From Cupriavidus pauculus (GTDB lineage Bacteria > Pseudomonadota > Gammaproteobacteria > Burkholderiales > Burkholderiaceae), in contig NZ_BPUO01000008.1 of assembly GCF_022179805.1 (NCBI RefSeq), positions 124,001-188,000 of the forward strand: DNA of 64,000 bases, given 5' to 3'. Position numbers and translations under genes: made by a program. The notes under the pieces were generated by a model. It was not told the DNA's origin. It worked only from the letters and a program-made list of their open reading frames with translations, and did not search any database. Below, in pieces: positions 1 to 64,000 of this stretch (position 1 is the stretch's first letter; each line of letters starts with the position of its first letter).

Positions 1-105
1 TAGCGAAGCCAAGGCTGGGGGCGCGGCGAAGTCAGGCCATCATGCTAACCGAAAGTCACGCGCCCGATGTGCGCGCCGCCCATGCCATGGCCATGGCATG
101 GCGCC

Positions 106-642
106 TCACCCGCCATCGAGACTTCGCAGCGCCGGCGGCGCCTGGCGCAGTGGCCGCTGTGACTGCAGGCACCACAGCCGCTGGCCATGGTCGTCGTGGC
201 AGGTCACCAGCGTGGCCTGGGTGCGCGGCACGGCCGCCGGCAGCGGATCGGCGAAATTGCCAGATGCCACCATGATGCGTTCCTGGTAGACGGCCTGTCC
301 CGCGCGGTCGAAGCGCAGGACCTGGATCAGCGCGTCGGGCGGCGGCTGCAGGTCCTTGTCGCAGGGCAGGAAGCCCTCGCGGTTGCAGTTGGCCAGGGCC
401 ATGCCGGCGGGTGTGCGCACCACGCTGAAGCTGTCCCAGTCGAACGCGGTCAGCGCGGTCAGCGCCACCGGCTGGTCAGTCCGCGCGCGCCACGCCACCA
501 GGCGCGACACCACGCTGTCGGCCATCTCGCCCGGGCGGGCCGGCGCTGGCTGGGCCATCGCGCCCCCCGCCAGCACTGCGCAAACCACGGCGCCCGCGAG
601 ACGCAACGCCCAGGCTGGCCGACATGAGAATGTCCCTTGCAA
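106..642 (-). CDS. Secreted hypothetical protein
   Basis: A 178-residue protein of unknown function. The N-terminus (about residues 1-30) is a typical Sec signal peptide: Arg/Trp-rich start, a hydrophobic stretch LAGAVVCAVLAGG and an AMA-Q cleavage site, so it is probably periplasmic. The mature part has scattered cysteines (NCNREGFLPC, TCHDDHGQRLWC) that could form disulfides, and no domain I recognise. The start is the TTG at 642, which gives the intact signal peptide and follows a GGGGG stretch at Shine-Dalgarno distance; the ATG at 625 is out of frame. It is transcribed away from fdxA. The family is unassigned. Confidence 0.6.
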   Translation of the reverse strand: MQGTFSCRPAWALRLAGAVVCAVLAGGAMAQPAPARPGEMADSVVSRLVAWRARTDQPVALTALTAFDWDSFSVVRTPAGMALANCNREGFLPCDKDLQPPPDALIQVLRFDRAGQAVYQERIMVASGNFADPLPAAVPRTQATLVTCHDDHGQRLWCLQSQRPLRQAPPALRSLDGG

Positions 643-1063
643 GATTGCCCCCGATCAGGATGGAAACAGGTCCGACTGCGGTTGGCGAAGCGGCTGCGAC
701 AGCACCCGGCACCCCCGAAAAGCCACGCATGACACAGGGGAATAGTAGTCCGTTGATCCGCTTCGCGGCCACGGATTGACCGGAAAAATGGCGCCGCAGG
801 CCGCTTCTGGCCTGAAATGGCACCGGAAGTACATAAAGAAATAAGAAAACTATCTGACCAGGCTATATAGACTGGCTATCCTTGCGAGAAGGCTCAGCTA
901 CAATATCGGTCTTTGAAAGGCCTCGGCCCTCGCTCGCCCCAAGTTATACCGATTGACACGCGCGAAGTTTTACGCGCAGCGGGTAACTCGCAAGAGCGTC
1001 GGGCAAGAATCCGGCCTTGGACAATATCCCCATCGAAGACCGATCCGTTTTTCTGGAACCGAA
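643..1063. other. Intergenic region upstream of fdxA
   Basis: About 420 bp between the divergent hypothetical gene and fdxA. It is more AT-rich around 830-910 (runs such as GGCTATATAG and CAATATCGG), where an fdxA promoter is likely, but I cannot fit a clean -35/-10 pair. No gene is supported. Confidence 0.4.
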
Positions 1064-1387
1064 ATGACTCACGTTGTCACCGAAGCCTGCATCCGTTGCC
1101 GTTACACCGACTGCGTTGATGTGTGTCCGGTCGATTGTTTCCGCGAAGGCCCGAACTTCCTGGCCATCGATCCCGACGAATGCATCGACTGCGCCGTGTG
1201 CGTGGCCGAGTGCCCGGTGAACGCGATTTATGCCGAGGAAGATGTTCCCGGCGACCAGCAGCAGTTCATCGATCTGAACGCGGACCTGGCCCGCAACTGG
1301 CCGTCCATCACCAAGACCAAGGCCCCGCTGGCCGAGGCCGAGGAATGGAAGGACGCCACTGACAAGCTGCAATACCTGCAGCGCTAA
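1064..1387 (+). CDS. fdxA: 7Fe ferredoxin FdxA
   Basis: A 107-residue cytoplasmic electron carrier with one [3Fe-4S] and one [4Fe-4S] cluster. The cysteines match Azotobacter FdI-type ferredoxins: C9, C17 and C50 should hold the 3Fe cluster and C21 (followed by Pro), C40, C43 and C46 the 4Fe cluster; C12 and C25 are extra. The C-terminal 50 residues form the acidic extension usual for this subfamily. The ATG at 1064 gives the family N-terminus MTHVVTEACIRCRYTDC. An FAD-dependent ferredoxin-NADP reductase follows after 138 bp on the same strand, so the two are probable redox partners. Confidence 0.95.
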   Translation: MTHVVTEACIRCRYTDCVDVCPVDCFREGPNFLAIDPDECIDCAVCVAECPVNAIYAEEDVPGDQQQFIDLNADLARNWPSITKTKAPLAEAEEWKDATDKLQYLQR

Positions 1388-1525
1388 GAAGAGTTTGACG
1401 CGCAGGCGGCAACAAGCCACGGCCAATCATGCCGGGGTCGCCTGGCCAGTGTCACAGAAAGCCGTCCCCACGCGCTTTCCCGTAATACCGGGCACCTGCC
1501 GTGCCCACAACGTATCAGGACGAAT

Positions 1526-2629
1526 ATGGACTTGAGCATTCCAAATCCCGTGGCCGACGCGACCCAGCACGCTGGCGGCAATACCGGCGGCCAGCCGCTT
1601 GAAATCGACGCGCTGATCGTTGGCGCGGGCCCCGTTGGCCTGTTCCAGGTGTTCGAACTCGGCCTGCTCGAAATCAAGGCCCACGTGATCGACTCGCTCA
1701 AGGTGGTGGGTGGTCAGTGCGTGGAGCTGTATCCGGACAAGCCGATCTATGACATTCCGGCCGTGCCCATCTGCACGGGCCAGGAACTGACCGACAACCT
1801 GCTCAAGCAGATCGAGCCGTTCTCGCCCACGTTCCACCTGGGCCAGGAAGTCAGCGTCGTGGAGCGCCGCGAAGACGGCCGCTTCTTCGTCGAGACGTCG
1901 CTCGGCACCCAGTTCATCACCAAGACCATCTTCATCGCCGCTGGCGTGGGTTCGTTCCAGCCGCGCACGGTCAAGGTGGAAGGCATCGACAAGTTCGAAG
2001 GCAAGCAGCTGTTCTACCGCGTAAAGGAACCGGCCCGCTTCCACGGCCGCAACCTGGTCATCGTCGGTGGTGGCGATTCGGCGCTGGACTGGGCGCTGGA
2101 CCTGCACGGCAAGGCCGAGTCGATCGTGCTGATCCATCGCCGCGACGGCTTCCGCGCCGCACCGGCCTCAGTGGCCAAGATGCGCGACCTGTGCGAACAG
2201 ATGGAAATGCAATTCATGGTCGGCCAGATTGGCGGCTATGAAGAGAAAGACGGCGTGCTCACCGAGATCAAGGTGACCGGCGGTGACGGCGTGACCCGCC
2301 GCATGCCGGTGGACGACCTGCTGGTGTTCTTCGGCCTGTCGCCGAAGCTGGGCCCGATCGCCGAATGGGGCCTGGACCTGGAGCGCAAGCAGATCAAGGT
2401 GGATACCGAGAAGTTCGAGACGAACATCCCGGGCATCTTCGCCGTGGGCGACATCAACACCTACCCCGGCAAGAAGAAGCTGATCCTGTCCGGCTTCCAC
2501 GAAGCCGCGCTGGCAGCGTTTGGCGCCGCGCCGTACATCTTCCCGGACAAGAAGATCCACATGCAATACACGACGACTTCGCCGAAGCTGCACAAGGTGC
2601 TGGGCGTCGAATCGCCGGTGTTCGATTGA
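1526..2629 (+). CDS. Ferredoxin-NADP reductase (thioredoxin-reductase-like)
   Basis: A 367-residue flavoprotein of the type 2 ferredoxin-NADP(+) reductase family. The FAD dinucleotide motif GAGPVGLF lies near residue 33, the NADPH motif [10 protein letters not shown] near residue 176, and the C-terminal FAD-binding [20 protein letters not shown] near residue 310. The redox-active CxxC that thioredoxin reductases carry between the two motifs is absent (SALDWALDL instead), which separates it from TrxB. It should pass electrons between NADPH and ferredoxin, and fdxA immediately upstream is the obvious partner. The ATG at 1526 is preceded by AGGA. A hairpin terminator follows at 2651. Confidence 0.93.
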
Positions 2630-2650
2630 TCCTTTCGAACCCAATGCAAA

Positions 2651-2676
2651 AAAGTCGCCCCCGGGCGATTTTTTTG
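2651..2676 (+). terminator. Rho-independent terminator after the reductase gene
   Basis: Stem TCGCCC (2655-2660), two-base loop, GGGCGA (2663-2668), followed by eight T. It lies 26 bp after the reductase stop codon. Confidence 0.8.
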
Positions 2677-2705
2677 TTTGCATTCCCAAAAAAGCTGGCT
2701 ATAAT
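2677..2705 (+). promoter_or_regulatory. Possible upstream promoter before tRNA-Asn
   Basis: A TATAAT at 2700-2705 with a weak -35 TTTGCA at 2677-2682 (17-bp spacing). The surrounding AAGCTGGCTATAAT closely resembles the stronger promoter at 2827-2856 (AAGCTGGTTATAAT), which suggests a duplicated or tandem tRNA promoter. No gene lies between the two. Confidence 0.4.
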
Positions 2706-2826
2706 GCGGCCTCGCTGTTGAACACGGCAACGCAGCAAAAGGCGGAAACGCCCACTGCAGGCCGGTTTCGAGGCGAACCAGAGTTTTAGCAACAACTTCT
2801 GACGAAAACAAAACGTTAAAAAGTTG

Positions 2827-2856
2827 TTGACGAAACGAAGAGAAGCTGGTTATAAT
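2827..2856 (+). promoter_or_regulatory. Sigma-70 promoter of tRNA-Asn
   Basis: -35 TTGACG (2827-2832), 18-bp spacer, perfect -10 TATAAT (2851-2856). The expected start point is about 10 bases before the tRNA. Confidence 0.8.
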
Positions 2857-2871
2857 TTCCTTCTCAGCTGT

Positions 2872-2947
2872 TCCCCGATAGCTCAGTTGGTAGAGCGCCG
2901 GACTGTTAATCCGTAGGTCCCTGGTTCGAGCCCAGGTCGGGGAGCCA
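2872..2947 (+). tRNA. tRNA-Asn (GTT)
   Basis: A 76-nt cloverleaf. The acceptor stem TCCCCGA pairs with TCGGGGA, the anticodon GTT is at 2905-2907 (tRNA positions 34-36), the T-arm loop carries GGTTCGAG, and the discriminator G is followed by an encoded CCA (2945-2947). It lies between a strong promoter and a terminator, so it is a single-gene transcript. Confidence 0.97.
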
Positions 2948-2961
2948 AAAAATTCAAGGCG

Positions 2962-2990
2962 AAGGCCGATGCGAAAGCATCGGCCTTTTT
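2962..2990 (+). terminator. Terminator after tRNA-Asn
   Basis: An 11-bp perfect stem AAGGCCGATGC / GCATCGGCCTT around a GAAA tetraloop, followed by T-rich sequence. Confidence 0.9.
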
Positions 2991-3141
2991 CTTTTGGTGG
3001 CGCCGGAATACCGCACTCCCCTCCCGGCATTCACACTGCCGACAGCGTCTCGCTTCTCACCTGTTGCCTTCGCGCAAAACTCTCGATTGCAGGTACCCCA
3101 GCACATTTTCTGAGGTATCATCTTGGATTGCCCTGAATCGC

Positions 3142-3170
3142 TTGACTGCTGGCAGGTATACCTGTAAAAG
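3142..3170 (+). promoter_or_regulatory. Candidate rpsU promoter with internal palindrome
   Basis: TTGACT (3142-3147), 17-bp spacer, TAAAAG (3165-3170). The spacer contains a perfect 12-bp palindrome CAGGTATACCTG (3153-3164) that would sit between the two polymerase contacts. If this is the promoter, rpsU has a leader of about 245 nt. The rest of the 2991-3421 gap shows no gene. Confidence 0.35.
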
Positions 3171-3421
3171 CTTACCGGCGTATTACTTGCGCAATATTCA
3201 CGGAAACTGGTAGTCGCCAAGTTTTTACCTAGCTAGGAAAATTTGGCCCGTCACCCCTGACACAGGCAGTACGGATTTCGGTCCACAGCAGGTTCTAGGG
3301 GGCGCACCGCGGCATTCGCCGTCGCGTGCGATACCACCGTCTCGGAAGGCTCCGGAGCCCCACGTGACATGTTTCCCTCCCTTGAACCCACCGCCCCTGG
3401 CGGTATCCCTGAAGGACTGAA

Positions 3422-3634
3422 TTGACTAAGATCGTTCTGAAACCGGGCGAGCCCGTTGAAGTTGCAATGCGTCGTTTCCGTCGCGCCATTCTGCAGACTG
3501 GCCTGATCGTGGAACTGAAGAGCCGCACCGCCTACGAAAAGCCGACGACCGAGCGCAAGCGCAAGAAGAAGGCTGCCGAGGCTCGCCTGCGCAAGCGTCT
3601 GCGCATGCAAATGCTGCCGAAGAAGCTCTACTGA
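3422..3634 (+). CDS. rpsU: 30S ribosomal protein S21
   Basis: A 70-residue, strongly basic protein with the S21 signature: an acidic/Val N-terminus ([15 protein letters not shown]), the [21 protein letters not shown] helix and the LPKKLY C-terminus. S21 binds the small subunit near the 3' end of 16S rRNA and supports initiation. Translation appears to start at the TTG at 3422, preceded by AAGGA at good spacing; no in-frame ATG would give a full-length S21. It is followed directly by a strong terminator, so it is monocistronic here, unlike the rpsU-dnaG-rpoD arrangement of enterics. Confidence 0.95.
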
Positions 3635-3654
3635 TTCGCGCACTGCCCAAAAAG

Positions 3655-3680
3655 CCGCCAGCTATCTGGCGGTTTTTTTT
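3655..3680 (+). terminator. Terminator after rpsU
   Basis: A 7-bp stem CCGCCAG / CTGGCGG with CTAT loop, followed by eight T. Confidence 0.92.
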
Positions 3681-3699
3681 CGTCCTGATTCTGGTGGAC

Positions 3700-4317
3700 T
3701 CAGGTGCGCGTGGCGATCAACGCGCCAGCACCGATCAGCGTGATGCCCCCGGCCCGCTGCACATTGGCCTGGGCGCGCTGCGAGGTCAGGCGCGTAGCCA
3801 GCGAACGCGCCAGCAGCGCGTAGACCATGGCGTTGGCGGTAGCCAGCACCACGAACGTCGGGATCAGCACCACGGCCTGGGGCCAGAAGGCCAGCTTGGC
3901 GTCGATGAACTGCGGCACGAACGCCACAAAGAACACGATGCTTTTCGGGTTCAGCGCCGTGACCAGCCAGGCCTTGGCAAAACGCTGGCTACCGCTGCCC
4001 GACTGCGACGCCACATCGAGCGATCGGGCACGATTGGCCGTCCGCAGCGCCTGCACCCCCAGGTACACCAGGTAAGCCGCCCCAGCCCACTTCAGGCCCG
4101 TGAACAGCGTGGCAGAGGTCGCCAGGACCGCGCCCAGGCCAGCCATCGACAGCGTGAAGGCCGTCAGGTCTCCCGCCGCCACGCCGGCTACGGTGGCATA
4201 GGCACTGCGGCCGCGATGCGCCAGTGCATCGCCAATCACCAGCAGGATGGTCGGACCGGGAATGATCAGCAGGACCGCGCTGGTCAGCACGAACGTGATC
4301 CAGTGTTCGAAGGACAT
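3700..4317 (-). CDS. LysE/RhtB family exporter
   Basis: A 205-residue inner-membrane protein of the LysE/RhtB translocator superfamily, which exports amino acids or homoserine lactone-like compounds. The N-terminus carries the family signature (SAVLLIIPGPTILLVIGDAL), and the hydropathy pattern fits five to six membrane spans, with ALNPKSIVFFVAFVPQF in the centre. The start at 4317 has a strong AGGAG eight bases upstream. It is divergent from nodI, with about 180 bp between, and convergent with rpsU. The substrate cannot be told from sequence. Confidence 0.88.
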   Translation of the reverse strand: MSFEHWITFVLTSAVLLIIPGPTILLVIGDALAHRGRSAYATVAGVAAGDLTAFTLSMAGLGAVLATSATLFTGLKWAGAAYLVYLGVQALRTANRARSLDVASQSGSGSQRFAKAWLVTALNPKSIVFFVAFVPQFIDAKLAFWPQAVVLIPTFVVLATANAMVYALLARSLATRLTSQRAQANVQRAGGITLIGAGALIATRT

Positions 4318-4494
4318 GTCGTCTCCTTGTCTTTGTCTTCGTCGTTCTCAAACGATCGAGGGTACGCCTGTCCACCCCACTCCGCCACCCCGCCGATACC
4401 CTGCAGCAATGGAATTGTCTTGCCTGCGATGCACCAACAATGCGTCACGCGATGGCCTGCATAATGGCGGGTATCGCTTGCAAGGACACTTACC

Positions 4495-5406
4495 TTGACT
4501 GCCATCCTCCAGATGCGCAATGTGCGCAAGCTCTACGGCGACCAGGTCGTCGTGGACAACCTCGATCTCGAAGTGGAACCCGGCCAGTGCTACGGCCTGC
4601 TGGGCCCCAACGGCGCCGGCAAGACCACCACGCTGCGCATGCTGCTGGGCCTGACCACGCCAGCCTCCGGCACGCTGATGCTGTGCGGCGAACCGATTCC
4701 GCAGCGGGCCCCGCAGGCGCGTATGCGCGTGGGCGTGGTGCCGCAGTTCGACAACCTCGACCCGGACTTCTCGGTCATCGAGAACCTGCGCATCTTCGGC
4801 CGTTACTTTGGCCTGTCGTCGGCGCAGATCGCCGAACGGGTGCCCAAGCTGCTGGAATTCGCCCGGCTCGAAAACAAGGCTAATGCCCAGGTGCGCGACC
4901 TGTCGGGCGGCATGCGCCGCCGGCTGACCGTGGCGCGTGCGCTGATCAACGATCCCGACCTGCTGGTGATGGACGAGCCCACCACGGGCCTGGACCCTCA
5001 GGCACGCCACCTGATCTGGGAGCGGCTCAAGTCGCTGCTGGCCGTGGGCAAGACCATCCTGCTGACCACGCACTTCATGGAAGAGGCGGAGCGGCTCTGC
5101 AACCGGCTCTGCGTGATCGACGCAGGCCGCAAGATTGCCGAGGGCAAGCCGCACGAGCTGATCGACCGCGAGATTGGCTGCGACGTGGTGGAAGTCTATG
5201 GCGACGAACTGGAGCCGCTGCGCGACACGCTGACGCCACTGGCCGACCGCTGCGAAACGCGCGGCGAGACGCTGTTCTTCTATGTGCGCGAACCCGATGC
5301 GCTGCTGGCCGCGTTGCACGGCAAGGGCGGCGTGCGCTATCTGCACCGGCCGGCCAACCTGGAGGACGTGTTCCTCAAGCTGACCGGCCGCGAGATGAGA
5401 GACTGA
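4495..5406 (+). CDS. nodI: NodI-type ABC transporter ATP-binding protein
   Basis: A 303-residue ATPase. Walker [10 protein letters not shown] (about 37-45), signature LSGGMRRR, Walker B LLVMDEPT and switch His in LLTTHF are all intact. The arrangement with a downstream NodJ-type permease (7-bp gap) is that of the ABC-2 NodI/NodJ exporters. In rhizobia these export lipochitin oligosaccharides. In non-nodulating Burkholderiales the same pair is common and the substrate is unknown, so the symbol reflects family rather than function. The start is the TTG at 4495, preceded by AAGGA; it gives the standard N-terminus. Confidence 0.88.
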
Positions 5407-5413
5407 GACCGAC

Positions 5414-6268
5414 ATGAGCGAACAGGATCCACGCAATCCCGACGCCGCCGTGACGACAACACCGGCGGCGGACATTCCGCGCCAGCACTATCCCCAGCCG
5501 CTGCTGCCGCGCAACGCGCGCAACTGGATGATGGTCTGGTACCGCAACTACATGGTCTGGAAGAAGCTGGCCATACCGTCGATGATCGGCAACCTGGCCG
5601 ATCCGATGATCTACCTGTTCGGCCTGGGCCTGGGGCTTGGCCTGCTGGTGGGCCAGGTGAATGGCGTGTCGTATATCGCCTTCCTGGCGGCCGGTACCAC
5701 GGCGTCGAGCGTGATGATGTCGGCCAGCTTCGAGTCGATGTATTCGGCGTTCTCGCGCATGCACGTGCAGCGTACGTGGGAGGCGATCATGCACGCGCCG
5801 CTGACGCTGGGCGACGTGGTGCTGGGCGAGGTGCTGTGGGCCACCAGCAAGGCCGTGCTGTCCGGCTCGGCCATCATGCTCGTGGCCGGCCTGCTCGGCT
5901 ATGCGCAGTTCCCCAGCGCGCTGGCCGCGCTGCCGGTGATCGTACTGGCCGGCATCGCGTTTGCAAGCCTGGCGATGATCGTCACCGCGCTGGCGCCCAG
6001 CTACGACTTCTTCATGTTCTACCAGACGCTGGTGATGACGCCGATGCTGTTGCTGTCAGGCGTGTTCTTCCCGCTCGAACAGTTGCCCGAAGGCGCGCGG
6101 CAAGCCACCCAGGTGCTGCCCCTGGCGCACGCCGTGGCGTTGATTCGTCCGTTGATGCTGGGGAGACCGGTGGAAAACGCCGCGCTGCACGTGATCGTGC
6201 TGGCGGCCTATGCGGCGGTGGCGCTGATGGTGGCGCTGGTGCTGCTGCGCAGGCGGATGCTGCGCTGA
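5414..6268 (+). CDS. nodJ: NodJ-type ABC-2 transporter permease
   Basis: A 284-residue integral membrane protein of the ABC-2 type. A cytoplasmic N-terminal tail of about 40 residues is followed by the conserved NARNWMMVWYRNYMVWKK amphipathic segment and six predicted membrane spans. The LLSGVFFPLEQLP motif before the last spans is characteristic of NodJ-like permeases. It starts 7 bp after nodI and forms its membrane partner. The cluster carries no nod-box or nodABC genes, so a role in nodulation is not supported here. Confidence 0.87.
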   Translation: MSEQDPRNPDAAVTTTPAADIPRQHYPQPLLPRNARNWMMVWYRNYMVWKKLAIPSMIGNLADPMIYLFGLGLGLGLLVGQVNGVSYIAFLAAGTTASSVMMSASFESMYSAFSRMHVQRTWEAIMHAPLTLGDVVLGEVLWATSKAVLSGSAIMLVAGLLGYAQFPSALAALPVIVLAGIAFASLAMIVTALAPSYDFFMFYQTLVMTPMLLLSGVFFPLEQLPEGARQATQVLPLAHAVALIRPLMLGRPVENAALHVIVLAAYAAVALMVALVLLRRRMLR

Positions 6269-6276
6269 GGGAAAGG

Positions 6277-6306
6277 GTTCCTCCCCCGCCCAGGCGGGAG
6301 AAGAAC
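6277..6306. terminator. Hairpin between convergent nodJ and metZ
   Basis: An inverted repeat TTCCTCCCCCGCC / GGCGGGAGAAGAA in the 50-bp gap between two converging genes. It resembles half of the REP-like family found elsewhere in the window and probably serves as a bidirectional terminator. Confidence 0.5.
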
Positions 6307-6318
6307 GTCAGCCAACTG

Positions 6319-7527
6319 TTACTGGCCGAGGCCGCGCAGCAGATCGGCCTTCAGGTCTTCGACCGACTCCAGGCCCACGGCCAGGCGGATCAGACCCTCG
6401 GTGATACCGGCAGCGGCCTTCGCTTCCGGGGCCACGCGACCGTGCGTGGTCGTGTACGGATGCGTGATCGTGGTACGTGTGTCGCCAAGGTTGCCGGTGA
6501 TCGAGCACAGCTTCGTGCTGTCGATCACGCGCCAGGCGTTGGCACGCATCTGCTCGGGCGTGTCGCCCTTCAGCTCGAACGACACGATCGCACCGCCACC
6601 GCTTTGCTGGCGGCTGGCCACCTCGTACTGCGGGTGCGACTTCAGCGCCGGATGGAACACGCGATTCACGGCCGGATGCGACTCCAGGAACTGGGCCAGC
6701 GTCAGCGCGCTCTGCGAATGGCGCTCCATGCGGATGGCCAGCGTCTCCATGCCCTTGAGCATCACCCATGCGTTGAAGGCCGACAGCGTCGGACCCGCGG
6801 TGCGCACGAACGGAAACACCTTGCCCATGATGTAGTCGCGCTTGCCCAGCACGGCGCCACCGAGCACACGTCCCTGTCCGTCGATATGCTTGGTGGCCGA
6901 ATGCACCACCACATCGGCGCCGAACTTGATCGGCTGCTGCAGGGCGGGCGAGCAGAAGCAGTTGTCGACCACGAACAGCGCGCCCGCGTTGTGCGCGATG
7001 TCGCCAATCGCCGCGATGTCCGAGACTTCGGTCAGCGGGTTCGATGGCGTTTCCAGGAAGAACAGCTTCGTATTGGGCTTCACGGCCGCACGCCAGGCCG
7101 CCAGGTCGGTGCTGTCGACGTAGGTCGTCTCCACGCCGAACTTGGCCAGGATCGTGTTGAACAGCGTCATCGTCGATCCGAAGATCGAACGCGAGCTGAC
7201 CAGGTGATCGCCAGCCTGCAGCGACGCCAGCGCCACCGACAGAATGGCGCTCATGCCCGACGCCGTGGCCATGCAGGCCTCGGCGCCTTCCAGCGCGGCC
7301 AGGCGCGACTGGAACATCGACACGGTCGGATTGGTGAAGCGCGAATACGTGTAGCCCTCTTCCGAGTTCGCAAAGCGCTCGGCGGCTTCGGCGGCGTTGT
7401 CGAAGCAGAAGCTCGAGGTCAGGTACATCGCCTCCGAGTGCTCCATGAACTCGCTGCTACGCAGCGTGCCGGCGCGCACGCCAAGGGTGTCAATGCCGTA
7501 GGACTCGGGTTGGAACGGATCGCTCAT
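6319..7527 (-). CDS. metZ: O-succinylhomoserine sulfhydrylase
   Basis: A 402-residue PLP enzyme of the Cys/Met metabolism family, which makes homocysteine from O-succinylhomoserine and sulfide. The pyridoxal lysine is K213 in VVHSATKHIDGQGR; the cofactor-stacking Tyr/Arg segment GYTYSRFTNPTV (59-69) and the ETPSNPLTEVSDI motif are intact. MetZ is favoured over MetB/MetC because of overall sequence style (SDPFQPESYGIDTLGVRAG N-terminus) and its position right after purF (11-bp gap), an order shared with Pseudomonas. It is the last gene of the purF transcript. Confidence 0.92.
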   Translation of the reverse strand: MSDPFQPESYGIDTLGVRAGTLRSSEFMEHSEAMYLTSSFCFDNAAEAAERFANSEEGYTYSRFTNPTVSMFQSRLAALEGAEACMATASGMSAILSVALASLQAGDHLVSSRSIFGSTMTLFNTILAKFGVETTYVDSTDLAAWRAAVKPNTKLFFLETPSNPLTEVSDIAAIGDIAHNAGALFVVDNCFCSPALQQPIKFGADVVVHSATKHIDGQGRVLGGAVLGKRDYIMGKVFPFVRTAGPTLSAFNAWVMLKGMETLAIRMERHSQSALTLAQFLESHPAVNRVFHPALKSHPQYEVASRQQSGGGAIVSFELKGDTPEQMRANAWRVIDSTKLCSITGNLGDTRTTITHPYTTTHGRVAPEAKAAAGITEGLIRLAVGLESVEDLKADLLRGLGQ

Positions 7528-7538
7528 GCTCGTAGTCG

Positions 7539-9071
7539 TTATTCGTTGCCGCTCGAACGCTGCAGGTGCAACTGCGAACGCTCGGTTTCCGCGCCGTTGC
7601 CGGCATCACGGTCGTCTTCCTGGCCGCGCGATGCTTCCAGGCGATCCAGGTAGGCGTCGTCGATGTCGCCGGTGATGTACTTGCCATCAAAGCACGACGC
7701 GTCGAAATCGCGCAGGTTCGGGTTGATGTCGCGCACGGCCTGCTTCATCGCTTCCACGTCCTGGTAGACGAGCTGGTCGGCGCCGATCATGCGCGCCACT
7801 TCCTCGTCCGTACGGCCGTGGGCCACCAGTTCGCTGCGCGTGGGCATGTCGATGCCGTACACGTTCGGGAATTTCACGGGCGGCGCGGCCGACGCGAAAA
7901 TCACCTTCTTGGCGCCGGCGTCACGGGCCATCTGCACGATCTCGAACGACGTGGTGCCGCGCACGATCGAGTCGTCGACGATCAGCACGTTCTTGCCCTT
8001 GAACTCCACGCCCATGGCGTTGAGCTTCTGGCGCACCGACTTCTTGCGCACCGCCTGGCCCGGCATGATGAACGTGCGGCCAACGTAGCGGTTCTTGAAG
8101 AAGCCTTCGCGATACGGCACGCCCAGCGCATTGGCCACCTGCATGGCGGCCGGACGGCTCGAATCGGGAATCGGCATGACCACGTCGATCTCGCCAGCCG
8201 GCACTTCGCGGCGGATCTTCTCGGCCAGGTAGTCGCCCATGCGCAGTCGTGCGTCATAGACGGGCACGCCGTCGATGCACGAGTCCGGACGGGCCAGGTA
8301 CACGTATTCGAAGATGCAAGGCGTCAGTTGCGGATTGTCGGCGCACTGCTTGCTGTGGAGCTGGCCGTCGAGGTCGACGAAGATCGCTTCGCCGGGTGCC
8401 ACGTCGCGGTCCATCGTGTAGCCCATGCCTTCCAGTGCCACCGATTCCGACGCAATCAGGTATTCCTTGCCGGTCGGCGTGTCGACGCTGCCGATGCACA
8501 GCGGGCGGATGCCGAACGGATCGCGCACTGCCAGCAGGCCATAGCCCGAAATCTGCGCGGTGATGGCGTAGGCGCCCTTCACGCGGCGGTGCATGCCGGC
8601 CACGGCCTTGAAAATCGTTTCCGGCGTCAGCGCGTTGCCGCCACTGGCGCGTTGCAGTTCGTCGGCCAGCACGTTCAGCAGCACTTCGGAGTCCGAACGC
8701 GTGTTGATGTGGCGACGGTCGCGGCGGAACATCTCTTCGCGCAGCTGATCCGAGTTGGTCAGGTTGCCGTTGTGAGCCAGCATGATGCCGTACGGCGCGT
8801 TCACGTAGAACGGCTGGGCCTCTTCCTCGCTCGACGAGCCGGCGGTCGGGTAACGCACCTGGCCGATGCCGGACGTGCCCGGCAGGCCGCGCATGTTGCG
8901 CGTGCGGAAGACATCGCGCACCAGGCCGTTGGCCTTGTGCATGTGGAAGGTGCTGCCGTTGGCCGTGGCGATGCCGGCTGCATCCTGTCCGCGGTGTTGC
9001 AACAGCAGCAGGCTGTCATAGATCAGTTGGTTGACAGGGCTGGTGGAAACCACGCCGACGATACCGCACAT
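7539..9071 (-). CDS. purF: Amidophosphoribosyltransferase
   Basis: A 510-residue enzyme for the first step of purine synthesis, transferring glutamine amide nitrogen to PRPP. After Met removal, Cys2 of MCGIVGVV is the glutaminase nucleophile; the PRPP loop VLIVDDSIVRGTTS is at 362-375. No extended propeptide is present, so it belongs to the enteric type rather than the Bacillus type that needs propeptide cleavage. It follows cvpA (116-bp gap), as in E. coli, and precedes metZ. Confidence 0.96.
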   Translation of the reverse strand: MCGIVGVVSTSPVNQLIYDSLLLLQHRGQDAAGIATANGSTFHMHKANGLVRDVFRTRNMRGLPGTSGIGQVRYPTAGSSSEEEAQPFYVNAPYGIMLAHNGNLTNSDQLREEMFRRDRRHINTRSDSEVLLNVLADELQRASGGNALTPETIFKAVAGMHRRVKGAYAITAQISGYGLLAVRDPFGIRPLCIGSVDTPTGKEYLIASESVALEGMGYTMDRDVAPGEAIFVDLDGQLHSKQCADNPQLTPCIFEYVYLARPDSCIDGVPVYDARLRMGDYLAEKIRREVPAGEIDVVMPIPDSSRPAAMQVANALGVPYREGFFKNRYVGRTFIMPGQAVRKKSVRQKLNAMGVEFKGKNVLIVDDSIVRGTTSFEIVQMARDAGAKKVIFASAAPPVKFPNVYGIDMPTRSELVAHGRTDEEVARMIGADQLVYQDVEAMKQAVRDINPNLRDFDASCFDGKYITGDIDDAYLDRLEASRGQEDDRDAGNGAETERSQLHLQRSSGNE

Positions 9072-9187
9072 GCCGAACTCCCAGGAAAGGCAAAATAATT
9101 CAGGGGCGCCGTTCCGTCATGTACGCGACGGAACCTGCGTTGATACTGCGCCGCGAGCGTCCAACCTTCAAGCGCTCGCGTCTCGAT

Positions 9188-9685
9188 TCATGTCTTTACG
9201 TACTTGGCCAGGTCGGGCGGCAACCATTGCCGCAGCTCGTCCATCGCCTGCATCACATACGGGCGCGACACCGCGTCCCGCCAGAATGGCTCGTCCGGCA
9301 GCTTCGTGAGCCCCGCTACCACCACGACCAGCATCACGATCAGCACACCCCGCGCCAGCCCGAAAACCAGGCCCAGGCCGCGATCCGCCGGCTTCAGGCC
9401 CGTGGTTTCCAGCAACTGGCCCAGGATGGCTCCCGCCAGCGCCGACACGATCCACGTGCCGAAAAACACGGCCAGGAAACCGAGCGCGCTGCGGGTGAGT
9501 TCGCCACCGGGCAGTGCTTCCGGCATCCACTTCGCGGCCATGCCGCCAAAGTGATAGGCCAGTACGAACGCCACGACCCAGCCCACCAACGCCAGTACCT
9601 CGCGCACCAGGCCACGCAACACGCCAATCAGCGCCGACGCCACCAGGATGAAGGCCACGCCATAGTCAAAGAAAGTAAAAGCCAT
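9188..9685 (-). CDS. cvpA: CvpA family membrane protein
   Basis: A 165-residue inner-membrane protein with four hydrophobic spans (around 5-25, 30-50, 65-95 and 105-125). It is the homologue of E. coli CvpA, needed for colicin V production there and linked to envelope stress. The MAFTFFDYGVAFILVASALIGVLRGLVREVL start is typical. It is placed directly before purF, the order known from many proteobacteria. The molecular function is not established. Confidence 0.88.
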   Translation of the reverse strand: MAFTFFDYGVAFILVASALIGVLRGLVREVLALVGWVVAFVLAYHFGGMAAKWMPEALPGGELTRSALGFLAVFFGTWIVSALAGAILGQLLETTGLKPADRGLGLVFGLARGVLIVMLVVVVAGLTKLPDEPFWRDAVSRPYVMQAMDELRQWLPPDLAKYVKT

Positions 9686-9757
9686 GCGTGCTACGCCGCT
9701 TCCTGTCAGATGGGGGCAAATCGCCGCCCTGCAATCGGAACGTTATCGTCCGGGACG

Positions 9758-10516
9758 TTACTGCTCCACGATCTTCGAGGTCAGGCCGATCGAGCGCACT
9801 TTCTTGTCGGCGGCGTCGACGGCATCGCGGCCGACGAACGGACCCGCGCGCAGCAGGATCCGGTCGCCATCGGCCATGGTCTTCTTTTCCACGTAGGCCG
9901 GCACCTTGCTCTCCTTGAGCTTGGCCAGCCAGTTACGGGCGCGCTCCTCCGAGGAGAATGCGCCGATCAGAATCAGGTATTTGGAGTTTGCCGCGGACTT
10001 GTCCGCCGGCTTGTCGGCCGGCTTGTCTGCGGGCTTGGCGTCCACGGGCTTGGCCTCGGCCACTTTCGTGTCGGGCTTGGCGTCGGCCTTCGGCTTGTCC
10101 GTTGCGGGCGTGTTGACGATCTCCTCGCCGGCGTCCAGCGCGGCGTCGTTGCGGCCGGCATTGGCCGCTGGCGGCAGGGCCTGGGCCTTGCGCGCCTCGA
10201 CCTTGGGCTTCTGTGCGCCCTGGCCGTTGGCCACGCTCACTGCGACGTCGTCGGATACAGGACGCGGCTTGTGCTCGAACACGATCGGCAGCACGATGAC
10301 CGCGGCGGCCAGCAGCACGACGGCGCCGATCAGGCGGCGGCGGGCGCGCTGCTTCTGGGGAAAGTCGGGATCGAGGCTGTCATCGCCCAGCCGGTCGGCG
10401 TACTCGTCCGCGGACCGGCGGGATGCGCCGGCGCCTGTTTCTGTGCGCGTGCGGCGACCGCGTTCGGGTGCCGGATCAGTGCCCTTGCGGGACGAGAACA
10501 GCGAAAGCAGGCCCAT
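9758..10516 (-). CDS. SPOR-domain protein (DedD-like)
   Basis: A 252-residue bitopic inner-membrane protein. A basic cytoplasmic region of about 60 residues precedes one transmembrane span (61-80); then comes a low-complexity Ala/Lys/Asp/Pro-rich periplasmic linker with the repeat DKPADKPADK, and a C-terminal SPOR domain (about 175-252, YLILIGAFSSEERARNWLAKLK... LLRAGPFVGRDAVDAA). SPOR domains bind denuded septal peptidoglycan, so a role at the division site is likely. The folC-SPOR-cvpA-purF order equals folC-dedD-cvpA-purF of E. coli. Confidence 0.88.
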   Translation of the reverse strand: MGLLSLFSSRKGTDPAPERGRRTRTETGAGASRRSADEYADRLGDDSLDPDFPQKQRARRRLIGAVVLLAAAVIVLPIVFEHKPRPVSDDVAVSVANGQGAQKPKVEARKAQALPPAANAGRNDAALDAGEEIVNTPATDKPKADAKPDTKVAEAKPVDAKPADKPADKPADKSAANSKYLILIGAFSSEERARNWLAKLKESKVPAYVEKKTMADGDRILLRAGPFVGRDAVDAADKKVRSIGLTSKIVEQ

Positions 10517-10577
10517 AAATGCCCAAAGTGTGGAGTTCGGTGTGATGTCGTTCCGGCCCGGGAGTTCAGCCGGCTTT

Positions 10578-11888
10578 TCAGTTGGCCTGCGTGGCGCGAT
10601 ATGCCATCACGCCTGCCACGGTATAGAACGATCCGAAGACCAGGATTCTATCATTCTCGGTTGCTCTCTCGATGGCATCGCGATACGCCAGTTCCGGACT
10701 CGAGAAGCACGCGGCCGTATTGTCCGGCCCTTCCCGGAAGCCCGTCGTATCGAGCGCCTCGCGCAACTGCGCGGCCGTGGCGGCGCGCTCCGTGGGCAGG
10801 TCGCTCAGGCACCAGTGGTCGACCTTGTCGGCCACGTGCTGCAGCACCCCGGCAATATCCTTGTCCGCCATCGCGCCGAACACCGCATAGGTGTAGCGGA
10901 AAAACCCCATGTTCTCGAGGTTCTGGCCCAGCGTGGCCGCCGCGTGCGGATTATGCGCCACATCCAGGATCACAGCCGGGCGTCCCGGCATGACCTGGAA
11001 CCGGCCCGGCAGTTCGACGAACGCCAGCCCGTTGCGCACTTCCTGGGCGCTGACCGGCAGCCGTGGCCGCATGGCCTGCAGTGCTGCCAGGGCCGCCGAG
11101 GCGTTCAGCAACTGGTTGGCGCCACGTAGTGCCGGGTAGCCCAGGCCGTTGAGTTTGCGGTCGCGGCCCGTCCAGTCCCATTGCTGGCGTTCCTGGCCCC
11201 CTGCGGCCTGATGCCGGAAATCGCGGCCCACGAGCCACAGGTCGGCGCCGATGGCCTCGGCATGGTCGATCACCGATTGCGGCGGCACGGGGTCGCCACA
11301 GATCGCCGGAACGTTGGGGCGGAAAATGCCGGCCTTCTCGAAGCCGATCTTCTCGCGCGTATCGCCCAGGTACTGGGTGTGGTCGATGTCGACGCTGGTG
11401 ATGACCGCGCAGTCCGTATCGATCACGTTCACCGCGTCGAGCCGGCCGCCCAGGCCCACTTCCAGCACGATCGCATCCAGTCCGGCGGCTGCGAACATGT
11501 GGATGATCGCCAGCGTCGTGAATTCGAAGTACGTCAGGCTGACCGGGTCGGCAAAGCTGGTCCGGGCGCGCTCCACGGCCTCGAAGTGCGGTAGTAGCTG
11601 CGCATCGGTGGCCTGCTCGCCGTTCAGGCGCGCACGCTCGTTGAACGTGATCAGGTGCGGCGACGTATGCAGGCCCACCTTGTAGCCGGCTTCCAGCAGG
11701 ATGCGTTCGAGCATCGCGCAGGTCGACCCCTTGCCGTTGGTGCCGCCCACCGTGAAGACCACGGCGTCGATGCGCAGACCCAGCGCTTCCTTGACGCGCG
11801 TAATGCGCGTCAAACCCATGTCGATGCCCACGGGATGGGCGGTTTCCAGATGTTGAAGCCAGTCGGGGAGGTTATGGAAGATGGGCAT
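10578..11888 (-). CDS. folC: Dihydrofolate synthase / folylpolyglutamate synthase
   Basis: A 436-residue ATP-dependent ligase that adds glutamate to dihydropteroate and extends the folate polyglutamate tail. The Mur-ligase-type P-loop VGGTNGKGSTCAML is near residue 48, followed by SPHLITFNERARLNG and the Mg-binding VDIDHTQYLGDTREKIGFEKAGIFR segment. It is downstream of accD, separated by an 80-bp gap containing a terminator, so it may have its own promoter or depend on readthrough. Confidence 0.95.
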   Translation of the reverse strand: MPIFHNLPDWLQHLETAHPVGIDMGLTRITRVKEALGLRIDAVVFTVGGTNGKGSTCAMLERILLEAGYKVGLHTSPHLITFNERARLNGEQATDAQLLPHFEAVERARTSFADPVSLTYFEFTTLAIIHMFAAAGLDAIVLEVGLGGRLDAVNVIDTDCAVITSVDIDHTQYLGDTREKIGFEKAGIFRPNVPAICGDPVPPQSVIDHAEAIGADLWLVGRDFRHQAAGGQERQQWDWTGRDRKLNGLGYPALRGANQLLNASAALAALQAMRPRLPVSAQEVRNGLAFVELPGRFQVMPGRPAVILDVAHNPHAAATLGQNLENMGFFRYTYAVFGAMADKDIAGVLQHVADKVDHWCLSDLPTERAATAAQLREALDTTGFREGPDNTAACFSSPELAYRDAIERATENDRILVFGSFYTVAGVMAYRATQAN

Positions 11889-11907
11889 GCTTTTCTACGA
11901 CACGACT

Positions 11908-11944
11908 AAAAAGAAAATGGCGCGGGTGGTTGCACCCGCGCCAT
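11908..11944 (-). terminator. Terminator after accD
   Basis: A 12-bp perfect stem ATGGCGCGGGTG / CACCCGCGCCAT with a 4-nt loop. Read on the minus strand it is followed by TTTTCTTTTT, a good rho-independent terminator between accD and folC. Confidence 0.85.
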
Positions 11945-11968
11945 TGTCCTGCAAATCACGCTACCGCG

Positions 11969-12841
11969 TCAGGCCACCGCGTCGGCCGGCTGCTTCTGCA
12001 GCAGTGCCAGCACCTGGGCCAGTTCCGCGCGCAGGCGGCGACGATCGACGATCATGTCGATGGCGCCCTTCTGCAGCAGGAATTCGGCGCGCTGGAAGCC
12101 TTCCGGCAGCTTCTCGCGCACGGTCTGCTCGATCACGCGCGGGCCGGCAAAGCCGATCAGCGCCTTGGGCTCGGCAATCACCACGTCGCCCAGGAAGGCG
12201 AACGATGCCGACACGCCACCCATGGTCGGGTCGGTCAGCACGCTGATGAACGGCAGCTTGGCGTTGGACAGCTGGTTCAGCATGGCCGTGGTCTTGGCCA
12301 TCTGCATCAGCGACAACAGGCTTTCCTGCATGCGCGCGCCGCCCGTGGCGGTCACGCAGATGAACGGCACCTTCTGCTCCAGCGCGGCTTGCGCGCCACG
12401 CGCGAAGCGCTCGCCCACCACCGAGCCCATCGAACCGCCCATGAACTCGAATTCGAAGCAGGCCACGACCACGGGGATGGTGTGGATCGCGCCACCCACC
12501 ACCACCATCGCGTCGGTCTCGCCCGTGTCTTCCATGGCGGCCTTGATGCGATCCGGGTACTTTTTCGTGTCCTTGAACTTCAGCGCGTCCACCGGCACGA
12601 TTTCCTGGCCGATTTCATAGCGGCCTTCGGCGTCCAGCAGCTTGTCCAGCCGCTCGCGCGAGCGGATGCGCATGTGGTGGTCGCACTTCGGGCAGACGTG
12701 CAGATTGGCTTCCACGTCGGTGCGGTACAGGGTGGACTCGCACGACGGGCACTTGACCCACAGCCCTTCCGGAATGCCCTTGCGGGTGGAGGGGTCGGTC
12801 TGTTGAATCTTGGGAGGCAGGAGTTTATCCAACCAGCTCAT
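11969..12841 (-). CDS. accD: Acetyl-CoA carboxylase carboxyltransferase subunit beta
   Basis: A 290-residue beta subunit of the carboxyltransferase that makes malonyl-CoA for fatty acid synthesis. The N-terminal zinc ribbon has C31, C34, C50 and C53 (CPSC...CPKC). The crotonase-fold core includes the oxyanion region [11 protein letters not shown] and GGVSASFA. It is flanked on both sides by terminators (trpA side 12961-13016, folC side 11908-11944), so it appears to be expressed as its own unit, from a promoter in the 217-bp gap upstream. Confidence 0.96.
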
Positions 12842-12956
12842 GAAAGCTCCTTTCGGATAGCTGCGGCCCGCGCGTCGACGCCCCTTTCTGAGAGGTCGGA
12901 CACAGGGACGGCAGGGATCAGGTGCGCGAATTTACCACGCCCGGCACGTCTCGCCT

Positions 12957-13018
12957 AAGCAAAACGCGCCAATTGTGATGCTTGAGACTCAAACAAGCAC
13001 AATCGGCGCGTTTTTTAT
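12957..13018. terminator. Large hairpin terminator between trpA and accD
   Basis: Arms AAAACGCGCC-ATTGTG and CACAAT-GGCGCGTTTT form a long stem interrupted by one mismatch, around a loop of about 17 nt. Flanking A and T tracts make it usable on both strands. On the minus strand it ends the trp transcript. Confidence 0.85.
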
Positions 13019-13058
13019 CGGCAAGTCGTCACGCGAGCGTCACGCAGAATGCGGCCGG

Positions 13059-13868
13059 TCAGGCGTCCAGCGCCTGGCGGATATCGGCGATGAATGCTTG
13101 CAGCGCCTCGGTGGCCTGTTCGCGCGGGGTGTCTTCCAGCAGTTGCACAAGGCGGCTGCCGATCACCACGGCGTCCGACACACTGCCGATGGCACGTGCC
13201 GTCTGCGCGTCGCGGATGCCGAAGCCCACGCCCACGGGCAGGTTGGCGTGCTGCTTGATCAGCGGCAGGCGGGCAGCCACGCTGTCCAGGTCAATCGTGG
13301 CCGAGCCGGTCACGCCCTTGAGCGACACGTAGTAGAGGTAACCGCTGGCCACCTTCGCCACAGCGGCGATGCGGTCGTCGGTCGACGTCGGCGCCAGCAG
13401 GAAGATCGGATCCATCTGGTTGGCGCGCATCAGCGCCGCAAACGTTTCGCACTCCTCGGGCGGATAGTCCACCACGAGCACGCCGTCCACGCCAGCGGCC
13501 GCCGCGGCCTTGGCAAAGGTTTCGTCGCCCATGCGTTCGATCGGATTCGCATAGCCCATCAGCACCACGGGCGTGGTGTCATTGGTCTTGCGGAATTCAG
13601 TCACCCACTGCAGCACCTGCGTGAGCGTCACGCCTTGCGCCAGGGCACGCTCGGAAGCGCGCTGGATGACCGGGCCGTCGGCCATCGGGTCGGAGAACGG
13701 CACGCCAAGCTCGATCACATCGGCACCACCTGCCACCAGTGCATGCATCAGCGGCACGGTCAGCGCGGGCGCCGGATCGCCGGCGGTAATGAACGGGATC
13801 AGGCCCTTCTTCTGCTGCGCGGCCAGTGCCGCGAAAGTCTTCTGGATACGGGACATGTCGTTGGCCAT
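13059..13868 (-). CDS. trpA: Tryptophan synthase alpha subunit
   Basis: A 269-residue TIM barrel that cleaves indole-3-glycerol phosphate to indole. The catalytic Glu and Asp correspond to E53 and D64 in [15 protein letters not shown]. The phosphate-binding loop [11 protein letters not shown] and [10 protein letters not shown] are present. It starts 5 bp after the stop of the DNA methyltransferase gene rather than directly after trpB. The start at 13868 gives MANDMSRIQ; the second Met is an alternative. Confidence 0.96.
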
Positions 13869-13873
13869 CAGGA

Positions 13874-14800
13874 TCAGATAAGGCGCTGCACCGGCGATGC
13901 CTCTTCATTGGCATCGTCGTTGGCAGCCGCCGGAGCGTCTTCGGGAACATCGGGCTGGATCGGCGCGTACACCGGCTGGGCGGCCGTCACGCGCTCGCGC
14001 ACCAGCGCGGCGTATTGCGGATTCATCTCGAACCCGACAAAGCGCCGGCCGTGGCGCACGCAGGCCACCGCCGTGGTGCCGCTGCCCGTGAACGGGTCCA
14101 GCACCACGCCGCCCGGCGGGCAGCTCGACAGCACCATGCGCTCGACGATCTCCAGCGGCTTCTGCGTGGGATGGTCGGCGCGCTCGGGGTCCTGGCGATG
14201 GATGCGCGGAACGCTCCACAGGTCCTTGGGGTTGTAGCCCACTTCCAGCCACTTCTTGCCCTCGAAACGCGGACGGCTGCGCGCCTTCTTGGTCTCGGCG
14301 TCATACGGAATGCGCACCGGGTCCAGGTCGAAGTAGTAGTCGCGCTGGCGGGCAAAGAAGCCGATGTTGTCGTGCACGGACGAGAACTTGCGCGTGGTGC
14401 CGCCCATGCTCGGCACGCGGCGGTCCCAGATGATCTCGTTGATCATCGTCAGCCGCTTCTTGAGCATCACGAACAGCTCGGGCGAGTATTGCCACGTGCA
14501 GAACAGGTACAGCGTGCCCTTGGGCGCCAGCTTCGGGATGATCGCGTCCATCCAGCGTTCGGACCATTCCAGGTAGGCGTCGCCGGACAGCAGGTCCGAA
14601 TCGTTGCCGTAGTCCTTGCCCAGGCCATAGGGCGGGTCGGCGACGATCAGGTCCACCGATCCGTCGGCAATCCGATTGATGCCTTCGAGCGCGTCTTCCT
14701 GGAAGAGGCGGACGGCTTCGGTGTCGAGGATGTCGAACGGCGCCGCGGCGCCGCCCTCTTCCACCTTCGACGATGCGGTTTCAGGAGGCAGCACGCGCAT
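13874..14800 (-). CDS. Orphan DNA methyltransferase (N6-adenine/N4-cytosine, beta class)
   Basis: A 308-residue SAM-dependent DNA methyltransferase. Catalytic motif IV DPPYG is at 55-59 and precedes the SAM-binding motif [10 protein letters not shown] (234-243), the order of the beta class; HPTQKPLEI (210-218) is the usual motif X region. DPPY favours N6-adenine but N4-cytosine is not excluded. No restriction endonuclease is nearby, so it is an orphan. Its ATG overlaps the trpB TGA by one base (TGATG) and trpA starts 5 bp after it, so it is translated as part of trpFB-x-trpA. From memory, a conserved Burkholderiales/Ralstonia orphan enzyme recognising GTWWAC has this context; that assignment is unproven here. 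Longer upstream in-frame sequence lies inside trpB and is not used. Confidence 0.9.
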
Positions 14801-15993
14801 CAGAGCTTCAACCCCGCACGTTCGGCCACAGTGTGCATGTCCTTGTCGCCACGGCCGGACAGATTCACCAGCAGCAGCTTGTCGCGCGACAGCGTCGGGG
14901 CCAGCTTGCATGCATAGGCGATGGCGTGGCTCGACTCCAGCGCCGGGATGATGCCTTCGATACGGCAGCAATCGTGGAACGCCTTCAGTGCCTCGTCATC
15001 GGTGATCGACACGTACTGGGCGCGTCCGATGTCCTTGAGCCATGCATGCTCCGGGCCCACGCCCGGGTAGTCCAGGCCGGCCGATACCGAATGGGTCTCG
15101 ATGATCTGGCCGTGCTCGTCCTGCAGCAGGTAGGTGCGGTTGCCGTGCAGCACGCCCGGCGAGCCGCCCGTCAGCGACGCCGCGTGACGGCCCGTTTCCA
15201 GGCCATCGCCGGCGGCTTCCACGCCGATCAGTTGCACGTCCTTGTGCTCGATATACGGATAGAAGATGCCCATCGCGTTCGATCCACCGCCGATGCAGGC
15301 GATCACAGCGTCCGGCTGGCGGCCGGTCAGCTCGGGCATCTGCACCTTCGATTCCTCGCCGATCACGCACTGGAAGTCGCGCACCATCATCGGATACGGA
15401 TGCGGGCCAGCGACAGTGCCGATGATGTAGAACGTGGATTCGACGTTGGTCACCCAGTCGCGCATGGCTTCATTGAGCGCGTCCTTGAGCGTCTTCGAGC
15501 CGCTTTCCACCGGCACCACCGTGGCACCCAGCAGCTTCATGCGGTAGACGTTGGCGGCCTGGCGCTTGATGTCCTCGGCGCCCATGTAGACCACGCATTC
15601 CATGCCGAAGCGCGCCGCGATGGTGGCCGTGGCCACGCCGTGCTGGCCGGCGCCGGTCTCGGCGATCACGCGCTTCTTGCCCATGCGCCGGGCCAGCAGC
15701 GCCTGGCCGATCACGTTGTTGATCTTGTGCGCGCCGGTGTGGTTCAGGTCTTCGCGCTTCAGGTAGATCTGCGCGCCGCCCAGCACCTCGCTCCAGCGCT
15801 GTGCGTGGTAGATCGGCGACGGACGGCCGACGAAGTGTTTCAGCTCGCGCTGGAATTCGGCGTTGAAGTCCGCATCGTGCTGGTAGTGCGCGTAGGCATC
15901 GCGCAGTTCGTCCAGCGCGTGAACCAGCGTTTCGGAGACGAAGCTACCGCCATAGGGGCCGAAATGGCCTCGGGAATCGGGCAAGTCGTACAT
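14800..15993 (-). CDS. trpB: Tryptophan synthase beta subunit
   Basis: A 397-residue PLP enzyme that joins indole and serine to form tryptophan. The internal-aldimine lysine is K90 in [11 protein letters not shown]; the PLP phosphate loop is [10 protein letters not shown], and the substrate loop ETGAGQHG is intact. The start at 15993 gives the family N-terminus [16 protein letters not shown]; upstream in-frame sequence has no family similarity and is the trpF-trpB spacer (118 bp). The stop overlaps the start of the methyltransferase gene by one base. Confidence 0.97.
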
Positions 15994-16111
15994 GTCCAGG
16001 CTCTCAGGTGGCGTTGGCCGCGCGCGGCACGGCAACAACGCATCAAATTCGGGATCGGGTTGCCGGGGGCCGGCACGGCTCGGGCGGGTCAGGCGGACGA
16101 CGGGCGCCGGC

Positions 16112-16834
16112 TCAGTTGCCGGCCTGCCCCGCATCCGCCATCCGCACGGCGCGCACGAACGCGGCAATGCGGGCGTGGTCCTTCACACCCTTGGACGCCT
16201 CCACGCCGCTGCTGACATCGACGGCATAGGGGCGCACGCGCTCAATCGCACCAGCGACGTTTTGCGCGTTCAACCCACCACTCAAAACGATGCGAGGTGC
16301 GTCGCTGGTGGACAGGCTGGTTGGATTGGGCGGAAGCCATTGAGCGGGAATCAGGGTCCAGTCGAAGACGTGGCCGCCACCGCCGTAGCCTTCCACGAAG
16401 GCGTCGAGCAACAGGCCGGCGGCGTCACGGTATTGATCGTCGAATTCTACCAAATCAAGCCCCTGCCGCACACGGGCAGCGCGCATAAACGGCAGCCGGC
16501 AACGCCGGGCGATCTCCGTGCATTGCTGGGGCGTCTCATCGCCGTGGAACTGAAGCAACGTCAACGGCACACGCTCGGCCACGTGGGCCACTTCCTCGGC
16601 GTCGGCGTTGACGAACAGCCCGGTCACGGTCACGAACGGCGGCACCTGCTCGGCCAGCGCGGCCGCGCGCGCCACATCGACATGACGGGGGCTTGGCCCG
16701 TAGAACACCAGGCCGATGGCGTCGGCGCCGGCATCCACGGCCGCGCGCACGTCTTCCTCGCGCGTCAGGCCGCAGATCTTGATGCGTGTACGCGGAGACA
16801 CAAGGCTGGTATCAGGCGCCATGTTCGGGGCCAT
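16112..16834 (-). CDS. trpF: Phosphoribosylanthranilate isomerase
   Basis: A 240-residue TIM barrel for the third step of tryptophan synthesis. The catalytic Cys lies in [13 protein letters not shown] and the second catalytic residue in the LQFHGDET strand; the C-terminal phosphate loop [13 protein letters not shown] is clear. I chose the ATG at 16834 because GGAG lies nine bases upstream; the TTG at 16840 would be too close to it and the ATG at 16822 too far. The gene overlaps the end of truA by 23 bp, so it is translated from the same message. Confidence 0.94.
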
Positions 16835-17642
16835 CGGCAAACACTCCGTGGAAGAAACTGGCGGACGCGTCCGCGCGGGGAAGCTGGTACGGCTCAGGAT
16901 ACTTCACGTCGACCAGGTACAGGCCGTCGGGCATGAATGTGGGCGCAGCCTTCTGGCGGTTGCGGCCTTCCAGCACTTCGGCCATCCATTGCGCCGGATA
17001 ACGGCCACGTCCCACGGCCACCAGGCATCCCATCAGGTTGCGCACCATGTGGTGCAGGAAGGCACTGGCGCGAAACCGCAGGAAGACCCAGTTGCCGTCT
17101 TCGCGGATCGTCACGTCGTACATGGTCTTGACCGGCGACTTGGCCTGGCACTCGGCGGCGCGGAACGCGGAAAAATCATGCTCGCCCAGCAGGCATGCCG
17201 ATGCCTCGCGCATCGCTTCGACATCGAGTCGTTTCCCAGGCGGCAGCATCTGGTAGCCGGCACGGCAGTGGAGCATCGGCACACGATGCGGCCCGGTGTA
17301 AAGCGCGTAGTAGTACATGCGCTCGTAGGCCAGAAAGCGTGCGTGGAAATTCTGGTCGACCGGCTCGGCCCACTGCAGCGCGATGGACGGCGGCAGGAAC
17401 GCGTTGACGCCGCGCACCCACGAGAACTTGTCGCGGTCGAGTTCGGTATCGAGATGGATCACCTGGCCCAGCGCATGCACGCCGGTGTCGGTCCGCCCCG
17501 CCACCGTGGTCAGCAGGCGTGTCCCGGCAAAGCGCTCGATGGCGTCTTCCAGGTAGTCCTGTACGGTATTGCGGTGAGGCTGCGACTGCCAGCCGGAGAA
17601 GGCCGAGCCGTCGTAGTGAAGTCCGATGGCGATGCGATTCAT
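16812..17642 (-). CDS. truA: tRNA pseudouridine(38-40) synthase
   Basis: A 276-residue enzyme that makes pseudouridine at positions 38-40 of the tRNA anticodon stem. The catalytic Asp is D52 in [14 protein letters not shown]. The [17 protein letters not shown] and [19 protein letters not shown] segments are family hallmarks. The start [12 protein letters not shown] is the family N-terminus, but it has a poor Shine-Dalgarno. An in-frame ATG at 17696 would add 18 residues encoded by the fimV terminator hairpin. Only about 17 bp separate that terminator from the start codon. Confidence 0.94.
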
Positions 17643-17658
17643 GAGTGTGGCGATGCCC

Positions 17659-17696
17659 AAAAACAAAATGCGCCGGAAGGGACGCTTCCGGCGCAT
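17659..17696 (-). terminator. Terminator after fimV
   Basis: A 12-bp perfect stem ATGCGCCGGAAG / CTTCCGGCGCAT with a 5-nt loop. On the minus strand it is followed by TTTTGTTTTT. It ends only 17 bp before the truA start codon. Confidence 0.85.
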
Positions 17697-17786
17697 CGCT
17701 TCGGGCTACCGCACGCCGTGTCACCGGCGTGCCGCAAACCCCGCATCATACCGGCCTTTGGGTCGAAACCCGCGGGCCATGCCGCT

Positions 17787-20615
17787 TCAGGCCACCTCGC
17801 GCAGCAGCGTGCGGGCCTCGGTCTGCAGCGGGTCGTCCGACTGCTCCACCACTTCCTGCAGCAGTTCGCGGGCACCTTCCTTGTCACCGATCTCGATGTA
17901 GGCGCGTGCCAGGTCGATCTTGATCTGCATGTCGCGGCTGCCGTCCATGCCGGTGGCCGACAGCGTGCTGGCGGAGACACCGTGCGTGGAATCGCCCAGG
18001 CCTTCCGACGTCACGCGGGTCAGGTCGATCGGCTCGACCAGGCGGCCGTTCTGCAGCATCGTCGGCGCGGGCAGCGGCACGGTCGATTCCGTCAGCGACG
18101 GTGCATCGAACGTGGCCACCGGTGCCGGCTCGGCCACGGCGCCTGCCTCCGGCTTCGCGGCGTTCAGGTCCAGCGACAGGCTGGACATGTCGAACTCCAG
18201 CGGACGCGAGCGCGTCGGGGTGTCGAGCGCCGGCACTTCGGCCAGGTGACGATCGGACGCATCCGACGGCAGATCCAGGCCGTCATCGTGACGCGCGTCC
18301 AGAACGTCGTCGAGACGTGCCACCGGCACTGCCAGGTCGTCGTTACCGAATACCAGCGAGGCCAACTCCGGTGCCACGATGGGCTCCCCCGGCGCTGGCG
18401 CCGGGAAGGCGTCCAGCGGCAGGGCCAGGTCCGGCATGGCCGATACCGGGGCTGCCTGCTGCGTCGAATGAGCGGGATCCTGCGTCCGCCATTGGTCAGC
18501 AACCGGCGTGGTCGTATCGGCTTCCGCCACGACTTCCGGCGCCACCGACAGGTACAGCGCATTGCTCGGGTCCAGCTTGCGACCCATTTCCGCGACCTGT
18601 TGCCAGTCCGCGCCTTGTCCGCCTACCTGGGCGAACATTTCTTCTGCGATCACTCGGAAACCTTCCACATCCTGACGAGTGTTGTAAATCTCCAGCAGCT
18701 TCAGGCGAATGGCCTGACGCTCCGGATTCTGTTGCAACGCTTCGCGCAGGATTTCCTCGGCCTGCACGTCGCGTCCGTACGCGATGTACACCTCAGCCTC
18801 GGCAATGGGGTCTACTTCCGTTGCCTCGTGCGAGTTGTTGCCGATGCGGAAGTCGGCGCCGAACACGCTGTGCTGCGACGTGTCGACGCTTTGGCCACCA
18901 GCGGTGCCGAACAGGGAATGTCCGCCCGCCATGACCGTGCTTTCCTGAGACAGGATGCTGTCACCGAAACCGGTGCTTTCGCTCGCCTTCTGCTTCTGGC
19001 GGCGGCGATAGTACGCATATCCGCCAAGCAACGCAACCAGCACACCCGCGCCGGGCAGCAGCATCGGGTTGCCAAGCAGCTCGTCGATGAACGACGGCTG
19101 GGGCACCGGCTGGATGACAGGCGGCTTTTTCTTGGCGACGGCCGGGGCCGAAGCAGCGGCTTGCGGAGCCGATGCGGCGGCGGCAGACGTTGCAGCAGCG
19201 GGCTCGGAAGCCGGGGCTGCAGCCGTGGCGGCCGGTGCCGGTTCCGGCGTGGCCGTGCTCGGCGCCTCGGCCTTGGCCGGCTCGGCCGGGACCACGGTCG
19301 GGGCAGGCGCCGCGGCGGCGTCCGCCGGCTTGCCAGCCGCCGGAGCCGGAGCCGCTGCCGCAGCAGCGGTGGCTGCAGCGGCAGCCGGTGCGGCGGCCTT
19401 GGCCGCCTGGCTGCTCTGGTTAAGCTTTGCGATCTCCGCGTTCTTCAGCTCCATCAGGCGCTGCATGTCGGAGATGTTCTTCTCGAGATCGGATACGCGC
19501 GACTCGGCGTCCTTCAGCTTGCGCTGGCTGGCCACCTCGGCTTCCGCCTTGGCTTGCGCGCCCTTGTCGGCCTTCGAGAGCTTCAGTTCGTCGCGCGGAC
19601 CGGCGTTCGGCACGGTCGTGTCCTGCACGCGCGCCGTCACGTTGCCCGATTGCTCGCGGCCCGTGCCCGCATCCACCGACTTCGCGGCGGCGGCAGCGGC
19701 CAGGCGACTGCGATAGCTGTCGAAGCCTTGCGTATGGGCCACGACTTCGCGGCGCGCATCACGCGGGCTGACCGATTGCGCCTGCTGGGCGCTCGGCACC
19801 TTCAGCACGGCACCCGACTTGATCCGGTTGATATTGCCGCCGATGAAGGCATTGGGATTGTTGCGATACAGCGCCAGCAGCATCTGCTCCAGCGACACCG
19901 AATCCGCGCCCTGGGCAGCATCGCCGGCGATGGAATACAGGGTATCGCCACGCTGCACGGTGTAGGCGCCATTGGCGGCCACGCCATCGGTAACCGGGGC
20001 CGGCGCGGCGGCACGGCGCGGCTGACGAGGGGCTGGAGCCGGCGTCGGTGCGATGCCAGGTGCGGCGGCAACCGGGGCCGGCGCGGGTGCCGTGGCCGGC
20101 GACGCGTCGGGCGTGGCGGCCTGCACGATGGTGGTGGGCGAGAATGCCTGGTTCGACGGCTTGGCGCCAGCCGGATCCAGCAGGAACGTATAGGCTCGCG
20201 TGACCTTGCCGCTGGACCAGCTCATGTCGACCAGGATGTCGACGAACGGTTCGCTGAGCGGCTGGTTGGAACGCACGGTAGCCACGTAGCTGCCGTTCGC
20301 ACGCTTCTGCACCTCGAGCCTGACGCTGGAAATGGCCGACAGATAGGTCAGCCCTGCACGTGAATAGGCGGCGGGCGGCGCCAGCTTGACAGCCAGGCTG
20401 TCAGCTTCTTCAGGCGTCACCCCAGTGATATCGATTTCAGCCTGGAGCGGCTGCCCCAGGTTGGATTGAACCCTCAATTGCCCGAACCCCGCGGCGTACG
20501 CGGCAGGCTGCGCAAGCAGCAGACCGAGTGCCGTAAAGGCCAGCGTTGACCAGCGCTGACGGACATTAGGCGCATCTTTCCGGCGATGTAGGCTCACACT
20601 CACCTCGTGCTCCAT
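17787..20615 (-). CDS. fimV: FimV/HubP-family polar landmark protein
   Basis: A 942-residue inner-membrane protein. In order: an N-terminal signal segment (about 22-41, cleavage near AYAAG), the FimV N-terminal domain (43-150), a Pro/Ala linker, a LysM peptidoglycan-binding domain (217-275, YTVQRGDTLYSIAG), a coiled coil (about 355-400), an Ala/Pro/Thr-rich linker, one membrane span (about 515-535, followed by YYRRRQKQK), a long acidic cytoplasmic part with TPR-like helices (from about 600), and the conserved C-terminal FimV domain (about 895-942, KIDLARAYIEIGDKEGARELLQEVV). FimV/HubP proteins organise cell poles and type IV pilus assembly. The asd-fimV-truA order matches Pseudomonas. Confidence 0.93.
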   Translation of the reverse strand: MEHEVSVSLHRRKDAPNVRQRWSTLAFTALGLLLAQPAAYAAGFGQLRVQSNLGQPLQAEIDITGVTPEEADSLAVKLAPPAAYSRAGLTYLSAISSVRLEVQKRANGSYVATVRSNQPLSEPFVDILVDMSWSSGKVTRAYTFLLDPAGAKPSNQAFSPTTIVQAATPDASPATAPAPAPVAAAPGIAPTPAPAPRQPRRAAAPAPVTDGVAANGAYTVQRGDTLYSIAGDAAQGADSVSLEQMLLALYRNNPNAFIGGNINRIKSGAVLKVPSAQQAQSVSPRDARREVVAHTQGFDSYRSRLAAAAAAKSVDAGTGREQSGNVTARVQDTTVPNAGPRDELKLSKADKGAQAKAEAEVASQRKLKDAESRVSDLEKNISDMQRLMELKNAEIAKLNQSSQAAKAAAPAAAAATAAAAAAPAPAAGKPADAAAAPAPTVVPAEPAKAEAPSTATPEPAPAATAAAPASEPAAATSAAAASAPQAAASAPAVAKKKPPVIQPVPQPSFIDELLGNPMLLPGAGVLVALLGGYAYYRRRQKQKASESTGFGDSILSQESTVMAGGHSLFGTAGGQSVDTSQHSVFGADFRIGNNSHEATEVDPIAEAEVYIAYGRDVQAEEILREALQQNPERQAIRLKLLEIYNTRQDVEGFRVIAEEMFAQVGGQGADWQQVAEMGRKLDPSNALYLSVAPEVVAEADTTTPVADQWRTQDPAHSTQQAAPVSAMPDLALPLDAFPAPAPGEPIVAPELASLVFGNDDLAVPVARLDDVLDARHDDGLDLPSDASDRHLAEVPALDTPTRSRPLEFDMSSLSLDLNAAKPEAGAVAEPAPVATFDAPSLTESTVPLPAPTMLQNGRLVEPIDLTRVTSEGLGDSTHGVSASTLSATGMDGSRDMQIKIDLARAYIEIGDKEGARELLQEVVEQSDDPLQTEARTLLREVA

Positions 20616-20820
20616 TTATGGTTTTAGTAGCAAAAGTTAACCCGAATCCCAACAAATGGCTGGCTGGCGGGCTCGAAACCGGTCTGGCTTGCCGCCAGTC
20701 CTGGTACTCGCCCAATGTCGCTGCCGTCCACTCAAATGCACGGCGGCGATGACCCCGTGGCCAAGCGCATGCCGGCGTATTGTGACGCAAGCCCGTGAAA
20801 AAAAGCGCTCCACATGCGAC

Positions 20821-20844
20821 AACGCCGCGCTGATGCGCGGCGTT
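20821..20844. terminator. Hairpin between asd and fimV
   Basis: A perfect 10-bp stem AACGCCGCGC / GCGCGGCGTT with TGAT loop, 62 bp after the asd stop. No T tract follows on the minus strand, so it may slow rather than stop transcription. The remaining part of the 290-bp gap upstream of fimV is AT-richer and likely holds the fimV promoter. Confidence 0.45.
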
Positions 20845-20905
20845 GCTCGGAAAGCGGCCTATTCTGTTGCCTCCCCGCAACGAAAGCAGCGAGGCAAACC
20901 GGGGC

Positions 20906-22042
20906 TCAAGCCTCGATCAGAATGCGCAGCATACGCCGCAGCGGTTCGGCGGCGCCCCACAGCAGCTGGTCGCCCACCGTGAAGGCCGACAGGTACTCAC
21001 CGCCCATCTGCATCTTGCGCAGACGGCCAACCGGAATGGTCAGCGTGCCCGTCACGGCGGCCGGCGTCAGGTCCTTCATGCTGGCCTCACGCGTATTCGG
21101 CACTACCTTGGCCCACTCGTTGTTGGCAGCCAGCATGCCCTCGATCTCGTCGAGCGGCACGTCGCGGCGCAGCTTGATAGTGAGCGCTTGCGAATGGCAG
21201 CGCATGGCGCCGATCCGCACGCACAGGCCGTCCACTGCGATCGGGCTGGCGCCGGTGGCACCCACGAAGCCTTCGCCCCGGCCCAGGATCTTGTTGGTCT
21301 CGGCGCCGCCCTTCCATTCTTCCTTGGAAACGCCGTTGCCCAGGTCCTTGTCGATCCACGGAATCAGGTTGCCGGCCAGCGGCACGCCAAACTGCTTGGT
21401 TTCGTCAGCCGACAGGCCGTGCTGCGTGGCCAGGATCTGGCGGTCGATCTCCAAGATGGCCGAAGCGGGATTGTCCAGCAACGGCTTGACCGCGGCGTTC
21501 AGCGTGCCGAACTGCGTCAGCAGCTCGCGCATATGCTGTGCACCGCCGCCCGACGCGGCCTGGTAGGTCATCGAGGTCATCCACTCGATCAGGTCGTGCT
21601 GGAACAGGCCACCCAGGCCCATCATCATGCAGCTGACCGTGCAGTTACCGCCGATGAAGTTCTTCACGCCCTTGGACAGCGCGTCCTTGATCACGCCGAG
21701 GTTCACCGGGTCGAGGACGATGATGGCGTCGTCCTTCATGCGCAGCGACGAAGCCGCGTCGATCCAGTAGCCATTCCAGCCCGCAGCACGCAGGCGCGGG
21801 AACACATCGTTCGTGTAATCGCCGCCCTGGGCGGTGAGCACCACGTCGCACTTCTTCAGCGCGTCGATGTCGTTCGCATCTTTCAGCGTGGTTTCGTTCT
21901 TGGCCATGGCCGGGGCCTTGCCGCCAGCGTTGGACGTGCTGAAGAAAACGGGCTCGATATGGTCGAAATCACGCTCTTCCTGCATGCGCTGCATCAGGAC
22001 GCTGCCGACCATTCCTCGCCAACCGACGAGACCTACAATCAT
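20906..22042 (-). CDS. asd: Aspartate-semialdehyde dehydrogenase
   Basis: A 378-residue NADPH-dependent enzyme that reduces aspartyl phosphate to aspartate semialdehyde, the branch point to lysine/diaminopimelate, methionine and threonine. The nucleophilic Cys is C134 in [17 protein letters not shown], as in the enteric enzyme, and a second Cys at 138 is local. The N-terminal NADP motif is [13 protein letters not shown]. It is separated from leuB upstream by 439 bp containing a REP-like repeat, so it probably has its own promoter. Confidence 0.96.
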
Positions 22043-22337
22043 GACTTACCTCGATGTGATGTGAACTTCCCCGCCATTTTCCTCGCCCGGCGTGGCTGCG
22101 CGGGGAAGACGGGCAGGCACGACGAACGATCTAGGGGATCGTTTTGGTAATGGTTTTAATCGTCGTTGCGGTCAGGCCGCGCGCACCCATGCCAATCGCG
22201 CCGCCGGTAGCGGTGCGAGTCGTGCAAGCAGTCAGGAGGGACTGGTGGATACGGGCCATGACGGGAGAGTCTACACGAATTTGCGGCAACGCCGCAGGCG
22301 GAATTACGGCGTTTTGTAGCTCGCCACCACCTTGACT
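22043..22337. other. Intergenic region upstream of asd
   Basis: This part of the asd-leuB gap should contain the asd promoter. A 42-codon minus-strand reading frame (22131-22259) is present but has no Shine-Dalgarno and a Thr-heavy composition without recognisable features; I do not call it a gene. Confidence 0.3.
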
Positions 22338-22458
22338 CCCCTCTCCCGCACGCGGGAGAGGGGTTTGGGGGTGAGGGAAATGGGCATCAAATTGCGTTTT
22401 CGCATCTTGAAGCGCCCGGCCCTCACCCCCGGCCCCTCTCCCGCGTTGCGGGAGAGGG
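22338..22458. repeat. REP-like paired palindromes (copy 1)
   Basis: Two GC-rich palindromes, CCCCTCTCCCGC/GCGGGAGAGGGG (22338-22363) and a second near 22434-22458, in a paired (BIME-like) arrangement about 70 bp apart. The inner edges read GGGGGTGAGGG and CCCTCACCCCC. It lies just after the leuB stop and may also end that transcript. Confidence 0.8.
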
Positions 22459-22481
22459 AGCAAACCGGCAGCGATGGCGGA

Positions 22482-23549
22482 TTACAGCGCGGCCAGCACG
22501 GCTTCGCCCATTTCCTTCGTGCCAACCTGCTTGCAGCCCGGCGTCAGGATGTCGCCGGTGCGGTAGCCCTGGGCCAGCACCTTCTTGACGGCGGTCTCGA
22601 TGCGGTCGGCCTGCTCGGCGCGGTTCAGCGAGTAGCGCAGCATCATCGCCGCCGACAGGATGGTGGCCAGCGGATTGGCCACGCCCTTGCCGGCGATGTC
22701 CGGTGCCGAGCCGTGCGACGGTTCGTACAGGCCCTTGTTGTTGGCATCCAGCGAAGCCGACGGCAGCATGCCGATCGAGCCCGTCAGCATGGCGGCCTCG
22801 TCCGACAGGATGTCGCCGAACATGTTGCCGGTGACGATCACGTCGAAGCTCTTCGGCGCCTTCACCAGTTGCATCGCGGCGTTGTCCACGTACATGTGCG
22901 ACAGCTCGACGTCCGGATATTCCTTGCTGACATCGATCACGATGTCCTTCCAGAACTGGAACGTCTCCAGCACATTGGCCTTGTCCACGCTGCACAGCTT
23001 CTTGCCGCGCTTGGCCGCGGCCTGGAACGCCACGTGGGCGATGCGGCGGATTTCCGGCTCGCTGTAGCGCATCGTGTCGAAGCCTTCGCGGGCGCCCTTG
23101 AACAGGCCGTCCGGCGCCTCGCGCACGCCGCGCGGCTGGCCGAAGTAGATGTCGCCGTTCAGTTCGCGCACGATCAGGATGTCCAGGCCGGCCACCAGTT
23201 CGGGCTTCAGGCTCGACGCACCGGTCAGTTCCGGATAGCAGATCGCCGGACGGAAGTTGGCGAACAGCTGCAGGTGCTTGCGCAGGCCCAGGATGGCCTG
23301 CTCGGGGCGCAGCGGGCGCTCCAGGCTGTCGTACTTCCAGTCACCCACGGCGCCGAACAGGATGGCGTCGGCTTCCTTGGCCAGCTTCAGCGTGTTCTCC
23401 GGCAGCGGGTGGCCTTCGGCTTCGTAGCCGGCGCCGCCCACGGGCGCGGTTTCCATCTCGAACTTTTCGTCGAGCGCGTTGAGCACCTTGACGGCCTCGG
23501 CAATGATCTCGGGGCCGATGCCGTCGCCCGGCAGGACTGCAATCTTCAT
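22482..23549 (-). CDS. leuB: 3-isopropylmalate dehydrogenase
   Basis: A 355-residue NAD-dependent oxidative decarboxylase for the third step of leucine synthesis. The N-terminus [15 protein letters not shown], the substrate-binding [16 protein letters not shown] region and the metal/NAD site GSMLPSASL with [14 protein letters not shown] are all present. It starts 33 bp after leuD and closes the leuCD-leuB group. Confidence 0.96.
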
Positions 23550-23582
23550 GTTTCTTCCTGGTAGGTTGTTATCCGGTCCGCT

Positions 23583-24233
23583 TCAGCCAACCACGCGGTT
23601 GCCAAGCCACGGCATCTTCGTCAGGCGCTCGGCCTCGTAAGCCTTGATCTTGTCGTTGTGGCGCAGCGTCAGGCCGATATCGTCGAAACCGTTCAGCATG
23701 CAGTACTTGCGGAACGGGGCGATGTCGAACGAATAGCTGTCGCCGCCCGGCGTGACCACCACCTGGCGATCGAGGTCGATCGTCAGCTGGTAGCCCGGGA
23801 ACGCGTTGGTCTCGTTGAACAGGTGGTCCACCTGCAGTTCGCTGAGCGCCACCGGCAGCAGGCCGTTCTTGTAGCAGTTGTTGAAGAAGATGTCGGCGAA
23901 GCTCGGCGCGATCACGGCGCGGAAGCCGTATTGCGTCAGCGCCCACGGTGCGTGCTCGCGCGAGCTGCCGCAGCCGAAGTTGTTGCGCGCCAGCAGGATC
24001 GATGCGCCCTGGTAGCGCGACTGGTTCAGCACGAAGTCCGGGTTCAGCGGACGGCGGCTGTTGTCCTGGCCCGGCTGGCCTACGTCCTTGTAGCGCCACT
24101 CGTCGAACAGGTTCGGACCAAAGCCCGTGCGCTTGATCGACTTCAGGAACTGCTTCGGGATGATCGCGTCGGTATCGACGTTCTCGCGATCGAGCGGCGC
24201 CACAAGGCCGCTGTGTACTGTGAACTTGTCCAT
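23583..24233 (-). CDS. leuD: 3-isopropylmalate dehydratase small subunit
   Basis: A 216-residue small subunit of the isopropylmalate isomerase. The LeuD signature [14 protein letters not shown] and the N-terminal [18 protein letters not shown] are intact. It pairs with LeuC upstream, although a small entericidin-type lipoprotein gene lies between them (9-bp gap). Confidence 0.96.
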
Positions 24234-24242
24234 GATGTGTCC

Positions 24243-24374
24243 TTACTTCCGGGCGGCGTTCTCGAGGGCCTGCCCGGCAGCCTGCGTGTCCTTGCCAAAG
24301 CCGGCAATCGTGTTGCAGCCAGCCAGTTGCAGCATGCCCAGGCATGCCAGCAGCGTGATCACGATCTTTTTCAT
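24243..24374 (-). CDS. ecnA: Entericidin A/B-family small lipoprotein
   Basis: A 43-residue protein with a lipoprotein signal peptide: MKKIVITLLACLGMLQLAGC, lipobox LAGC with the lipidated Cys at residue 20. The mature 24 residues NTIAGFGKDTQAAGQALENA match entericidin A/B (consensus C-NT-GFG-D...G). In enterics, entericidins form an antidote/toxin lipoprotein pair linked to cell lysis in stationary phase. Here there is only one copy, placed between leuC and leuD on the same strand, with GAGAG upstream as Shine-Dalgarno. A toxin role cannot be inferred from one gene. Confidence 0.85.
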   Translation of the reverse strand: MKKIVITLLACLGMLQLAGCNTIAGFGKDTQAAGQALENAARK

Positions 24375-24423
24375 GTTCTCTCTTTTCGAAAGTCGTGGTT
24401 GACCAGTTGACCCGTCCCGGCTA

Positions 24424-25833
24424 TCAGCCGAGTTTGCGGATGTCGACGAAATGCCCTTCGATCGCGGCCGCGGCGGCCATGGCCGGGCTTACCAGGTGCG
24501 TACGGCCACCGGCGCCCTGACGGCCCTCGAAGTTGCGGTTCGACGTGGACGCGCAGCGCTCGCCCGGTTCCAGGCGGTCGGCGTTCATCGCCAGGCACAT
24601 CGAGCAGCCCGGCTCGCGCCATTCGAAACCAGCCGCCTTGAACACCTTGTCCAGCCCTTCCTGCTCGGCCTGCGCCTTGACCAGCCCCGAACCCGGCACG
24701 ACCATCGCCAGCTTCACGTTGGACGCCACCTTGCGGCCCAGCTTCTGCACCACCCAGGCTGCCGCGCGCATGTCTTCGATACGGCTGTTCGTGCACGACC
24801 CGATGAACACCTTGTCGATGTTGATCGACTCCATCGGCATGTTCGGCTGCAGGTTCATGTACTCCAGCGCGCGCTCCATGGCGTTGCGCTTGTTCGCGTC
24901 CTTTTCCTTTTCGGGGTCCGGCACGCGGTCTTCGATGCTGACGACCATCTCGGGCGACGTGCCCCAGGTCACTTGCGGGCGGATATCCTCGGCACGCAGC
25001 TCCACCACCTTGTCGAAGTGGGCGCCAGCGTCGGAATGCAGCGTGCGCCAGTAGGCGGCAGCCTGCTCCAGCTCCACGCCCTGCGGCGCGAATGGACGGT
25101 TCTTCACGTATTCCAGCGTCACGTCGTCCACGGCCACCAGCCCGGCGCGCGCGCCGGCTTCGATCGCCATGTTGCAGACGGTCATGCGGCCTTCCATCGT
25201 CAGGTCGCGGATGGCCGAACCAGCGAATTCCATCGTGTAGCCCGTGCCGCCGGCCGTGCCGATCTTGCCGATGATGGCCAGCACGATGTCCTTGGCGGTG
25301 CAGCCGCGCGGCAGCTTGCCTTCCACCTTGATCAGCATGTTCTTGGCCTTCTTGCCAAGCAGCGTCTGAGTGGCCAGCACGTGTTCCACTTCGGAAGTGC
25401 CGATGCCGTGCGCCAGCGCGCCGAACGCGCCGTGCGTGCTGGTGTGCGAGTCGCCGCAGACCACGGTCATGCCGGGCAACGTGGCGCCCTGCTCCGGCCC
25501 GATCACGTGCACGATGCCCTGGCGGTGATCGTTCATCTTGAACTGCGTGATGCCGTAGGCGTCGCAGTTGGCGTCCAGCGTATCGACCTGCAGCTTCGAG
25601 ATCGGATCGGCAATGCCTTGCGTGCGGTCGGTGGTCGGCACGTTGTGATCGGACACCGCCAGGTTCGCGCTGATGCGCCATACCGGACGCTCCGCCAGCT
25701 TCAGGCCCTCGAAGGCCTGCGGGCTGGTTACTTCGTGCAGCAGATGACGGTCGATGTAGAGCAGCGTGGTGCCGTCTTCCTCGACGTGGACAGTGTGGTC
25801 ATCCCAGAGTTTGTCGTAGAGCGTCTTGGCCAT
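24424..25833 (-). CDS. leuC: 3-isopropylmalate dehydratase large subunit
   Basis: A 469-residue aconitase-family protein carrying the catalytic [4Fe-4S] cluster. The three ligand cysteines are in [13 protein letters not shown] and CSMCLAMN; the substrate segment [30 protein letters not shown] is canonical. The start at 25833 gives [15 protein letters not shown], the family N-terminus; about 97 further in-frame codons upstream show no similarity and run into the REP-like region. First gene of the leucine unit leuC-ecn-leuD-leuB. Confidence 0.95.
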
Positions 25834-26112
25834 GATGCGGGGGGGCAGACCGTCCGTTCGTACCCGATGGACACGAACGACGCGAATCCGCGCGTTGTTT
25901 GCAGGGGAATTTGTTTTCCGGATGCCGTCGCGGGCAAGCAGGCTATTTTGCTGCTTTTCCGGCGGAGCCGGTGATTGCTTGACATCGCAATCGATTATGC
26001 CACGCAGGCCCGCCGCCGATGGGCAGCCCGCACCGCCCGGGCGGCGGTCATTGGCGAAAGGGGGATTTCGTGGATGGCGAAGGGGCTTTGGATGCCCCCT
26101 TGGCGGGAAGCT
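25834..26112. other. Intergenic region upstream of leuC
   Basis: The upstream region of the leucine genes. I see a CATAAT on the minus strand (25994-25999) as a possible -10, but no convincing -35 and no leader peptide with leucine codons. No gene is supported. Confidence 0.3.
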
Positions 26113-26234
26113 CCCCTCTCCCACGCCGTGGGAGAGGGGTTGGGGGTGAGGGTCGGCGGTTCTGCTTGCCGACGAATGGCAATTTGGACCGCTTGCCCTC
26201 TCCCCCTACCCCTCTCCCGCGCGCGGGAGAGGGG
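26113..26234. repeat. REP-like paired palindromes (copy 2)
   Basis: Palindromes at 26113-26139 (CCCCTCTCCCACG/CGTGGGAGAGGGG) and 26209-26234 (CCCTCTCCCGCG/CGCGGGAGAGGG), about 70 bp apart. The interior carries the sub-repeat TCTGCTTGCCGACGA...GGCAATTTGGACCG, which is shared with the copies at 48375 and 63564. It sits between livF and leuC. Confidence 0.8.
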
Positions 26235-26262
26235 AGCGCATATCGGCGCTACGTGGTCGGTA

Positions 26263-29002
<2,740 letters not shown>

Positions 29003-29014
29003 GTCGTCCTCCCC

Positions 29015-29941
<927 letters not shown>

Positions 29942-30019
29942 GCGGGGGACCTTGTGGATCGGGAAGTCCGATGCGCGATGCCGGCCGCCCTTATGTGGCG
30001 ACTAACCGACATCGAACCG

Positions 30020-30062
30020 ATACCAAAACGCCCCGCAAGCCGGATCGGCAGCGGGGCGTTTC
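30020..30062 (-). terminator. Attenuating hairpin between livJ and livH
   Basis: A 10-bp perfect stem AACGCCCCGC (30027-30036) / GCGGGGCGTT (30051-30060) with a 14-nt loop. On the minus strand it is followed by TTGGTAT, a short and imperfect T tract. The position suggests partial termination that keeps binding protein in excess of permease. Confidence 0.65.
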
Positions 30063-30080
30063 GCCAGGATGGCGCCGGGT

Positions 30081-31208
30081 TTAGTTGGCGGCGGTCTTCG
30101 TGGCGTCCTTGTGCCACGTGTAGACGACGAACTTGAACGACTTCAGGTCGCCCTTGGCGTCGTATTCGACCTTGCCGATCGGCGTGGTGAATGCGTTCTT
30201 GTGCATGTACGCAGCCACCTTGGTCGGATCCGTGCTCTTGGCACCGGCGATGGCGTCGCCGATGATCTTCACGGCGGCGTACGCGGGCATCTGGAACGGA
30301 CCGTTGGCGTCACGCTTCTTGTCGGCGAAAGCCTTCACCAGACCAGCGTTGGCCGGATCGGCCGAGAAGTCGGCCGGCAGCGTCACGAGCATGCCTTCCG
30401 AAGCCGGGCCGGCAATGGCGGTCACGTCCTTGTTGCCCACGCCTTCGGGGCCCATGAACGTGGCCTTCACGCCCTGCTCGCGCGCCTGGCGCAGCAGCAG
30501 GCCCATTTCCGGGTGGTAGCCGCCGAAGTACACGAAGTCCACGCCCTGCGACTTCAGCTTGGTGATCACGGCCGAGTAGTCCGAATCGCCGGCGTTGATG
30601 CCTTCGAACACTGCCACCGGAATCTTGGCGGCTTCCAGGTCCTTCTTCACCGAGCTGGCGATGCCCTGGCCGTACGACTGCTTGTCGTGCAGCACGGCAA
30701 CCTTCTTCGGCTTGACCTTGCCAATGATGTACTGGGCAGCGGCCGGGCCTTGCTGGTCGTCACGCCCGATGGTGCGGAAGATGAAGTTGCGCTTCTTCGT
30801 TTCGGTCAGTTGCGGCGCGGTAGCCGACGGCGTGACCATCACGACGCCTTCGTTCTCGTAGATATCCGATGCCGGAATGGTCGAACCCGAGCACACGTGA
30901 CCGATCACGTAGTGGATGCCCTGGCTGACGACCTTGTTGGCCACGGCCACGGCCTGCTTCGGCTCGCAGGCATCGTCCATCAGCACGGCTTCGAACTTGT
31001 TGCCGTTGGCGCCGCCTGCCGCATTGATCTGTTCGATCGCGGTCAGGGCACCGGCCTTGACCATGTCGCCGTACTGGGCAACCGAGCCGCTCATGGGGCC
31101 GGCAATGGCGATCTTGATGGTTTCGGCGTTGGCCGAGCTAAAGGCAGCGAGACCGGCAGTGGCAAGCACGGCGGCCATGGCAGTAGACGTGAGACGGGAC
31201 AGCGTCAT
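30081..31208 (-). CDS. livJ: Branched-chain amino-acid ABC transporter substrate-binding protein
   Basis: A 375-residue periplasmic binding protein of the leucine/isoleucine/valine type. The signal peptide is MTLSRLTSTAMAAVLATAGL to cleavage after SSANA (about residue 28). The mature part starts ETIKIAIAGPMSGSVAQYGDM and includes the Leu-binding loop VIGHVCSGSTIPAS. The start at 31208 has GGAG upstream. It is the first gene of the transport operon; the exact specificity within aliphatic amino acids is unknown. Confidence 0.93.
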   Translation of the reverse strand: MTLSRLTSTAMAAVLATAGLAAFSSANAETIKIAIAGPMSGSVAQYGDMVKAGALTAIEQINAAGGANGNKFEAVLMDDACEPKQAVAVANKVVSQGIHYVIGHVCSGSTIPASDIYENEGVVMVTPSATAPQLTETKKRNFIFRTIGRDDQQGPAAAQYIIGKVKPKKVAVLHDKQSYGQGIASSVKKDLEAAKIPVAVFEGINAGDSDYSAVITKLKSQGVDFVYFGGYHPEMGLLLRQAREQGVKATFMGPEGVGNKDVTAIAGPASEGMLVTLPADFSADPANAGLVKAFADKKRDANGPFQMPAYAAVKIIGDAIAGAKSTDPTKVAAYMHKNAFTTPIGKVEYDAKGDLKSFKFVVYTWHKDATKTAAN

Positions 31209-31724
31209 CAGGAGCTCCTCGATTATGTATTGGGTCATTCCGGGCAGAGTCGGCATGACCGGCGCAATCGAACAACACCCGCGAGGAAGAGGCGCCGCCT
31301 GACGTGGCGAACGGTACGGCCCAATGCGGAAGACGGGCCTGCGATGAAGACAGTGAAGCGAATGCGGGGCCCGGCATGTGTCGGCGTCCGCACATCGAAA
31401 GATGCCACGGCCACCTTAGTTCGGAAAGACAACGTTGATGCGTTCTCTATTGCGCAAGCGCTTCGCCTGCCCCGCTTCTCCAACACGGCTGGCCGGAAGG
31501 GTGGCCCGGCTGCCGGTCGGCAAAGCAGCCCGCATTATAGGGGGAAAGTTGCACCCTGATGAAGCGAACTTGATCCCCATTGAGGAAAACCCGACAACTT
31601 ATGCCACCAGTTGCAACCTTCCAACGGCAGGAAGCATCACCGAAATGCGGTTTCACAACAGTTGTGCATGGCCGACCCTGCCCCAGGGGTTGCTCCCGCC
31701 CCCGACCTGCGGTCACCCAATAAA
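31209..31724. other. Long livJ upstream region with candidate promoter
   Basis: No gene is visible. On the minus strand a perfect -10 TATAAT (positions 31539-31534), in the context CTATAATGCGGG, is the best promoter, though its -35 is weak. It would give livJ a leader of about 320 nt. A promoter nearer to livJ is possible but I cannot identify one. Confidence 0.45.
31534..31539 (-). promoter_or_regulatory. Candidate -10 element for livJ
   Basis: A TATAAT hexamer reading towards livJ, about 320 bp upstream of the start codon. The -35 region 16-18 bp further up (TTCATC-like) matches poorly. Confidence 0.5.
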
Positions 31725-31750
31725 AACGCCCCGGCATGCCGGGGCGTTCT
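31717..31750 (-). terminator. Terminator after gltA
   Basis: A perfect palindrome AACGCCCCGGCA/TGCCGGGGCGTT (31725-31748) followed on the minus strand by TTTTTATTGG. It lies about 30 bp after the gltA stop. Confidence 0.88.
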
Positions 31751-31777
31751 TCACTGCAAGGTGATGCGTATGGCGGC

Positions 31778-33079
31778 TTAGCGCTTGGCCATGTCCGGCA
31801 CGTCGCGGGCGGCGTTGCCGTTGAACAGCTGGCGCGGGCGGCCGATCTTGTATTCCGGATCGGTGATCATCTCTTCCCACTGCGAGATCCAGCCCGGCGT
31901 ACGTGCCAGGGCGAAGATGCAGGTGAACAGCGAGGTCGGGATGCCCAGTGCGCGCTGCACGATACCCGAGTAGAAGTCCACGTTCGGGTACAGCTTGCGG
32001 CTCACGAAGTACTCGTCTTCCAGCGCGATCTTTTCCAGTTCCATGGCCAGCTTGAACAGCGGGTCGTTGTGCAGGCCCAGTTCGTTCAGCACTTCATGGC
32101 AGGTCTCGCGCATCAGCTTGGCGCGCGGATCGTAGTTCTTGTACACGCGGTGGCCAAAGCCCATCAGGCGCACGCCCGAGTTCTTGTCCTTGACCTGCTT
32201 GATGAACTCGTTGATGTTGTCGACGCTGCCGATTTCTTCCAGCATCTTCAGCGCGGCTTCGTTCGCGCCGCCGTGGGCCGGACCCCACAGGCAGGCCACG
32301 CCGGCGGCGATGGCTGCGAACGGGTTCGTGCCCGACGAACCGGCCAGGCGAACCGTCGACGTCGACGCGTTCTGCTCGTGGTCGGCGTGCAGGATGAAGA
32401 TGCGGTCCAGTGCGCGTTCCAGCACCGGGTTCACGGTGTACGGTGCGCACGGCGTGCCGAACATCATGCGCATGAAGTTGCCCGAGTACGACAGGTCGTT
32501 CTGCGGGTACACATACGGCTGGCCGATGTTGTACTTGTACGCCATGGCGACCAGGGTCGGCATCTTGGCGATCAGGCGAATGGCCGAGATCTCGCGCTGG
32601 TGCGGATCGTCGATGTCCATTGCGTCGTGGTAGAACGCGCTCATCGCACCAACCAGGCCCGTCAGCACGGCCATCGGGTGGGCGTCGCGGCGGAAACCGC
32701 GCAGGAAGAATTGCAGTTGCTCGTGAACCATCGTGTGGTTCATCACCGAGTTCACAAACTCTTCCTTCTGCTTGGCGTTGGGCAGTTCGCCCTTCAGCAG
32801 CAGGTAGCAGGTCTCGAGGTGATCGCACTTTTGCGCGAGTTGTTCGATCGGGAAGCCGCGATACAGCAGCTCGCCCTTGTCACCGTCGATGTAGGTGATC
32901 TTCGAGTTGCACGAAGCGGTCGACATGAACCCCGGGTCATAGGTGAACTTGCCGGTTTGACCGTACAGCTTGCGAATGTCGATCACATCCGGGCCAACGG
33001 TGCCCTGGTAGATCGGCAGCTCAACGCTGGGGGAACCATCGGAAAACGATAGCGTGGCTTTCACATCGGACGGCGTCAT
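31778..33079 (-). CDS. gltA: Citrate synthase
   Basis: A 433-residue hexameric-type (type II) citrate synthase that condenses acetyl-CoA and oxaloacetate. Catalytic His residues are in [21 protein letters not shown] and [15 protein letters not shown]; the N-terminal beta region typical of Gram-negative NADH-regulated enzymes is present ([21 protein letters not shown]). Last gene of sdhCDAB-sdhE-gltA, 42 bp after sdhE, and followed by a terminator. Confidence 0.97.
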
Positions 33080-33121
33080 GTCGGTTCCTTCAAATACTGT
33101 GAATAATAGTGTTGACCAAAC

Positions 33122-33403
33122 TCAGACCGAACGCAGCAGGCTGAGTACCCGTTGCATCGGGGGCGTGTCGAGCTCACCGTCCAGCTCCTTGCGTACAAGC
33201 AGCAGGTCCATCAACTCGTTGTCGCTAAGCTCGAACAGCTCGCTCAGCGATGCCACGTCCTCATCGGACAGGCTCTCCTCGTAACGGTTGAAGAAACGTT
33301 CGACGATGATGTCGTTCTCCAGGAGGCCGCGGCGGGCGCGCCAGCGAAGACGGGCACGCTTGTGCGGGTCGGCCTGATGGGAGAAAGTGGTGGAAAGACT
33401 CAT
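33122..33403 (-). CDS. sdhE: FAD assembly factor SdhE
   Basis: A 93-residue protein of the SdhE/YgfY/CptB family that promotes covalent FAD attachment to SdhA. The hallmark RGLLE motif (RRGLLENDIIVERFF) is present. The start at 33403 (MSLSTTFSHQAD) follows AAGAAGG. It lies between sdhB (151-bp gap) and gltA, in keeping with its role in maturing the complex encoded upstream. Confidence 0.92.
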   Translation of the reverse strand: MSLSTTFSHQADPHKRARLRWRARRGLLENDIIVERFFNRYEESLSDEDVASLSELFELSDNELMDLLLVRKELDGELDTPPMQRVLSLLRSV

Positions 33404-33554
33404 GGTCAGCCTTCTTTGACCGGCGCCCAGCCCGACTTGATATCGCATCGGGCTGACGCGCCGCTTACATCAACTACAACAACTACAAGCTCTGCAGACT
33501 GCCTGTCTGCGCAGCGTGTGACGCGCCACGCAGAAGGCAGTTTATACCGGCCAA

Positions 33555-34256
33555 TTAAACAGCGCGGCGAACCATCAGTTCCTTGATCTTGCCAATCGCC
33601 TTCGTCGGATTGAGGCCCTTCGGGCACACGTCGACGCAGTTCATGATGCTGTGGCAGCGGAACAGGCGGTACGGGTCGTTCAGGTTGTCCAGACGCTCGT
33701 TCGTAGCCTGGTCGCGGCTGTCCGCGATGAAGCGGTAGGCTTGCAGCAGGCCGGCGGGGCCGACGAACTTGTCCGGATTCCACCAGAACGACGGGCACGA
33801 CGTGGAGCAGCTTGCGCACAGAATGCACTCGTACAGGCCGTCCAGCTCGTCACGTTCCTGCGGCGACTGCAGACGCTCCTTCTCGGGCGGCGGCTCATCG
33901 TTGATCAGGAACGGCTTGATCGAGTTGTACTGCTTGAAGAAGTTCGTCATGTCGACGATCAGGTCGCGCACCACCGGCAGGCCGGGCAGCGGACGCAGCA
34001 CGATGCGGTCCGGCAGCTCGCGCATGTTCGTCAGGCAGGCCAAGCCGTTCTTGCCGTTGATGTTCATCGCGTCCGAACCGCACACGCCTTCGCGGCACGA
34101 ACGGCGGAACGAGATCGTCTCGTCCAGCTTCTTCAGCTTGACCAGTGCGTCCAGCAGCATGCGCTCGTGACCGTCGAGCTCAACCTCGTACGTCTGCATG
34201 CGGGGGGCTGCGTCCTTGTCCGGATCGTAGCGGTAGACTTCAAAAATACGCTTCAT
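33555..34256 (-). CDS. sdhB: Succinate dehydrogenase iron-sulfur subunit
   Basis: A 233-residue subunit carrying three clusters: [2Fe-2S] in SCREGVCGSDAMNINGKNGLAC, [4Fe-4S] starting CILCASCSTSCP, and [3Fe-4S] CHSIMNCVDVCPKGLNP. It passes electrons from SdhA flavin to quinone in the membrane. It begins 30 bp after sdhA. The N-terminus MKRIFEVYRYDPDKDAAPRM is typical. Confidence 0.97.
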   Translation of the reverse strand: MKRIFEVYRYDPDKDAAPRMQTYEVELDGHERMLLDALVKLKKLDETISFRRSCREGVCGSDAMNINGKNGLACLTNMRELPDRIVLRPLPGLPVVRDLIVDMTNFFKQYNSIKPFLINDEPPPEKERLQSPQERDELDGLYECILCASCSTSCPSFWWNPDKFVGPAGLLQAYRFIADSRDQATNERLDNLNDPYRLFRCHSIMNCVDVCPKGLNPTKAIGKIKELMVRRAV

Positions 34257-34286
34257 TTCTGTGGGTCCTGTTTTTTCTGGCGCCGC

Positions 34287-36065
34287 TTAGAACGTACGGG
34301 CCTTCGGCGGAACCGATTCCACCGTCAGCGGTTGCATCTTCACCGGCTTGTAGTCCAGGCGGTTGCCTTCGCTGTAGAACAGCGAGTGCTTGAGCCAGTT
34401 GTCGTCGTCGCGGTTCGGGAAATCGCTGTGTGCGTGGGCACCGCGCGATTCCTTGCGAGCTGCAGCCGAAATCATCGTTGCCTTGGCCACTTCGACCAGG
34501 TTGGCCACTTCCAGGGCTTCCACCAGTGCGGTGTTGAAGACCTTGGACTTGTCCTTCAGGTGGATGTTGTCGGCACGCTCGGCCACTTCCAGGATGCGCT
34601 CGACACCTTCGTCCATCAGCTTCTGCGTACGGAACACGCCGGCATGCGACTGCATGTTGCGGCGGATGTCGTTGGCCACGTCCTGCGTGTACTCGCCCGA
34701 GCTCGTTGCCTGCAGCTTGGCCAGACGGGCCATGGCGCGGTCAGCGGCGTCGGCCGGCAGCGGCTTGTGTTCCTTCTGCTTGCTGGCGTTGGCGACGATG
34801 TGGTTGCCGGCCGCACGGCCGAACACCACCAGATCCAGCAGCGAGTTCGTGCCCAGGCGGTTGGCGCCGTGCACCGACACGCACGAGCATTCGCCGATTG
34901 CGTAGAAACCGTTCACGACTTCGTTCGGGTTGCCGTTCTTCGGCACCACGACCTGACCGTGGAAGTTCGTCGGAATGCCACCCATCTGGTAGTGGATGGT
35001 CGGCACGACGGGGATCGGTTCCTTGATCGCGTCGACGTTGGCGAACTTCATGCCGATTTCGCGGATCGACGGCAGACGCTTCATGATGGTCTCGGCACCG
35101 ACGTGAGTCAGGTCGAGCAGCACGTAGTCGCCGTTCGGGCCGCAACCACGGCCTTCCTTGATTTCCTGGTCCATCGAGCGCGACACGAAGTCACGCGGCG
35201 CCAGATCCTTCAGCGTCGGGGCATAACGCTCCATGAAGCGCTCGCCATCCTTGTTACGCAGGATGCCGCCTTCGCCACGCACGCCTTCCGTGATCAGCAC
35301 GCCCGCGCCGGCCACGCCGGTCGGGTGGAACTGCCAGAATTCCATGTCTTCCAGCGGCACGCCAGCGCGCGCTGCCATGCCCAGGCCGTCACCGGTGTTG
35401 ATGAAGGCGTTGGTGGAAGCCGCGTAGATCCGGCCGGCACCGCCGGTCGCGAACAGCGTGGTCTTGGCTTCGAGGATATAGACTTCGCCGGTTTCCATTT
35501 CCAGCGCGGTCACGCCCAGCACGTCGCCTTCTTCGTCACGAATCAGGTCCAGTGCCATCCACTCCACGAAGAAGTGGGTCTTGGCGCGCACGTTGCGCTG
35601 GTACAGCGTGTGCAGCAGCGCGTGGCCGGTACGGTCAGCCGCGGCGCAGGCACGCTGCACGGGCTTTTCACCGTAGTTGGCCGTGTGGCCGCCGAACGGG
35701 CGCTGGTAGATCGTGCCATCGGCGTTACGGTCGAACGGCATGCCGAAGTGTTCGAGCTCGTACACGACGTTGGGGGCTTCACGGCACATGAACTCGATGG
35801 CGTCCTGGTCACCCAGCCAATCAGAGCCCTTGATGGTGTCGTAGAAGTGGTAGTGCCAGTTGTCCTCGCTCATATTGCCGAGCGAGGCACCGATACCGCC
35901 CTGCGCCGCCACGGTGTGCGAGCGGGTCGGGAACACCTTCGACAGCACGGCCACGCTCAGGCCGGCTTCCGCGAGCTGGAGGGATGCGCGCATCCCAGCG
36001 CCGCCCGCCCCGACGATGACCACGTCAAATTTACGACGCGGCAATCCAGTCTTGACTGCGACCAT
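34287..36065 (-). CDS. sdhA: Succinate dehydrogenase flavoprotein subunit
   Basis: A 592-residue catalytic subunit. The FAD motif GAGGAGMRASLQLAEAGL is at the N-terminus and the covalent-FAD His is in TRSHTVAAQGGI. The active-site region HPTGVAGAGVLITEGVRGEGG and the C-terminal GECSCVSVHGANRLGTNSLLDLVVFGRAAG are intact. It starts 3 bp after sdhD, so translation is closely coupled. Confidence 0.97.
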   Translation of the reverse strand: MVAVKTGLPRRKFDVVIVGAGGAGMRASLQLAEAGLSVAVLSKVFPTRSHTVAAQGGIGASLGNMSEDNWHYHFYDTIKGSDWLGDQDAIEFMCREAPNVVYELEHFGMPFDRNADGTIYQRPFGGHTANYGEKPVQRACAAADRTGHALLHTLYQRNVRAKTHFFVEWMALDLIRDEEGDVLGVTALEMETGEVYILEAKTTLFATGGAGRIYAASTNAFINTGDGLGMAARAGVPLEDMEFWQFHPTGVAGAGVLITEGVRGEGGILRNKDGERFMERYAPTLKDLAPRDFVSRSMDQEIKEGRGCGPNGDYVLLDLTHVGAETIMKRLPSIREIGMKFANVDAIKEPIPVVPTIHYQMGGIPTNFHGQVVVPKNGNPNEVVNGFYAIGECSCVSVHGANRLGTNSLLDLVVFGRAAGNHIVANASKQKEHKPLPADAADRAMARLAKLQATSSGEYTQDVANDIRRNMQSHAGVFRTQKLMDEGVERILEVAERADNIHLKDKSKVFNTALVEALEVANLVEVAKATMISAAARKESRGAHAHSDFPNRDDDNWLKHSLFYSEGNRLDYKPVKMQPLTVESVPPKARTF

Positions 36066-36068
36066 TTA

Positions 36069-36434
36069 TTACACCCTCCAGAGAATCTGAGCAGCGTAGC
36101 CCGCACAACCGACGAGCCACAGAATCGTAAGAACTTGCAGCACGAGGCGCACGGCCATCGGCTTTACGTAGTCCATCCAGATGTCGCGAATGCCGATCCA
36201 GGCGTGAAACAGCAGCGACAGGATAGTCAGGAACGTCAGGAGCTTCATCCATTGGTTGGCGAAGAGACCCGACCAGCCTTCGTACGAAGGATTGCCGAAG
36301 GCGAGATACACCACGGCGAGCACCACGGTGAACACCACCATGACGACTGCGGTAACGCGTTGCGCAAGCCAGTCCTTCAGACCGTAGTGCGCACCGACGA
36401 CAAGACGCTTGGGACCAATATTGTTATTTGCCAC
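36069..36434 (-). CDS. sdhD: Succinate dehydrogenase membrane anchor subunit SdhD
   Basis: A 121-residue membrane protein with three predicted spans. The conserved LLFHAWIGIRDIWMDYVKP segment holds the heme/quinone-site residues. The start is a GTG at 36434 preceded by a strong GAGGAG; no ATG gives the normal N-terminus. It follows sdhC by 10 bp. Confidence 0.92.
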   Translation of the reverse strand: MANNNIGPKRLVVGAHYGLKDWLAQRVTAVVMVVFTVVLAVVYLAFGNPSYEGWSGLFANQWMKLLTFLTILSLLFHAWIGIRDIWMDYVKPMAVRLVLQVLTILWLVGCAGYAAQILWRV

Positions 36435-36444
36435 GTGACTCTCC

Positions 36445-36855
36445 TCAGAACAGGCCGAAAAGCTTCAGCCCGAAAGCCAGGGTGAGCAGCAGGCTGACGA
36501 CCAGCACGGCCTTGGCCGACGTGGCCGAGGCGGGCTTCGAGACGCCGACGTGAACGTCCAGCAGCAGGAAGCGGATGCCAGCGCAGAAGTGATGCAGATA
36601 GCCCCAGATCAGGGCCAGGATCACCAGCTTGACAAAACCGTTGGACAGTAGGGCCGAAAACTTCGCGAAGCTCAGTTCGGAGGTAACGCTCTGTTCGAAC
36701 AGGTACAGAACGAAAGGAAGGAGGATGAACATCATGGCACCGCTTACGCGATGCAGGATGGATACCTTGCCGGCCCAGGGCAACCGGTAGCGCGAGATTT
36801 GCGCGATACCGATGTTCCGGAACTCCGGCCTGGCTTTGTTGGCGGCTTCAGCCAT
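36445..36855 (-). CDS. sdhC: Succinate dehydrogenase cytochrome b556 subunit SdhC
   Basis: A 136-residue membrane protein with three spans. The quinone-site SILHRVSGAMMF and the heme-ligand HHFCAGIRFLLLDVH motifs are clear. First gene of sdhCDAB-sdhE-gltA. I prefer the ATG at 36855 (MAEAANKARPEF) because GGGG lies at Shine-Dalgarno distance; the ATG at 36867 adds four residues and cannot be excluded. Confidence 0.93.
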   Translation of the reverse strand: MAEAANKARPEFRNIGIAQISRYRLPWAGKVSILHRVSGAMMFILLPFVLYLFEQSVTSELSFAKFSALLSNGFVKLVILALIWGYLHHFCAGIRFLLLDVHVGVSKPASATSAKAVLVVSLLLTLAFGLKLFGLF

Positions 36856-37227
36856 GCGAGACCCCATTTGCGGTGAAAAGAAAACTGCAAAAGAACGACA
36901 CTGCCATTACCCCCGATTGCATTGGCGCTTCACAGCGGTTACCGTGAATGCACCGAACTGCATCAAATGTGTGGGTCCACTGGATGCAAATGGATGCAGG
37001 GGAGCAAATCGGCGTGATTTTAGCGCCTTTGTTGCGCGGCGCACCAATAATTTTCGACTATCGCGCACCAACCCGGCATGCCCGACAATCGCACGCGACA
37101 ACGCGTGCACCAACTCCACGCCGAAATATCCAGCCATTGCATTCACGAATGACAATGGTCGGCGCACGTCCCATTTACGCAAGACAATAGTCAGCGTACT
37201 GGACAGACTTTCCATGGTCATGGCACG
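36856..37227. other. Intergenic region between sdhC and the GntR gene
   Basis: Both flanking genes are on the minus strand. This stretch should hold the sdh promoter: it is unusually AT-rich for the window and contains a TAAAAT on the minus strand near 37020, but no clean pair. No copy of the gntR palindrome (38114) was found here. No gene is supported. Confidence 0.35.
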
Positions 37228-38058
37228 TCAGCTCAGATCATTCTGATAGTAGTGCCGCGTCGTGACATACAACGCGCGCCGGACTTCCACGGGACGGTCG
37301 CCATAGGTGAACGACACACGTTCCACCGACAGCAACGGCGACCCGGGCGCCACCGACAACAACTCGGCAGCCGTATTATCGGCAGCCACGGCCCGAATCT
37401 TTTCCGTGGCGCGAATCATCCGCGTACCGAACTCGGCCTCGAAGAGCGCATACATCGGGCCCTTCCACTCGGTAAGCTTCTCGGCCGTCAGGCCCTTGAA
37501 GTTGGCGCCCAGCAGCCAGATCTCGTCCAGCACCGTGGCTTCATTGGAAAACGTCAGTACCCGGCGGATCTGCACGACACTGTCGCCGGTACGGATATCG
37601 AGCAGCCTGGCAATTTCGGCCGGCGCCCGCAGCCGCTTGCATTCGAGCACGCGGCTGGCGCCGTAATGGGGTTCACCCTCGTCGGGTACCAGGCGGAGGA
37701 AGCGGAACTTGACCACATCCTCGTGATGGGTTGTCACGAACGTGCCCTTGCCCTGCCGGCGGGCCACCAGGTTGTCGGCGGCAAGCTCGTCGATGGCCTT
37801 GCGGACCGTGCCCTGGCTGACCTTGTAGCGCGCAGCCAGGTCCATCTCGCTCGGGATCATGTCGCCCGGTTTCCACTCGCCGGTCTGCAGGCTCTGCATG
37901 ATGAGGGCCTTGATCTGCTGGTAGAGCGGACTGAAAGTGGGCGACGGCGCGGCGGCGGGATTCGCGGACGGCTGCGTCCCGGCGCCGTTCTGGGGCGCAC
38001 CAGGCTCCGGCGTGCCATTGGGGGCAGACGCGGACGGGGACGTAGGCAGGGATGACAT
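37228..38058 (-). CDS. GntR/HutC-family transcriptional regulator
   Basis: A 276-residue regulator. A disordered Pro/Ala-rich extension (1-42) precedes the winged helix (43-109, IPSEMDLAARYKVSQGTVRKAIDELAADNLVARRQGKGTFV) and a UTRA ligand-binding domain (about 128-270). HutC-type regulators usually sense small organic acids, amino-acid breakdown products or sugars. It is divergent from mdh and sits inside a TCA-cycle island, so control of TCA genes by a carboxylate effector is a reasonable inference. Its promoter overlaps a perfect palindrome at 38114-38133, suggesting autoregulation. Confidence 0.9.
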   Translation of the reverse strand: MSSLPTSPSASAPNGTPEPGAPQNGAGTQPSANPAAAPSPTFSPLYQQIKALIMQSLQTGEWKPGDMIPSEMDLAARYKVSQGTVRKAIDELAADNLVARRQGKGTFVTTHHEDVVKFRFLRLVPDEGEPHYGASRVLECKRLRAPAEIARLLDIRTGDSVVQIRRVLTFSNEATVLDEIWLLGANFKGLTAEKLTEWKGPMYALFEAEFGTRMIRATEKIRAVAADNTAAELLSVAPGSPLLSVERVSFTYGDRPVEVRRALYVTTRHYYQNDLS

Positions 38059-38113
38059 AGGCCGGATTCAACCACAAAAGCGAGAATCGCGTCCAGCGCG
38101 CTATGAAATGTCT

Positions 38114-38133
38114 TATGTCTTATATAAGACATA
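38114..38133. promoter_or_regulatory. Palindromic operator for the GntR regulator
   Basis: TATGTCTTATATAAGACATA is a perfect 20-bp palindrome, with an extra half-site ATGTCTTA immediately before it (38108-38115). It covers the predicted -10 of gntR and lies just upstream of the mdh -35. The GT...AC ends with a central AT-rich core fit HutC-subfamily operators. Confidence 0.75.
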
Positions 38134-38147
38134 TGAATTGACATCAA
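38119..38147 (-). promoter_or_regulatory. Promoter of the gntR gene
   Basis: On the minus strand: -35 TTGATG (38147-38142), 17-bp spacer, -10 TATAAG (38124-38119). The -10 is inside the palindrome, so bound regulator would block it. Confidence 0.65.
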
Positions 38148-38166
38148 TGAGGGCTCACCCTACACT
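38138..38166 (+). promoter_or_regulatory. Promoter of mdh
   Basis: Perfect -35 TTGACA (38138-38143), 17-bp spacer, -10 TACACT (38161-38166). It overlaps the divergent gntR -35. It predicts an mdh leader of about 300 nt; the rest of this gap holds no gene. Confidence 0.6.
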
Positions 38167-38474
38167 CGCGCAGGTCCGCGCCGCCGCCCCCGCCAGGTCT
38201 CTCCCGGGCTACCCTGCCCTCCTTTTTTGAAACCTTCCGGATGCGACGCACCACGCAGCAGTAGTAGACTTACGCCTTGTCGTCCACGACGCCTGCCCAC
38301 GGCCCGCGCGCTCCTTGTCGCCGGCCAGACGCAAGTGCGCGGGCTCCCGGCGGATGCCCGCCTGCCCCGTGGCGATACGCGAACCAGCACCCGGTGATGC
38401 GCCGGCCCGTTCCAGCCCCTGGACGGCCAGCTCCACCGACCGGTTACCCCCTCTTTTCGTTTGGAGACTTACTC

Positions 38475-39458
38475 ATGGCTAAAGCCCCAATGCGCGTCGC
38501 AGTCACCGGCGCCGCTGGCCAGATCGGCTATTCCCTGCTGTTCCGCATCGCCAACGGCGACATGCTCGGCAAAGACCAGCCGGTCATCCTCCAACTGCTC
38601 GACCTCCCGCAAGCCCAGGCCGCCGTCAAGGGCGTGGTGATGGAACTGGAAGACTGCGCGTTCCCGCTGCTGGCTGGCGTGGTCATCACCGACGACCCCA
38701 AGGTTGCCTTCAAGGACGCCGACGTCGCCCTGCTGGTGGGTGCCCGTCCGCGTAGCAAGGGCATGGAGCGCAAGGACCTGCTCGAAGCCAACGCCCAGAT
38801 CTTCACGGTGCAGGGCAAGGCCCTGGACGAAGTGGCCAGCCGCGACGTGAAGGTGCTGGTGGTGGGCAACCCGGCCAACACCAACGCCTACATCGCCATG
38901 AAGAGCGCGCCGAGCCTGAAGCGCGAGAACTTCACCGCCATGCTGCGCCTGGACCACAACCGTGCCCTGTCGCAAATCGCCGCCAAGACCGGCAAGCCGG
39001 TGGCATCGATCGAGAAGATGTTCGTGTGGGGCAACCACAGCCCGACGATGTACGCCGACTACCGCTACGCCACCGTCGACGGCAAGAGCGTCAAGGACAT
39101 GATCAACGATCCGGTGTGGAACAACGACGTGTTCCTGCCGACCGTTGGCAAGCGCGGCGCCGCCATCATCGAGGCACGTGGCCTGTCGTCGGCTGCTTCG
39201 GCTGCCAACGCCGCCATCGACCACGTGCACGACTGGGTGCTGGGTTCGAACGGCAAGGTCGTCACGATGGGCATCCCGTCGAACGGCGAATACGGCATTC
39301 CGAAGGACGTCATGTTCGGCTACCCGGTGACCACGGCCAACGGCAAGTACGAAATCGTGCAAGGCCTGGAAATCGACGCCTACAGCCAGGAAAAGATCAA
39401 CATCACGCTCAAGGAACTGGAAGAAGAGCGTGCCGGCGTGCAACACCTGCTGGGCTGA
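38475..39458 (+). CDS. mdh: Malate dehydrogenase
   Basis: A 327-residue NAD-dependent enzyme that oxidises malate to oxaloacetate. NAD motif [17 protein letters not shown], substrate Arg residues in [15 protein letters not shown], and the catalytic His in [12 protein letters not shown] are present; the length and sequence are of the lactate-dehydrogenase-like cytosolic group. The start at 38475 has GGAG 12 bases upstream; the longer in-frame sequence before it is leader. A strong terminator follows. Confidence 0.97.
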
Positions 39459-39483
39459 TCTTTTTTAGAGCTTCCCGCTCATG

Positions 39484-39530
39484 AAACCGGGGTCCGCATC
39501 GATCGAAAAATCGGCGCGGACCCCGGTTTT
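39484..39530 (+). terminator. Terminator after mdh
   Basis: A 14-bp stem AAACCGGGGTCCGC / GCGGACCCCGGTTT around an 18-nt loop, ending in TTTT. It separates mdh from the CitE-like gene. Confidence 0.85.
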
Positions 39531-39586
39531 GCATTGGGCGACAGTTTTGTCTTCACAATAACCCCCCGTTCCAGACGTATATCAAC

Positions 39587-40567
39587 GTGCATCCATCCGA
39601 GGTCTTGTTCCAGGGCGAAGCCATTCCGGTCCAGTTGCCGGTCTGCGATCACTATGCGGGCAGCGAAAAGCTCATGCGCAAGTCGCTTGCCCTGCAGCAA
39701 GCGCTTGGCCCCGTGTTCGACATTACGTTCGACTGCGAGGACGGCGCCGCCGTTGGCCTGGAGCGCGAGCACGCCCTGCTCTGCGCCCAGTTGATCAACA
39801 GCGCCGACAACGCCCACAACCGCGTGGGCGTGCGCATCCATGATCCGGCCCACCCGAGCTGGCGCGAAGATGTGGACGTACTCGTGTCCGCCGCCGGCGC
39901 CCGGCTGGCCTACGTCGTGGTGCCCAAGGTCACCGACGTGGTCGAGGTGGCCCGCGTCACCGACCATGTCAATCAAGTCGCGCGCGCGGCCGGCATTGCC
40001 CGGCACATCCCAATTCATGTGCTTATAGAGACACATTCAGCACTGGAACAGGTGTTCGAGATTGCGTCGCTGGTGCAGGTGGAATGCTTGAGCTTCGGGC
40101 TGATGGACTTTGTCTCGGCTCACCACGGCGCCATTCCGGGCGATGCCATGCGCTCGCCGGGACAGTTCGAGCACCCGCTGATCCGCCGCGCGATGCTGGA
40201 GATTTCCGCGGCCTGCCATCGTCACGGCAAGGTCCCGTCGCACAACGTCAGCACCGACGTCCAGCAACCCGAGCGCGCTGGCGCCGATGCGCTGCGGGCC
40301 CGCGCGGAATTTGGCTACCTGCGCAAATGGAGCATCCACCCGGGACAGATCGAGCCGATCGTGGCGGCGTTCCGGCCTAGCGACGGCGAGATCGGCGCTG
40401 CCAGCCAGATCCTGCTGGCAGCCCACGAAAACAACTGGGCGCCGATTCGCCATGACGGCCAGTTGCACGACCGCGCCAGCTATCGCTACTACTGGTCACT
40501 GTTGCAACGTGCCCACGCCACGGGCACCCGGCTGCCGCCGCCCGTTGTCGATTTGTTCTTCGAGTGA
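39587..40567 (+). CDS. HpcH/HpaI aldolase/citrate lyase family protein (CitE-like)
   Basis: A 326-residue TIM-barrel protein related to citrate lyase beta subunit and malyl-CoA lyase. The metal/CoA-site segments ITFDCEDGAAVG, HVLIETHSALEQVFEIASL and LSFGLMDFVSAHHG are recognisable, as is the C-terminal KWSIHPGQIEPI. CitD and CitF partners are absent nearby, so it is probably a stand-alone acyl-CoA lyase or thioesterase-like enzyme of unknown substrate. The start is the GTG at 39587 with a weak Shine-Dalgarno. Confidence 0.82.
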   Translation: MHPSEVLFQGEAIPVQLPVCDHYAGSEKLMRKSLALQQALGPVFDITFDCEDGAAVGLEREHALLCAQLINSADNAHNRVGVRIHDPAHPSWREDVDVLVSAAGARLAYVVVPKVTDVVEVARVTDHVNQVARAAGIARHIPIHVLIETHSALEQVFEIASLVQVECLSFGLMDFVSAHHGAIPGDAMRSPGQFEHPLIRRAMLEISAACHRHGKVPSHNVSTDVQQPERAGADALRARAEFGYLRKWSIHPGQIEPIVAAFRPSDGEIGAASQILLAAHENNWAPIRHDGQLHDRASYRYYWSLLQRAHATGTRLPPPVVDLFFE

Positions 40568-40655
40568 AGCCAATTTCATGCGATCACACGCGAAAACTGC
40601 TCTTTCTTGCCGTCAAGTGCCCGATGGCAAACCATCCGCGCGCGATTGTGTAACC

Positions 40656-40686
40656 AATGTCTGACGGGCTTCGCCCTGTCAGACAA
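40656..40686 (+). terminator. Hairpin after the CitE-like gene
   Basis: Inverted repeat TGTCTGAC-GGG / CCCT-GTCAGACA with a CTTCG loop and one bulge, about 90 bp after the stop codon. No T tract follows, so termination efficiency is uncertain. Confidence 0.5.
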
Positions 40687-40805
40687 ATCGTAGAGAATAG
40701 CGGCGGAAAGTTGCCGAGGCGCTACGTGATACACCTTGAAGCGCCGCCGGACTGTTCACCACAACGAGCCCCCTTGACTACCCAAGCAATCCGGAAGGAA
40801 CCCAC

Positions 40806-41348
40806 ATGAAACAACTCGTGCTGGCTGCCTGCATTGGCGCCCTGACCCTGACCTCCGCTGGCGCCGCGCTGGCCCAGGAGCCCGCCAAGAAGCCGGCAGC
40901 CACCAAGAAGGCGCCCGCCAAGAAGACGAGCACCAAGGCTGCCGCCGCCGCCCCCGCCGTCGTGCCGGCTGGTGAGAAGTGGCAGTGCGAACTGGGCCAC
41001 GCCATCTGGATCAGCGGCAACATGCTGCGCGACGAAGTGATTACCGTGCATTGGGACGGCCGCAACTACCGCCTGCCGCGCCAGAGCACCGTCACCGGCG
41101 CCGACCGCTACTTCGACCAGGCCTCGGGTCTGGACCTGGTTGTGATCCCGAGCAAGGCCATGCTGTTCAACAAGAACCTGGGCCAGCGCCTGGCCGATGA
41201 ATGCCAGAGCGCCGACATGCAGGCCGGCGGTTCGGCCCCGACGCAAGCCGGCGCCCTGCGCGCACCGGTGGCCACGCCGCTGCTGATGGCACCGGCCCAA
41301 CCCGCCGCTGACGCCCAGCCTGCTGCACAAGCGGCGCCGAAGCAGTAA
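40806..41348 (+). CDS. Secreted protein with an MliC-like domain
   Basis: A 180-residue exported protein. A signal peptide (1-23, cleavage ALA-Q) is followed by a Lys/Ala/Pro-rich stretch (24-53: PAKKPAATKKAPAKK), a globular domain (about 57-137) and an Ala/Pro/Gln-rich tail. The globular part (WQCELGHAIWIS... VHWDGRNYRLPRQSTVTGADRYFD... KAMLF... DEC) has the layout of MliC/PliC periplasmic lysozyme inhibitors: paired cysteines at both ends and the Y-x-L-P-R strand. The lipobox of true MliC is missing. It lies between the CitE-like gene and acnA. Function inferred from fold similarity only. Confidence 0.68.
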   Translation: MKQLVLAACIGALTLTSAGAALAQEPAKKPAATKKAPAKKTSTKAAAAAPAVVPAGEKWQCELGHAIWISGNMLRDEVITVHWDGRNYRLPRQSTVTGADRYFDQASGLDLVVIPSKAMLFNKNLGQRLADECQSADMQAGGSAPTQAGALRAPVATPLLMAPAQPAADAQPAAQAAPKQ

Positions 41349-41550
41349 AGTCTCACCTGCCTCATATCCGCGCGGCGTGTTTGTCCTGGCCGCGCGGGCA
41401 TCGGCTGTACCGAATCGTTGTAACGGTGCGCGTCCGGGCTACTGCCGGCCGCGCCGCAAGCATGGCGGCGGAACCCTTCCGCGCACCGGGGTCTGAAGAA
41501 CAAGTATCCAGAAGCAGAGTCCCGCGTCATCCCTCGATTGGAGTCAGGCA

Positions 41551-44256
<2,706 letters not shown>

Positions 44257-44273
44257 GAATCGCTCGTAGTGCT

Positions 44274-44347
44274 GCCCTCTCCCGCTCGGGGAGGGGGCCT
44301 GGGGAGAGGACCGGAGGCGTGTCGAACGCCACCCCCTCTCCCCTTTT
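44274..44347 (+). terminator. Terminator after acnA built from REP-like sequence
   Basis: Long arms GGGGAGAGG (44301-44309) and CCTCTCCCC (44335-44343), with an internal stem GGCGT/ACGCC, followed by TTTT. The left part (44275-44297, CCCTCTCCCGCTCGGGGAGGGGG) is a variant of the REP-like palindrome found elsewhere in the window. Confidence 0.75.
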
Positions 44348-44470
44348 CATTCCGGCGCCCGGTTCGGGGTAATCCCCACCCAGCCCCGTAAGTTCCGCGC
44401 AAGACTCCGCTGCCAGACTGGTCAGCACGCATCCTGAGCGTTGCCTATACCTACAGACTGGAGACAAACC

Positions 44471-44605
44471 ATGGCCAAGATCCTGATCGCATTCGTCGTC
44501 ATTGCCGGCGCGGCGCTGTACCTGCTCACCAAGGGCGGCGGCGACGTGTCGATGGGCGGCGAGTCGCACACCACCGAATCGCACGCCCCGGCCACCCAAA
44601 AGTAA
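44471..44605 (+). CDS. Small single-span membrane protein
   Basis: A 44-residue protein too short for most gene callers. Residues 1-20 (MAKILIAFVVIAGAALYLLT) form one membrane span or an uncleaved signal anchor; the rest (KGGGDVSMGGESHTTESHAP) is hydrophilic and Gly/His/Ser/Thr-rich. GGAG at 44460-44463, seven bases before the ATG, supports translation. No relative is recognised. It lies after the acnA terminator and about 85 bp before the DUF2863-type gene. Confidence 0.65.
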   Translation: MAKILIAFVVIAGAALYLLTKGGGDVSMGGESHTTESHAPATQK

Positions 44606-44651
44606 GCGCCGTACAAGGGTTCGCGAGAACTGCACCTGTCAACGCAGCGGG

Positions 44652-44677
44652 TAGAATACCGTTTTACGTAAAAACGG
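44652..44677 (+). promoter_or_regulatory. Candidate promoter and palindrome upstream of the DUF2863 gene
   Basis: TAGAAT (44652-44657) resembles a -10, and immediately downstream is the near-perfect palindrome CCGTTTTACGTAAAAACGG (44659-44677, one extra A). The palindrome would lie at the transcription start, as an operator or a 5' hairpin. A clear -35 is lacking. Confidence 0.35.
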
Positions 44678-44690
44678 ACGCTTTATATAT

Positions 44691-45893
44691 ATGGCAGGTT
44701 TTCGCCCCAAGTCTTCTCCCCGACTCTCGCCTGACGCCGAGCGGCTGGTGGCCGATGCGCTGGCCCTGGACGCCTCGGGCAGCCGCATGGAGGACGGATA
44801 CTGGGAGCGGCGGCTGTCTCAGCGGCTTTACCGCCTGCTGAAGAATGGCAGCCAGACCGCCCTCGACGCGGCGCTCGAACACCTGTTCAAGCACAATGCC
44901 GATGCGTCCGACGTACTGGCCGAACAGGCGGAAACCCTGGCCGAATCGGCAACGATCGAGATTGACGGCGTCAAGCATGATGCCCTGCTGATCGCGGCCC
45001 CGATCCTGGCCCACACCCGTTACGCGATTCCCTCGGGCGCGCTGAAGCCCGAACTGGCCCAGACCCTGGCGGTGCACCTCGGCGCCCACGTGCTGGCCAC
45101 CGATACCAAGGTCGCGCTGGCGCCCTACCTCTACAGCATCGACCAGCTGCCGCGCAGCCACAGCGACACGTTTGCGCTGACGCACAAGCTTGCGACGGCC
45201 GCGATGGCCGGCGTCATGCCCAAGGTGGACATGCGCGACCTGCCGGAAACGGCACCGATCCTGGCCGATCCGCGCTACCTGCTGGCCGTGGTGGTGGCAC
45301 CGCACGAAGGCGCCCTGTTCCGCTGGCAGGAGGATGCCAAGGAACACCACGCCGAGCGCTCGGTGTGCCTGGAGCAATGGCGCAACCAGGTGCAGCCGAC
45401 CATCGCCGTGCTGCTGCCGGGCTGCGAGTTCGAACTGCTGCTGCCCGACGCCTTCTTCCTGTCGTGCCGCGAATCGGACAAGAGCATCCGTCCGCTGACC
45501 GTGCGCGCGGCCGTGAACTACCTCTGCGGCACGCTCGACATCCCGGCTGGCCAACTGGCCGCTGTGGTGGCGGGATTCGGCGAGGAAGTGGTGGAGGAAT
45601 ACCGCGTCGGCTTCACGATGCGCGGCGAGAAGGATGTGATCTACGGCATCGTCTGGCCCGTGTACGGACGCGAGTCCGGCGAGATCGATGCCGAGGAAAA
45701 AGGCAATCCGGTGGAGCAGATCTGCGAGGAACTGCGCAACGCCGGCGTGGAAGACATCTTCCGCCACGCCGCACTGTTCGATCCAGAATACTGCGAAGAC
45801 TGCGGCACCCCGCTCTACGCGGACCGCTCGGGTGAAATCGTGCACGCCGAACTGCCCGAAGACGCCCCGACGCAGCAACCGCTGTTCCACTAG
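44691..45893 (+). CDS. DUF2863 family protein
   Basis: A 400-residue soluble protein without signal peptide or membrane span. It resembles a Burkholderiales-restricted family annotated as DUF2863. A basic N-terminus is followed by an alpha-helical region (about 15-85) and an alpha/beta body. A C-terminal pair of closely spaced cysteines in YCEDCGTPLYAD could bind a metal. The function is unknown. Upstream of the ATG the sequence is TTTATATAT and lacks a good Shine-Dalgarno, so the start is less certain than usual. Confidence 0.72.
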   Translation: MAGFRPKSSPRLSPDAERLVADALALDASGSRMEDGYWERRLSQRLYRLLKNGSQTALDAALEHLFKHNADASDVLAEQAETLAESATIEIDGVKHDALLIAAPILAHTRYAIPSGALKPELAQTLAVHLGAHVLATDTKVALAPYLYSIDQLPRSHSDTFALTHKLATAAMAGVMPKVDMRDLPETAPILADPRYLLAVVVAPHEGALFRWQEDAKEHHAERSVCLEQWRNQVQPTIAVLLPGCEFELLLPDAFFLSCRESDKSIRPLTVRAAVNYLCGTLDIPAGQLAAVVAGFGEEVVEEYRVGFTMRGEKDVIYGIVWPVYGRESGEIDAEEKGNPVEQICEELRNAGVEDIFRHAALFDPEYCEDCGTPLYADRSGEIVHAELPEDAPTQQPLFH

Positions 45894-45915
45894 GCACACA
45901 CCCGCCCGTGGTTCG

Positions 45916-45946
45916 CTCTCCTCACCCGCCCTGCGGGAGGGGAGAG
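45916..45946. repeat. Half REP-like palindrome overlapping a coding end
   Basis: CTCTCCTCACCCGCCCTGCGGGAGGGGAGAG, an imperfect palindrome of the REP-like type, placed between the convergent DUF2863 and TrmB-like genes. Its right part encodes the last residues of the TrmB-like protein. Confidence 0.6.
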
Positions 45947-46605
45947 CCCGATACGCAGCGCCACAGCGCATGCCCCGACGCCGAGTATTTACGCTCGAAC
46001 GGCGTCATGAATGTCTCGGGCTGCCACTGCTCCACCCTGACATCCCGCCCCACCATCGACAGCGCGGCGGCGAACTCGTCGATATAAATCTTCCAGTTGC
46101 TGCGGCATTCCAGATAGTCGCCACACGCGGCCAGCGCCGGAAACACCGCGTGCCCCTGCCAGCGCCGGCCCAGGTGGCCAATCTTGGGCCATGGATTGGG
46201 ATACAGCACATAGTGCCGCACCACTGGCACACTGCCCTGCTGCAGCAGGCGCCAGACATCCACCAGATCCGCGCGTGCCCAATGAAAGTTCGCCGGCATC
46301 TCGCCTTCCCACCAATCCTTGCCAGCGGTTAATCGCTTTTCGGACTGATCGACGCCGATCACGTAGTGGTCCGGATAGGCCGTGGCCAGCCGCAGCGTGC
46401 TCTCGCCAATGCCGCAGCCCGCATCGATAATCAGGGGCTTGCCGCCGGCCCGCTGCCAGGCGTCGATGGCCGCATCAAACGCCTGTTGGCTAGGAGCGCC
46501 GACGGGCTTGCGGAACGGCTCGTCCAGATGGCGCCGCACGCGCGCGGCCAGGTGTTCGTGGATATCGGTCTGCGCCGACGAGATGGTGCGGGAATTGGCA
46601 AACAT
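45922..46605 (-). CDS. TrmB-like SAM-dependent methyltransferase
   Basis: A 227-residue methyltransferase related to tRNA (guanine-N7)-methyltransferase. The SAM site IIDAGCGIGESTLRLA (59-74) and GVDQSEKRL (84-92) are clear. The TrmB motif normally PDPWxKxRHxKRR appears as YPNPWPKIGHLGRRW (135-149): the Asp important for activity in E. coli TrmB is Asn137 here, while the His (144) and later Arg residues remain. The distal T-x-F-E motif is present (TPFE, 201-204). It may be a divergent paralogue with another RNA substrate or altered activity. The start at 46605 gives MFANSRTISSAQ. The last residues SPLPQGG are encoded by REP-like sequence. Confidence 0.78.
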   Translation of the reverse strand: MFANSRTISSAQTDIHEHLAARVRRHLDEPFRKPVGAPSQQAFDAAIDAWQRAGGKPLIIDAGCGIGESTLRLATAYPDHYVIGVDQSEKRLTAGKDWWEGEMPANFHWARADLVDVWRLLQQGSVPVVRHYVLYPNPWPKIGHLGRRWQGHAVFPALAACGDYLECRSNWKIYIDEFAAALSMVGRDVRVEQWQPETFMTPFERKYSASGHALWRCVSGSPLPQGG

Positions 46606-46720
46606 GGCCGCGATTGTACCGGGCACCCGCACGGCGCCTGGCATGTATCGAACATCGGAGTACATTTGGCGGCACAATAGCGCCCATCCCCTTCACCCGG
46701 ACCGTACGAGGAGCCTGACG

Positions 46721-48307
46721 ATGATCCGCCGCACGCTGCTGCAAGCTTCCCTGTCGATCGCATTCAGTGCCGCAGCGCTTACGCTGCTGCCCGCCGCCGC
46801 CGCGCAAGCCGAGGACCTGCGCATCGGCCTGGCCGCCGACGTAACCTCGATGGACCCGCACTGGAACAATGCGGGCCCGAACAACGCCATCGCGCTGCAC
46901 GTATTCGAGTCGCTGGTGTTCATGGACAAGAACGCCCGCTACATTCCCGGCCTGGCGCTGTCGTGGAAGCCCGTCAACGCCATTACGTGGGAAATCAAGC
47001 TGCGACCCAACGTGAAATGGCACGACGGCGCGCCGTTCACCAGCGAGGACGTCAAGGCTTCGCTGGAGCGCCCCGAGAAGCTGACCAACGCCCCGGGATC
47101 GTTCACCAGCTACACCAAGCCCATCGCCCGCATCGACACGCCCGACGCGCTGACCGTGCGCCTGACGATGAACGTGCCGAACTACGCCAACCTGGCCAAC
47201 GACCTGAACAGCGTGCCGATCATGCCGAAGAAGGTGGCCGCGGACCTGAGCCAGGCCGATTTCGACTCCGGCAAGGCAATGATCGGCACCGGCCCGTACA
47301 AGTTCGTGCGCTTTGCGCGCGGCCAGGAAATCGTGATGCAGCGCAATCCCGACTACTGGGGCCCGAAGCCTGAATTCGACCGCGCCGTCTTCCGCATCCT
47401 GACCGACAACGGCGCGCGCACCGCCGCGCTGCTGGCGGGCGACGTCGACGTGATCGAGAGCATTCCGGCCGCCGACGTGGCCAAGCTCAAGCAGAACCCG
47501 AAGTTCAAGATCGAGCAGACCACGTCATGGCGCACGATCTTCTGGCAAATGGACCAGTCGCGCGACAACCCGCCCTTCGTCACCGACAAGGCCGGCAAGC
47601 CGCTGGGCAAGAATCCGTTCAAGGATGCACGCGTGCGCGCCGCGATCAGCAAGGCGCTGAACCGCGACGCCATCGTCAGCCGCATCATGGAAGGTCTGGC
47701 CGTGCCCGCGTCGTCGATCGTCTCGCCGCAGATCTTTGGCCATCCGGGCACCAAACCCGACGCCTATGACGTGGAAGGCGCGAAGAAGCTGCTGGCAGCC
47801 GCCGGCTATCCCGACGGCTTCGCGCTGACGCTGCACGCCACCAACAACCGCTACCTGAACGACGCCCAGGTGGCGCAGGCCACCGCCGGCATGCTGACCC
47901 GCATCGGCATCCAGACCAAGGTGGAAACGTTGCCGGTGGCCAGCTACTTCACGCGCGCCCGCCAGGGCGATTTCTCGTTCGAGATGCTGGGCTGGGGTTC
48001 GGCGGCCGCCGACGTGGCGCTGCGTTCCATCACCGGCACGCCGAATCCGAAGACCGGCTACGGCACGTGGAACTGGGGCAAGTACAGCAATCCGAAGCTG
48101 GATCAGCTGATCGAGACATCGCTGACCACGGTGTCAAGCGACAAGGACCGCGAACAGAACGCCCGCACGGCCGCCAAGGCCGCGCTGGACGACCACGCGA
48201 TCATCCCGTCGCACAGCCAGCTTGCGATGTGGGCCATGCGCAAGGGACTCAAGTACGAGGCGCGCACGGATGAGTGGTCGCTGGCGCAGTTTTTCCATAA
48301 GGAATAA
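46721..48307 (+). CDS. Peptide/nickel-type ABC transporter substrate-binding protein
   Basis: A 528-residue periplasmic binding protein of the SBP_bac_5 (DppA/OppA/NikA) family. The signal peptide covers about residues 1-30 (cleavage near AQAE). The mature N-terminus LRIGLAADVTSMDPHWNNAGPNNAIALHVFESLV and the WEIKLRPNVKWHDGAPFTSEDVKASLE segment are family hallmarks. GAGGAG precedes the ATG at 46721; longer in-frame sequence overlaps the divergent gene's promoter. No permease or ATPase genes are adjacent, so it is an orphan binding protein. The substrate is unknown. Confidence 0.9.
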   Translation: MIRRTLLQASLSIAFSAAALTLLPAAAAQAEDLRIGLAADVTSMDPHWNNAGPNNAIALHVFESLVFMDKNARYIPGLALSWKPVNAITWEIKLRPNVKWHDGAPFTSEDVKASLERPEKLTNAPGSFTSYTKPIARIDTPDALTVRLTMNVPNYANLANDLNSVPIMPKKVAADLSQADFDSGKAMIGTGPYKFVRFARGQEIVMQRNPDYWGPKPEFDRAVFRILTDNGARTAALLAGDVDVIESIPAADVAKLKQNPKFKIEQTTSWRTIFWQMDQSRDNPPFVTDKAGKPLGKNPFKDARVRAAISKALNRDAIVSRIMEGLAVPASSIVSPQIFGHPGTKPDAYDVEGAKKLLAAAGYPDGFALTLHATNNRYLNDAQVAQATAGMLTRIGIQTKVETLPVASYFTRARQGDFSFEMLGWGSAAADVALRSITGTPNPKTGYGTWNWGKYSNPKLDQLIETSLTTVSSDKDREQNARTAAKAALDDHAIIPSHSQLAMWAMRKGLKYEARTDEWSLAQFFHKE

Positions 48308-48320
48308 GGCGTCGCCCGGG

Positions 48321-48374
48321 GGTTAGCTCCCCTGTGTTTGCTCCCGCTTTGGTTTGCTCTCCCGTTGGTTTGCT
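48321..48374. repeat. Degenerate tandem repeats next to a REP-like element
   Basis: Successive 15-16-bp units beginning GGTTAGCTCCCC (48321), GTTTGCTCCCGC (48336), GGTTTGCTCTCCCG (48351) and GGTTTGCTCCCCTC (48367). The unit equals the outer edge of the REP-like element (GGTTTGCTCCCCTCTCCC), so it looks like local slippage or duplication of that edge. Confidence 0.6.
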
Positions 48375-48497
48375 CCCCTCTCCCGCAAGGCGGGAGAGGG
48401 GTCGGGGGAGAGGGCCAGCGGTTCAAATTGCCACATATCGGCAAGCAGAGCCTCGTTGCCCTCTCCCCCAGCCCCTCTCCCGCGCGCGGGAGAGGGG
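48375..48497. repeat. REP-like paired palindromes (copy 3)
   Basis: Palindromes CCCCTCTCCCGC...GCGGGAGAGGGG at 48375-48401 and 48472-48497, with the interior GGTTCAAATTGCC...GGCAAGCAGAGCC, the inverse of the interior of copies 26113 and 63564. It fills the gap between the convergent peptide-binding protein gene and the spermidine-synthase-like gene. Confidence 0.82.
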
Positions 48498-48506
48498 GGA
48501 AAAACC

Positions 48507-49421
48507 TCAAATCACCAACCGCTCCTCCTGCCGCGCATTCGCCGCGCGCAGCTTGCCGACCCAGTCCTTCGCCGGCAGCTTCGTCGTGGCTTCGATCACT
48601 TCCGCACGCGCCTCCAGCGTTTCCCATGACACGTCGATCGCCGGGCCATTGAAGGCCAGCGCGATGACGTTGCCGTCGTGCACTTCCGGGAACACCAGCA
48701 CACGATTGTCGAAGGCATCGCAAATGCGCGCGATGTTCTTCGGGAAGCTGTCGTGGTCGCCGAACAGGTTGATGGTCATGACGCCGGGCGCCTTCAGCAC
48801 GCGGCGGCAAGCGCGGTAGAACGCCGTGGTGTCCAGCACCGGGCCGCGAGCCGTGGCGTCGTACAGGTCTACCTGCAGCGCGTCGATCGCGGCCGTGTTG
48901 GCGCCATCCATCACATAGTCCCAAGCGTCCTGCTCGCGCACGGTCAGGCGCGCGTCGTCTTCACGCAGGCCGAACATGCTGCGGCCCGCCACGATCACGG
49001 CCGGGTTCAATTCCACGGCCGTGACCTTGGCACGCGCGAAATGTCGATGGCTGAACTTGGTCAGCGCCGCCGCGCCCAGGCCGAGCTGCGCCACGTGGAA
49101 ATCGGCGGCCGCCGGCGACAGGAACAGCAGCCACGCCATCATCTGCTGGGCGTACTCCAGCTCGATGGCTTCGGGCTTGCGCAGGCGCATGGCGCCCTGC
49201 ACCCACTCGGTACCGAAATGCAGGTAGCGCACGCCGTCCATCTCGGAGAACGTGACCGGCGCGAAACGCGGCTTCATGCGTTTTTCGTCGGCTTCTTTGG
49301 AAAGGTTCTTGCGCGAGGACTCACGGTCGCCGCGCGCGGGGCGGCGCGAGGCCACCGCCTCGATAGATTTGCGTTTCAGAAGCGTCATGGAAGAAAAAAG
49401 TGCGCCCAGGGCGCGGATCAT
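48507..49421 (-). CDS. Spermidine synthase-like protein
   Basis: A 304-residue protein with a spermidine-synthase-type methyltransferase fold. The region VAQLGLGAAALTKFSH replaces the usual GGGDGG cofactor motif, AVELNPAVIVAGRSMF matches motif II, and DALQVDLYDATARGPVLDT replaces the DLTDP-type active-site segment. It therefore probably does not make spermidine by the usual reaction. I place the start at 49421 because its ATG overlaps the TGA of the upstream TPR gene (ATGA); the ATG at 49388 is an alternative that removes 11 residues. Confidence 0.75.
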   Translation of the reverse strand: MIRALGALFSSMTLLKRKSIEAVASRRPARGDRESSRKNLSKEADEKRMKPRFAPVTFSEMDGVRYLHFGTEWVQGAMRLRKPEAIELEYAQQMMAWLLFLSPAAADFHVAQLGLGAAALTKFSHRHFARAKVTAVELNPAVIVAGRSMFGLREDDARLTVREQDAWDYVMDGANTAAIDALQVDLYDATARGPVLDTTAFYRACRRVLKAPGVMTINLFGDHDSFPKNIARICDAFDNRVLVFPEVHDGNVIALAFNGPAIDVSWETLEARAEVIEATTKLPAKDWVGKLRAANARQEERLVI

Positions 49422-50191
49422 TGGCCCAGCGCCGCTTGCGCGCGCTGCAGCCATTCGCGATTGTGCTCGCGGGCATGACGCGGCCAGTGGCGCGCGTCAT
49501 GAACGATTTCGGAATACAACGACTTCGCACGTTCCTTGTCTGCGGCGTCGGGCTGTTTCACCAGCCAGTCGGCAAACAGGCAGCGCGCGGCCACATCGCT
49601 GGCATTGGTCAGCGCACGCTCGAACGCGTCGCGCGTGCCCGGCGCACCGAGTGCCGCCAGGGTACGGGCGTACAGCAGCGACGGACCGGACTGGTCGCGC
49701 GCACGCGGATTCCCCGCGAACAGCTTCTCCAGCGTGGCCTGGGCCTCGGCATGGCGCCCCGTGGCCAGTTGCGCACGTGCCATGCCTTCCAGCAACGCCG
49801 GGTCGGAGGCAAACGGGCCATTGGCGGCGGCCTCGTAGTGTTCCAGCGCCTCGGCCGCGTTGCCAGTGTCCAGCAGCGCGGCGCCCAGGCGCATGCGGTG
49901 ATCGACAGTGGGCGCGCGGTCGAATGCCTGGCGCGCCTCGCGCACCGCGCGATGCGGATCGACCATCTGGTTGATGGCCCGCTTGGCTACCTGCGCGCCG
50001 CGCGTCTGGCGCAGGCCCGGCAGGTAGATGGCAAAGAAATAGACGATGCTGCCGAGCCCCGGGAAGAGGAACAGCAACAGCAGCCAGTACATGTTCTGGT
50101 GGGTGCGCACGGCGTGCACGGCGAAGAAGATCGCCACGATGACGTGCAGGCCGATACCGCCAATACCGCCGAGACCAAGGGAGGACAACAT
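49418..50191 (-). CDS. Membrane protein with PLDc_N-like segment and TPR repeats
   Basis: A 257-residue protein. Two N-terminal membrane spans (about 5-25 and 33-57, with NMYWLLLLFLFPGLGSIVYFFAIYL) resemble the short phospholipase-D N-terminal (PLDc_N) membrane module. They are followed by a soluble region of TPR-like helical pairs (about 85-255, for example LGAALLDTGNAAEALEHYEAA and GMARAQLATGRHAEAQATLEKL). It overlaps the spermidine-synthase-like gene by four bases, which suggests a two-gene operon. Probably a scaffold protein; no partner is evident. Confidence 0.72.
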   Translation of the reverse strand: MLSSLGLGGIGGIGLHVIVAIFFAVHAVRTHQNMYWLLLLFLFPGLGSIVYFFAIYLPGLRQTRGAQVAKRAINQMVDPHRAVREARQAFDRAPTVDHRMRLGAALLDTGNAAEALEHYEAAANGPFASDPALLEGMARAQLATGRHAEAQATLEKLFAGNPRARDQSGPSLLYARTLAALGAPGTRDAFERALTNASDVAARCLFADWLVKQPDAADKERAKSLYSEIVHDARHWPRHAREHNREWLQRAQAALGQ

Positions 50192-50336
50192 GGAATCCGT
50201 TTCCTGTGAGAGGCGCCCGAAAGCCGGACAGCCGCGATTGTGACAGAAGCCGGTAAGACCCCGTCCGTCACCCTAAAGTTTTAGCGTCAACCGTCCGTTG
50301 AAAGCTGTGGGCTCTCTCTTCGATCGGACTCCAACA

Positions 50337-50843
50337 ATGACATCCATCAGCAGCGTGACACCACAGGTCAGCCTGGCCAGTGACGCCACGATCACAAGCA
50401 CCCATCGCTACACCCGGCCCGCGGACGCCGCCACGGCCGACACCGCCGAAGGCCAGGCCACCGGCACCGGCACAGCCAGCGCGGCATCGTCCTCGTCGGC
50501 ACCCGCCAACGGCGGCGGCCGCATCGCCGGCCCCGGCGGCGCAGGCAAGGCAGCCGACACCGGCAGCACCGAAAGCAGCGAGGACAGCGAATCGGCCGTC
50601 ATCAAGGCCCTGAAGCAGCAGATCGAAGCGCTGCAGAAGCAACTGGCCGCCCAGATGGCCCAGTTGGCGTCCGCACAGGCCGCCCCGACCGACGAACTGA
50701 CCAAGTCCAGCACGGTCGGCACGCTGCAAGCCGGCGTGACTGCCACGCAGGCGGCACTGTCCCAAGCCATGGCTAAGCTGACAGAGGCGTACCAGGAAGC
50801 CACGGGCAGCGCCACGGGCAACATCGTCAATACCACGGCCTGA
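50337..50843 (+). CDS. FlxA-like coiled-coil protein
   Basis: A 168-residue protein of low-complexity Ala/Ser/Thr/Gly sequence (1-85) followed by a coiled coil (about 87-120, VIKALKQQIEALQKQLAAQMAQLA) and a Thr/Ala-rich tail. The coiled-coil core resembles FlxA-like proteins, but the match is short. There is no signal peptide. I prefer the ATG at 50337 (MTSISSVTPQ); an in-frame ATG at 50298 would add 13 residues. Function unknown. Confidence 0.6.
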   Translation: MTSISSVTPQVSLASDATITSTHRYTRPADAATADTAEGQATGTGTASAASSSSAPANGGGRIAGPGGAGKAADTGSTESSEDSESAVIKALKQQIEALQKQLAAQMAQLASAQAAPTDELTKSSTVGTLQAGVTATQAALSQAMAKLTEAYQEATGSATGNIVNTTA

Positions 50844-50985
50844 GCGGCCGCTTCCTTTCTCTCTTGAGACGCCCAGCGCATCCCGGGCCGGTGGCATGCC
50901 GGCTTGGGGTGCTCGCGCCAGGGCTGCAGAAAACCTCCGTAACCTCCTCCACCCTAAGCGGCCCCCGAGCCAGTTGTAACACCCC

Positions 50986-51014
50986 TTGATCTTCATTTAA
51001 CCAATGAGTTAAAT
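50986..51014 (+). promoter_or_regulatory. Promoter of the arsR-SRPBCC/GST operon
   Basis: -35 TTGATC (50986-50991), 17-bp spacer, -10 TTAAAT (51009-51014). The start point is expected at or next to the A of the ATG at 51021, so the mRNA should be leaderless or nearly so. Confidence 0.65.
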
Positions 51015-51015
51015 G
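50994..51015. promoter_or_regulatory. ArsR operator
   Basis: Perfect 8-bp inverted repeat CATTTAAC - 6 bp - GTTAAATG overlapping the spacer and -10 of the promoter, where an ArsR repressor would compete with polymerase. Confidence 0.75.
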
Positions 51016-51020
51016 AGCGC

Positions 51021-51386
51021 ATGCCCAATGCCGCCGATCCGCTTTCCACTGTTTTCGCCGCCCTGGCCGATCCCACGCGGCGCGCCATCCTGGCGCGTCT
51101 GTCCGAGGGCGAAGCGCCAGTCAGCGAGCTGGCTCGCCCGTTCGACATGTCTGCCCCCGCCATCTCCAAGCATCTTCGGGTGCTGGCCGACGCCGGGCTG
51201 ATCGAGCGCGAGGTCAATGCACGTTGGCGTATCTGCCATCTGCGGCCCGGTGCCCTGCGCGATGCGCATGGCTGGCTGGAAACCTACCGGCGGTACTGGG
51301 AAGACAACCTCGACAGGCTTGCGGCCTTTGTCGAGCAGGCGCATCCGGACACCATCGTCACATCGGACAAGGGGAACAAGTCATGA
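51021..51386 (+). CDS. ArsR-family transcriptional repressor
   Basis: A 121-residue winged-helix regulator. The DNA-binding part reads DPTRRAILARLSEGEAPVSELARPFDMSAPAISKHLRVLADAGLIEREV (about 16-65). The metal-binding CxC of classical ArsR/SmtB proteins is absent and it contains no Cys pair, so it belongs to the subgroup usually paired with SRPBCC/AHSA1 proteins, where an organic ligand is likely. Its TGA overlaps the ATG of the next gene (ATGA). The start follows the promoter by only six bases. Confidence 0.92.
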   Translation: MPNAADPLSTVFAALADPTRRAILARLSEGEAPVSELARPFDMSAPAISKHLRVLADAGLIEREVNARWRICHLRPGALRDAHGWLETYRRYWEDNLDRLAAFVEQAHPDTIVTSDKGNKS

Positions 51387-52468
51387 GCGAAGCGGCTACC
51401 TTTCAGCTGGAACTGACCCGCCAGATTCGTGCGCCGCGCGAGCGGGTTTTCGATGCCTTTACCAACGAGTCGGCGCTGGCCGTCTGGCACTGCCCGCGCG
51501 GCATGAAGGTGCTGGAAGCGCGTGCCGATGCACGCGTGGGCGGCAAGTACCGGATCGCGGTTGGCGCGAGCGATGGCGAGCAACACATCGTCGGCGGCGA
51601 GTACCAGCGGATCGACCGTGCCGACTTCCTGGCCTACACGTGGCAATGGGAAGGCGGCGCGGAACTGCCCGCCGGACTACGCACGCTGATCGAAGTCACG
51701 CTGACCGACAAGGACGGCGGCACTCATCTCCACATGCGGCACAGCGGATTCCCGGACGCCGCGATCCGCGATTCGCACGACAGTGGCTGGCAATCCGTCT
51801 TCAACAACCTGAGCGACTACCTGGACCCCGAAGGCAGCGCGGGCACGCTGACGGTCTATGGCGATGGCCGCAGCACCTACGTCCGTACGGTTCGCCTGGC
51901 GCTGGAGGAAAAGGGGCTGCGCTACACGCTCAAGCCGCTGACACCACGCGACGACGAACTGCTCGCGCACAATCCGTTCGGACGCATTCCAGCATTCACC
52001 GACGGTCCGATCGAGTTCTACGAAACGCGCGCCATCCTGAGCTATCTCAATGACGTCTTCGGTGGCACCAACCTGATTCCGCAGACCGGCCCCACCGCCC
52101 GCGCACGCAACGAGCAGTGGATCAGCCTGATCAACTGCCACGCCTACGACACGATGGTGCGCCGCTACGTGCTGCAGTACGTGTTTCCAAAGGGAGAGAA
52201 CGGCCAGCCCGACCGCCAGACCATCGAGGCGGCCGTGCCTGAAATGGCCAAACAGCTAGACGCGCTGGAGCAGGCGTACGGTGGCCGCGATTTCCTGGTA
52301 GGTAATGCGCTGTCGATGGCGGATCTGTTTCTCGCTCCGATCGTCGAATACCTGGGGATGTTCCCCGAGAGCCAGGCGCTGCTGGAAACGCGGCCGAACA
52401 TCCGACGCGGCCATGCGGTCATGCGTGCGCGGCCTAGCTATGCGGCGACACAGCCGAAGCTCGACTGA
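51383..52468 (+). CDS. SRPBCC (AHSA1)-glutathione S-transferase fusion protein
   Basis: A 361-residue two-domain protein. Residues 1-150 are an AHSA1-type SRPBCC ligand-binding domain (TRQIRAPRERVFDAFTNESALAVWHCPRGM... GWQSVFNNLSDYLDP). Residues 155-355 are a complete GST: thioredoxin-like N-domain (LTVYGDGRSTYVRTVRLALEEKGLRYTL, cis-Pro in GRIPAF at 203, ETRAI glutathione-gamma-Glu site) and helical C-domain (GRDFLVGNALSMADLFLAPI). No stop or shift separates them. ArsR repressors are normally followed by a lone SRPBCC protein; here it is joined to a GST. A ligand-sensing or conjugating role in detoxification is inferred. Translation is coupled to arsR. Confidence 0.88.
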   Translation: MSEAATFQLELTRQIRAPRERVFDAFTNESALAVWHCPRGMKVLEARADARVGGKYRIAVGASDGEQHIVGGEYQRIDRADFLAYTWQWEGGAELPAGLRTLIEVTLTDKDGGTHLHMRHSGFPDAAIRDSHDSGWQSVFNNLSDYLDPEGSAGTLTVYGDGRSTYVRTVRLALEEKGLRYTLKPLTPRDDELLAHNPFGRIPAFTDGPIEFYETRAILSYLNDVFGGTNLIPQTGPTARARNEQWISLINCHAYDTMVRRYVLQYVFPKGENGQPDRQTIEAAVPEMAKQLDALEQAYGGRDFLVGNALSMADLFLAPIVEYLGMFPESQALLETRPNIRRGHAVMRARPSYAATQPKLD

Positions 52469-52489
52469 CCGGCGGCGTTGCTCGCCACG

Positions 52490-52996
52490 CTAATCTAACC
52501 ACGCGCGTAGCGCCTGCCACGCGATCAGCTTTTCTGCATACGCCAGCGTGTAGGCGGGGCTGCTTGATGGCAACTTGACGATGGCGTGTTGGGCACCGTG
52601 TTTGTCGCCGTGTTCGCCCAGCGCCCTTTCGCCGATCTTCGCCGCCGTGCCGCCGTTGAAGGCAATCGCCTTCAAGTTCGGCAGGGTGGCGATCAGGCCG
52701 AGCAGATCGTTGCCTTGATGGTCTTTGATGTTGCTGTCCAGGCTGCCGTCGCGGCGCGCTTCGGCCACGACGTCCCACAGGCCCACGTGGTGGTTGCGGA
52801 GGGCCTCCAGCCGCTGCGCGTAGGCGAGGCCGACGAGGTCGACGTCAAGTACGTCGCTCATCAAATGCCAGAAGCGGTTCTGCTTGTGCGCGTAATACTG
52901 CGATTGTGCGAGGGAGACTTCGCCCGGCAGGCTGCCGAGCACCAGCACGCGGGTGTGCTGGTCGACGACCGGGGGGAAGCAGCGTTTGGTGGTCAT
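52490..52996 (-). CDS. DNA-deoxyinosine (hypoxanthine-DNA) glycosylase
   Basis: A 168-residue member of the uracil-DNA glycosylase superfamily, family 6 (HDG type), which removes hypoxanthine arising from adenine deamination. Motif 1 reads LVLGSLPGEVSLAQSQYYAH (about 18-37) followed by KQNRFW, and the C-terminal motif is LPSSSPAYT (142-150). The length fits the family. It is convergent with the SRPBCC-GST gene and followed upstream by a REP-like palindrome. Confidence 0.9.
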   Translation of the reverse strand: MTTKRCFPPVVDQHTRVLVLGSLPGEVSLAQSQYYAHKQNRFWHLMSDVLDVDLVGLAYAQRLEALRNHHVGLWDVVAEARRDGSLDSNIKDHQGNDLLGLIATLPNLKAIAFNGGTAAKIGERALGEHGDKHGAQHAIVKLPSSSPAYTLAYAEKLIAWQALRAWLD

Positions 52997-53035
52997 CGGG
53001 TCGGGTTGGGATGTGGTGGGTAGTTGAGAGGCTGA

Positions 53036-53100
53036 CCCTCTCCCCCGCCCCTCTCCCGCTCGCGGGAGAGGGGAGCAAACCGAAGGCAGGGGTGAGGGCT
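53036..53100. repeat. REP-like palindrome (single unit)
   Basis: Palindrome CCCCTCTCCCGC TC GCGGGAGAGGGG at 53048-53073, with the outer edge GGGAGCAAACC seen in the other copies. It lies between htpG and the glycosylase gene, both on the minus strand, and may end the htpG transcript. Confidence 0.75.
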
Positions 53101-53122
53101 CTTCAAACCCCCACCCACACCA

Positions 53123-55024
53123 TCAGGCCAGCAGCCGGTTCACCCGCTGCACATAGGCAGCCGGATCTTCGAGCATGCCGCCCTCGGCCAGCAGGGCCTG
53201 GTCGAACAGTACGCGTACGCGGTCGTTGAAGCTGTCGCCTTCGGGCATGTCGCGCAGCTTCTTCACCAGCGCGTGCTCGGGGTTCAGTTCCAGGATCGGC
53301 TGGGCGTCGGGGGCTTTCTGGCCGGCCTGCTTCAGCAGGCGTTGCAGGTAGCCGCTCATGTCGCCGTCGTCCGACACCAGGCACGATGCCGAATCGGTCA
53401 GGCGCAGCGTTACGCGCACGTCCTTGGCCTGGCCTTCCAGCACGGTCTTGGCGCGTTCCACCACGTCCTTCCATTCGGTGGTCGCCTTCTCCTGCTCGGC
53501 CTTTTCGGTTTCGTCGGCCAGTGCGCCCAGGTCCAGGTCGCCACGCGCCACGGACACCAGTTCCTTGCCGTCGAAATCGCGCAGATGCGACAGCATCCAT
53601 TCGTCGACGCGGTCAGTCAGCAGCACGACCTCGATGCCCTTCTTGCGGAAGACTTCCAGGTGCGGGCTCGACTTGGCAGCGGTCCAGGTGTCAGCCGTGA
53701 CGTAGTAGATCTTGTCCTGGCCTTCCTTCATGCGGCCCACGTACTCGGCCAGCCCCACCGACTGCTCGGCCGTGTCGCCTTGCGTGGTGGCAAAGCGCAG
53801 GAGCTTGGCAATGCGCTCGGCGTTGGCGTGGTCCTCGCCGGTGCCTTCCTTCAGCAGTTGGCCGAACTGTTCCCAGAACGTCTTGTACTTGGCGCGTTCG
53901 GCTTCGTCCTCGCTATCGGCCAGCGATTCCAGCATCGACAGCACGCGCTTGGTGCAGCCTTCGCGGATGGCCTTCACGTCGCGGCTTTCTTGCAGCAGTT
54001 CGCGCGATACGTTCAGCGGCAGGTCTGCCGAATCCACCACGCCCTTGACCCAGCGCAGGTACGACGGCAGCAGTTGGTCGGCGTCGTCCATGATGAACAC
54101 GCGCTTCACGTACAGCTTCAGGCCGGCCTTGTGATTGCGGTCCCACAGGTCGAACGGTGCGCGGGCCGGGATGTACAGCAGCTGCGTGTATTCGCTGCGG
54201 CCTTCCACGCGGTTGTGCGTCCAGGCCAGCGGCGCATCGTGATCGTGGGCGATGTGCTGGTAGAACGCCTGGTACTGCTCGTCCGTAATGTCGGACTTGC
54301 TGCGCGTCCAGAGCGCGCTGGCCTGGTTCACGCTCTCCCATTCGCCGGTCTGCTTCTGCTGCTGCGTCTCGGCATCCCATTCCTCCTTGGGCATGCGGAT
54401 CGGCAGCGAGATGTGGTCCGAGTACTTGCGGATGATGTGTTGCAGGCGGTACGACGACAGGAAATCGTCTTCGCCTTCGCGCAGGTGCAACGTGATCGTG
54501 GTGCCACGCTCGGCACGGTCGATTGCGTCGATCGTAAATTCGCCATCGCCGGCGCTTTCCCAGCGCACCGCTTCGCTGGCAGGCAGGCCGGCGCGACGGG
54601 TTTCCACGCTGACCTTGTCGGCCACGATGAAGGCCGAATAGAAGCCCACGCCGAACTGGCCGATCAGCGCCGCGTCCTTCTGCTGGTCGCCGGACAGTTG
54701 CTGGAAGAATTCCTTGGTACCCGACCGGGCGATGGTGCCCAGGTTGCGGATCGCCTCGTCGCGGCTCATGCCGATGCCGTTGTCGGTGATCTTCAGCAGG
54801 CGGGCGGCGGGGTCCACTTCAATGCGGATGGCCAGGTCGGCATCGTTTTCGAGCAGGGCCGGATTCGCGATGGCCTCGAAGCGTAGCTTGTCGGTGGCGT
54901 CCGAAGCGTTCGATACCAGCTCACGCAGGAAGATTTCCTTATTGCTGTACAGCGAGTGGATCATCAGGTGCAGCAACTGCTTCACTTCCGCCTGGAAGCT
55001 CATCGTCTCGTGCGGTGCGGTCAT
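53123..55024 (-). CDS. htpG: Molecular chaperone HtpG (Hsp90)
   Basis: A 633-residue bacterial Hsp90. The N-terminal ATPase (GHKL) motifs are [42 protein letters not shown] and [15 protein letters not shown]; the middle and C-terminal dimerisation domains are full length. The start at 55024 ([18 protein letters not shown]) has AGGAG nine bases upstream; further in-frame sequence before it is untranslated leader. A sigma-32-type heat-shock promoter lies about 75 bp upstream. Confidence 0.96.
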
Positions 55025-55098
55025 GGTTCTCCTCTTGAATGGAAACGTTGCGCAAAGGTGCCCTGCCCCTGGTGTCCGGAGCGGGTCGTTGGCGCAGG

Positions 55099-55127
55099 AA
55101 ATAGGGTCGGCGGGCGGCTTTTTCAAG
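55099..55127 (-). promoter_or_regulatory. Sigma-32 heat-shock promoter of htpG
   Basis: On the minus strand: -35 CTTGAAA (55127-55121, perfect), 14-bp spacer, -10 CCCTATTT (55106-55099, one mismatch to CCCCATNT). This places the start about 70 nt before the htpG ATG. Confidence 0.85.
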
Positions 55128-55143
55128 CCCCCCGGGGGTGGGT

Positions 55144-56694
55144 TCAGGCGCCCGAGGCGGTCGGCAGGCCGGACAGGCGGTCCATCTGGTTGGCCAGGAA
55201 GCGCAGCATGCCCGGGTCGCTACTGCTGGCCACGTTGAACCGCGTCCAGGTGGATGGCATCTGCGACGGCGAGAACAGGCTGCCCGGGGCGAACAGATAG
55301 CCTTCCTCGTGGCCCGCCGTGGCAATGACATTGGTATCCACGCCGGTATCGGCCCACAGGTACATGCCGGCCAACTGGCCCGGGAAGATGCGGATACCCA
55401 GCCGCTCGATCTGCTCGCGCGTCTCGTCGCGGGCGCGGTCCAGACGCACCCGCACCCGTTCGGTGTGCTTGCGGTAGTGGCCTTCGGTCAGCACCTTGTA
55501 GACCATTCTTTCGTTGATTTCCGGTGTGGCCATGCCGGTGACCAGCTTGCTGTCGGTCAGGGTCACGGCCAGATCGGGGCTGGCGGCGATAAAGCCCACG
55601 CGCAGGTTGGCGGCCAGCGTCTTCGAGAAACTGCCCAGGTAGATCACCCGCTTGAGCTGGTCCAGGCTGGCGAGCCGGGTGGCGGCGTGGGTGGGCGGGC
55701 AGAGGTCGCAATAGATGTCGTCCTCGACGATCGTGAACCCGTACTGTTCGGCCAGTTGCAGCAGGCGGAACGCCCGCGCCGCTGACAGCGACGTACCCGT
55801 GGGGTTGTGCAGCACCGAATTCACCACCACCAGCTTCGGCTTGTGGGCCTGCGCAATCCGCTCCAGGGCTTCCAGGTCGGGGCCGTCGGCGGTATAGGGC
55901 ACCCCGATCACGTTGGCGCCCTGCGTGGCAAAACGCGCGAACATCACGAACCAGGCCGGATCGCCCACCACCACGGTATCGCCCGGATGCAGGAATTGCC
56001 GCGCAATCAGGTCGAACGCCTGGGTAATGCCAGACGTCATCACGATCTGGTCCGGCGTGACGCCGATTTCCAGCTCCTCCAACCGGGTGCGCAACTGCTG
56101 CCGCAGCGGCAGGAAGCCCATCGGCGTACCGCTGGACAGGAAGTGCCCGCCCGGCTGGCGTCCCAGGCTGCGCATCGCGCCGGACAGCAGTTCGCCATCG
56201 AGCCATTCGTTGGGCAGGAATCCCCATCCCGGCGCCTTGTGGCTCTCGGCGGAATGGAACATGCTGCGCAGCAGCCAGGTGACATCGACATTGCGGATGG
56301 ACGGCGACGCGGCCGGCACCACCGCCGACGCATGCGGCAGCCGGTCTCGCACATAGAATCCCGAGCCGCGCCGCGATTCCAGATAGCCCAGCGCCACCAG
56401 CCGCTCGTAGGCTTCCACCACGGTAAAGCGCGAGATGCCTTTCTCGGTGGCCAACTGGCGGATCGACGGCATGCGCATGCCGGCACGGAACACCCGCTCG
56501 TCGATGCGCAGCCGGGCCCATTCGGTCAGTTGCTCGACCAGCGTCATCTGGGCCGACGGGATCGGGTCGGGCAGTTGCGGATGGCCGGCCGCCGGCATCA
56601 CCAGCCGCAGCGGCCGCGTGCCCGTGGACGCCCCACCGGACGTGCCGATTGAGGCACTATCACTGCCACCGCGATTCTTCTGATTGCTGTCCAT
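55144..56694 (-). CDS. MocR-type regulator (GntR winged helix + aminotransferase domain)
   Basis: A 516-residue regulator of the MocR/PdxR group. A flexible N-terminus (1-48) precedes a GntR winged helix (about 50-115, [43 protein letters not shown]), a linker, and a fold-type I aminotransferase domain (about 155-510) with its PLP lysine at K358 in [16 protein letters not shown]. These proteins use PLP-bound amino acids as effectors. The start at 56694 has GGGAG upstream; much longer in-frame sequence overlaps the divergent gene and is rejected. It is divergent from a VOC gene and the amino-acid cluster, its likely targets. Confidence 0.92.
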
Positions 56695-56708
56695 GTGGCG
56701 CTCCCGGA

Positions 56709-56754
56709 ACTGTACTGAAGACGATTTGCTCAACTGTATCGGTACTGTACCGAC
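56709..56754. promoter_or_regulatory. Candidate MocR operator: ACTGTA repeats
   Basis: ACTGTA occurs three times in the 84-bp divergent spacer (56709-56714, 56733-56738, 56744-56749). The last lies in a perfect 15-bp palindrome TCGGTACTGTACCGA (56740-56754). Direct repeats of a short motif between the regulator and a divergent gene are typical for MocR regulators. Confidence 0.6.
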
Positions 56755-56778
56755 AAGCTTGACTACCATCAACCAACA

Positions 56779-57456
56779 ATGAAACTTGCCATTGACCATC
56801 TCGTGATTGCCGCGCCCGACCTGGAATCGGGTGCCGAGCATGTTGCCAACCTGCTGGGTATCGCGCCGCAGACCGGCGGCGCCCATCCGCGCATGGGCAC
56901 GCACAACCGCGTGCTGGGCATGTTTGGTGGCATGTATCTCGAAGTGATTGCTATCGATCCCAACGCCGCCGCCCCGGCGCGTCCGCGCTGGTTCGGCCTG
57001 GACAGCGACCTGATGCAGAAGCGCCTGCGCGACGGTCCGTTCCTGGCCCACTGGGCGGCACGCGTGGAGCGCCCCGCCGACCTGTCGCGCTGGCAGGCCC
57101 AGTATCCCGACCGCATCGCCCCGACCATTCCGATGGATCGCGGCGCGCTGCACTGGCGGCTGACCGTGCCCGACGACGGCGCCCTGCCCACCTGGCACGG
57201 CGAAGCGGCCAGCGCCGGCGAGGGCCTGTTCCCCACCCTGATCCAGTGGGACGTGGCGGGCCATCCGGGCGTGAGCCTGCCGCGCCAGGACCTGGCGTTG
57301 CGCCGGCTGCGCGGCCAGCATCCGCATGCCGAACTGCTGCGGCAGGGCCTGGCCTGGATTGGCGCCACGGACCTGATCGACATCGAACAGACCGACGGGC
57401 CGCCGCTGCTGACGGCCGACATCGACACCCCAGCGGACCTCAAGACCCTGCGCTGA
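56779..57456 (+). CDS. VOC-superfamily (glyoxalase-like) protein
   Basis: A 225-residue protein of the glyoxalase-like (Glyoxalase_3 type) family. The N-terminus MKLAIDHLVIAAPDLESGAEHV has the metal-type His in IDHL. The central GTHNRVLGMFGGMYLEVIAID has the VOC strand with the metal Glu candidate (YLEVI). The reaction is unknown. It is the first gene on the side facing the MocR regulator and is followed by alaX after 32 bp. Confidence 0.82.
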   Translation: MKLAIDHLVIAAPDLESGAEHVANLLGIAPQTGGAHPRMGTHNRVLGMFGGMYLEVIAIDPNAAAPARPRWFGLDSDLMQKRLRDGPFLAHWAARVERPADLSRWQAQYPDRIAPTIPMDRGALHWRLTVPDDGALPTWHGEAASAGEGLFPTLIQWDVAGHPGVSLPRQDLALRRLRGQHPHAELLRQGLAWIGATDLIDIEQTDGPPLLTADIDTPADLKTLR

Positions 57457-57488
57457 AACCACAGAATGACACCAAGGAGCCCCCGCCC

Positions 57489-58205
57489 ATGTCCGCCACC
57501 ACCATCAAGCGTTTCGACGACGACGCTTACCTCGACCACTGTCAGGCCACCGTGGTGGCGACAAGCGAGGCGGGCATCGAGCTCGACCAGACCGTCTGCT
57601 ACGCCCGCAGCGGCGGGCAGGCCGGCGACACCGGCACGCTGACCACGGCCGACGGCCGTGTGGTGGTGCTAGCCGATACGGTCTATGCCGATGACCGCAC
57701 CCGCATCCTGCACGTGCCCGCACCCGACAGCCCCGCGCTGGCCGTGGGCGACCGCGTCGAGGTGAAGATCGACTGGGCGCGCCGGCACCGGCTGATGCGC
57801 ATGCATACCTGCCTGCACCTGCTGGGATCGCTGATTCCGGTGCCGGTCACGGGCTGCGGCATCTCGCCAGATTCCGCGCGCATCGACTTCGACCTGCCCG
57901 AATCCACGCTCGACAAGGCCGTGCTGACCGAGCAGCTCAACGCCCTGATCGACGCCAAGACGCCGGTGGCCATCGAGCGGATCACGCCCGAGGAACTGGC
58001 CGCCCAGCCCGACCTGGTGCGCACGGTGGGCGCAGCGCCCCCGGCCGGCACGTCGACCATCCGCATCATCGAGATTCCCGGCGTGGACCGCCAGCCGTGC
58101 GGCGGCACGCATGTGGCCAATACCGGCGAGATCGGCACGATGGTGGTGACCAAGATCGAAAAGAAGAGCCGCACCAATCGGCGCGTGACCGTCAACTTCG
58201 CCTGA
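57489..58205 (+). CDS. alaX: Alanyl-tRNA editing protein AlaX
   Basis: A 238-residue stand-alone editing protein that hydrolyses mischarged seryl- or glycyl-tRNA(Ala). The zinc-site motifs are complete: HxxxH at H106/H110 (MRMHTCLHLL) and CGGTH at C204/H208. The N-terminal ARSGGQAGDTG (39-49) is the glycine-rich motif of medium AlaX. The start at 57489 follows AAGGAG; the upstream in-frame sequence belongs to the VOC gene's other frame. Placed in an amino-acid handling gene run. Confidence 0.93.
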   Translation: MSATTIKRFDDDAYLDHCQATVVATSEAGIELDQTVCYARSGGQAGDTGTLTTADGRVVVLADTVYADDRTRILHVPAPDSPALAVGDRVEVKIDWARRHRLMRMHTCLHLLGSLIPVPVTGCGISPDSARIDFDLPESTLDKAVLTEQLNALIDAKTPVAIERITPEELAAQPDLVRTVGAAPPAGTSTIRIIEIPGVDRQPCGGTHVANTGEIGTMVVTKIEKKSRTNRRVTVNFA

Positions 58206-58209
58206 TTGG

Positions 58210-58848
58210 ATGAGCGGCATGGAACCCTGGCTGACCGGCCTGTCGATGGCCCAGTTTCTCGCATTGGTGACGCTGCTCGCGGTGGGCGCCTTCACGCCCG
58301 GCCCGAACACCACGGTGGCGGCCGTCACGGGCGCCAACTTTGGCCTGCGCGCCACGTTGCCGCACTGCTTTGGCGTCTCTGTCGGCTTTGCCAGCATCAT
58401 CACGCTGTGCGCCACCGGCGTGGGCGCGCTGATCCTGGCCAGCCCGACGCTGGCCATCCTGATCCGCGTGGCCGGCGTGCTGTACCTGCTCTGGCTGGCG
58501 CTGCGCATTGCGCGCAGCACGTCGCTGGCCGAAAAGAACGTGCTCAAGCCGCTCAATGTCTGGCAATCGGTGGCCATGCAGTTCGCCAACATCAAGGCGT
58601 GGATGATGGCGCTGGCCGTGGCCGCGTCCTATATGGAAGGCGCCCCGTCGCTGGCGCAGCGCGTGCTGCTGGTCAGCGTGCTGTTCGCGTCGTTCGGCTT
58701 CTGCAGCAATGGTGCCTATGGCGTGCTGGGCGCGTCGCTGCGCCAGTGGCTGATGCAGGGCAACCGCGTGCGCTGGTTCAACGGCGCGATGGGCCTGGCG
58801 CTGGCCCTGACGGCGGTATGGATGGCCGTTGCCGCACTCCCTCACTGA
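58210..58848 (+). CDS. LysE-family amino-acid exporter
   Basis: A 212-residue inner-membrane protein of the LysE/RhtB superfamily, with six hydrophobic segments and the N-terminal signature LLAVGAFTPGPNTTVAAVTGANFG. It begins 4 bp after alaX, so the two are co-transcribed. The ATG at 58219 is an alternative start three residues in. The pairing with AlaX suggests export of an amino acid or analogue that would otherwise be mischarged; the substrate is not readable from sequence. Confidence 0.88.
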   Translation: MSGMEPWLTGLSMAQFLALVTLLAVGAFTPGPNTTVAAVTGANFGLRATLPHCFGVSVGFASIITLCATGVGALILASPTLAILIRVAGVLYLLWLALRIARSTSLAEKNVLKPLNVWQSVAMQFANIKAWMMALAVAASYMEGAPSLAQRVLLVSVLFASFGFCSNGAYGVLGASLRQWLMQGNRVRWFNGAMGLALALTAVWMAVAALPH

Positions 58849-58885
58849 GCCCCAGCCCCAACCGAGCCCCACCGAGTCGAGCATC

Positions 58886-59854
58886 ATGAAACACAACCAC
58901 CCTCCTTCCGGCGGCATGCTGCTGGGCTTCATCGGCGTGGCGATCTTCAGCCAGACGCTGCCGTTCACGCGCATGGCCGTGGCCGAGCTGGACGCCACGT
59001 TCGTGGCGCTGGCCCGTGCCGTGATTGCCGCCTTGCTGGCGCTGGCGTTGCTGGCCGCACGCGGCGCGCTGGCGGCGCAGGCGCGGCCGCGCGGCCGCCA
59101 GTGGCTGCGGCTGGCCGTGACCGCGCTGGGCGTGGTGGTGGGATTCCCGCTGTTCTCGTCGCTGGCGATGCGCGAGGTGCCGGCTGGGCACGGCGCCATC
59201 GTGATCGGCCTGCTGCCGCTGGCCACAGCCGTGTTCGCGGCATGGTTCGGCAACGAGCGCCCATCGCTGGCCTTCTGGATCTCGGCCCTGGCTGGCAGCG
59301 CGCTCGTCGTGGGCTTTGCGCTGTGGCAGGGCGCGGGCGGCCTGCAGCATGCCGACTGGTTCCTGTTCCTGGCCGTGGTGCTGGGCGCGCTAGGCTATGC
59401 CGAAGGCGGCAAGCTGTCGCGCGAACTCGGCGGGCTGGAAACCATCAGCTGGGCGCTGGTGGTGTCGCTGCCGGTGCTGGCGCCCGTGGTGGCCTGGCTG
59501 ACGCTGACGCACGGCGCCCAGATTGCCGCCGCGTCGCCGCGCGCCTGGGCCGGCATGGCCTATGTGTCGGTGTTCTCGATGTTCATCGGTTTCCTGTTCT
59601 GGTACGCCGGGCTCGCAAAAGGCGGCGTGGCGCGCGTAGGACAGATACAATTGCTGCAGCCGTTCCTCACGCTGGCGGGCGGCGCCGTGATCCTGGCCGA
59701 GCCCCTCGATGCCCCCACCGTCGCTTTCGCAGTGGCGGTGATCGCCGTGGTGGCCCTTGGCCGACGCGCCGCCGTGCGCAACACGGCACCCGCCACGTCA
59801 CCGGCCCCCATGGCCGGAGAAACGCCCCCCATCCTCCCAGGACGCATTCACTGA
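58886..59854 (+). CDS. EamA-family (DMT) transporter
   Basis: A 322-residue drug/metabolite transporter with ten predicted spans in two EamA repeats (about 10-140 and 150-290). Typical segments are FTRMAVAELDATFVALARAVIAALL and GMAYVSVFSMFIGFLFWYAGLAKGGVARVGQIQLLQPFLTL, the latter being the conserved end of repeat two. The start at 58886 (MKHNHPPSGGMLL) is 37 bp after the LysE-type gene. Many relatives export amino acids such as threonine, cysteine or aromatic residues. Confidence 0.88.
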   Translation: MKHNHPPSGGMLLGFIGVAIFSQTLPFTRMAVAELDATFVALARAVIAALLALALLAARGALAAQARPRGRQWLRLAVTALGVVVGFPLFSSLAMREVPAGHGAIVIGLLPLATAVFAAWFGNERPSLAFWISALAGSALVVGFALWQGAGGLQHADWFLFLAVVLGALGYAEGGKLSRELGGLETISWALVVSLPVLAPVVAWLTLTHGAQIAAASPRAWAGMAYVSVFSMFIGFLFWYAGLAKGGVARVGQIQLLQPFLTLAGGAVILAEPLDAPTVAFAVAVIAVVALGRRAAVRNTAPATSPAPMAGETPPILPGRIH

Positions 59855-59867
59855 CAGGAGTCACCGC

Positions 59868-60320
59868 ATGTCCGTCTACGACACCCTTGCCAAACTTGGC
59901 GTCGAACTTCCCGCCGTCAGCGCCCCCGCCGCCGCCTATGTGATGGCCGCGACCACCGGCAACACCGTATTCCTGTCGGGCCACATCGCCCGCCGCGACG
60001 GCAAGCCGTGGGCCGGCAAGCTGGGCAAGGACATCGACACCGAAGCTGGCAAGCAGGCCGCGCGCAGCATCGCCATCGATCTGCTGGCCACGCTGCACGC
60101 CCACATCGGCGACCTGAACAAGGTGAAGCGCATCGTCAAGGTCATGAGCCTGGTGAACTCCACCCCCGAATTCACCGAGCAGCACCTGGTGACCAACGGC
60201 TGCTCGGAATTCCTGGCCGAAGTGTTTGGCGAGAAGGGCAAGCACGCGCGCAGCGCGTTCGGCGTGGCGCAGATTCCGCTGGGCGCCTGCGTGGAAATTG
60301 AAATGATCGTCGAAATTTAA
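59868..60320 (+). CDS. RidA family protein
   Basis: A 150-residue RidA/YjgF/UK114-type protein. Members deaminate reactive enamines such as 2-aminoacrylate released by PLP enzymes. The segment VFLSGHIARRDGKPWAGKLGKD and the C-terminal ARSAFGVAQIPLGACVEIEMIVEI contain the conserved Arg and Cys/Glu positions. The length is that of the longer RidA subfamilies rather than archetypal RidA (about 128). The ATG at 59868 has AGGAG upstream. It is next to a PLP aminotransferase, a possible source of the enamine. Confidence 0.9.
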   Translation: MSVYDTLAKLGVELPAVSAPAAAYVMAATTGNTVFLSGHIARRDGKPWAGKLGKDIDTEAGKQAARSIAIDLLATLHAHIGDLNKVKRIVKVMSLVNSTPEFTEQHLVTNGCSEFLAEVFGEKGKHARSAFGVAQIPLGACVEIEMIVEI

Positions 60321-60411
60321 TCGACGAACGCAATACCTGCCGCACCAAGAAACCAGAGACACCGCCGGGCCCACGGGCCCGGCACATGTAATCCCCACCA
60401 CGAGACCAATC

Positions 60412-61599
60412 ATGAAATGGGCCATCTCCCGCCGGGCGCAGCAACTGACCAGCTCGGCCATCCGCGAAATCCTGAAAGTCACCGAGCGTCCGGAAGTTAT
60501 TTCGTTCGCCGGCGGGCTGCCCTCTCCGGCGTCGTTCCCGGTAGCGGCCATGGAAGCGGCGGTGGCCCGTGTATTCGCCGATAACCCGCAAGGCGCGCTG
60601 CAGTACGCCGCCACCGAAGGCTATCTGCCGCTGCGCGAGTTCGTGGCAAAGCGCTACAACGTGGGCGTCGAGCGCGTCATGATCACCACGGGGTCGCAGC
60701 AGGCGCTGGACCTGATCGCCAAGGTCATGATCGATCCGGGCAGCCCGGTGCTGGTGGAAACGCCGAGCTACCTGGGCGCGCTGCAGGCGTTCTCGCTGTT
60801 CGAACCCGAGTTCGTGTCGATCCCGACCGACGAAAACGGCCTGGTGCCCGAGGCGCTGACGCCCGAGCTGACCGCCAACGCGCGCTTCCTGTACGCGCTG
60901 CCGAACTTCCAGAACCCCACGGGCCGCCGCCTGCCGCTGGAGCGCCGCCAGGCGCTGGTCAAGCGCGCGCAGGAACTGGGCATCCTGCTGGTGGAAGACG
61001 ATCCGTACGGCGAACTGAGCTACACCGGCAGCACGCTGCCCACGCTGCTGTCGATGAACCCGGACGGCGTGATCTACATGGGATCGTTCTCGAAGATCCT
61101 TGCACCGGGCATGCGCCTGGGCTTCGTGATCGCCCCGCCCGACCTGCACTTCAAGCTGTGCCAGGCCAAGCAGGCATCGGACCTGCACACGCCCACCTTC
61201 ACGCAGCGCATTGCCTACGAGACGGTCAAGGACGGCCTGCTGGAAACGCACATCCCGACGATCCGCGAGCTCTACGGCAAGCAGTGCGCCTACATGCTGG
61301 ACGCCCTGAAGCGCCATATGCCCGAAGGCGTGTCGTGGAATGCGCCCGAAGGCGGCATGTTCATTTGGGTGGAGCTGCCCGAGGGACTGGACAGCATGAA
61401 GATCCTGGAAGAAGCCGTGAGCCGCAACGTGGCCTACGTGCCGGGCGCGCCGTTCTATGCCGGCAATCCGCGCATGAACACGCTGCGTCTGGCGTTTGTG
61501 ACCGTGCCGCAGGACCGTATCGAGCAGGGTGTGAAGATCCTGGGCGAAGTGTTCCGCGAAGCCATCGCCAAGGCCGCGCCGCAACCGCGCGCTGCCTGA
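60412..61599 (+). CDS. PLP-dependent aminotransferase (2-aminoadipate-type)
   Basis: A 395-residue fold-type I aminotransferase. The PLP lysine is K228 in IYMGSFSKILAPGMRLGF. PNFQNPTGRRLPLERR and VEDDPYGELSYTG carry the Asn and Asp/Tyr that hold the cofactor. It resembles LysN/ARO8-like enzymes acting on 2-aminoadipate, aromatic or branched-chain amino acids. It lacks the winged helix found in the MocR protein upstream, although the catalytic domains are related. It follows ridA by 91 bp. Confidence 0.9.
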   Translation: MKWAISRRAQQLTSSAIREILKVTERPEVISFAGGLPSPASFPVAAMEAAVARVFADNPQGALQYAATEGYLPLREFVAKRYNVGVERVMITTGSQQALDLIAKVMIDPGSPVLVETPSYLGALQAFSLFEPEFVSIPTDENGLVPEALTPELTANARFLYALPNFQNPTGRRLPLERRQALVKRAQELGILLVEDDPYGELSYTGSTLPTLLSMNPDGVIYMGSFSKILAPGMRLGFVIAPPDLHFKLCQAKQASDLHTPTFTQRIAYETVKDGLLETHIPTIRELYGKQCAYMLDALKRHMPEGVSWNAPEGGMFIWVELPEGLDSMKILEEAVSRNVAYVPGAPFYAGNPRMNTLRLAFVTVPQDRIEQGVKILGEVFREAIAKAAPQPRAA

Positions 61600-61613
61600 G
61601 GAAGGTCGACGAC

Positions 61614-62282
61614 ATGGAACGGGAAGAGCCGCAAACCATGCTGCGCATCTGGGGCCGCCTGTCGTCGATCAATGTGCAGAAAGTGGTCTGGTGCGCGCGA
61701 GAGCTGCACCTGGACCACGAGCGCATCGATATCGGCAACCAGAAGGGCGAACTCGACGCGCAAGCGTACGTGCGCCTGAATCCGAACCGGATGATCCCGG
61801 TGATCGAGGATTTCCGCGACACCGATGTGGCCGGCGAGCCGTTTGTGCTCTGGGAGTCGAATGCGATCGTGCGTTACCTGTGCGCGCGCTATGGCGAAGG
61901 CACGCTGTGGCCGTCCGACGTGAAGGCGCGCGCATCGGCCGACCGCTGGATGGACTGGCAGACCACCACGTTCAGCCCGGCCATGGTCCACGCGTTCCTG
62001 CAGATGGTGCGTACGCCGGAAGACCGGCGCGACCAGGCCATCATCGACAAGGCGTGCGAGCGCACTGAGCCGCTGGCGAAGATGCTCGACGATGCCCTGA
62101 CCAACCGCGAGTTCATCGGCGGCGACCGCTTCACGATGGCCGACATCTCGCTGGCCTGCGCCGCGCACCGCTGGTTGGGTACGCCGGTGCCGCATGCGCC
62201 CAGGCCCAACCTGGAACGCTGGCTTGACGCGATGCGTGCGCGCCCGGCCGCGGCCACTATCCTCGTACTGCCGTTGAAGTAA
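61614..62282 (+). CDS. Glutathione S-transferase family protein
   Basis: A 222-residue GST. N-terminal thioredoxin-like domain (IWGRLSSINVQKVVWCARELHL; cis-Pro in NRMIPVIED; ESNAIVRYLCARYG glutathione site) and helical C-terminal domain (REFIGGDRFTMADISLACAAHRW). It begins 14 bp after the aminotransferase gene. The ATG at 61614 has GAGGAAGG upstream; the ATG at 61638 is an alternative. End of the same-strand run that begins with the VOC gene. Confidence 0.9.
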   Translation: MEREEPQTMLRIWGRLSSINVQKVVWCARELHLDHERIDIGNQKGELDAQAYVRLNPNRMIPVIEDFRDTDVAGEPFVLWESNAIVRYLCARYGEGTLWPSDVKARASADRWMDWQTTTFSPAMVHAFLQMVRTPEDRRDQAIIDKACERTEPLAKMLDDALTNREFIGGDRFTMADISLACAAHRWLGTPVPHAPRPNLERWLDAMRARPAAATILVLPLK

Positions 62283-62297
62283 GCCCGCTGCCTGGGG

Positions 62298-62828
62298 CTA
62301 CACCAGCCCCAGCAGCCCGGCGCCGGCGCCCAGCGCCACCAGCACCAGCGGGTGCACCTTCGTCTTCAGCATCAACCCCACCGTCACCAGCGTCACCGCC
62401 ACGGCTGTCCAGCTATGGTCAACGCTCGTGGCCAGCACCCAGCCCGTCGACATCAACAGCCCGATGGTCAGCGCCGACAGCCCGCGCTTGATCAGCGACG
62501 GCCACACGGCGTGCGGCGAGCGTCCGGCGAAGTATTCGAAGCCAAGCGCGATCACGCTCGACGGTCCGCAGATACCCAGCATCGACGCAAACGCGCCGGC
62601 CGCCCCGGCCACCTGCCAGCCGAACAGCGCCACGAACAGGATGTTCGGCCCCGGCGACGCCTGCGAGATGGCGTACAGCGCCGCAAACTGCTCGTCGGTC
62701 ATCCACTGGCGCGACTCCACGAGGTACCGGTGCATGTCGGGAATCACGGTGCCGCCGCCTCCCACGGCCAGCAGCGACAGCATGCCGAAGTGGCCCAGCA
62801 GGTCGCGCAGGATTTCGGGCGATGCCAT
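62298..62828 (-). CDS. chrA2: Chromate transporter, C-terminal-type half
   Basis: A 176-residue membrane protein with one CHR domain (signature FGMLSLLAVGGGGTVIPDMHRYLVESRQWMTDEQFAALYAISQASPGPN). It is one half of a two-gene (short-chain) chromate ion transporter. Its ATG overlaps the stop of the other half by one base (TGATG), so both are made together. Such pairs can export chromate, but many chromosomal copies have unknown substrates. Confidence 0.88.
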   Translation of the reverse strand: MASPEILRDLLGHFGMLSLLAVGGGGTVIPDMHRYLVESRQWMTDEQFAALYAISQASPGPNILFVALFGWQVAGAAGAFASMLGICGPSSVIALGFEYFAGRSPHAVWPSLIKRGLSALTIGLLMSTGWVLATSVDHSWTAVAVTLVTVGLMLKTKVHPLVLVALGAGAGLLGLV

Positions 62829-63406
62829 CACGCCCCCTTGCGCATCGCGCGGTATTCCAGCACCAGCGCCACCGGCACCAGCACCGCCATCACCGGCAGC
62901 AGCGGCCAGCGCAGCCACCCGATCGCCACGAACGCCACCGCCCCCACGGCCACCGCCCGCACCGAGCGCGGCTGGCTCTGCGCGAGCTTCACACCGGTGG
63001 ACAGCACCAGCCCGGCGGCCACGGCGGTCATGCCAGCCAGCATCTGGCGCACCTGTGGGACGTCCTGGTAGCGCAGGTACAAACCCATCGCGCAAAGCAC
63101 CACCACCATCGGCACGAACACCAGCCCGCTGAACGCCGCCACGGCACCCCGCAGTCCCGCGAAGCGCAGGCCAAGCATCAGCGCCAGGTTGATCACGTTG
63201 GGGCCAGGGAGCACCTGCCCCAGGCTCAGGATCTCGACAAAATCGCGGTCACCGAGCCAGCGGTTGCGCTCGACAACCGAGCGCCGCACGAACGGCAGCA
63301 CCCCGCCGAAACCGGACAGGCCCATGCGGGCAAATTCAAAGAACAGCGTACGGGCGTTGGGCGGCGGGGCGAGCTCTGGCTCGACGACGAGGGGCGTGGA
63401 GGACAT
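62828..63406 (-). CDS. chrA1: Chromate transporter, N-terminal-type half
   Basis: A 192-residue membrane protein with one CHR domain (FEFARMGLSGFGGVLPFVRRSVVERNRWLGDRDFVEILSLGQVLPGPN). It is translated just before its partner half. The start at 63406 (MSSTPLVVEPELAPPPNA) is chosen over longer in-frame options because only this part resembles the family; GGAG-like sequence is weak. Confidence 0.88.
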   Translation of the reverse strand: MSSTPLVVEPELAPPPNARTLFFEFARMGLSGFGGVLPFVRRSVVERNRWLGDRDFVEILSLGQVLPGPNVINLALMLGLRFAGLRGAVAAFSGLVFVPMVVVLCAMGLYLRYQDVPQVRQMLAGMTAVAAGLVLSTGVKLAQSQPRSVRAVAVGAVAFVAIGWLRWPLLPVMAVLVPVALVLEYRAMRKGA

Positions 63407-63563
63407 GATCGTGATGAGGGGGCCTGCCGTGCGGAATCGGCAAGGTGCCGACATGGTACGGCAGTCCGGCCACCCACGGGGGAAGCCAGCCATCACGGTT
63501 CGGCAAGAGGGGGTCGCGTTTGAAGATGGGGGCAGCTGCAATCAATGTGCCGCCGGACGGGCT
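63407..63563. other. Intergenic region upstream of the chromate transporter pair
   Basis: About 150 bp between the chrA1 start and the REP-like element that probably hold the promoter for the pair. I see no clear elements and no gene. Confidence 0.3.
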
Positions 63564-63687
63564 CCCCTCTCCCGCGAAGTAGGAAAGGGGTTGGGGGTGA
63601 GGGCCAGCGGCTCTGCTTGCCGACGATGTCGCAATTTGAACCGCTATGCCCTCACCCCCAGCCCCTCTCCCGCCTTGCGGGAGAGGG
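63564..63687. repeat. REP-like paired palindromes (copy 4)
   Basis: A degenerate left palindrome (63564-63590) and an intact right one (63662-63687, CCCCTCTCCCGC/GCGGGAGAGGG), about 70 bp apart. The interior GGCTCTGCTTGCCGACGA...GCAATTTGAACCGCT is shared with the copies at 26113 and 48375. It lies directly after the parC stop. Confidence 0.8.
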
Positions 63688-63711
63688 AAGCAAACAGCCA
63701 GAAAGCAAGCC

Positions 63712-64000
63712 TTACTCCGGCGCCTTCACCGCTTCCAGCTTCACTTCCTTGAGCCTTGGCTCAATCGCCTTGCCCTTGCGGGCACGCTTGCCCACGTACG
63801 GCAGCAGGGTCTTGCCGGACAGCTTCTGCGGCGGCACCTTGCCGCCGCGCATGCCGGTGCCCGAGATCAGCAGGCCCGGTGCGCCTACCGCCACGGCCTG
63901 TTCCAGCATTTCCGTCGGCTCAAGCTCCATCAGGATCACGCCACGGCCGCCGGCCGACAGCACCTTGACCTCGTCCAGCCCCACCAGCAGCAGGCGGCCG
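63712..64000 (-). CDS. parC: DNA topoisomerase IV subunit A, C-terminal end (partial)
   Basis: The last 95 codons of a gene that continues beyond the window. The translation GRLLLVGLDEVKVLSAGGRG is a blade of the GyrA/ParC C-terminal beta-pinwheel, which wraps DNA. The end is a basic tail (GKRARKGKAIEPRLKEVKLEAVKAPE) as in beta-proteobacterial ParC. GyrA is less likely because of the GGRGVILM pattern and short tail. The open frame reaches the window edge, so no start can be given. Confidence 0.78.
   Translation of the reverse strand, partial: GRLLLVGLDEVKVLSAGGRGVILMELEPTEMLEQAVAVGAPGLLISGTGMRGGKVPPQKLSGKTLLPYVGKRARKGKAIEPRLKEVKLEAVKAPE

Follow-up and report, generated by a model that had tools for sequence, protein, structure and literature searches.

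The pairing of an ArsR-family regulator with an AHSA1 protein has been described in Frankia, where the two genes occur together in potential operons and where a direct link between them had reportedly not been elucidated (PMC4531530). The same pairing is found in the DNA analyzed here, a stretch of 64,000 nucleotides from Cupriavidus pauculus that will be referred to as the window, but here the AHSA1 domain is covalently joined to a glutathione S-transferase (GST). The best matches of the GST half by sequence, Foldseek, and VIA-align are plant phi-class GSTs (1aw9, 5f06, and 1gnw), with a serine aligned but with an identity of only about 24–31% over the GST half. The fusion protein differs from these enzymes in being bacterial and in having an extra N-terminal SRPBCC domain; phi-like GSTs have been noted in bacteria as well (PMC6540824).

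The fold of the SRPBCC half was assigned from sequence alone, by means of Pfam and of sequence matches to solved chains. It falls in the same family as the stand-alone AHSA1-like proteins 1z94, which is the closest solved chain (E 5e-16), and 2lak, and it matches CalC (1zxf) only at an E-value of 0.009. Unlike the fusion, the matched chains of 1z94, 2lak, and 1zxf (147, 160, and 155 aa, respectively) are without a GST half. No solved sequence that spans both halves was found among the 60 listed of 200 matches, and no title or abstract start among the literature matches listed for ArsR, SRPBCC/AHSA1, and GST describes the fusion.

Organization of the Gene Pair

The features of the locus are as follows.

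50993–51016, no strand: candidate operator, inverted repeat TCATTTAAC-N6-GTTAAATGA, directly 5' of arsR, at a conserved position
51021–51386, + strand: gene for an ArsR-family winged-helix regulator, 121 aa (Pfam)
51383–52468, + strand: gene for the SRPBCC-GST fusion protein, 361 aa, one open frame (Pfam)
51428–51823, + strand: AHSA1/SRPBCC domain, residues 16–147 (Pfam, 93.9 bits)
51488–51493, + strand: His36-Cys37, typical of the fused family (33 of 33 fused rows)
51857–52066, + strand: GST N-terminal (thioredoxin-like) domain, residues 159–228 (GST_N_3, 46.4 bits)
51872–51874, + strand: Ser164, aligned with the serine of plant phi GSTs (33 of 33 fused rows)
52022–52027, + strand: Glu214-Thr215 (33 of 33 fused rows)
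52184–52432, + strand: GST C-terminal helical domain, residues 268–350 (GST_C, 42.9 bits)

The initial annotation had described an arsR gene that overlaps, through ATGA, an uninterrupted frame for an AHSA1/SRPBCC domain and a full GST, and both statements were found to be correct. The fusion frame is free of stop codons through position 52468, and its start codon at 51383 places the ATGA overlap at 51383–51386. The AHSA1 match (PF08327) is far above its cut-off of 22.1 bits, and the two GST matches are also above theirs. Six of the 38 fused loci (L049, L050, L053, L054, L061, and L072) have ATGG at the junction in place of ATGA. Full-length homologues at 57–90% identity exclude both chance and sequencing error as the origin of the frame.

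The earlier description began at position 51021 and thus omitted the candidate operator at 50993–51016. A promoter scan of positions 50850–52560 returned no promoter-like site; two terminator-like sites were found in the same region, both within the coding region, with a mean of 1.2 in shuffled sequences. No Rfam match at gathering scores was obtained over positions 50000–53500, and one pattern scan of viral contigs gave no matching stretch.

We propose, with a probability of roughly 0.6, that the locus encodes an autorepressed, ligand-inducible cassette for detoxification by glutathione conjugation, whose fusion has a single origin from an unfused cluster. The small gene pair of this soil bacterium is probably self-regulated: ArsR dimers would occupy the palindrome and shut off both genes until repression is relieved by a small organic compound, probably electrophilic and lipophilic rather than a metal. 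The product would be a GST dimer bearing two SRPBCC pockets. The GST half would then use glutathione to conjugate or reduce the compound by a serine mechanism of the phi type. The SRPBCC half may raise the local concentration of the compound or present it to the GST, a putative hand-off that is plausible. A link between part of the family and glutathione-dependent chemistry would follow from the GST fusion, whose active-site residues are conserved, and from the unfused clusters with their different GST lineages. A search for the ligand could start from a single protein that can be purified, a single operator, and a single regulator.

Joining of the SRPBCC and GST Domains

The structure of the joined protein was predicted with AlphaFold2 from 33 fused sequences (pLDDT 86.8, pTM 0.84). 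The last helix of the SRPBCC domain (126–147) and a short helix (149–154) run straight into the GST strand at 156–159, so that the predicted model is without a flexible linker between the two halves.

A possible but somewhat unlikely alternative is that the fusion merely couples expression and stoichiometry, with the two domains acting independently and without a hand-off. The absence of a flexible linker from the predicted model (pTM 0.84) appears to speak against this explanation, as do residues such as C37 and E104 that are common to the fused SRPBCC rows and rare at the same columns in the unfused rows; cysteine occupies the Cys37 column in 33 of 33 fused rows versus 2 of 32 unfused SRPBCC rows. 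It is favored by unfused clusters in which the three genes overlap or lie close together, an arrangement indicating that co-expression suffices elsewhere, and by other ArsR-SRPBCC pairs that are followed by a different gene, such as one for DUF899.

Unfused arsR-SRPBCC-GST clusters were identified at L074, L145, L147, L148, L149, L150, L167, L172, and L175; only part of a GST frame is present at L073. The GST was confirmed by Pfam in L074, L145, L147, L150, and L226 (the same place as L167), and in the remaining clusters it was assigned from profile matches and tree placement. The gaps between the SRPBCC and GST genes were determined to be −8 to 56 nt in L074, L145, L147, L148, L149, L167, L172, and L175. 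The three parts and their order are common to the window and to L074, L150, and L167, and L150 also shares the operator type. L074, on a plasmid of Rhizobium leguminosarum, is annotated as three genes, whereas the window has the fused form.

Many of the cluster loci were found via matches to both domains and are thus unusable for a rate. The frequency of a GST neighbor was obtained from a survey ranked by similarity to the SRPBCC domain and not to the GST, covering 329 genomes, of which 63 gave a match; with one locus per genome, 28 unfused loci were examined, all of them relatives of the fused domain. An ArsR gene adjoins the SRPBCC gene in 13 of the 28, 12 recognized by script and L225 by hand (its ArsR was recognized in L171, a locus that overlaps it), in agreement with the earlier view that ArsR-SRPBCC pairs are common. 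The next gene of these 13 pairs encodes a GST in three cases (L220, L226, and L230), where L220 is the same place as L175 and its GST was judged by the GST profile, and DUF899 in four (L222, L225, L229, and L235). The 13 genomes contain 213 GST_N_3 matches in 64.3 Mb, a count that may be too low for GSTs as a whole. If a density of 1 gene per kb is assumed, at least three GST next genes would arise by chance with a probability of 1e-5 (n = 13) or 1.1e-4 (n = 28).

The order of ArsR-SRPBCC pair and then DUF899 gene was seen at L091, L095, L222, L225, L229, and L235, and L095 has a GST match further downstream in addition to DUF899. At L238:1480–2253 (− strand, genome G830), an ArsR-type helix-turn-helix and an AHSA1 domain lie within one frame of 258 aa; joins of both kinds, ArsR to SRPBCC and SRPBCC to GST, therefore exist.

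A more specific version of the hand-off can be formulated as a relay enzyme. The SRPBCC pocket with His36-Cys37 would capture a hydrophobic electrophile, perhaps covalently, and deliver it across the rigid junction for glutathionylation by the serine GST, with the upstream ArsR sensing the same compound. We consider the complete relay to be improbable. If true, it would connect part of the wider family of ArsR-SRPBCC operons with glutathione chemistry, and it would, to our knowledge, be the first carrier-to-GST channel within one chain.

Origin of the Fusion

Both domain trees place the 33 fused rows in a single clade (100/98 for the GST and 98/96 for the SRPBCC domain). The fusion thus seems to have arisen once, a reading that both trees support. 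By the proposed scheme, it would have derived from an arsR-SRPBCC-GST cluster like those still unfused in other proteobacteria. The row that adjoins the fused clade in the GST tree is L167 (95/91), which comes from such an unfused cluster and has a long branch. The GSTs of 8 of the 10 unfused cluster rows fall in a clade other than that of the fused GSTs; these eight group together (98/89) and are partial profile matches, and L167 and L150 are placed elsewhere. In eight unfused clusters, the GST profile matches leave the catalytic region uncovered. The GSTs of the unfused clusters belong to more than one lineage. In the SRPBCC tree, L146 is the unfused row closest to the fused clade, and its locus is without a GST match; L167 and L150 group elsewhere in this tree. 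The operon origin consequently rests on the GST tree.

The GST Half

The glutathione site of cytosolic GSTs includes a cis-proline and a Glu-Ser/Thr pair. The GST half has both the N- and C-terminal GST domains, and Ser164, Pro203, Glu214, Thr215, and Asp314 are unchanged across all 33 fused rows; among these, Pro203, Glu214, and Thr215 fit the glutathione site of a cytosolic GST. The serine that aligns with Ser164 is presumably the catalytic residue of the plant phi GSTs, and we take Glu214-Thr215 to be the glutathione-binding pair. When residues 151–361 were compared by VIA-align with plant phi GSTs, Z-scores of up to 25.3 were obtained (2.3 Å over 202 residues).

It could also be argued that the SRPBCC domain is the working part and that the GST half is a non-catalytic dimerization or protein-binding module, such as SspA or FzlA. 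The structure of FzlA (5nr1) ranks high among the structural matches, at a Z-score of 24.5, and weak sequence matches were obtained to FzlA (55.3 bits) and SspA (42.6 bits). These scores are far below the curated NCBIfam cut-offs of 300 and 314, and the protein likewise falls short of the MaiA equivalog (58.6 bits, cut-off 171.05). Since the serine and the glutathione-site residues are also invariant, we regard a non-catalytic GST half as very unlikely.

The ArsR Regulator and Its Candidate Operator

The regulator has the winged helix-turn-helix of the ArsR/SmtB family (HTH_20, 60.7 bits; HTH_5, 52.3 bits; each above the cut-off). Its gene is immediately 5' of the fusion gene in 37 of the 38 fused loci; the exception is L040, for which merely 131 bases are available before the fusion gene.

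The inverted repeat at 50993–51016 is perfect, with 9-bp arms and a 6-bp spacer. Of 2000 stretches of 140 nt drawn at random from the window, 100 contain arms of at least 9 bp, and the case for an operator therefore comes from the conserved position of the repeat, as the arm length by itself is not rare. A core of the TTAAC-N-GTTAA type is located 24 nt 5' of the arsR start, as modelled from the ArsR of the window, in all 37 fused loci in which ArsR was found; the background was 184 of 20000 random 100-nt stretches of the collected loci. The pattern TTTAAC-N6-GTTAAA matches one place in the whole 6.8-Mb genome (0 for the reversed control), and by that pattern the regulator is local. Among the 27 unfused ArsR-SRPBCC loci, only 10 were found to have the operator core upstream, and of the 10 loci grouped as GST clusters only L150 has it, a distribution that weighs against the proposed cassette.

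Metal-sensing members of the ArsR/SmtB family are marked by a cysteine pair or by an alpha5 metal site of the form D-x-H...H-x-x-E. Cys72 is the sole cysteine of the regulator, so that it has no metal-binding cysteine pair, as had been noted initially. In alpha5, D81-x-H83 is present without a second ligand pair, and E94 and L97 stand at the positions expected for His and Glu. The operator and the lack of the usual metal ligands fit the sensing of something other than a metal. Resistance to metals or arsenic under a metal-sensing ArsR would agree with the NCBIfam match to the 'metalloregulator ArsR/SmtB family' (88.8 bits, cut-off 55), but these missing ligands argue against it, as do the two neighbors that were scanned by Pfam, a UDG-superfamily gene and a TPR-like gene, and we find this explanation highly improbable. 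The two neighbors offer no pathway clue.

In Cupriavidus basilensis OR16 (L055:4735–5001), the ArsR match ends at residue 88 and the arsR frame is closed by a TAA stop codon sharing bases with the start of the fusion (TAATG); from the sequence, this ArsR seems to be without its C-terminal part. The genome of the window contains a second ArsR-like frame, identified from sequence, which overlaps a frame of 323 aa with two tandem AHSA1 domains (L003:1077–2397, G000:C29).

Distribution and Genomic Neighborhood

A full-length copy of the fusion was found in 12 of 24 same-genus genomes, own included, out of 40 genomes scanned. Leaving out the own genome, it is present in 11 of 23 and was not found in 12 of 23, and the fusion is thus dispensable. 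The nearest named relatives of the fusion gene are from Cupriavidus. Among contigs of named genomes, the 38 fused loci are from Cupriavidus, Ralstonia, Burkholderia, Pandoraea, Trinickia, Dyella, and Rhodanobacter, with one of the 38 labelled only as Burkholderiaceae bacterium.

With at most five candidates scored per genome, the fusion was found in 49 of 398 genomes of the family sample, in 1 of 369 genomes of the class sample (the own genome), and in 2 of 398 genomes of the phylum sample. Of the 49, 47 are full-length without a stop codon, one (G560) has a single TAG inside the match, and one (G769) is in two frames. A further 13 genomes of the family sample match by one domain only or with a stop codon between the domains. 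The SRPBCC-GST fusion is narrow in distribution, and to this extent the initial description of the GST partner as unusual holds; the unfused arsR-SRPBCC-GST clusters of other proteobacteria show that the partnership itself is less so. The copy of G769 (L069 and L152) is split over two frames within the GST part. Three plasmid records that cover at least 80% of the query have stop codons after the SRPBCC part and are therefore not fusions.

A sequencing error in the window would be expected to show as two separate genes at the same position in sister genomes. No such case was found, and wherever both flanks are visible there is either the fusion or nothing. In three cassette-free sister genomes (G009, G473, and G004; loci L191, L195, and L197), an empty site lies between the hypothetical gene upstream and the UDG gene downstream, and the arsR, SRPBCC, and GST profiles gave no match to these loci. 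These empty sites and the fused homologues together rule out a sequencing error. Of 30 UDG loci, 14 have the fused gene nearby, 3 have the empty site, and 13 have neither; the latter, whose 1.5-kb flanks contain no fusion and no upstream hypothetical gene, are uninformative on the site.

The UDG, htpG-like, and upstream genes remain where the cassette is absent. A role as an Hsp90 co-chaperone is scarcely credible: AHSA1 is named after an Hsp90 activator and an htpG-like frame, identified from sequence, lies 0.65 kb away on the opposite strand (53123–55126), but the htpG-like gene is still found with the UDG gene in the three cassette-free sister genomes, and among the 16 largest clusters of frames in the 5-kb flanks, the htpG-like cluster comprises 14 of the 38 fused loci, each labelled Cupriavidus or Ralstonia, and no locus from Burkholderia, Trinickia, Pandoraea, Dyella, or Rhodanobacter. 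The UDG-superfamily neighbor matches at several places, some of them partial, at L216 of genome G022.
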